IMG/VR virus record: IMGVR_UViG_3300025771_000159
Location: 1-26,259 of that record
Reading direction: 5' to 3' (one strand)
Length of the DNA stretch: 26,259 nt
Origin: a virus
Shown here: one piece after another, positions 1-26,259 of the stretch
How the letters are laid out: each line of letters begins with the position of its first letter
Position numbering within the stretch: position 1 is the first letter of the stretch
Translations under genes and position numbers: made by a program
Notes under the pieces: generated by a model
Told to the model about the DNA's origin: nothing
The model's database searches: none
Seen by the model: only the letters and a program-made list of their open reading frames with translations

Positions 1-287
1 CCATTAGTTGTTCTTCTGATAAATGCATCTAACACATCAATTACAGCAGTTGGATTTGTTGCATCCAAATCATAAGATGTTGTGCCTTGTGTCAAAGCGA
101 TAGATGTTTGTGAGATAGTCCATTGATTTAAACCACGGTTAGCCCATTCAGCTAACAATAAATTTAAACTGCGTTTTGCAGTTTTTAAATCGTATGCTGT
201 GCGTAGCTCAAGACCGCATCTTTCAAATGCTTCTTCTATGTATTCAGCTACATCTAGCTCAAAATTTTTAGAGCCTGAAACTGCCAT
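1..287 (-). CDS. Head-tail adaptor / tail tubular protein A-like, cut by window edge
   Basis: The reading frame opens at an ATG at 285-287 and stays open to the left edge, so only the first 95 residues are visible. The protein begins MAVSGSKNFELDVAEYIEEA and contains ERCGLELRTAYDLKTAKRSL, then LLLAEWANRGLNQWTISQ and a TTSYDLD segment. This pattern (helical N-terminus, R-T-x-Y-D-L, A-x-R-S-L, E-W-A-N-R-G-L-N-x-W) is one I associate with T7 gp11-like tail tubular or P22 gp4-like adaptor proteins that join the portal to the tail. It follows the capsid module by position, as expected for an adaptor. The start is one base after the upstream stop; no strong ribosome site is visible. The family call is from memory of the motif. 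Confidence 0.7.
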   Translation of the reverse strand, partial: MAVSGSKNFELDVAEYIEEAFERCGLELRTAYDLKTAKRSLNLLLAEWANRGLNQWTISQTSIALTQGTTSYDLDATNPTAVIDVLDAFIRRTTN

Positions 288-288
288 A

Positions 289-648
289 TTATCTTACTAT
301 CTCAGCACCCTGTCTTGATCTTCTGTTGTTTGATGCACCTGCACAAACGCCACCACCATCTTTGTACATAGCAACTTTTCTTTGGTTTGACCCCGACATG
401 CCTCTTCCTCTTGCGGGCATTGGAGTGCGTTTAGCTTTCATTGCTTGAGGTTTTTCTTTGCTTAATTTTCGCAATGAGCCAAAAATTCCGCCTGATGACG
501 GCATTCTTGCTCTGCCTGATTGATTTTTTGACTTAGAAACAGCCCTAGAAGCAACCTTTCCAAAAAGACCTTTGCCCATTTTACCCGATGCTTCTCGTGC
601 CATTAATTTTGGCTTTACTTTTTTAAATGCTTTTGATAAAAATCCCAT
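289..648 (-). CDS. Basic 119-residue phage protein with GGG-NNRR tail
   Basis: This small, strongly basic protein begins MGFLSKAFKKVKPKL and is rich in Lys, Arg, Gly and Ser with no predicted membrane segment. Its C-terminal part holds YKDGGGVCAGASNNRRSRQG (residues 95-114), which resembles the tail of the 117-residue protein at 1160-1513 (GCGAVMNNRR). The ATG is preceded by AGGAG with a 6-base spacer, so the start is secure. It is the last of five small basic genes between the beta-rich virion proteins and the tail adaptor. A role as a minor virion or DNA-binding protein is inference from charge and place only; I do not recognise a characterised family. Confidence 0.75.
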   Translation of the reverse strand: MGFLSKAFKKVKPKLMAREASGKMGKGLFGKVASRAVSKSKNQSGRARMPSSGGIFGSLRKLSKEKPQAMKAKRTPMPARGRGMSGSNQRKVAMYKDGGGVCAGASNNRRSRQGAEIVR

Positions 649-669
649 TGTAAACTCCTGTGTTTAAAT

Positions 670-687
670 TTAGCCAATTAAGGCTAA
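670..687. repeat. 6-bp inverted repeat in the 701/648 intergenic gap
   Basis: TTAGCC and GGCTAA flank a 6-base AATTAA spacer between the stop of the 90-residue gene and the ribosome site of the 119-residue gene. The preceding minus-strand DNA holds long A tracts (opposite 704-719) and a TATCAT hexamer at 693-698. It could be a small regulatory palindrome; no T run follows, so it is not a classical terminator. Confidence 0.35.
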
Positions 688-700
688 TGTTTATGATACC

Positions 701-973
701 TTATTTTTTGTTTTTTTTTGCAAAAGTTTTAACATTAGTTGGCTTTCCGCCCACACCTTGTTTTTTTGATCTCTTTCTTGTAACTGCTGATTTAATTTGT
801 GATTTACTCATTGATTGTGCTTTAGATTTAGGCACACACTTGGGATACTTTCTCTTTGATCCTTTTGTAGACTTTCTTCCACACTTATTAAATCCACCAC
901 CCTTTTTGGGTGAGCCTATATCTACCCAATCTTCTTTAAACCACCGCCTTAATCCGCCTGCTGGTTTTGCCAT
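701..973 (-). CDS. Basic Cys-containing 90-residue phage protein
   Basis: The protein starts MAKPAGGLRRWFKEDWVDIG and continues with GGGFNKCGRKS, YPKCVPKSKAQSMS, AVTRKRSKKQ and a GGKPTNV segment before a Lys-rich end. This arrangement (LRRWFKExWVDI, CGR, YPKCVP, RKR) recurs in phage genomes; I believe it matches a phage DUF (DUF5872-like) but cannot confirm the number. Two cysteines in CGR and YPKC could bind metal or form a small fold. The ATG abuts the previous TAA with no gap, and GAGG lies 7 bases upstream. Function is unknown. It belongs to the row of small basic genes at 289-1816. Confidence 0.75.
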   Translation of the reverse strand: MAKPAGGLRRWFKEDWVDIGSPKKGGGFNKCGRKSTKGSKRKYPKCVPKSKAQSMSKSQIKSAVTRKRSKKQGVGGKPTNVKTFAKKNKK

Positions 974-1156
974 TTACTTGCCTCTTTGTGACATAGCCCG
1001 TTTCTTTGCAAGCTTGTTCAAATCTCCGTAATGAAAAATTGGCTTACTTGTTTTTGTATGATTTTTATTGGTATGTAATTTTCCATTAGGCATTTTATGA
1101 TAAGAACCACTCCAAACGGTGCCATCTTTTAAATAATGTTTTGAATTCATGCCCAT
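974..1156 (-). CDS. Small 60-residue phage protein, HYLKDGT type
   Basis: The product reads MGMNSKHYLKDGTVWSGSYH at the start, followed by KMPNGKLHTNKNHTKTSKPI and FHYGDLNKLAKKRA. The H-Y-x-K-D-G-T, H-K-M-P-x-G-x-L-H and L-x-K-x-A-K-K pattern is one I recall from small conserved phage proteins found next to head and neck genes; no biochemical role is known to me. A GAGG ribosome site precedes the ATG by 7 bases, overlapping the stop of the upstream gene. The next gene starts immediately after its stop codon. Confidence 0.75.
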   Translation of the reverse strand: MGMNSKHYLKDGTVWSGSYHKMPNGKLHTNKNHTKTSKPIFHYGDLNKLAKKRAMSQRGK

Positions 1157-1159
1157 AAT

Positions 1160-1513
1160 TTAACCTCGCATCTTGGTTTTCTTTCTGCGATTATTCATAA
1201 CCGCACCACAACCACGAGCTATAAAACTTTTAACACCTACACCCTTTTTAACCGTGCCACCATTTGCCAAAAAGCCCATTTCGTTGCGTACTTGTTTGGG
1301 TAACTTGGGTAACCCCTTGTTGCCTTTTGGTATTGGTTTTAGACTTTTTTCCATAATTCCACCATTAGCTTTGTATTGACCGCCCATTTTTTTGTATTCC
1401 TTTACCATGTACGCATTTGCGTACGCTGATGGATAAACATCAAACTTAGCCTTTGCTTTAGACTTAGCTTTACTATAAAGACTTGGATTTTTTACATTTT
1501 TAGGTATAGCCAT
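1160..1513 (-). CDS. Basic 117-residue protein with VYPSAYAN motif
   Basis: An N-terminal segment contains KAKAKFDVYPSAYANAYMVK and EYKKMGGQY (residues 20-47), a conserved block I have seen in many small phage proteins. Two Gly-Gly elements follow, KANGGI (48-53) and LANGGTV (82-88), and the tail reads ARGCGAVMNNRRKKTKMRG. The tail resembles that of the 119-residue protein at 289-648. The protein is very basic and lacks membrane segments. Its ATG directly abuts the TAA of the upstream gene. Function is unknown; it may be a minor virion component or nucleic-acid-binding protein, which is inference from charge and neighbours. Confidence 0.78.
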   Translation of the reverse strand: MAIPKNVKNPSLYSKAKSKAKAKFDVYPSAYANAYMVKEYKKMGGQYKANGGIMEKSLKPIPKGNKGLPKLPKQVRNEMGFLANGGTVKKGVGVKSFIARGCGAVMNNRRKKTKMRG

Positions 1514-1816
1514 TTAACATTTCCACCTTCGCCTTGCTTGGCGTATTCTTGAGTTAGGATCATTCCTAGTTTTTGCTGAACTGCGTTTAAGTTGTCCAAG
1601 TGATCTAGCACAATAAGACTTACGCCTTTTTGCTGCCTTGCTTCCTTTTTTAACTTTACCAGTTACTGCTGTTTGCAACTTTGAGCCGGGGTTAGCTTTT
1701 CGATAAGCCTTAACACCCTTCGCTGTCATGCCTGCACCTTTTTTAGTGGGGCGATAATTGGCTCCCTTTCCTGTAGTGGTTCTTCGGATGGGTTTTGCTT
1801 TTGTTCGTGTTGCCAT
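1514..1816 (-). CDS. Basic 100-residue protein with GMTAKGVKAYRKANPGS block
   Basis: The product is Lys/Arg-rich and contains GAGMTAKGVKAYRKANPGS (residues 27-45), then LQTAVTGKV and KRRKSYCARSLGQLKRSSA. I recall this block as a small phage domain of unknown function (possibly DUF6321); the number is from memory. It ends in RQARRRWKC. There is no Shine-Dalgarno sequence before the ATG; instead a TATATT hexamer sits 7 bases upstream and overlaps a hairpin at 1828-1852, so transcription could start at or near the start codon. It opens the row of small basic genes. Function is unknown. Confidence 0.75.
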   Translation of the reverse strand: MATRTKAKPIRRTTTGKGANYRPTKKGAGMTAKGVKAYRKANPGSKLQTAVTGKVKKGSKAAKRRKSYCARSLGQLKRSSAKTRNDPNSRIRQARRRWKC

Positions 1817-1827
1817 ATTAATTAATA

Positions 1828-1852
1828 TAGTAGCACCGCAAGGATGCTACTA
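1828..1852. repeat. 8-bp perfect stem-loop between genes
   Basis: TAGTAGCA (1828-1835) and TGCTACTA (1845-1852) form a perfect 8-bp inverted repeat around a 9-base loop; on the plus strand the loop can add CC-GCAA-GG pairing. It fills the gap between the 99-residue and 100-residue genes. On the minus strand it is followed by TATTAATTAATATG, not a T run, so it is probably not a full intrinsic terminator. It may protect the 3' end of the upstream message or weakly attenuate. Confidence 0.6.
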
Positions 1853-1865
1853 CAAAGTTAAGATG

Positions 1866-2165
1866 TTAAGAGTGAAAAATAGTAACTCTGTCAATATTAC
1901 TTAATACAACATGAATGCCATCGTTAAACAAAACGCCTGAATCAGGTATGTTTAAAGTTTCTGTATCGTTAGCATTGCAAGGTGCAATAAGTAAAGTTGA
2001 GCCTGTTACCGAACCATCTTTAAATGTAACGGTTCCATCGGATGTACCACCTGCGATTATGTAGCCTCTTAACCTTGATCTTCCTGAGATCAAAGAAGCA
2101 CCGCCAGTTGCACTAGATGTTGTAGTTGCCGTTTTTACATCTGAGCCTGTTATTCGCATAGACAT
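1866..2165 (-). CDS. Small beta-rich virion protein, 99 residues
   Basis: The sequence is Thr/Ser/Gly-rich with alternating hydrophobic residues, as in an all-beta fold. It contains GRSRLRGYIIAGGTSDGTV (residues 28-46), FKDGSVTGSTLLIAP and IPDSGVLFNDGIHV, ending in a VTIFHS strand. The R-x-R-L-x-G, F-K-D-G and I-P-x-x-G-x-L-F-x-x-G-I pattern recurs in phage genomes beside capsid genes. A structural role such as a decoration or neck protein is inferred from this and from its place after the capsid gene. AGGAG lies 6 bases before the first ATG, which favours that start over the second Met at residue 3. Confidence 0.7.
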   Translation of the reverse strand: MSMRITGSDVKTATTTSSATGGASLISGRSRLRGYIIAGGTSDGTVTFKDGSVTGSTLLIAPCNANDTETLNIPDSGVLFNDGIHVVLSNIDRVTIFHS

Positions 2166-2178
2166 ACTAAGCTCCTAA

Positions 2179-2685
2179 TTATGCGTCAGCAAATGGAGTT
2201 ACTAAAGTACCTGAGCCTAAAGTGATTCCTTCAACAGCATATTTAGCACTTGCAATAGCATGCACTTTAATAACGCTTCCTGCTAATCCACCTTTGGTTG
2301 TTCCGTTTAAAGTAATAACATCGTTAGTAGCACCTGAGATAAAAGTTTTACCTGTTGCGTCATCTACGCCTGTATACAATCCACCAACAAACTTATCTGT
2401 GCCATCAGTTAAGATGTCAAGATCAGTAGCTGCTGTTACGACTACAAATGTGAAGGATGCTCCTAGATTATTTGCTTGATTTGGGTCTGTAGGATCACTA
2501 GGTGTTGTTGTGACAATTGAAGGCAAAGTAAATTTACCGTCTGCGTCATTACACAACAAGATTTTTCCTGCGTGATCGTCTACTGTTAAGGTTGTATCTG
2601 CTGTTAAACTAACAACTGCATTTGAACCTGCTGAAATAAATCCTGCCAATGATTTGACTGGACCTGAAAAAGTTGATTTAGCCAT
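2179..2685 (-). CDS. Probable virion structural protein, 168 residues
   Basis: The protein begins MAKSTFSGPVKSLAGFISAG and continues with VVSLTADTTLTVDDHAGKIL; it is Thr/Gly/Asp-rich and predicted beta-stranded, with no charge clusters or membrane segment. The STFSGPV-x-S-x-x-G-F start is one I recall from structural proteins next to the major capsid gene in marine phages. It is the first well-supported gene after the capsid terminator and is read from the promoter at 2771-2799. AGGAG precedes the ATG by 6 bases. A head decoration or fibre role is inference. Confidence 0.72.
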   Translation of the reverse strand: MAKSTFSGPVKSLAGFISAGSNAVVSLTADTTLTVDDHAGKILLCNDADGKFTLPSIVTTTPSDPTDPNQANNLGASFTFVVVTAATDLDILTDGTDKFVGGLYTGVDDATGKTFISGATNDVITLNGTTKGGLAGSVIKVHAIASAKYAVEGITLGSGTLVTPFADA

Positions 2686-2731
2686 AATTTGCTCCTAACT
2701 AAATATGTTGCACCATCTTGGAGTAAGTCTG

Positions 2732-2762
2732 CCGAGTCAGTTGGGGCAACGAGTTACCTCGG
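2732..2762 (-). other. Possible hairpin in the leader of the 168-residue gene
   Basis: On the minus strand CCGAG (2762-2758) can pair with CTCGG (2736-2732), and alternatively GGTAA (2758-2754) with TTGCC (2749-2745, one G-U pair). The element would lie in the roughly 80-base untranslated leader between the promoter at 2771-2799 and the ATG at 2685. It may stabilise the message or affect translation; no known riboswitch consensus was recognised. Confidence 0.35.
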
Positions 2763-2770
2763 TTTAGATA

Positions 2771-2799
2771 ACTATACTCTTTATCAACCAAGGTCTCAA
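2771..2799 (-). promoter_or_regulatory. Sigma-70-like promoter after the capsid terminator
   Basis: On the minus strand TTGAGA (2799-2794, five of six to TTGACA) is followed by a 17-base spacer and TATAGT (2776-2771, five of six to TATAAT). Transcription would begin near 2764 and read the 168-, 99- and following small genes. It sits after the strong terminator at 2987-3012, so it can restart transcription for the downstream module. Confidence 0.6.
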
Positions 2800-2802
2800 G
2801 AT

Positions 2803-2970
2803 TTACTTGGTTAGTTTTTTTATGGCTTCTTCTAAGTGTTTAAAGGCTTCGTAGATGTGAGTGTATATTTCTTTGTTGTCATCATTTTTGCTTGAGTCTT
2901 TTAAAAATACATGACCAACAGTTTCCAATAAGCCTTTGGCTTTGATTAATAATTCTAGGTAATATCTCAT
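2803..2970 (-). CDS. 55-residue helical protein, weakly supported start
   Basis: A 55-codon frame starts at ATG 2968-2970 and ends with TAA at 2803-2805. It encodes MRYYLELLIKAKGLLETVGH and a C-terminal half ending IYEAFKHLEEAIKKLTK, which looks like two amphipathic helices joined by an Asp/Asn/Lys-rich turn. Codon use is like its neighbours. It begins 16 bases after the T run of the capsid terminator and has no Shine-Dalgarno site; a TAAAAT hexamer lies 6 bases before the ATG. The promoter of the downstream genes lies just past its stop. Function is unknown; it could be a chance frame, though its helical pattern argues for a gene. Confidence 0.5.
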   Translation of the reverse strand: MRYYLELLIKAKGLLETVGHVFLKDSSKNDDNKEIYTHIYEAFKHLEEAIKKLTK

Positions 2971-2986
2971 CACAAAATTTTAACAC

Positions 2987-3012
2987 AAAAAAAGGGAGCC
3001 GAAGCTCCCTTT
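2987..3012 (-). terminator. Strong intrinsic terminator of the capsid operon
   Basis: On the minus strand AAAGGGAGC, a TTCG loop and GCTCCCTTT form a 9-bp stem, followed by seven T. The C(UUCG)G tetraloop is the well-known extra-stable type. It begins 17 bases after the major capsid stop codon, so it ends the head-gene transcript. Confidence 0.92.
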
Positions 3013-3028
3013 ACGGTTCTTAAGAAAC

Positions 3029-3946
3029 TTAAGCTCCTTGTGATCCGAAGACACCACGCCAGTTAGAGACACCAAATGAGTATCTTTCTCTAGCTCTGTA
3101 TCTAATGTTACCTGTTGAGAATTCAGGTTCCATAGTGGTTTCCATTCCAGTTCTTTGGAACATTTTTAAACCTTCACCATCAGAGTTCACAGATGTCATA
3201 ATGAAATATGCATCAGGATCGTTCAGATAATGGTTTACTGAGAAACCGTTAGGTACAGAAGATTGATTTCTAATTGAGTTGATGTCGTTATCGGCTGTTC
3301 CGACTCTGCCCGGTGTGTTGAGCAGTCTATCAGCCACAAATACTAATTGTGGTGGAACAATCAATTTATCAGGTCTAACTGCAATAGTTAGATTTCTGTC
3401 ATCAACAAAAGTTGAGATATCAATTATGTTATCTTCTAAAGAAGTTTCGTTAAGATCAGCCATTGTTGTTGCTCTGTTAGCAGCAGAACCACCACCCGCA
3501 AGCGGATGAGCAGTTGAGATCAATGGTTGACCATCACCAATAGCATAATTGGTATCAAATGCATTGTTTAAAACATTTGCACCTTTTACTTCTTTAGTGT
3601 GTTGCATGGATCGAGCCAAGGCTTTTGTATACCTTCTACCCAATTGGTCATACAAGTTATCTTCAATAGCTTCTTCAGTTAATGCAAAAGCAAGAGCCAC
3701 AGTTTCGTGTGTATATCTTGCAGTATAGCCTTCTGAAGCATTATCAAAGTTAACGCCTGCACCCTCTTCCTTGACAGGAGCAGCACCAAATCCAACAACT
3801 AACACTTCTTCTTCAAAAGCTCTTTCAGAGTCTTCTATAGAATACAGTTCTTCGTATTCGCTGTTGTATTCGTCATATTCTAGTCCAAATAGAGCATTAA
3901 GACCCGGTTCTAGTTCTTTCGCAAGTTGCGATCTACTTATAGCCAT
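3029..3946 (-). CDS. Major capsid protein (HK97-fold type)
   Basis: The 305-residue product builds the icosahedral head. It opens MAISRSQLAKELEPGLNALF, a helical arm typical of capsid subunits. It then shows features I associate with the Mu gpT-like branch of HK97-fold capsids: an E-loop-like acidic stretch, ARYTHETVALAFALTEEAIE (residues about 75-94), ISTAHPLAGGG (about 143-153) and VPPQLVFVADRLLNTPGR (about 196-213), ending in RYRARERYSFGVSNWRGVFG. Length fits the family. It follows the scaffold-like, 158-residue and decoration-like genes, and is closed by the terminator at 2987-3012. An AAGGTAGGT ribosome site precedes the ATG; the same leader precedes the decoration-like gene. Confidence 0.88.
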   Translation of the reverse strand: MAISRSQLAKELEPGLNALFGLEYDEYNSEYEELYSIEDSERAFEEEVLVVGFGAAPVKEEGAGVNFDNASEGYTARYTHETVALAFALTEEAIEDNLYDQLGRRYTKALARSMQHTKEVKGANVLNNAFDTNYAIGDGQPLISTAHPLAGGGSAANRATTMADLNETSLEDNIIDISTFVDDRNLTIAVRPDKLIVPPQLVFVADRLLNTPGRVGTADNDINSIRNQSSVPNGFSVNHYLNDPDAYFIMTSVNSDGEGLKMFQRTGMETTMEPEFSTGNIRYRARERYSFGVSNWRGVFGSQGA

Positions 3947-3958
3947 TTGTCACCTACC

Positions 3959-4543
3959 TTATGCTAGACCTGCGGATTTAACACCACAGATATGATTTTG
4001 AATTACGCATAATACATTCGTATTAGCACTCGCTACATCTTCATTGTCAGGGTCTTGAGAAATGTCAATAGCCTTCAAAGGAAGAGTTGTTGTTGTCGCA
4101 CCTGTTGTGACATCTAGTTCTACTCCTGAAATACCTGTATAGGTGCTTCCTGAGTTAGTGTCAACAATATCAAAGTTTCCAAACAGATCAGCCACTGGGA
4201 AAGTGTCGTCTGCCTGAACCTCAAATACTGTTTCAGGGTCGTCTACGATAAATGCAATTATATCTGAAGCATTGGTGCTTGCTGGATAATAGTTGCTAAA
4301 TATCTGCTCGGATGATGTTGGGTCTGTGTACATACAGCCATTGAATACGCCAACTACGGGAACGGCACTGCCTGCGGCAGCTCTTTCAACGGTTCCACCT
4401 GTGACTTGTTTCACGATGTCGCCTTGAAAGATTGAAGTTCCGTAGTTTGCTGCTATTCGATAGCGGCTTTGTCCGCCTGAATAGGGTGAGCCACCCATCA
4501 TTCTTACAGGTTTCAGACCAAATGAAGCGTCTTTATTCGCCAT
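3959..4543 (-). CDS. Probable capsid decoration / head structural protein
   Basis: The protein begins MANKDASFGLKPVRMMGGSP and contains RYRIAANYGTSIFQGDIVKQ (residues about 27-46), VPVVGVFNGCMYTDP and a beta-rich C-terminal half with many Asp and Thr. The KDA-x-F-G-L-K-P-V-R and I-F-x-G-D-x-V pattern is one I recall from proteins encoded directly before major capsid genes in marine phages. A head-stabilising or decoration role is inferred from this and its position. It has an AAGGTAGGT ribosome site like the capsid gene and lies 12 bases upstream of it. Confidence 0.72.
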   Translation of the reverse strand: MANKDASFGLKPVRMMGGSPYSGGQSRYRIAANYGTSIFQGDIVKQVTGGTVERAAAGSAVPVVGVFNGCMYTDPTSSEQIFSNYYPASTNASDIIAFIVDDPETVFEVQADDTFPVADLFGNFDIVDTNSGSTYTGISGVELDVTTGATTTTLPLKAIDISQDPDNEDVASANTNVLCVIQNHICGVKSAGLA

Positions 4544-4550
4544 TATTTAC

Positions 4551-5027
4551 CTACCTTTTTTTTCCAAATGATACATTCGATTTTCTATCGGAAGAATACT
4601 TCACATACTTGTTGTTGCCCTGAACTTCACTGAACATTGTATTATCAAGAGCTTGGTTCTGTTGAACATTTCTGTTCTTGTAATGCTCGTTTCGTTCTTG
4701 GACAGTTTCTGTTGGTATTTTTGCCAATATCAAACCACCTACGCTTATGACACCTGCATGTCTTCCATGTTCGATTGTAGGTAAAGGGAAATCAGGCATT
4801 TCGTCTTGTCGGACAAATTCCCATCCTTCTCTCATACGGGCAGAAACATTGTTTCTGTCCTCTACTCCTACATACTCTGCCCTAATCCAACGGTATTGAT
4901 AACCTTCGGGTGCGGGTGGAGTCTCTAACATCCTTGCAGGTTGCCAAGGCTTTCTTCTAGCTTTTTTATCGTGTTGCTCTTCATCACGAGATGTACGGGT
5001 TACATTATCAATCGCATCTAAATCCAT
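4551..5027 (-). CDS. 158-residue head-region protein, YRWIRAEYVGV family
   Basis: The start is placed at the ATG at 5025-5027, which overlaps the upstream TAA as TAATG and has AAGGAG at 5035-5040, 7 bases away; the longer frame to 5078 would add 17 poorly supported residues. The product begins MDLDAIDNVTRTSRDEEQHD and contains RKPWQPARMLETPPAPEGYQ, YRWIRAEYVGVEDRNNVSAR and GGLILAKIPTETVQERNEHY, ending in a basic tail. I recall this arrangement from conserved phage proteins between scaffold and capsid genes; the role is unknown. It is probably a minor head or assembly protein, by position. Confidence 0.72.
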   Translation of the reverse strand: MDLDAIDNVTRTSRDEEQHDKKARRKPWQPARMLETPPAPEGYQYRWIRAEYVGVEDRNNVSARMREGWEFVRQDEMPDFPLPTIEHGRHAGVISVGGLILAKIPTETVQERNEHYKNRNVQQNQALDNTMFSEVQGNNKYVKYSSDRKSNVSFGKKR

Positions 5028-5965
5028 TATTTTGCTCCTTCTATTTTCATCATCTCTTTGCCTACACGCTTGAGCCACTCTTCGTTACTCATGCCATAAG
5101 GCTTTAAGTTGCTTTTAACAGAAGCATGGTTAGAATTGATTCTAATTCCGCTTCTCTTCCCTTGTGCTTTTTGACGGCTTCCAGTAGAAGCTGAAGCTAC
5201 TCTCTGCACAGATGAGTTGGCTCCTTTGCTGTCGTTTAGTTGACCCAATTCAGGGTAAACTTTTCTTAATCTGTTGTCTAACTCTTCGTAATACTCTTCA
5301 CTAGAGCCATCGTAACCTTCAGCTTCGAGGTCTTCATGAATTCCCATAGCAGTGTAAGTTTTTACTCTGTCTTTTTGGAACCAATCGTTCTTCTCTGCCC
5401 AAGCTAACGCTTTCGAGTCAGGCTTGGGTTTATCATACACTGAAGTTTGGTTGTTTGGAACACTTTGTTGTGTTGGTTGTTGCACAGAATAATCCGCTTG
5501 AAAGCTTTGTTGTTCTTGTTGCATTTTTGCCAATCTGACCCTTTCTTCTTCAAGGGACACTTTGTTCAACAATTCAACACTCTTAAGCTCAAGTTCAGCA
5601 TCGTTGGTTTCTCTAGCTTTTTTATACAAGTCTTCTGCTTGTTGCCTTTGAGACTTTACACGATTTTCATATTCATCCGTGTAACTTTTATCCAATGCTG
5701 ATGCTTTGGTTTTTACTGTGTTGTATTCACTAGCTAGTGAATAATATTTGCTTTCCGCTTGTGAAGCTCTTTCTTCAGCCAAACGAATTCTTTCGTTTAA
5801 CTTGTTTATTCTTTTGCTTACACCACGGGTGTATTTATCAAGTTCATCATCTCCGCCTGAGTCGTTTGATGCCTCTTGAGTCTCTTCAGGAATTTCTACA
5901 GATTCTGTAGCTTCCTCGTGATCGTCAAGTTGAACCTGAAGTTCTTCGTTTGTTTCTTCAATCAT
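5027..5965 (-). CDS. Probable capsid scaffolding / assembly protein
   Basis: This 312-residue protein has a very acidic N-terminus (about residues 1-42), a long coiled-coil from about 45 to 155 rich in Glu, Lys and Arg, a Gln/Ser/Pro-rich hinge, and a globular part with KALAWAEKNDWFQKDRVKTY and YYEELDNRLRKVYPELGQ. The C-terminus is basic. An acidic, coiled-coil protein with a basic C-terminus just before the capsid genes is the usual form of a phage scaffold. AGGAG lies 5 bases before the ATG. Its TAA overlaps the next ATG, so translation is likely coupled. An alternative is a minor inner-head protein. Confidence 0.75.
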   Translation of the reverse strand: MIEETNEELQVQLDDHEEATESVEIPEETQEASNDSGGDDELDKYTRGVSKRINKLNERIRLAEERASQAESKYYSLASEYNTVKTKASALDKSYTDEYENRVKSQRQQAEDLYKKARETNDAELELKSVELLNKVSLEEERVRLAKMQQEQQSFQADYSVQQPTQQSVPNNQTSVYDKPKPDSKALAWAEKNDWFQKDRVKTYTAMGIHEDLEAEGYDGSSEEYYEELDNRLRKVYPELGQLNDSKGANSSVQRVASASTGSRQKAQGKRSGIRINSNHASVKSNLKPYGMSNEEWLKRVGKEMMKIEGAK

Positions 5966-5973
5966 ATGATCTC

Positions 5974-6423
5974 CTATGCTGAAACGATGTCATCAGGGTT
6001 AAGAATGGTAGCAATGACTTCATCATCATTAATGATTCTGACTTCGCTATCATCCGCCAATTTAAACCTAGAGCCTGCATATCTGCCTATAAGAACCCAT
6101 TGACCCTTTTTGCACCAAGGTTTTTTATCTTTAAACCTTCTTTCATCTTGGTAACATTCAGGACCCATGGCTACTACATAAGCAACTACAGTCGCTAAGG
6201 TTTCCTTTTCTATGGTTTCCTTTGTCAGCAAAATGCCACCTTCGGTAACACCTTTACCTCTATAAGGTAAAACCAAAATACGCCAACCAGTTGGTTGAGG
6301 CATTCTTTCGACAATACTTTTGTCAATCAATGATGGGTCTAAAACCCTGTCATCTTCTTTTACAAAAGCCTCATCTAAACTTATTGTATCTTCTTTTTTA
6401 TCTTTTTTAATTACTTTAGTCAT
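5974..6423 (-). CDS. Phage-encoded GroES-like co-chaperonin
   Basis: The 149-residue product is predicted to cap the host GroEL chamber and help capsid folding, like T4 gp31. Residues 45-140 match the GroES fold: PTGWRILVLPYR, then the mobile loop GKGVTEGGILLTKETIEKE, where I64-L65-L66 replaces the GroEL-binding I-V-L of GroES, then ATVVAYVVAMGPECY and KKGQWVLIGRYAGSRFKL. A 40-residue acidic/basic N-terminal extension is not in GroES. The start is set at 6421-6423 because AAGGAG (6433-6438) lies 9 bases upstream; the frame opens 21 bases earlier at 6444 without a good site. It lies in the head operon before scaffold and capsid. Confidence 0.85.
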   Translation of the reverse strand: MTKVIKKDKKEDTISLDEAFVKEDDRVLDPSLIDKSIVERMPQPTGWRILVLPYRGKGVTEGGILLTKETIEKETLATVVAYVVAMGPECYQDERRFKDKKPWCKKGQWVLIGRYAGSRFKLADDSEVRIINDDEVIATILNPDDIVSA

Positions 6424-6616
6424 CGACAATATCTCCTTCGTCATGTAAGTGTTCTTTTATCTTATCATGAATATAGGATATTGCTGAGATTTCTCCCATT
6501 AAAAATTGATAATTTTCCATGTCTTTTACTCCACCTGACATGACAATATCGTGTACTTGCTCCTCTCTACTTTTTAAATCTTTTCTCAGAGCATGAATAA
6601 AATCATACTTGTCCAT
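6416..6616 (-). CDS. 66-residue acidic helical phage protein
   Basis: The product begins MDKYDFIHALRKDLKSREEQ and contains VHDIVMSGGVKDMENYQFLM and GEISAISYIHDKIKEHLHDE. It looks all-helical and acidic at its end. I recall similar short proteins (D-x-x-x-G-G-V-x-x-x-x-x-Y-x-x-x-x-G-x-x) from phage genomes upstream of head genes, with no known role. The start is 3 bases after the TAA of the 53-residue gene, with GGAG further upstream. It overlaps the corrected GroES start by 8 bases. Confidence 0.7.
   Translation of the reverse strand: MDKYDFIHALRKDLKSREEQVHDIVMSGGVKDMENYQFLMGEISAISYIHDKIKEHLHDEGDIVDD
6433..6438 (-). promoter_or_regulatory. Ribosome binding site deciding the GroES start
   Basis: AAGGAG on the minus strand lies 9 bases before the ATG at 6421-6423. 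It is inside the longer frame beginning at 6444, which has no comparable site, so it favours the 149-residue product. Confidence 0.7.
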
Positions 6617-6619
6617 AGA

Positions 6620-6781
6620 TTAATACACTCCACTGAAATTATTGCCTCTTAAAGCAGCTCCTTTGCCTCTGCTTTTGCCTTTACCACTGCCCGGTTTGAA
6701 TGCTTCAACCTTGACCTTTTTTGGCTGAGACAATGGAATGCTTCCTTGACCTTTTATTTTAAGGGAAGTTTTCGCTTTCAT
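6620..6781 (-). CDS. 53-residue basic phage protein
   Basis: A 53-codon frame begins at ATG 6779-6781 with AGGAG 6 bases upstream and ends with TAA at 6620-6622. The product begins MKAKTSLKIKGQGSIPLSQP and ends with a Gly/Lys repeat GSGKGKSRGKGAALRGN followed by NFSGVY. It is strongly basic, probably disordered in its C-terminal half, and lacks membrane segments. The next gene starts 3 bases after the stop. I recall comparable short G-K-G-x-A-x-R-G-x-x-F-x-G proteins near phage portal genes but no function. Good ribosome site and tight fit between neighbours make it a confident gene. Confidence 0.72.
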   Translation of the reverse strand: MKAKTSLKIKGQGSIPLSQPKKVKVEAFKPGSGKGKSRGKGAALRGNNFSGVY

Positions 6782-6790
6782 TGTTTACTC

Positions 6791-6976
6791 CTATTTTTTT
6801 GCTTGACTCAGAGCAATAGCCTGAGCTTGTATTTGTTTGGCTCTATTGTAAGGAACATCAAGCTTTTTAGCCAAACTTTTTATAGCTTTGTTTCTAGTTG
6901 GACTAGCCTTACTTCTAACTAATTCACTAATATTAGCAGAAATAGTTTTTTTACTTTTTCCCTTTTTTAGTGGCAT
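6791..6976 (-). CDS. 61-residue basic phage protein, KKGKSKKTISANI type
   Basis: The product begins MPLKKGKSKKTISANISELV and ends AKQIQAQAIALSQAKK. The pattern KKGKSxKTIS-x-N-I at the start and QA-x-AIALS-x-A-K at the end is common in small phage proteins, where the two parts are usually joined directly; here about 20 extra residues (SPTRNKAIKSLAKKLDVPYN) separate them. The function of the family is unknown to me. It overlaps the end of the upstream gene by 26 bases, more than most gene pairs here, and lacks a Shine-Dalgarno site; a run of eight A lies just before its ATG. Confidence 0.7.
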   Translation of the reverse strand: MPLKKGKSKKTISANISELVRSKASPTRNKAIKSLAKKLDVPYNRAKQIQAQAIALSQAKK

Positions 6977-7196
6977 TAGTTTTTTTTACTGTTGTTGTTT
7001 TCTTTGCAACTGTTTTTTTCTTTGTAGGAGCTTTTACAGCTTTTGGCTTAGGTGCTTCTTCTACAACCACTTCTGCTTCAGGTTCCATAACCTCAATGCT
7101 TTTTAACATAGCTTCTGCATTTTGCTCTTTAGCCTTTTGAAGCATTTTCTTTTCTTTTATCTGCTCCTGAATTTTTTTGTTGATTGAACTTGTCAT
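6951..7196 (-). CDS. Lys/Ala/Thr-rich histone H1-like tail protein, 81 residues
   Basis: The first 30 residues form a Lys/Gln/Glu helix (MTSSINKKIQEQIKEKKMLQ), residues about 34-48 are acidic (VEVMEPEAEVVVEEAP-like), and the rest is a low-complexity Lys/Ala/Thr/Pro tail ending KKTNATKKGKK. The tail resembles histone H1 or bacterial AlgP/HctB-type C-terminal tails in composition only. It starts at an ATGA overlap with the portal stop, so it is probably translated with the portal. It may be a DNA-binding or inner-head protein; composition alone cannot prove this. Confidence 0.68.
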   Translation of the reverse strand: MTSSINKKIQEQIKEKKMLQKAKEQNAEAMLKSIEVMEPEAEVVVEEAPKPKAVKAPTKKKTVAKKTTTVKKTNATKKGKK

Positions 7197-9673
7197 TTAT
7201 TCATCCTCGCTTGTAAGTCGATTAATTTTAACTCAGCCTGTTGTCTAAGTCTTTCTTTTGCAATGTCATTTTTTTCTGATGCATTCATTGCTTGTTGATC
7301 TGCTTTTTGTTTTTGTAATTGCAACTCAGCAGATTTTTCCATGGCATCTTGTTGTTCTTTAGAAGCAAACTGTTGATTTTTCAACTCTATCTCTTTATCA
7401 CGCAAGCCAAGTTCTTGTTGCCTAATAGCAACCAATGGGTCTTGTTGTTGTGGTGGTTGAATAGAAGCCAAGAACTCGGTTGAGAGTTGTGCCAAGATTG
7501 GAGAACTCATGCTTTCAATAATGCCTTGTACTTGTTGTTGTACCATCATTTGTGATTGTGGATCAAGTGTTTGTGCCTGTTGCATCATTTGTTGTATTTG
7601 TTGTTGTGCTTCAGGTGGCATTTGTTGTTCTGCTATTTGGTTAGCTAAGAATTGTAAATGTTGCATGACATGAGCAATAATCATAGATTGCAACTGTGGG
7701 TTCATTTGAACACCTTGTGTCAAAAACAAACTCTTGTGTGCTTCTATGTGTGCTTCATGATTTTGTTCTGCAAAAGCATTAGCAGGAATACCCTGCAATA
7801 AACCACTGTTTTCTATGCCTGCATCTACAGGTTTAGGAGTCATATCTTGTGGTGGCAATAACAAAGCTTCTATGTTATCCACACCAAGTGCAGAATACAT
7901 TCTGTAATAAGCCTCATATATACCCTGTGGTCCATGTATTTCAGGATTAGATTGAACCATGGTTAATAGTTCTTGTGCCATCACTATTCTTTGACTCATG
8001 GAGAATATGTTTGGATCAGATACAGGTATGACATCTACCTTCTTGCTAAAGTCTTCTAATTTTATTTCTTTTGAGCCACTACCTGTTTCATATGGATAGA
8101 CTGGTGGCAAGAATTCACCAAAGACTCTAGCCAAAATTTTAAATTCTGTTCTTTGTGAGTAATGCAATCTTTTGTGAATTGCACTCATGACTTTTGTACC
8201 CTTTTCTAATAAAGCTACAGTTGTACCAACAGGCATAGCTGCATTACTATCACCAATATTCATATCGGCAATAGATGCAAATCTTTTACCACTGTCAACC
8301 AATAATCCAAGCAAGCTAAATAAAACTCCACTTGGTTCTTTATAAGGCAATGGCATCAATGCATCACGCAAAGCACCACCCGGTGCGTCTATATCTCTAA
8401 ATTCACCCGGTTGTAAAGGAGATGCTTCATCTCTAATTCTTATGCCTCTAGCTTTAAAACCTGCTGGTAAATTAGATAAAGTACCTGCATCGATAAGCTG
8501 TCTTAAAATAGATGTTGTGGCTTTAGATAAACCACCTATCATGTGTGAAAGACCTAAACCATAAAATCCTAAGCCCGGTAAAAACTTGTACTGAACAAAA
8601 TAATTAATTTTATTTTTAATTGGATCATCAGGCTCATAGTTTCTTCTAATAGATAAAACTCTTTGTGAAGATTCGTCAATGGTAATAATGTAAGGTAATT
8701 TTAATCCTGTTGGCTCACCATTTTCATCTAAGTCCTCAAAGCCTTCTATTTCTGCAACTGTATGTATTTCATACAATCGTCTTTGTTCATCGTTATTATA
8801 CTCAGGCTCAACACCTTGTATTTTATCAATTTCTTCTGTAACCGTGTCTCGTGTTTCTACTTCACTGCCCGTTAACTCTATGTCTGCATAAAATCCTGAA
8901 AGTTGTAATTTTCTTACTTCATTGTTGCTCATAGAAACAATATGAGTTACTCGTTCTGCACTAAGCAGATCGGTTGCTTCATATGGAACTAGCAAATCTT
9001 CAGAAGGTACAAACTTTGATACAGGTCTTCTTATGGATGCATCGTAATAAACTTTTTTAAATGCACTACCTGATAATGGTAGATAAAATAACAATTGATC
9101 CAACTCAGGATCATATTCAGGCATTTCGTTCATAATGTAATAATTCATGAACTCAGCAACTCTTTCTGCTTGCATTTCTGTGTTGGCATCTCTTTGTCCA
9201 ACTATTTGTGTTTTAACAGGTCCTTGTGCAGGCAAAAGTTCTTTGTATGCTTGTGCTTGGAATTGAGTTACAGATTCAGCCAAGATAGGATGAATTACGC
9301 CACTAGAACCCTCAAAGGGTTGGCTTCTTTGTTCGTCAAACCTCATGCCAAGATATTTAAGACCGTCTGTGTAAGTCTTCATCCACTCTTTACGAGATTC
9401 TTTATCGTTTTCTACATCGTTAATTAATTTTTTGGAAATAGAACCTAAAACATAGTCATCTAAATATTCAACCAAATTAGCATCAAATGGCATTTCTTGT
9501 TCTTCTTCTTCTTGAGCTTCATCAATAATAATTTCATCATCGTTGATGGTAACCTCTAAAGATTCCATCAGTTGCTCTTCAAAGGAAGGTGCTTCTGCTT
9601 CTATATCAACAGCTTTGCCCTGATCCACAATGTCAGGATTGTCTTCTGTGCCTAATTTTCTTTCAATTGCCAT
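7193..9673 (-). CDS. Portal protein, long P22-like type
   Basis: The portal forms the dodecameric ring at the head vertex through which DNA is packaged and ejected. The 826-residue product has an acidic N-terminus, then WMKTYTDGLKYLGMRFDEQ, PFEGSSGVIHPILAESVTQF and QAYKELLPAQGPVKTQIVG, DPxLDQLLFYLPLSGSAFKK and a wing/stem region with GFYGLGLSHMIGGLSKATTS and SIADMNIGDSNAAMPVGTTV. The last 170 residues or so are Gln/Met-rich helix, like the barrel of P22-type portals (P22 gp1 is 725 residues). It follows the terminase and a 58-residue gene. No Shine-Dalgarno site is visible; TATAAT lies 8 bases before the ATG. Confidence 0.88.
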   Translation of the reverse strand: MAIERKLGTEDNPDIVDQGKAVDIEAEAPSFEEQLMESLEVTINDDEIIIDEAQEEEEQEMPFDANLVEYLDDYVLGSISKKLINDVENDKESRKEWMKTYTDGLKYLGMRFDEQRSQPFEGSSGVIHPILAESVTQFQAQAYKELLPAQGPVKTQIVGQRDANTEMQAERVAEFMNYYIMNEMPEYDPELDQLLFYLPLSGSAFKKVYYDASIRRPVSKFVPSEDLLVPYEATDLLSAERVTHIVSMSNNEVRKLQLSGFYADIELTGSEVETRDTVTEEIDKIQGVEPEYNNDEQRRLYEIHTVAEIEGFEDLDENGEPTGLKLPYIITIDESSQRVLSIRRNYEPDDPIKNKINYFVQYKFLPGLGFYGLGLSHMIGGLSKATTSILRQLIDAGTLSNLPAGFKARGIRIRDEASPLQPGEFRDIDAPGGALRDALMPLPYKEPSGVLFSLLGLLVDSGKRFASIADMNIGDSNAAMPVGTTVALLEKGTKVMSAIHKRLHYSQRTEFKILARVFGEFLPPVYPYETGSGSKEIKLEDFSKKVDVIPVSDPNIFSMSQRIVMAQELLTMVQSNPEIHGPQGIYEAYYRMYSALGVDNIEALLLPPQDMTPKPVDAGIENSGLLQGIPANAFAEQNHEAHIEAHKSLFLTQGVQMNPQLQSMIIAHVMQHLQFLANQIAEQQMPPEAQQQIQQMMQQAQTLDPQSQMMVQQQVQGIIESMSSPILAQLSTEFLASIQPPQQQDPLVAIRQQELGLRDKEIELKNQQFASKEQQDAMEKSAELQLQKQKADQQAMNASEKNDIAKERLRQQAELKLIDLQARMNK

Positions 9674-9696
9674 AGTGATTTATTATATATTAAAAA

Positions 9697-9873
9697 TTAA
9701 TGTAAGACCCTCTTCTCGTCTTCTTTGAACTGTACTAAGTCTGTCAACTCTCCTTGTACTATGTAACCGTCAATTTCTGCTATGGCTTGAGCTACCTCTA
9801 AGTCTTCAGCGTGTATATTAGGTCCACAATATTCCTGACCGTCATGAATAAATTTTGTAATAAATATTTTCAT
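9697..9873 (-). CDS. 58-residue conserved phage protein between terminase and portal
   Basis: A 58-codon frame runs from ATG 9871-9873, overlapping the terminase TGA as ATGA, to TAA at 9697-9699. It encodes MKIFITKFIHDGQEYCGPNI, then HAEDLEVAQAIAEIDGYIVQ and GELTDLVQFKEDEKRVLH. The pattern (beta strand, G-P-x-I-x-A-x-x-x-x-x-A-x-x-I-A, then V-x-G-E-L) is like short proteins I recall from other phages beside terminase or portal genes. It fills an otherwise empty 199-base gap. Function unknown; the coupling to the terminase supports a real gene. Confidence 0.75.
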   Translation of the reverse strand: MKIFITKFIHDGQEYCGPNIHAEDLEVAQAIAEIDGYIVQGELTDLVQFKEDEKRVLH

Positions 9874-11357
9874 CAGTAATAACTTAGCTTTCTTCTATCA
9901 AATGATACCTCATCTTCATAGTCTGTGCCTAGCTCAATTAAGCCACCTTGTCTAATTCTCATCAATGCCATGGTTGCGGAGTCAGCAAAGTCATCGTTTT
10001 CTCCATAAGGAAAAGAAGCCATTTCTTCAATAACTTCTTCAGCAAATGCATCTTCTGTTGCCCACACCATACCGCTTTCAAACATGGGAGAAACAGAGTT
10101 CATTCTAGCTATCTTGTCTTGACCTCTGCTCGGTGAGTAAGATTGTACAGGTATACCTATCTTTCTAAGCTCTTGTGTTAGAGGCGTACCACTGGCTTTT
10201 GCCTCAATTAAAACAATATCAGGTTCCCAATATTTATATTCTTCTAAAGCTATTTTTTTCAACTCAGGAAAATCTACTCTGTGCCTTGTTGCATCCAACA
10301 ATATGACAGAAGCTTCATCGCCTTCTTCAGGATAAAATATGCCCCATGTCGTTATAGCCGAGTAGTCAGCCGTTTCTTTTGCACTAAATGCGGTGTCATA
10401 GCTTTGTATAATACACTCACACGAAGGAATCTCTTCACTCTCCCAAGTTTTCCACCATTCTCTTTTTATAATTGATCCGCTTTCTGCTGTTGGATTTTGC
10501 ATCCACTGAGCGTTCCATTTGGATACTGGTAAAGATGCTTTTACACCCAAGAGTTCTTCTTTCTTCCAAAACTCTGCCCATAAAGGCTCATCAGACTCAG
10601 GCATAATTGCAGGAAACTCAACAAGCTCCCATTGGTCAGCGTGTGCTTCTGACTGTCTTTTAAGTAATCGACCTGCTAAGTCTTTGGTTGACCATCGTGT
10701 CATTACTAAGATGATTGTACCACCCGGCTGTAACCTTTGGCGTGGTCCTGATGTGTACCATTCCCAAGCCCCATCCATTGCAGTTGGTGACATAGCATCT
10801 TGCTCAGAATGTGGATCGTCAATGATTAATAAGTCTGCACCACGACCTGTAATGGCACCACCAACTCCTGAGTAGAAAGCTTCACCGCCATCATTGGTTG
10901 TCCATCGACCTGCTGACTTGTTGTCACCTGATAAACTAATATTAGGAAAAACGGTTTGATAATCTTCTGAGTCAATAATGTTTCTAACTCTACGACCAAA
11001 CCTTACAGCTAGTTCTGCGGTGTGAGTTGCTTGAATAATTTTTAGTGATGGATTTAGTCCCATCATCCATGCAGGAAAAAATGTAGATGCAAACTCTGAT
11101 TTGGAATGTCTTGGTGGTAAACACACGATAAGTCTTTTAAGCTTGCCTTGTGCTATGCGATTAAATTTGTCTGCAAGTATCTTGTGATGTCTGCCCATGA
11201 TAAAGCCTTGCCACATCATTTTTACAAACTCTAAAAAATCATCTCTGCATTTGGTTCTTGCTTTAATGTTTTTCCATTTATCAATTAAAGCCAAGGCTTC
11301 TATCTGCTCATCTTTAGATAGAATTTCAAAAGATTTTATTTTGTCTAAATCAAGCAT
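9873..11357 (-). CDS. terL: Terminase large subunit (packaging ATPase-nuclease)
   Basis: TerL pumps DNA into the procapsid and cuts it. The N-terminal ATPase has a Walker A variant LPPRHSKSE (residues 80-88), Walker B LLIIDDP (176-182) and the coupling motif VMTRW (218-222). The C-terminal nuclease shows the acidic residues expected of an RNase H-like fold: D321 in IQSYDTAF, E385 in IVLIEAKASG, and DDFADSATMAL (455-465). At 494 residues it has family length and resembles the putative large terminase type described for archaeal phage psiM2 and many siphoviruses and podoviruses. The ATG lacks a ribosome site and lies 5 bases after a 10-bp inverted repeat. Its TGA overlaps the next gene. Confidence 0.95.
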   Translation of the reverse strand: MLDLDKIKSFEILSKDEQIEALALIDKWKNIKARTKCRDDFLEFVKMMWQGFIMGRHHKILADKFNRIAQGKLKRLIVCLPPRHSKSEFASTFFPAWMMGLNPSLKIIQATHTAELAVRFGRRVRNIIDSEDYQTVFPNISLSGDNKSAGRWTTNDGGEAFYSGVGGAITGRGADLLIIDDPHSEQDAMSPTAMDGAWEWYTSGPRQRLQPGGTIILVMTRWSTKDLAGRLLKRQSEAHADQWELVEFPAIMPESDEPLWAEFWKKEELLGVKASLPVSKWNAQWMQNPTAESGSIIKREWWKTWESEEIPSCECIIQSYDTAFSAKETADYSAITTWGIFYPEEGDEASVILLDATRHRVDFPELKKIALEEYKYWEPDIVLIEAKASGTPLTQELRKIGIPVQSYSPSRGQDKIARMNSVSPMFESGMVWATEDAFAEEVIEEMASFPYGENDDFADSATMALMRIRQGGLIELGTDYEDEVSFDRRKLSYY

Positions 11358-11362
11358 AGGGT

Positions 11363-11410
11363 GGGAAGTTGGACAACATCTTTCTTAGGGGGGAGTAACG
11401 CCAACTTCCC
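11363..11410. repeat. 10-bp perfect inverted repeat in front of terL
   Basis: GGGAAGTTGG (11363-11372) and CCAACTTCCC (11401-11410) are exact reverse complements separated by 28 bases that contain a run of six G. The gap between the DUF6378 gene and terL (11358-11465) also has GACATGT (11413-11419) and its reverse complement ACATGTC (11461-11467). The repeat may be a terminase recognition or cleavage region, or an RNA hairpin controlling terL translation, since the ATG starts 5 bases past its 3' arm. Confidence 0.65.
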
Positions 11411-11465
11411 TAGACATGTAATTATGAGAGAGAGGAGATATTGAATAATACCCACAAGAAACATG

Positions 11466-11780
11466 TCATTCCTCATTTTCACACAGATGGTCTTGTTTTA
11501 ATAGTCCTAGAATGGCATATCCTGCCGTATCAATCCAACTGTCCATATGTTGTGGATTTTGGGATATGCGTATTAATTTCATGCAAAGCATAATATTACA
11601 AGCATCGCTACCTGTAATTGGTTCTGCTAATTTATTGCCTAATATGGCGTTTACCATCTTTGCTAGATTGTCAAAAAAATCATCAGAGCTACCATAATCA
11701 TCATCTCTGTCTTCAAGAGTTTGCTGTAACTTTATTAAAGCTGTCTCCAAGATAAAGGTGTTGTTCTTTAATTTGCTCAT
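11466..11780 (-). CDS. DUF6378-type phage protein
   Basis: The 104-residue product matches the pattern I know for DUF6378: RDDDYGSSDDFFDNLAKMVN (residues about 25-44), then SDACNIMLCMKLIRISQNPQ and HMDSWIDTAGYAILGLLK. Key conserved elements are the Y-G near the start, M-x-x-x-K-x-x-R-I, and D-S-W-x-D-x-A-G-Y-A. Function is unknown; the all-helical fold with acidic residues recalls MazG-like proteins, but no catalytic role is shown. AGGAG (11787-11791) lies 6 bases before the ATG. It sits just before terL. Confidence 0.82.
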   Translation of the reverse strand: MSKLKNNTFILETALIKLQQTLEDRDDDYGSSDDFFDNLAKMVNAILGNKLAEPITGSDACNIMLCMKLIRISQNPQHMDSWIDTAGYAILGLLKQDHLCENEE

Positions 11781-11820
11781 AACGATCTCCTGTATTAAGT
11801 GTTGATTCTAACTTATTTTA

Positions 11821-12285
11821 TTACAAATCTAAAGGTGTTAATTTTGGGCTTTTATTTGCTTGATCTAAACATGCTTGCAAAGATTCTTTGGTGTCTATTT
11901 CTAAAAGTTTTTCTTCTGTTTTTGCAAACTCAGTGAGGTTTTTTTCTTTGTGAAATGGCATAAATATTACTTTGTTTAAAGGCAAAGCCACAAGACAAAA
12001 CAAATCTATTTGACCGTTACCATACCTTTCATCTGAATCTTGCCTTTCTTTTTTTGCTGTTCTTCTACCACTGCGTAACTCCCAACGATAATAATCTTTG
12101 CCCCTTCTTAAATAGGTAGAGTTAGTGGTCTTTACTTGTATTCTGTATAACTTGTTTTGATGATCTAAAATTAAATCGCTTTTATGTGCTTGAGGTGCAA
12201 GAATTACGGAGTCGCAAAATCTCAGCAAGTAGGATGCTGCTAAATATTCACCTGCTAACGCTATGCGTGTAGTAGCATGTGGCAA
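11821..12285 (-). CDS. PD-(D/E)XK nuclease, TTG start
   Basis: The 154-residue product has the layout of a PD-(D/E)XK endonuclease, similar to the PDDEXK_5 type: GEYLAASYLL with E13, then SDLILD with D37 and YRIQVKTT with Q50-V51-K52. These are the metal-binding and catalytic positions. It probably cuts or resolves DNA during replication, packaging or host DNA degradation; which one is open. No ATG fits; translation starts at TTG 12283-12285, strongly supported by AGGAG five bases upstream, overlapping the endolysin stop. Location between lysis genes and terminase would suit a packaging-related nuclease, but that is inference. Confidence 0.8.
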   Translation of the reverse strand: MPHATTRIALAGEYLAASYLLRFCDSVILAPQAHKSDLILDHQNKLYRIQVKTTNSTYLRRGKDYYRWELRSGRRTAKKERQDSDERYGNGQIDLFCLVALPLNKVIFMPFHKEKNLTEFAKTEEKLLEIDTKESLQACLDQANKSPKLTPLDL

Positions 12286-12290
12286 ACTGT

Positions 12291-12295
12291 CTCCT
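12291..12295 (-). promoter_or_regulatory. Ribosome binding site for the TTG-started nuclease
   Basis: AGGAG on the minus strand sits 5 bases before TTG (12283-12285) and overlaps the TAG of the endolysin. It is the main evidence that this nuclease uses a TTG start, since no in-frame ATG lies near. Confidence 0.75.
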
Positions 12296-12737
12296 AAATT
12301 TTACCCCACTCCTTGCCTTCAAAAAGTAGAGATTCAGCGTTTCGCCTTCGGGTCAATCCCTCAAGCACCTTACCCCCTGCTTTATTCCACCTACGCATTT
12401 GTGCAGGCACCTCCTCATATTCACCATTGTTTAAAACTTTAAGCATTGTTGATTTGTTTAGATTGGATGGACCTAAGTTGTAAGTCCATGAAACCAAAGC
12501 GTCAAACTGATTTTGTGATAAAGGTACATTTACGACTTCGTTTACATAGCCTCCATACTCTTGCAATTCTTCTTCTAGCCAAGCGTCTGCTTGTTCTTGG
12601 GTGCAAGTGTCTCCTGCTTTTACTCCTTTGGTTCTACCATAAGCAATGGTTAAAACATTAACGGCATCGTAATATGCCTCCAATTTACAACCTTCAAATT
12701 TTTTAATCAGGCATACGCCTTCTTTGGATATTTCCAT
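12294..12737 (-). CDS. Endolysin, GH24 phage lysozyme
   Basis: The enzyme hydrolyses the glycan backbone of peptidoglycan to release progeny. The true start is placed at ATG 12735-12737, giving 147 residues and a TAATG overlap with the upstream stop; the longer frame adds 49 residues that belong to the overlapping gene read in another frame. The catalytic triad E15-x8-D24-x5-T30 (FEGCKLEAYYDAVNVLTIAY) matches T4 and P22-type lysozymes, and FDALVSWTYNLG and LTRRRNAE are further family landmarks. The usual T-I-G-Y-G is T-I-A-Y-G here. There is no signal peptide or SAR segment, so it needs a holin to reach the wall. Confidence 0.92.
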   Translation of the reverse strand: MEISKEGVCLIKKFEGCKLEAYYDAVNVLTIAYGRTKGVKAGDTCTQEQADAWLEEELQEYGGYVNEVVNVPLSQNQFDALVSWTYNLGPSNLNKSTMLKVLNNGEYEEVPAQMRRWNKAGGKVLEGLTRRRNAESLLFEGKEWGKI

Positions 12738-12955
12738 TAATTTAGAGGTAGAAAACCCGATATGATTGCTATTAACAAAGTTCCTAAAAATCCGAAACAT
12801 CCAAACACCGCCATTCTTAAAGTTTTGTTTAAATCTGCTACTTGTGATTTTATTTCTTCTGTTTCTCGAAATATTGTCTTCCATCTTTCTTCACATTTTG
12901 CCTCATGCGAATTAAGTTGCGAGGAAACTGATTGTACTGTTGGTTTATTGCTCAT
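12737..12955 (-). CDS. XhlA-like membrane protein, putative second holin or antiholin
   Basis: With the start set at ATG 12953-12955 the product has 72 residues: an N-terminal hydrophilic coiled coil (MSNKPTVQSVSSQLNSHEAK, then EERWKTIFRETEEIKSQVAD) and one C-terminal membrane segment (about residues 48-70, MAVFGCFGFLGTLLIAIISG). This is the layout of XhlA/BhlA-type phage lysis proteins. A start at 13018 would overlap the holin by 74 bases and is rejected. The chosen start overlaps the holin end by 11 bases and the stop overlaps the endolysin ATG. It could be a holin, antiholin or accessory factor. Confidence 0.72.
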   Translation of the reverse strand: MSNKPTVQSVSSQLNSHEAKCEERWKTIFRETEEIKSQVADLNKTLRMAVFGCFGFLGTLLIAIISGFLPLN

Positions 12956-13433
12956 CTTTTTTTTCAGGCGTGTTTGAAGCCCCAAAGTAAAACGATATAA
13001 CTGCCGATGCCAACCCACCTAGATATCCTAACACTAAATTGATTAAAGCTTCAGAATTTTGTTCAGGTGGTTGTAATGTAACTAAAAATATATAGCCAAG
13101 AAATCCGCCAACTACGGCAGTACCCATAATTCTTGCAGTCCAATCTTTGCTAAATTTACCTCTAGCATCAGATCGATCTTTAACCTCTAGCTTAAAAACA
13201 TCTACCTCTAACTCTTTCATTTGCAATTCAAAGTTTTGTTCTGCTTTTTTAAGTTCAAGCATTTGTTCAGGTGTGGCTGATTGAATGGCTTGATTAATGG
13301 CTTTTGGCTCAGGAGAACAACCTAGAACTTGTGCAACAACAGAAGCTGCTTGTCCGCCCAATGGTCCGCCCAAAGCAGAGCCTAGTGTTGGTGCTATGGC
13401 TCCTACTACATTTTTTATTAAATTAAATTTCAT
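12945..13433 (-). CDS. Holin of the three-membrane-segment type
   Basis: The 162-residue product fits the Holin_3TMs family: a Gly/Ala-rich N-terminal hydrophobic stretch (about residues 8-38, GAIAPTLGSALGGPLGGQAA), a charged helical middle with EVKDRSDARGKFSKDW, two membrane segments (about 102-120 and 131-150) and the tail SFYFGASNTPEKKDE. The D-A-R and F-Y-F-G-A-S marks are typical. It would permeabilise the inner membrane at a set time to let the endolysin out. It lies just before the XhlA-like gene and endolysin and starts 2 bases after the upstream gene. Confidence 0.85.
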   Translation of the reverse strand: MKFNLIKNVVGAIAPTLGSALGGPLGGQAASVVAQVLGCSPEPKAINQAIQSATPEQMLELKKAEQNFELQMKELEVDVFKLEVKDRSDARGKFSKDWTARIMGTAVVGGFLGYIFLVTLQPPEQNSEALINLVLGYLGGLASAVISFYFGASNTPEKKDEQ

Positions 13434-13435
13434 AA

Positions 13436-13780
13436 TTACCCCGCTAGTGGATTTTTTTCTTTATTAACTTTTGATTCTATTTTTTGTACATCTTTTTGTA
13501 AGTTCATGTACTGTTCTTTTAAAATAGACCAATTGTTAGTATTTTGATTAACGGCTCCTTCTAAAATATTTATCTGCTCCAACTTTTTTAATTTTTGCTC
13601 CATAACAGAAATTTGTGTTACAAGGCTGTTGATATCTTCTTCATAAGAAACAGATGCTTGTGCCTCTAAGTTTTCAATTCTATTAACATAGGTTGCTCCT
13701 TGATAGCCAAAACCAGCTAGCGTTGTAACAATACCTACAAGAGCTATAAGTTGAGTTGTTTTGTTTTCAAACCAATTCAT
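13436..13780 (-). CDS. Membrane-anchored coiled-coil protein, i-spanin-like
   Basis: The 114-residue product has one N-terminal membrane segment (about residues 8-30, TQLIALVGIVTTLAGFGYQG) followed by a long coiled coil (about 33-105) and a short basic end. This type II layout is like inner-membrane spanins such as Rz, and the place in front of the holin and endolysin fits a lysis function. No nested Rz1-type lipoprotein frame was found, but a separate lipoprotein gene lies at 18282-18551. It could also be a virion or superinfection-exclusion protein. AGGAG lies 7 bases upstream of the ATG. Confidence 0.6.
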   Translation of the reverse strand: MNWFENKTTQLIALVGIVTTLAGFGYQGATYVNRIENLEAQASVSYEEDINSLVTQISVMEQKLKKLEQINILEGAVNQNTNNWSILKEQYMNLQKDVQKIESKVNKEKNPLAG

Positions 13781-13789
13781 ATAAATCTC

Positions 13790-15937
13790 CTAAAGAGTTG
13801 GTTGCATGTTTTTTAAATCAGTTAAAGTTTTAATGCTTTGTCCTGCCATGCTATAAAATGCCTCAGTATTATCTGATAGTTTGTTGTTAGTATAAATGTT
13901 TTTTGGCTTATACCAAAATTCTTTTTGCGGTATGGATACAAGCCTGTAATTGTTAAAGTTTGGCAAAAAGCCCATCACCGCTATAATTGCATTCTCTGAC
14001 CCATATTCACCAGTTTCTTCTTGTTTGGCTATAACTTGTTCTTGAGCCATTTGTAAGTTTTGAGCAATAATATTTTCAACCGTTGTCTCTGAATCAGACT
14101 CAACAGATGCAATAGAGGTGTCCATTTGATCTTGAGTTGTTTCTGTTGTAACGGTAGCAACTGCTACCTCCGTTGTTGTTTCTGTTTCTACTGCTGTTGA
14201 ACTAAAAGAGGAGTCTGATACAGACATGCTACTCATGTCTAAAACTTGATTGGTTTGTGCGGTAGAGGATGCAAATTGATCTGAAATGCTTGGTGAGCTA
14301 CTTATGCTCATGCTTGTATTAGACGAAGAAGCAAAAACATTGCCTGATGCAAGGCTACCACCAGTTGCATGTACTGAACTGCCTGAGTCAGTTCCACTGA
14401 TACTATTTGTGGCTGTTGTAATTGTTGCAGAAACAATTTTTAAAGCTATTTCTCTGCTTATTGAGCTTTCACCTTTTGCATTCTCTCTTTCTGCAACCTC
14501 AAACTCTTCTTCAAATACATCTTCTTCTATAATTTCTTCTCTCTCTATTCTTTCTTCTTCAATTTCAGCCTCAGCCATGCGTTCTTCTATGGCTTCAAAC
14601 ACTTCTTCAACAACTTCCTCTTCAAATATTTCTTCTACAAACTCTTCTTCAGGTTCTTCTAAAATTGCAATTTCTTCTTCTCTTCTAGTTTCTTCTTCAA
14701 ACCATTCTTCCAATTGGTCTATGGTTTCAAGCTCAATAAATGTTTCAGGCTCACGATAATCTTCTACTAAAAAAGTTTCTTGAAAAATAAATTCTTCTAC
14801 CATGAGATCGTCTGTGGGCGTAAATATTTCTTCATCACGCAAAGGTGTGTCATGCACAGAAACAAAAGGATCGTGAAATTCCTCTTGTGGAAACATTTGC
14901 TCAAAAATTATTTCTTCTTCAAATGTAAGTTCTTGTTCTCCGTTGTTTTGTTCTTCAAACTCATAAACATACTCTTCAAACATTGGCTCTTCTTCGTATC
15001 CAAGCTGTTCTTCTTCCTCGTATCCGTAGTTAAACTGGTCTTCTTGAAAATACGCAACATCATTTTCTTGACTGTAACCTTGGCAGAAAGGACCGTACTG
15101 TGGATCAAGGTTGCACTGTAAATCATCATATGCATCCCAATAATATGGACATGACTCAGAATATAGTTGGTCAATGTTACATTGTTGAGTTTGGTAAGCA
15201 TCGGCATAGCCTGAGCAACTGGTATCATTTAAGGGGTTGCTACAATCAACCACCTCTCCTACAAAAATAGAACCGCCATTTTCTAGCGTTTGATTCTCGC
15301 CTATATTGTTCCAATCTTGATTAACACAGGTTGTTGAGTTAATAATTCCTGTATTACATTCATCGTGAAAGTAATAAGTTTCCAATTCTTTTTCGTTGCC
15401 CTGTATGCCTATAAAAACATCGTGATCTTGAATATCTAATTGCCCATAGATAGCTTCATAAGTGTTATTGGGGTACAACCAAAGCTCGAAAGTGTTTTTA
15501 GAATCTCTATAGTATTCCCACATTTCATACCAACCAAAGATAATTTTATCATCAAAACTTTTGGCTAACATCGAAGAGTTCTCACCCATAATAAGATCGG
15601 TCCAAAAAGGATACATTGTATAGTTGGTGTTGGGAGATGGGCTAGGGTTGTATTGCGTGCAGTTCTTTTCCCATGTGTCGACTGTTGATAATGAGCCTAA
15701 AATTAAACAACCATTACTAGCCATGTAACCTTGGTTAAAAGTTTCGCCAAAAAAATTAAAGTCAAAGCCAAAGTTAAACACTTGAGATGTGCCGTCATCA
15801 CTGGCTGACATATCAGTGGCGTTATCTAACCGCAAATCCCAAAGTTGATTGTTGGATGTAACTGTAGTGGTTACTTGACTAAAAAGACTAACGCTTAAGA
15901 GACACGCTACTGCGTAGCATAAAATTCTTTTTTGCAT
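13790..15937 (-). CDS. Exported 715-residue protein with nidogen-like domain and Glu-rich region
   Basis: A signal peptide (MQKRILCYAVACLLSVSLFS) leads into a domain with VFNFGFDFNFFGETFNQGYM (53-72), SNGCLILGS and FELWLYPNNTYEAIYGQLDI (150-169), which resembles nidogen-type (NIDO) extracellular domains. Residues 231-288 carry eight cysteines in a repeat-like pattern with CSGYADAYQTQQC, then CPYYWDAY and CQGY. Residues 306-490 are extraordinarily Glu-rich, 500-620 Ser/Thr-rich. The end has FLPNFNNYRLVSIPQKEFWY and KNIYTNNKLSDN, a block I recall from other marine phage proteins. It is probably exported to the periplasm or cell surface. Its start overlaps the upstream stop by 31 bases. Function unknown. 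Confidence 0.75.
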   Translation of the reverse strand: MQKRILCYAVACLLSVSLFSQVTTTVTSNNQLWDLRLDNATDMSASDDGTSQVFNFGFDFNFFGETFNQGYMASNGCLILGSLSTVDTWEKNCTQYNPSPSPNTNYTMYPFWTDLIMGENSSMLAKSFDDKIIFGWYEMWEYYRDSKNTFELWLYPNNTYEAIYGQLDIQDHDVFIGIQGNEKELETYYFHDECNTGIINSTTCVNQDWNNIGENQTLENGGSIFVGEVVDCSNPLNDTSCSGYADAYQTQQCNIDQLYSESCPYYWDAYDDLQCNLDPQYGPFCQGYSQENDVAYFQEDQFNYGYEEEEQLGYEEEPMFEEYVYEFEEQNNGEQELTFEEEIIFEQMFPQEEFHDPFVSVHDTPLRDEEIFTPTDDLMVEEFIFQETFLVEDYREPETFIELETIDQLEEWFEEETRREEEIAILEEPEEEFVEEIFEEEVVEEVFEAIEERMAEAEIEEERIEREEIIEEDVFEEEFEVAERENAKGESSISREIALKIVSATITTATNSISGTDSGSSVHATGGSLASGNVFASSSNTSMSISSSPSISDQFASSTAQTNQVLDMSSMSVSDSSFSSTAVETETTTEVAVATVTTETTQDQMDTSIASVESDSETTVENIIAQNLQMAQEQVIAKQEETGEYGSENAIIAVMGFLPNFNNYRLVSIPQKEFWYKPKNIYTNNKLSDNTEAFYSMAGQSIKTLTDLKNMQPTL

Positions 15938-17016
15938 TGTTTGCTTGTTTTGGTTTTTCTTGTATAAGTTTTTTTAACTAAGCCCACAACGTCTTTATTA
16001 ATTTTATCTCTGTTCGGGTTTCTATCATGTGTGCATTGCTGTATAAAAAGTTTTTCTTGTTCTTTGGCATCGGGTCTTTTGGACTTATTTTCAGCCCAAG
16101 CCATAGTTGCTTCTGCACCTATTTTACCTTGGTAAGGGCAAGGAGTACCTGCCATTTCCATGGCTTTAAATACTCTTGGGTCTTGACAAAGTATAGACAC
16201 TGAAGCGACTTTCATACCAGTATCATACAAATACTTTGAAAGTTTTAAGCGTTCACAGTTCTCGTCAGTCACAGTTGCTCCTGTAGAGAACCCAAATACT
16301 TGCCCTTGAAAAGCTCCTGACCTACCAACGGTACATAGGTCTTGAGAATAACTCATAATGCTAGGTGCTATCGCAGAGGCAGGGGGTGCCTTGCTCTTAA
16401 CATTTTGGTTTATTGTTTGTGTCGAATTGGATTCGTTAATGTTTCGGTTCGTATTATCAGACCTAGAATTGTTTTCGTTTACATTTCTATTGTCGGTTGT
16501 GACATTTGAGTCAGAAGTCGATTGATTTATGTTAGTGTTTTGATTTGTGTTATTACTGGTCGAAGTTGAATTATTTGTGTTCGTAACATTTTGATTTACG
16601 GTTGAATTTACCGTGGAATTCGATGTTGAATTAGAAGTATTAACATTGTTGTTTGTATTAACATTGTTTGAGGTCGAAGTATTTACATTTGTGTTTGCGT
16701 TGGTCGACACATTTGTGTTTGAGTTTGTATTGGTTGAAACATTGGTATTGGTCGATACATTGGTATTAGAATTCGTATTGGTGTTCGTGTTGGTGTTTTG
16801 ATTGGTGTTGGTGTTCGTATTGGTATTTGTGGTTGTGGTTGTATTAACCGTATCCAAACTATTGTTTTCGCAATACTGAGTACCGTTGACACAAGCCGTG
16901 CCTGATTGTTGGCTTGACTGTGCGTTTGCATTAACAGAAAAGCCAATAACAAGGGTTACCAAAAAGCCTATAGCAGACCAAATGATTAATTTATCGTGTT
17001 GTTTTTGCCCGTTCAT
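15907..17016 (-). CDS. Exported Asn/Thr-rich repeat protein with Cys-containing C-terminal domain
   Basis: The 369-residue protein has a hydrophobic segment (residues 11-28) ending in the A-N-A signal-peptidase site, then C42 and C49, then a low-complexity Asn/Thr/Ser/Val region (about 57-205) made of NT and NVST-type units, then a compact domain (about 218-305) with SQDLCTVGRSGAFQGQVFGF and cysteines C228, C254, C277 and C293, then a Lys-rich end. I recall the C-terminal domain from other phage genomes without known function. Export and a surface or periplasmic role are inferred. No Shine-Dalgarno site is present; an extended -10 promoter lies just upstream, so the message may be nearly leaderless. 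Confidence 0.75.
   Translation of the reverse strand: MNGQKQHDKLIIWSAIGFLVTLVIGFSVNANAQSSQQSGTACVNGTQYCENNSLDTVNTTTTTNTNTNTNTNQNTNTNTNTNSNTNVSTNTNVSTNTNSNTNVSTNANTNVNTSTSNNVNTNNNVNTSNSTSNSTVNSTVNQNVTNTNNSTSTSNNTNQNTNINQSTSDSNVTTDNRNVNENNSRSDNTNRNINESNSTQTINQNVKSKAPPASAIAPSIMSYSQDLCTVGRSGAFQGQVFGFSTGATVTDENCERLKLSKYLYDTGMKVASVSILCQDPRVFKAMEMAGTPCPYQGKIGAEATMAWAENKSKRPDAKEQEKLFIQQCTHDRNPNRDKINKDVVGLVKKTYTRKTKTSKQCKKEFYATQ
16402..16848. repeat. Degenerate hexanucleotide tandem repeat coding for Asn-Thr runs
   Basis: The DNA is built of TTNGTN-like units (for example TTGGTGTTCGTGTTGGTG) repeated with substitutions over about 450 bases on the plus strand, encoding the NT/NS/NVST runs of the exported protein. 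Such repeats can change length by slippage, in steps of six bases that keep the frame. Confidence 0.8.
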
Positions 17017-17025
17017 TGTTAGAAA

Positions 17026-17034
17026 AATATAGCA
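17026..17034 (-). promoter_or_regulatory. Extended -10 promoter of the exported protein genes
   Basis: On the minus strand TGC directly precedes TATATT (17031-17026, five of six to TATAAT), giving the TGn extended -10 form; no good -35 is seen. The -10 end is only 9 bases before the ATG at 17016, so the transcript would start within a few bases of the start codon. Confidence 0.45.
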
Positions 17035-17089
17035 TAAAAAATTTTTTTACCTAAGAAGAATGCATTACTAATTTAATTTATTTTTCTAT

Positions 17090-17109
17090 AAGTGTTGACT
17101 TGAACACTT
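17090..17109. promoter_or_regulatory. Operator-like palindrome over the -35 of the plus-strand gene
   Basis: AAGTGTT (17090-17096) and AACACTT (17103-17109) form a perfect 7-bp inverted repeat with a 6-base spacer that covers the TTGACT -35 hexamer. A further AGTGT half-site lies at 17114-17118 against the -10. A dimeric repressor bound here would block RNA polymerase. The binding protein is unknown. Confidence 0.55.
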
Positions 17110-17123
17110 TACTAGTGTAAGAT
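17095..17123 (+). promoter_or_regulatory. Sigma-70-like promoter of the lone plus-strand gene
   Basis: TTGACT (17095-17100, five of six to TTGACA), a 17-base spacer and TAAGAT (17118-17123, four of six to TATAAT) form a plausible promoter, with transcription starting near 17130. The palindrome at 17090-17109 overlaps it. Confidence 0.6.
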
Positions 17124-17180
17124 TAAGGATAGGTAAAGAAAAAGGTTCTTTATCATAAAACCTCATATAGGAGAATCAAT

Positions 17181-17510
17181 ATGAAAACCACACTACAAAA
17201 GTGTTACGAAAAAATGGCTATGATCAAACACAATTCTGATCAACTAAGGTTGATGGCAGGAAAGTTTGATAATGGCGAGCCTGCTGTAATCTTGGTGTTA
17301 GATCAAGATGGCGGTGGAACTCATGTTACACCTGTAGCGATTATGCTAGATCAAGCTAAGGTCGATGCCTTAAATCCTGACTGGATATATTCCAAAAAGA
17401 TTTACAAGGTAATCGAAGATGCAACTCGCATTGACAAGAGAACCAAGGTTGGTGACTTTGCAGGTCAGTTCATCATGATTGATGAGTTGTTTGACAAGGC
17501 TGACTTTTAA
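17181..17510 (+). CDS. Unknown 109-residue protein, only plus-strand gene
   Basis: I do not recognise this protein. It begins MKTTLQKCYEKMAMIKHNSD, has a hydrophobic strand followed by an Asp/Gly turn and histidine (PAVILVLDQDGGGTHVTPVA, residues 34-53), then a helix-rich half (IMLDQAKVDALNPDWIYSKK) and an acidic end (FIMIDELFDKADF). It lacks membrane segments and signal peptide and is probably a small alpha/beta cytosolic protein. AGGAG (17169-17173) lies 7 bases before the ATG. It has its own promoter, palindrome and terminator and is opposed to all neighbours, as in a phage moron or a host-control gene. Roles such as immunity or anti-defence are open guesses. Confidence 0.85.
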   Translation: MKTTLQKCYEKMAMIKHNSDQLRLMAGKFDNGEPAVILVLDQDGGGTHVTPVAIMLDQAKVDALNPDWIYSKKIYKVIEDATRIDKRTKVGDFAGQFIMIDELFDKADF

Positions 17511-17531
17511 TAGCTAGCCACTTTTGATAAG

Positions 17532-17554
17532 CCCCTCTTTATGAGGGGTTTTTT
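17532..17554 (+). terminator. Intrinsic terminator of the plus-strand gene
   Basis: CCCCTC (17532-17537), a TTTAT loop and GAGGGG (17543-17548) are followed by six T (17549-17554). It lies 21 bases past the plus-strand stop. The hairpin overlaps the last codons and TAA of the convergent nuclease gene, whose 3' end thus doubles as the terminator. On the minus strand no T run follows. Confidence 0.88.
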
Positions 17555-17970
17555 ATTTCTTGATACACGCCAAGCTCAAGAAGTTTTTGTTTGTTGATTT
17601 CATGCTCTGCCTCAACATCATTTTTGCTTTGCCCAAAATATCGAACAGCCAAGTGTTTTCTTACTAGCTCTTCGTTAATGTTAATTGAGTCTACAAGTAT
17701 CTCGCCTAAGACACGACCATATTTACCTTTGGAATCTTTTAATTTGGTTCTAACAATAATTTCATTGCCGTTAGCTATTGCATTTTCAACAAAAACTTTA
17801 GCTAGTTTGCCTCTAGCTTTTTCGTCTTTGTTTCTTGTGCGACACTCAGGCGTGTCAATCCCATAAAGGCGTACACGACACTTGTGATAGATATTAAAAC
17901 CAAGAGAAATATTAAGGTCAGAAGTATCTCCGTCAACCACCTTAATGACTTCGCAAGCATACTCGTACAT
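17539..17970 (-). CDS. Thermonuclease-like (SNase family) nuclease
   Basis: The 143-residue protein matches the staphylococcal nuclease fold: KVVDGDTSDL with D15, RVRLYGIDTPE with R34, D39 and E42, and GKYGRVLGEI with R86. These correspond to D21, R35, D40, E43 and R87 of the Staphylococcus enzyme, so calcium-dependent cleavage of DNA or RNA is expected. Unlike secreted relatives it has no signal peptide and should act in the cytoplasm, for example on host DNA. Its ATG overlaps the upstream TAA as TAATG. The last codons are inside the terminator of the convergent plus-strand gene. Confidence 0.9.
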   Translation of the reverse strand: MYEYACEVIKVVDGDTSDLNISLGFNIYHKCRVRLYGIDTPECRTRNKDEKARGKLAKVFVENAIANGNEIIVRTKLKDSKGKYGRVLGEILVDSININEELVRKHLAVRYFGQSKNDVEAEHEINKQKLLELGVYQEIKNPS

Positions 17971-18173
17971 TATTTTTTCTTACGGGGTCGACCTCTTTTT
18001 TTTGGAACTTGAGTGTAAGCCTCGTTTATGTCAGGGGTATTGGGATCGTCAGCAACATATCTGCCTTTTTTGTTTCTAGCTCTAACGGTTTCCATCTCTT
18101 CTTTAAGAGGGTTGGGTAGTTCTGCCGAACTAAGAGGCGTAAAAAAATATACTACTTTTTTCCACCAAGACAT
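17970..18173 (-). CDS. 67-residue protein with AT-hook-like tail
   Basis: The product begins MSWWKKVVYFFTPLSSAELP, a short hydrophobic segment that could touch the membrane, continues with KKGRYVADDPNTPDINEAYT (residues about 35-54) and ends PKKRGRPRKKK. The RGRP core with flanking basic residues is the AT-hook signature for the minor groove of A+T-rich DNA. The G-R-Y-V-A-D-D-P-x-T-P-D-x-N-E-A-Y block is one I recall from phage genomes, role unknown. It starts one base after the 35-residue gene and overlaps the nuclease start, so the three are likely cotranslated. Confidence 0.75.
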   Translation of the reverse strand: MSWWKKVVYFFTPLSSAELPNPLKEEMETVRARNKKGRYVADDPNTPDINEAYTQVPKKRGRPRKKK

Positions 18174-18174
18174 G

Positions 18175-18282
18175 TTACTTCTTAAATCTTGATATTGTTT
18201 TTTCCCAAAGCTCAGGTTTAAATCTTCTCATAGATAGTGCAATAATAAGCACCATAATAGCTAATGGTATTAATACTTCCAT
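18175..18282 (-). CDS. 35-residue single-pass membrane peptide
   Basis: A 35-codon frame starts at ATG 18280-18282, overlapping the lipoprotein TAA as TAATG, and stops at TAA 18175-18177, one base before the next gene. It encodes MEVLIPLAIMVLIIALSMRR followed by FKPELWEKTISRFKK. Residues 2-18 form a membrane helix, and the basic tail would stay in the cytoplasm. GAGG lies upstream. The exact fit between coupled neighbours supports a real gene. A lysis accessory or membrane regulator role is possible because it follows a lipoprotein gene; nothing in the sequence proves it. Confidence 0.68.
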   Translation of the reverse strand: MEVLIPLAIMVLIIALSMRRFKPELWEKTISRFKK

Positions 18283-18551
18283 TATTTAGATTCCTCGGGT
18301 TTGTTTTGAAGTTCGTCAGTTTGCTCGTCAATATTTTCAACGACTGTATCAATTACGCCTTCGTAAGTTTCAGCCACTGTATTAACAACGCCACTAACAT
18401 CTTTTAATGCTGCTCCTGAAATATTTCCAGCAGTTTTAACGGTTGTATCAACTGTAGTCATAGCAATATTTTTTCCGCCATCTATAACAGAGCCTACTGT
18501 TGCACATGAAGTGGCAAATAAGCCAATTAAAATTAAATATACATTTTTCAT
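18282..18551 (-). CDS. Small lipoprotein, possible o-spanin-like
   Basis: The 89-residue product has a classical lipoprotein signal (MKNVYLILIGLFATSC) with the modified cysteine at C16, followed by a Val/Thr/Asp-rich helical region and an acidic end ENIDEQTDELQNKPEESK. S at -1 and T at -2 of the lipobox are acceptable. It would be anchored in the outer or inner membrane. An outer-membrane spanin partner for the coiled-coil protein at 13436-13780 is one option, though the two genes lie about 4.5 kb apart; an entericidin-like or exclusion lipoprotein is another. AGGAG lies 6 bases before the ATG. Confidence 0.75.
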   Translation of the reverse strand: MKNVYLILIGLFATSCATVGSVIDGGKNIAMTTVDTTVKTAGNISGAALKDVSGVVNTVAETYEGVIDTVVENIDEQTDELQNKPEESK

Positions 18552-18560
18552 AATTTACTC

Positions 18561-19169
18561 CTATGAAGTTTGATCAGGGGATGGTGGAAACTGAGGCAAT
18601 GGTGCTACTGGCGGATCACCAACAGGTATATACAAAGCCTGTAGTTGAGGTACTGTAGTACAAGCGTTAATTGCTACTACTTGTTGTTGGTAAGTCGTTC
18701 TAATTGACTCTCTCCAAGTGTCCCAGTCTGTAGGTATCGCTGTACCGTTTTCAGACTCTCTTACCACATACCAATCGCTAGGTTGTAATATGCTGTAGGC
18801 TTGGTTTTTTTGAGTTGTAATAGCGTTTGATTTTAAGCCTGGAGTAACTGTACCGTCAGGGTTAGTTGTATCGTCTAAAGACATAGGTGTAGCTGTTCCG
18901 TAAGCTCCTACGACTGTATTCGTATAAGTAGTACCACCTACGCTTACGCTGTCGTAATAAGTAAAAGTTTCGTTAGTATTGATGTAGTAAGCAGGGTCTT
19001 CGTAATTGCTTGTATCTTCAACAACTGGGTAAACCCCTATTGTTGCTAATTCAGCATTTGACCAAGAAGACATTACATTTGCAGGATAATTTACATCCCC
19101 ATAAGTAATAGCTGTTGGTTTGGTATAAACCTTGGTTACGTTGTTGTCTGAATCTACTGATGCCCACAT
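18561..19169 (-). CDS. Tail-fibre-associated protein, possible assembly chaperone
   Basis: The 202-residue protein follows the fibre-like genes. Its N-terminal half is Thr/Tyr-rich and beta-like; the C-terminal part has ILQPSDWYVVRESENGTAIP (about 127-146) and DWDTWRESIRTTYQQQV, ending Pro-rich (PVAPLPQFPPSPDQTS). The S-D-W-x-x-x-R-x-x-E-x-G-x-x-I-P and W-R-x-x-I-R elements are like phage tail assembly chaperone-type C-termini that sit next to fibre genes, which I offer from memory. It may trim or fold the fibre proteins upstream. The ATG has a GAGGT site at longer than usual distance (about 13 bases). Confidence 0.6.
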   Translation of the reverse strand: MWASVDSDNNVTKVYTKPTAITYGDVNYPANVMSSWSNAELATIGVYPVVEDTSNYEDPAYYINTNETFTYYDSVSVGGTTYTNTVVGAYGTATPMSLDDTTNPDGTVTPGLKSNAITTQKNQAYSILQPSDWYVVRESENGTAIPTDWDTWRESIRTTYQQQVVAINACTTVPQLQALYIPVGDPPVAPLPQFPPSPDQTS

Positions 19170-19198
19170 AATTTTTATTTTACCTCAAATTAATTATT

Positions 19199-20260
19199 TT
19201 ACCTAGCTGTTGTTGGTATACCTGTTGATGTTACGAATGGATTTTCTGCAAATGCCATGTAGATGTATGAACCACCTGATTGATTAAAAATACTGTGATT
19301 ACTTGAAGGTCTAAATCCATTAGATAATAAATCTACTGTATAGGTGCTAGATTCTGCATTTGTTAAATCAGCAAATAAAGTTTTAGTAGCACCATTATAT
19401 GTTTCTCTTTTACTGTCTACAATTCCCCAATCATTTGTTGAATCTGTCCTTTTGCAAATAACAAGAGCTGGTTTAAAACCTGTATAAACAAATGGAGAAC
19501 CACTACCAACACCTTTATAGTTGCCAAACTTGCTGTAGCCTTGTTTTTCTGCGAAGCAGTAGGCTATGTAAGTCTGATTTGCATTAACTGTAGCAGGGTA
19601 ATTATATCCAAATACGCTTGATGTTATACCATCACCCCAAATATCAGAAAATGTTAGCTCAGCAGTATTAAGTTGTAAATTAACATAAGAAGTGTCTCCT
19701 GCCATACCTTGATGCCAAGTCCACCAGCTACTAGTGCCACCTCTGCTTTTTGTAATAAACATCGCAGGTTTTACGCCTAATCCATGTCCGACACTATGGT
19801 TTCCTCCTAACAATCCTGTTGTCCATGTAACTATGCTAAAACCAGCATCAGTATTAACTTGTACTGTTGAAGTAACAGTTCCATCCGTATTGCTTGAGGT
19901 CGTACCACCATTAGCTTTCCAAGACCAACTAACCATGCTTGTACCAATCCCTTGAAACCCTGAATCTCCTACACCATCTAATGTAAAACCATCAGAATCA
20001 AAATCCATTCTATATTGAGCATATGTACTTTCAGCTTGTGTTAAGTCTGATACTAAGTGCAAATCATTATCAGATGTACCACCTGCTGAAGTGTTTTTTA
20101 ATACATTGCTAGTAGCACTATCTCGTCTTTTTGACCACACAAAGTCAGGTTGCATATCTGAATTACCATCAAAAGTAACAGCGTTTCCTGCCGTTCCATC
20201 ACCAGTCCAAAGAGCAATCTGAAAATATGCAGATGGGTCGTCTATTGTTGTATAAGCCAT
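19199..20260 (-). CDS. DUF7483-like tail-associated protein with three internal modules
   Basis: This 353-residue protein opens MAYTTIDDPSAYFQIALWTG and has a repeated module: PDFVWSKRRDSATSN (about 33-47), KPAMFITKSRGGTSSW (about 164-179) ending YIAYCFAEK, and KPALVICKRTDSTNDWG (about 267-283) ending YIYMAFAENPF. VGHGLGVKPAM precedes the second. This pattern is what I recall as DUF7483 in phage tail or fibre proteins. It is probably a surface-exposed, beta-rich virion protein that may bind sugars on the host. Its ATG overlaps the upstream TAA. Next to the LamG/SPRY gene it forms a receptor-binding set. Confidence 0.75.
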   Translation of the reverse strand: MAYTTIDDPSAYFQIALWTGDGTAGNAVTFDGNSDMQPDFVWSKRRDSATSNVLKNTSAGGTSDNDLHLVSDLTQAESTYAQYRMDFDSDGFTLDGVGDSGFQGIGTSMVSWSWKANGGTTSSNTDGTVTSTVQVNTDAGFSIVTWTTGLLGGNHSVGHGLGVKPAMFITKSRGGTSSWWTWHQGMAGDTSYVNLQLNTAELTFSDIWGDGITSSVFGYNYPATVNANQTYIAYCFAEKQGYSKFGNYKGVGSGSPFVYTGFKPALVICKRTDSTNDWGIVDSKRETYNGATKTLFADLTNAESSTYTVDLLSNGFRPSSNHSIFNQSGGSYIYMAFAENPFVTSTGIPTTAR

Positions 20261-21741
20261 TATCCGTACTCCGCTAAGTTTTTAGTGCATAAGGCGTAGT
20301 AGCCTGTTGGGGGTGCATATTCAAAGTTACCATATCCGTTTGCATCTGAATTTCCTGATGATATTGAGTTAGTTGTATATCCACCAAAATTAGATTCAAT
20401 TACTGGAGTACCACCATTAACATAATTAGTACAAACAAAAACACAATTTCCATTACCTGTGCTATTTGTTAAAAAATCGTGTCCAGTCCAATCTACATAA
20501 TATGTAGGAGAGCTGTTACTTGCACCTGCCCCTGAACCATCAATCCAATTACCATTTTTAGAAAAACTAACTCTTTCATTGTCGCAATCAAGAGCAATTC
20601 CTATAACATCGGGACTATCATATGTCGGTCCTGCTCCTGAAACAGTTACATCACTACCATTTGTATTATAAATAACAGCCCCATCATTTCCTCTATACAT
20701 TATATATCTTGTGTAATCTGTATCAGCAGCATGGTTTGCTCCTTGGTCAGATACCACACCAACCACTGCTCTATCTCCGTCTCCAGCAAAACTAAATTCC
20801 ATATACCATTTTCCACTAGTATTAACTCTAAAATTTGATATGCCTGAACCATCTGAATCATACGCAGTTGTTGAACCTGCGTATGTTAATTTGGTATTGC
20901 CTTCATTAAATGTCAAAAAAGTTGCAGCAGGGTTTCTACCAACTTCTAAATTTGAAAAACTATTAGTAGGTGTGTCAGTTGCTTGGTCTGCGGATGTGAT
21001 GTTGATTAAATTATTTGCATCGTGTCCTTCACCACTAGAATCCTCACCCAAGCTAGCAGCGTTATCATATTTATAATAAAATCCTATATCTCCATAACCA
21101 CCATCTGTGTATTCTTTTGGAATCCATATGCCACTATCTGCATCATACTCACCAAAATCAGATGCTTGTTTTGCTGTTCCATTTAAATAATGAGTTTCTG
21201 CTATATATGCTGAAAAAGGAGAAGTACCCCAATAAGCATTACCTATTCTTATTGGAGCAGCAGAACTAGCTTGACCAATTTCAAACTCATCATTTAAATT
21301 AGGATAAGTTTCTGTATCAAAATCAGTAACTTGTTGTCCGTTAATCCAAAGTTTTATTCTATCACTAGCTGTGGCTTCAGTTGTATCTAGTGTCCAGACT
21401 ATATGATACCAAGCTGAAGTATCTCTAAATACTTGTGTGGTTAGCAAATCGCCAGTATAAGCAGCACCAGTATACATTTTAATTGATATTTTATCGCTAG
21501 AATTAATTTGCATACCTGTATTAGCAGCGTAGAAAAGTGCATTAATACCAAAACCACCATTGTAACTTATTTCAGTTCGTTTAATCCAAGTACTAAAAGT
21601 CCAAGTTTTTCTGTTTCCTGAATCTGTAGTACTAGTTGCTTGTACTTGCTCAGAATTAGCTCTTTCTAACTTCAAAGAGTTATCAATATCAAAACCAGTA
21701 GATATGCTTCCTCTATTTGCTGTACGCTGTAGCGTTTCCAT
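20260..21741 (-). CDS. LamG + SPRY-like virion protein
   Basis: The 493-residue protein has an N-terminal concanavalin A-like (LamG) domain (about 30-190) with WTFSTWIKRTEI, WYHIVWTLDTT and RIKLWINGQQVTDF, and a second SPRY-like domain (about 300-455) with GKWYMEFSFAGDGDRAVVGV and IGIALDCDNERVSFSKNGNW. The end FEYAPPTGYYALCTKNLAEYG recurs in similar phage proteins. Both folds often bind glycans or proteins. It is probably a tail spike or fibre protein that contacts the host surface. Start is one base after the upstream stop. Which receptor it binds cannot be told. Confidence 0.82.
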   Translation of the reverse strand: METLQRTANRGSISTGFDIDNSLKLERANSEQVQATSTTDSGNRKTWTFSTWIKRTEISYNGGFGINALFYAANTGMQINSSDKISIKMYTGAAYTGDLLTTQVFRDTSAWYHIVWTLDTTEATASDRIKLWINGQQVTDFDTETYPNLNDEFEIGQASSAAPIRIGNAYWGTSPFSAYIAETHYLNGTAKQASDFGEYDADSGIWIPKEYTDGGYGDIGFYYKYDNAASLGEDSSGEGHDANNLINITSADQATDTPTNSFSNLEVGRNPAATFLTFNEGNTKLTYAGSTTAYDSDGSGISNFRVNTSGKWYMEFSFAGDGDRAVVGVVSDQGANHAADTDYTRYIMYRGNDGAVIYNTNGSDVTVSGAGPTYDSPDVIGIALDCDNERVSFSKNGNWIDGSGAGASNSSPTYYVDWTGHDFLTNSTGNGNCVFVCTNYVNGGTPVIESNFGGYTTNSISSGNSDANGYGNFEYAPPTGYYALCTKNLAEYG

Positions 21742-21742
21742 A

Positions 21743-22729
21743 TTAGGTTTGTGCTAGGTTTTGAACTCTACCAATTTCCTGCCACACGCTGCCATTATAT
21801 CTGAAGGACAGTATGTCTGTTTTGTTAGCTGTGGCAGTAATCGTGGGTGCAGTTGATGCTGCAAATTCAAAGACTGTGTTCCAAGCCACTGTGTAAGCTG
21901 TGCCACCTTGTGCTATCTCTACAGAAATAATTGCACCTTCTACAGCGTTAGTTGGTGCTGAGAAAGTGGTGTTCTCTGTGGTTGAGTAAAAAGCATTAGC
22001 TGCTGCTTGTGCATCCCAAGCTACTGCATTAGAGCTTGAGGTTAATGCAACTTGGCTAATATTAGCTGAAGTAGAAGCTGTAACTTTTTTAGGCATAGTG
22101 ACAAATTGGTTTTCATCTACGGATATAGCAGGGGTTGTACCTACTGTTGATCCTAAACCAATAACTAAATCATCAGCACTATCATCAAGACCTACATAAT
22201 AGTCTTGAGCATTACCGTCAAATACTATTTTAGTATCTTCGGCTGTTGCATCACCTATGGTAAGTGTTGGTCCTTGTAAAGTTAAAGAATCAGCTACACT
22301 CAAATCTGTTAAAGCATCAACAACGGCTGCTCCTGCACCTGCTCCATCTGTATAAATAATTTTTACTCCACCATTAGGTACAGTTACATTCGCTCCTGAG
22401 CCTTGGGAGATGTTTATTGATTGAGAACCGCTAGTAGCATTTTCAATAATAAATACTTTTGATACTGTATTAGGAGCTATCGTTAGTGTTCTTGTTGCAG
22501 TTAAAGATACTCCTGAAGTAACTTTAAAATATAAACTACGAGCAGGATCGGTTGCTCCATCTGCTATCGTTGTTGTTGCATCTGCATCAGAACCAAAGGA
22601 TGCTTCGGTTCCATAACTAAAAGCTTCTGCTATAAGTTCTAAGTTAGTATTGGTACTTGTTCCCCAAGTTCCTGACTCATCACCTGTAGCGATTTCCTTG
22701 AGTCTTAAATCATTTACATAAGTTGCCAT
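21743..22729 (-). CDS. Tail fibre-like protein
   Basis: The 328-residue protein begins MATYVNDLRLKEIATGDESG, TWGTSTNTNLELIAEAFSYG, a tail-fibre N-terminus common in marine phages, and continues with beta-rich repeats (TIADGATDPARSLYFKV, LTIAPNTVSKVFIIENATSG, QSINISQGSGANVTVPNGG). It ends NKTDILSFRYNGSVWQEIGR followed by VQNLAQT. The pattern suggests a trimeric fibre or baseplate-attached protein with a conserved attachment N-terminus. AGAGGT lies upstream of the ATG. It is the second gene of the receptor-binding set. Confidence 0.8.
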   Translation of the reverse strand: MATYVNDLRLKEIATGDESGTWGTSTNTNLELIAEAFSYGTEASFGSDADATTTIADGATDPARSLYFKVTSGVSLTATRTLTIAPNTVSKVFIIENATSGSQSINISQGSGANVTVPNGGVKIIYTDGAGAGAAVVDALTDLSVADSLTLQGPTLTIGDATAEDTKIVFDGNAQDYYVGLDDSADDLVIGLGSTVGTTPAISVDENQFVTMPKKVTASTSANISQVALTSSSNAVAWDAQAAANAFYSTTENTTFSAPTNAVEGAIISVEIAQGGTAYTVAWNTVFEFAASTAPTITATANKTDILSFRYNGSVWQEIGRVQNLAQT

Positions 22730-22783
22730 TTCTTACCTCTGAGCATTTATTATGCCATGTTAAATTGTTTATTGTATATTAAA

Positions 22784-24067
22784 TTAAGCTGCAATTTCAG
22801 TCCAATTTGGATTTTGCGAGTCATCAATTACTTCCCAAATATTAAATGTGCCAACCTGTCCTGTGGCTGATACGCCTGTTATTGTAAAATTACATGCTGC
22901 ATTTACCGTTGGATTTACAAAGGGATCAGATGCTCGCATGTTAGCAAATCCAGGTGCAGGGAACCTATTGTCAGTTATGGTGCTTAGAGTTCCTGTAGAG
23001 CCTGTTGCACTTACGCCTGTTGTAATAATAATAGTAGCTTCTGCATCAACCAATACTGAAACATTGCCTAAAGTGGCGTTTACACCATCCAATGAAACAT
23101 CTGCACCTGCTTCAGGAGTAACTGTGCCTAAAGCAGAAGTACCTTCTAACCCTGTGGGGAATATGTTTGCTACACCAGTAACTACTAAGGGATCAGATAC
23201 TGCTGAGTCAAGAATAGAAGTTGAGCCATTTGTTCCATCTAAATGTAAAAGAGATAAAGTGTTGCCATCTAAACTAAACTCAGAAGTTGCTGGAGTGTAT
23301 GCTGCTCCTCCATATCTATCTATATCAGATAATCTAATTTCATCAATATAGCCTGACCAATTATTTGTATTATCAAAATCAGAACCAATATGTATATCAG
23401 AAGCGGTTGGAGATGCTCCTAGTAAAATATCTCCTTCGTTATTACCATCAACAAAGACTGTATAAGTATTAGTAAAAGGATCACCTCTTGTTACAGCCAA
23501 GCTAACCCAAGTGTTAGCAGAAAATACATTATTAACAGTAAGTAAAGTTACTGTTCCTCTGCCGACTAAAAGAGTGGTTCCTGCTTGCCTAAAATATATA
23601 GAAGGATTAGATGTTGAATCTCTTGTATCTAAAAGTACCTCATCTTGAGTTGCATTTGCAGGTCTTGCCCAAAACTCAATAGTAAAGGCAGTGGATTGAA
23701 AGTCGTAGGTATTATTAGAGATTACATTATCGTTTACACCATCTAATAATAAACTTGCCCCACCAAACTTCGATTGAGCAGTAGAAATAGCTGCTCCGTT
23801 ATTAGCTGTCCATTCATTTGCTGATGGCGGTAGGGTGGCAGAAACAGCTAATCCTGTTGGGGTGGCATTAGCATCTGCGTTGATTGTGACTGAAACTGCA
23901 CCTAGTGTGGCTGTTATACCGCCAACTGTTGCTACAGCTTGACCGTTAACACCGACACCATTGACGACACCTGTTGCTTCTACGCCTGTTGGTTCAACAG
24001 GTATAGAGCCTTCGCCCCAACCAAGTTGACCCCAAGTGCCTCGACCCCAACCGTTTAAATTAGCCAT
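22784..24067 (-). CDS. LamG-domain tail protein with flanking short repeats
   Basis: The 427-residue protein begins with a Trp/Gly-rich element (MANLNGWGRGTWGQLGWGEG), then Val/Thr/Gly-rich units such as GVEATGVVNGVGVNGQA, then a LamG-like domain (about 98-278) with AFTIEFWARPAN, WVSLAVTRGD and WSGYIDEIRLSDI, then further GVSATGSTGT and GVSATGQVGT units near the C-terminus. The W-G-R-G-T-W-G start is known to me from phage tail proteins. It overlaps the upstream gene by 8 bases. It is probably an adhesin or fibre component; the ligand is unknown. Confidence 0.78.
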   Translation of the reverse strand: MANLNGWGRGTWGQLGWGEGSIPVEPTGVEATGVVNGVGVNGQAVATVGGITATLGAVSVTINADANATPTGLAVSATLPPSANEWTANNGAAISTAQSKFGGASLLLDGVNDNVISNNTYDFQSTAFTIEFWARPANATQDEVLLDTRDSTSNPSIYFRQAGTTLLVGRGTVTLLTVNNVFSANTWVSLAVTRGDPFTNTYTVFVDGNNEGDILLGASPTASDIHIGSDFDNTNNWSGYIDEIRLSDIDRYGGAAYTPATSEFSLDGNTLSLLHLDGTNGSTSILDSAVSDPLVVTGVANIFPTGLEGTSALGTVTPEAGADVSLDGVNATLGNVSVLVDAEATIIITTGVSATGSTGTLSTITDNRFPAPGFANMRASDPFVNPTVNAACNFTITGVSATGQVGTFNIWEVIDDSQNPNWTEIAA

Positions 24068-25241
24068 TAAGCTTAAACTTTAAGTCGTATATGGCTTTGT
24101 CGATTCCGCCTCCATCTGCACGCATTTCAGGCATAAACCCACCTTGAAAAGGTAGCTGTGGTCTGCCGACAGATTGCATTTGTGGTTGTTGGACCTGTTT
24201 TTTTACTAAATTAGGAATTATACCTGGGGGTACGGCTAGAGGTCCTGGTATTCTTGGGAATGATCTTGTGTCTACTACAGGAGAGTTAGGCATAATTTCA
24301 CCTGCTCGTAATTCTTGCATAGGTTGAGGCATTTGTTGTGGCATTTGATTCATTGCTAGTAAATCCCTAATTGATTGCAACTGATCTTGATAACTTACTG
24401 GCTCAGGAAAAGTCATGTTGGCTTCTTCCATTTTTTGCCTAATTTGCTCTATGTCAGGAATTTGCGGTATGTTCATTTTTGGTAACTTAGCTAGATAATC
24501 AATGCTAGATTGAATATCTTGTGATGGTGCTTGTGTGGTACGCTTTATTGAAAACTTATCTGACATATCAGGTTCAGGTGGACGCAAGTTGTCATCATAA
24601 ATTTCTACTGACCCTGTTGGACCCCTGTGAATTACTCTTGTTGGTGGTGGTGCTGGTGGCAATTTTTGTGGCTCGTCAACCATTCTGTTTTGTAATTCAG
24701 GTGGTGCTTGATACGGTTCTGTTTTGAGTCGATTGTTTAGGATTGGCAAACTTGTGTTTATTGGCATACCAGTATCTAAATTAATGGGTGTGGGCATGAC
24801 CTGTGCTTGAAATTGTCCCGGTCCTATTTTCGGCATAGGTGGTTGATACATGTTTTCACCATTAGGTCCTGTAAAAAATCTTCCGCCTGCATCAACTCCT
24901 TCGGGTAAACTTGGTGACACTGGTTCATCTGCCATCACTGGTGCTTGCTCTGTTGCAACTTGCTCTGTTGGAGCTTGCATGCCTTCAATTTGTGCTTTCA
25001 AAGATGCAATCTCATCCATTAAAGATTGATATCTATCATCAACTTGAGGTTTGGGTTGTGGTCTTGGTGCCATTGGCATGGCTTCCATTTCGCCTAAGCT
25101 TCTTTGTTGAGGCATCATCATGGGTTGTCGCATCATAACTGGTGCTTGTGCCTGTGGTTCTTCACCACGAATGCGTGCTTCCATTGCTGAATAGTCATCA
25201 GGATCGATGCCTAGGTATGTTTTTAAATAGTCTACTGCCAT
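24060..25241 (-). CDS. Pro/Gln/Met-rich 393-residue protein, likely virion-associated
   Basis: The protein begins MAVDYLKTYLGIDPDDYSAM, then is Pro/Gln/Met-rich and probably largely disordered, with a predicted coiled coil (YQSLMDEIASLKAQIEGMQ, about 71-89). The end is MRADGGGIDKAIYDLKFKLN. The D-G-G-G-I element near the C-terminus is similar to elements in three other proteins of this window. It starts with a TAATG overlap with the upstream large polyvalent protein and overlaps the LamG gene by 8 bases. It could be an ejected internal protein or an assembly factor; I recognise no family. Confidence 0.72.
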   Translation of the reverse strand: MAVDYLKTYLGIDPDDYSAMEARIRGEEPQAQAPVMMRQPMMMPQQRSLGEMEAMPMAPRPQPKPQVDDRYQSLMDEIASLKAQIEGMQAPTEQVATEQAPVMADEPVSPSLPEGVDAGGRFFTGPNGENMYQPPMPKIGPGQFQAQVMPTPINLDTGMPINTSLPILNNRLKTEPYQAPPELQNRMVDEPQKLPPAPPPTRVIHRGPTGSVEIYDDNLRPPEPDMSDKFSIKRTTQAPSQDIQSSIDYLAKLPKMNIPQIPDIEQIRQKMEEANMTFPEPVSYQDQLQSIRDLLAMNQMPQQMPQPMQELRAGEIMPNSPVVDTRSFPRIPGPLAVPPGIIPNLVKKQVQQPQMQSVGRPQLPFQGGFMPEMRADGGGIDKAIYDLKFKLNG

Positions 25242-26259
25242 TATATTTCTCGTCTGTTGCCTTGGATGGGTTTGTCCATGGATTTAACCTTATTAACTAT
25301 ACCACCTTTGTACATGACATTCACGCCTTCGGTCAAGATAGCTTTTCGCATTTCAGGGGTGATGTCGATGGTGGTGGCTTTGTGTTTAAGCGGTACCACA
25401 TTCATTTGTTCTATCTGTGGGTCGTTTGGATCAAGTTGTTTTATTAAATCGTAATAATTGTATAACTCGTTTGGCTCTAAATTTGTTTTATAAGGCTCGT
25501 ATATTATTTCATTTAAAAAAGTTTTTCTTTCTTTGCCACCTTTATCAAATTTTTTGGCAACCTTTTCAGCTTGTTGAGGAATTTTACTACCATACAAGTC
25601 TAAATATTTTTTACCACTGCCTTCTTTTATGTTGAGTTCATAAATTTGACCGTCATCGACAGATGATGGAATGTTGCCTGCCTTTATATCAGCCATAATT
25701 TGTTTCTTTACATCGCCCAATGGCATATTTAGTTCTTTTAAAAGATCATCAATATTCTTACCACGAATCGGCATGGCTCCAACTTGTTTGTCAGGGTTTT
25801 GCTTGATCATTTCTAATAACTGTTCGGGGCTTTTGTACACATCATCTTCCTGTAAGTTGCCCAAGCCTTTTTTAGTTAAAATAAAGTCGCCTTCAGTGTT
25901 TTGCTCTGCCCAACGAGCCTTTGTGACCAGTTCGATATTATTTTTTACACTTGGATGGTCTGCAAACCATGCTTCTTTATTTGGATAATTGTTTGTAAAC
26001 ACATTCATAAATTCACTTTCAACACCGCTTTTTTCATCTAAAAATCGGGTTTCAAGATTTTTATCTAAATCTGCTTTAAATTGATTTGATTTTTCATATT
26101 CCTCTATGCTTGGAACTCTTTGTAAGCCAATATCTGTAATAAAGTTTAATCTTTTTTGGTTTCTGTTTATTTGGGTGGGGGCATTGGTAAATGCAACCCT
26201 GTCATAATCACCTTCAGCCGCTAATTTATAAATATCTTTAATTGCTAACTCTACCCAGT
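25241..26259 (-). CDS. C-terminal part of a large polyvalent phage protein, cut by window edge
   Basis: The frame is open from the right edge, so at least 338 residues of a longer protein are visible; the ATG at 26008 is internal. Upstream of it the protein reads WVELAIKDIYKLAAEGDYDR, VAFTNAPTQINRN, and downstream KKYLDLYGSKIPQQAEKVAK and IDITPEMRKAILTEGVNVMY. The order W-x-x-L-x-x-K-x-x-x-x-x-A-A-x-x-x-Y-D, A-F-T-x-x-x-x-Q, x-Y-x-x-K-I-P-x-x-x-x-K-x-x-K-K, I-T-P-x-M-R is that of C-terminal modules of large polyvalent proteins, often ejected into the host by podovirus-like phages. That function is inference. It ends with a YKGGI motif and a basic tail. Confidence 0.72.
   Translation of the reverse strand, partial: WVELAIKDIYKLAAEGDYDRVAFTNAPTQINRNQKRLNFITDIGLQRVPSIEEYEKSNQFKADLDKNLETRFLDEKSGVESEFMNVFTNNYPNKEAWFADHPSVKNNIELVTKARWAEQNTEGDFILTKKGLGNLQEDDVYKSPEQLLEMIKQNPDKQVGAMPIRGKNIDDLLKELNMPLGDVKKQIMADIKAGNIPSSVDDGQIYELNIKEGSGKKYLDLYGSKIPQQAEKVAKKFDKGGKERKTFLNEIIYEPYKTNLEPNELYNYYDLIKQLDPNDPQIEQMNVVPLKHKATTIDITPEMRKAILTEGVNVMYKGGIVNKVKSMDKPIQGNRREI

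Follow-up and report, generated by a model that had tools for sequence, protein, structure and literature searches.

The block at 17.09-17.55 kb of the virus record IMGVR_UViG_3300025771_000159, whose 26,259 bases are referred to here as the window, is almost certainly a moron as judged from sequence comparison with its relatives. It is a self-contained cassette of a promoter, a leader, one gene for a 109-residue protein and a terminator, and it bears the marks of a mobile add-on gene, retained for some useful effect. Comparison shows that the cassette entered by recombination, separating two late genes that lie side by side in relatives. The protein family is described in no library that we searched, and the kind of element to which it belongs is already known.

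The inverted gene and its control signals

The window derives from a tailed phage. The nearest counterpart of its large terminase is that of phage 023Pt_psg01 (64%), followed by those of the pelagiphages HTVC027P (58%) and HTVC023P (55%). The ORF for the 109-residue protein sits inverted among late genes on the minus strand. An initial annotation of the sequence had placed every other gene on the minus strand, which holds for the plausible genes of the window and fails for the longer relative G003 (45.8 kb), where further plus-strand ORFs occur outside the late module. The ORF, promoter, repeat, ribosome site and terminator that it described were each found, at the positions given below, and the cassette is confirmed as real. 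A leader hairpin that it had missed constitutes a second inverted repeat in the cassette. The features of the region are as follows:

17090..17109: perfect 7-bp inverted repeat AAGTGTT-6-AACACTT (arms 17090-17096 and 17103-17109, gap 6 bp) overlapping the -35, a possible operator from its sequence
17095..17123, plus: sigma-70-type promoter TTGACT-17-TAAGAT (-35 TTGACT 17095-17100, spacer 17 bp, -10 TAAGAT 17118-17123) matching 9/12 consensus positions
17114..17118, plus: putative extra half-site AGTGT that ends at the -10, seen in the sequence only
17132..17154, plus: 5' leader hairpin of 9 bp, predicted by RNA folding
17169..17173, plus: ribosome-binding site AGGAG, recognised from sequence, with GGAGAAT invariant in 10 aligned leaders
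17181..17510, plus: gene for the 109-aa orphan protein, supported by 61 related loci in IMG/VR, dN/dS and AlphaFold
17529..17554, plus: intrinsic terminator with a 9-bp stem (stem 17529-17551, T6 17549-17554), kept in all near relatives that reach that end
17539..17970, minus: right neighbour, staphylococcal-nuclease-like (SNase; PF00565, E 9e-15; empty-site comparison)
15907..17016, minus: left neighbour, 369-aa Asn/Thr-rich gene (phrog_20531, a family with no assigned function, E 3e-16; empty-site comparison)

Taken by itself the promoter is at chance level, with 29 promoter-like sites against 23.7 expected (shuffle P ~0.5), and 7-bp inverted repeats are not rare, since the window holds 33 of them against 12-26 in five shuffles. 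The arrangement GTGTT-N6-AACAC occurs a single time in the window, and the terminator has the longest stem among nine sites detected in 8 kb (4.7 expected). Promoter, terminator and ORF are lifted above chance because they are conserved among relatives. Ten full-length close relatives with 88-94% identity, as well as fragments, were found in IMG/VR, and in all close relatives the gene opposes the late genes and the promoter is kept, as is the terminator where the contig extends to it.

Exchange of the cassette and its insertion sites

The initial annotation had recognised the layout of a moron and had pointed to synteny in related phages as a check. This reading is strongly supported, as the cassette is present or absent as a unit among relatives. 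Even in the close relatives the genes flanking it differ on one or both sides. When L010 and L011 are compared, 87-100% nucleotide identity extends over ~500 bp, roughly between positions -160 and +360 relative to the ATG, while the 37-65% identity outside this block on both sides equals the alignment background, leaving a promoter-to-terminator block between unrelated flanks. The left-hand sequence of the window diverges from that of L004/L005 up to just upstream of the promoter, and the right-hand sequences of L003 and L004 diverge just past the terminator. The family gene is present in one copy per record.

The insertion site in the window is bordered by the SNase gene on the right and the 369-aa gene on the left. 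For an empty-site comparison we fetched 80 relatives of the SNase gene. The site is empty in 41 of the 80, where SNase overlaps the homologue of the left neighbour by 7-49 nt. The cassette is present in seven, and the same flanking pair is found in four of these, 501-523 bp apart. Another co-oriented gene lies within 120 bases of SNase in 26 relatives, one shows a longer interval before an unrelated gene, and in the remaining five (L232, L233, L235, L236 and L238) the left-neighbour homologue is located 382-385 bp from SNase. We read this ~380-bp gap in two of them, L232 and L238, and it contains a different, co-oriented gene of ~127 residues (MNDGQGRFGGDMDRNEVEM...), so the position seems to take cargo repeatedly. 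Since the stem of the terminator reaches into the final codons of the opposing nuclease gene, the insertion breakpoint lies inside the 3' end of that gene. As to the left neighbour itself, the 369-aa protein has a long Asn/Thr/Ser repeat tract behind a signal-like N terminus, and its homologues are common next to the nuclease gene in relatives.

More distant members were obtained by a profile search of terminase-linked loci, which gave homologues at 43-54% identity, and by a scan with a wider alignment that raised the family to 58 and then 61 loci in IMG/VR. They fall into five kinds of placement, in both orientations:

Placement 1, inverted, beside the nuclease gene: the window group, and L113/L114 at 50%
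Placement 2, inverted, beside the small terminase gene: L112
Placement 3, inverted, flanked by the major capsid gene and the head gene that follows it: L079, L117 and L119-L121, with promoter and terminator present
Placement 4, co-oriented, between FecR and CHASE2-adenylate cyclase in a phage curli island: L031, L042, L115, L135 and others, the largest group
Placement 5, co-oriented, among small genes clustered upstream of the small terminase gene: L124, L132 and L136

These five placement states require at least four changes on a tree built from 23 members. The changes of place and orientation add to the support for the moron layout, as do the occupied and empty sites. They also set aside the arrangement that the initial annotation had named as speaking against it, namely one orientation in all relatives within a plus-strand operon. 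In addition to the site in the window, where the insertion separates genes that are adjacent in relatives, two further insertion points have empty counterparts. At the curli position FecR and the CHASE2-cyclase gene are separated by 392-841 bp where the family gene is present, as against -3 to +1 bp in five relatives whose position is empty (L069, L094, L097, L099 and L101). At the capsid position the capsid gene and the next gene lie 637 bp apart in five loci that carry the family gene, and usually 50-200 bp apart in those that do not.

The curli (T8SS) island is known from HTVC023P-type phages (PMC9599517). It was seen at 35136-38401 of G003 (L017-L019) and at 2838-8351 of L042, with genes for CsgF, CsgG, a curlin-like repeat protein and FecR, and in L042 also the CHASE2-adenylate cyclase; the matching place in the window is occupied by the 715-aa and 369-aa genes. 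Within this island, relatives of the 109-residue protein are encoded between FecR and the adenylate cyclase, but the family gene is no known curli component and also occurs without curli genes near it, as in the window.

Candidate morons have been described in phage 0305phi8-36 (PMC2147016) and in Serratia phage eta (PMC3918226). Our cassette resembles phage morons in being a single, transcriptionally isolated gene with its own promoter and terminator, sometimes inverted, and acquired apart from its neighbours, and it differs from them in that its family is undescribed and is recorded in five placements, with sites both occupied and empty. Many described morons are carried by temperate phages. 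Here, no integrase (PF00589) was found in seven records including contigs of 58 and 62 kb, records that may be incomplete, and a lysogenic role, which had been offered as one option for the gene, is thus unlikely.

Conservation of the promoter, the repeat and the leader

The promoter of the cassette is conserved across near and distant relatives, though in the window it is a candidate that does not reach significance alone. A terminator of its own accompanies the gene in the inverted groups and is lacking in the co-oriented group, some members of which also have no immediate promoter; autonomy is therefore not universal. The perfect palindrome is retained in the near relatives L002-L009, and L113/L114 (51% protein identity) keep it as GTGTT-6-AACAC. 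It has become degenerate in L010/L011, and in the co-oriented group the left half alone persists. The AAGTGTTGAC core is conserved better than the palindrome, the full repeat not being universal, and is found upstream of window-group and curli-group members alike; in front of the distant homologues of the latter it heads promoters matching 11/12 consensus positions.

In some loci of the curli group another small ORF follows the AAGTGTTGAC promoter as the first gene, ahead of the family gene. These ORFs differ among L138, L148, L129, L133, L143 and L146, and include a zinc-ribbon-like ORF of 75 aa (L148) and one of 144 aa (L138), so the promoter site seems to accept varied small genes. The AAGTGTTGAC core was also seen before a 99-aa gene (MARTR..EETYDQMIARYRKD) in the non-structural region of G003 (7355-7720, minus) and G002 (31665-32030, plus), where it is arranged as a direct repeat, AAGTGTTCAC-AAGTGTTGAC.

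The leader hairpin is present in the inverted groups, with a z-score of -2.1 in the window; four near relatives give -3.1 to -3.7. We make no claim for a riboregulator, because the hairpin is confined to the inverted groups, being absent from the co-oriented ones, and is broken in L011. An Rfam search of 16.9-17.7 kb gave no match.

The AAGTGTT/AACACTT repeat may allow a putative regulator to close the promoter later. An operator-like repeat lying across its own promoter could also suggest that the protein itself controls phage expression, acting on its own promoter or on neighbouring cargo such as the curli island with FecR and adenylate cyclase, and the position of the largest group of relatives between FecR and the CHASE2-cyclase in that island (PMC9599517) points in the same direction. 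We consider such a regulatory gene unlikely, however, as the protein is acidic and matches no DNA-binding family, members near capsid or terminase genes have no curli genes nearby, and relatives retain the FecR and cyclase genes without the family gene.

The protein and its possible role

The protein had not been recognised from its sequence in the initial annotation, and likewise profile and structure searches match it to no known family. Family searches were run with the window protein and with nine or 23 family members. No significant match came from Pfam, NCBIfam, PHROGs or PADLOC (best PHROGs match E 0.07), and for the anti-phage defence proteins in PADLOC there was no match up to E 5. 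The best sequence matches in the PDB (E 0.04) are unrelated S-layer or peptidase chains. No homologue was found in annotated phages by tblastn with queries from five members, or in bacterial and archaeal species genomes, and the best profile score in the records of HTVC023P, HTVC027P and 023Pt_psg01 (50 kb each) was E 0.005 at 12 bits, which is not credible.

AlphaFold predicts an alpha-beta-beta-beta-alpha-alpha fold for the window protein (pLDDT 90.1), and the models of two members that are 45% identical concur in a helix, three strands and helices (pLDDT 90 and 88). Since Foldseek gave no match at E 0.001 against PDB and BFVD, and the best VIA Z was 2.8, we can name no relative of this fold, a result that does not in itself prove the fold to be new. 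In the second AlphaFold model the beta-beta-beta-alpha arrangement is reminiscent of PC4/YdbC-like proteins, and several PC4-type rows appeared with VIA Z 2.1-2.5 over 39-62 residues, scores that are at background. In contrast to those proteins, the family matches PC4 neither in Pfam nor in a profile-profile comparison, and a PC4/YdbC reading as a ssDNA-binding protein was dropped (no PF02229 match at E 10; hhalign probability 0.1%).

It is clear from the coding sequences that the protein is under purifying selection, with dN/dS of 0.04-0.16 in the window group. An N-terminal TLQK.YEK and residues P51, Q58, L64, P66, R87, F93 and F104 are invariant in 23 members. A neutral or selfish passenger that spreads by recombination without benefit might be expected to vary in its place and to be missing from most near relatives, both of which are observed. 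We nevertheless regard this as very unlikely in view of the strong selection and of invariant residues among members that are only 40-50% identical, and because the cassette holds no nuclease, integrase or transposase to drive its spread.

The protein is acidic (pI 4.2-5.6) and of cytosolic type, and when the sequence was read by eye no signal peptide or transmembrane segment was apparent. The latter argues against a factor for superinfection exclusion or lysis timing that is made from its own promoter and acts on envelope or lysis proteins. Such roles are frequent among the lone, autonomously transcribed genes of other phages, and a lysozyme gene is only a few genes away in the window; other members, however, are distant from lysis genes, on the capsid or terminase side, and we judge this explanation marginally less probable than the regulatory one.

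We favor instead a host-directed role, which seems to fit best with a small soluble protein of patchy presence and strong constraint. Host RNA polymerase would transcribe the cassette from its sigma-70-type promoter against the late operon, so the protein could be produced before or apart from late expression, and the terminator would prevent the transcript from entering the opposing SNase gene. Early expression is plausible given the host-type promoter, the position of the L124/L136 homologues among clustered small genes upstream of the terminase gene, and published RNA-seq of HTVC027P, where gp30, gp33 and gp34 have expression clusters to themselves (PMC12753301). A further point for early timing is that the AAGTGTTGAC core, with 11/12 promoters, stands ahead of distant homologues and also of one non-structural gene in G002/G003. 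The HTVC027P genes gp30 (ArfA), gp33 and gp34, which are on the minus strand of the record, are comparable to the family gene in being small genes of a related phage that oppose most of the genome and have their own timing (PMC12753301), but they lie near the small terminase gene and no sequence relation to the family was detected in the record.

If the block is a moron, the protein probably has an early, host-directed function, most likely on a host target, for example in host takeover or counter-defence. The account as a whole, combining the moron with transcription by the host polymerase and an early host-directed protein, seems to us equally probable. A more far-reaching proposal is that HTVC023P-like marine podoviruses have a roaming family of early host-directed proteins of which this one is the first to be described, and that it has a new fold and acts on a target in abundant marine bacteria; this we put forward as tentative and rather doubtful. 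Carriage as a unit, several landing places and strong purifying selection make the protein a good candidate for a real host interaction; the occupied and empty sites offer ready natural comparisons, and a small soluble protein is directly testable.

A further gene of the window, at 11821-12285 on the minus strand, is PD-(D/E)XK nuclease-like (PF11645, E 5e-8); it adjoins the lysozyme gene and is kept in relatives.
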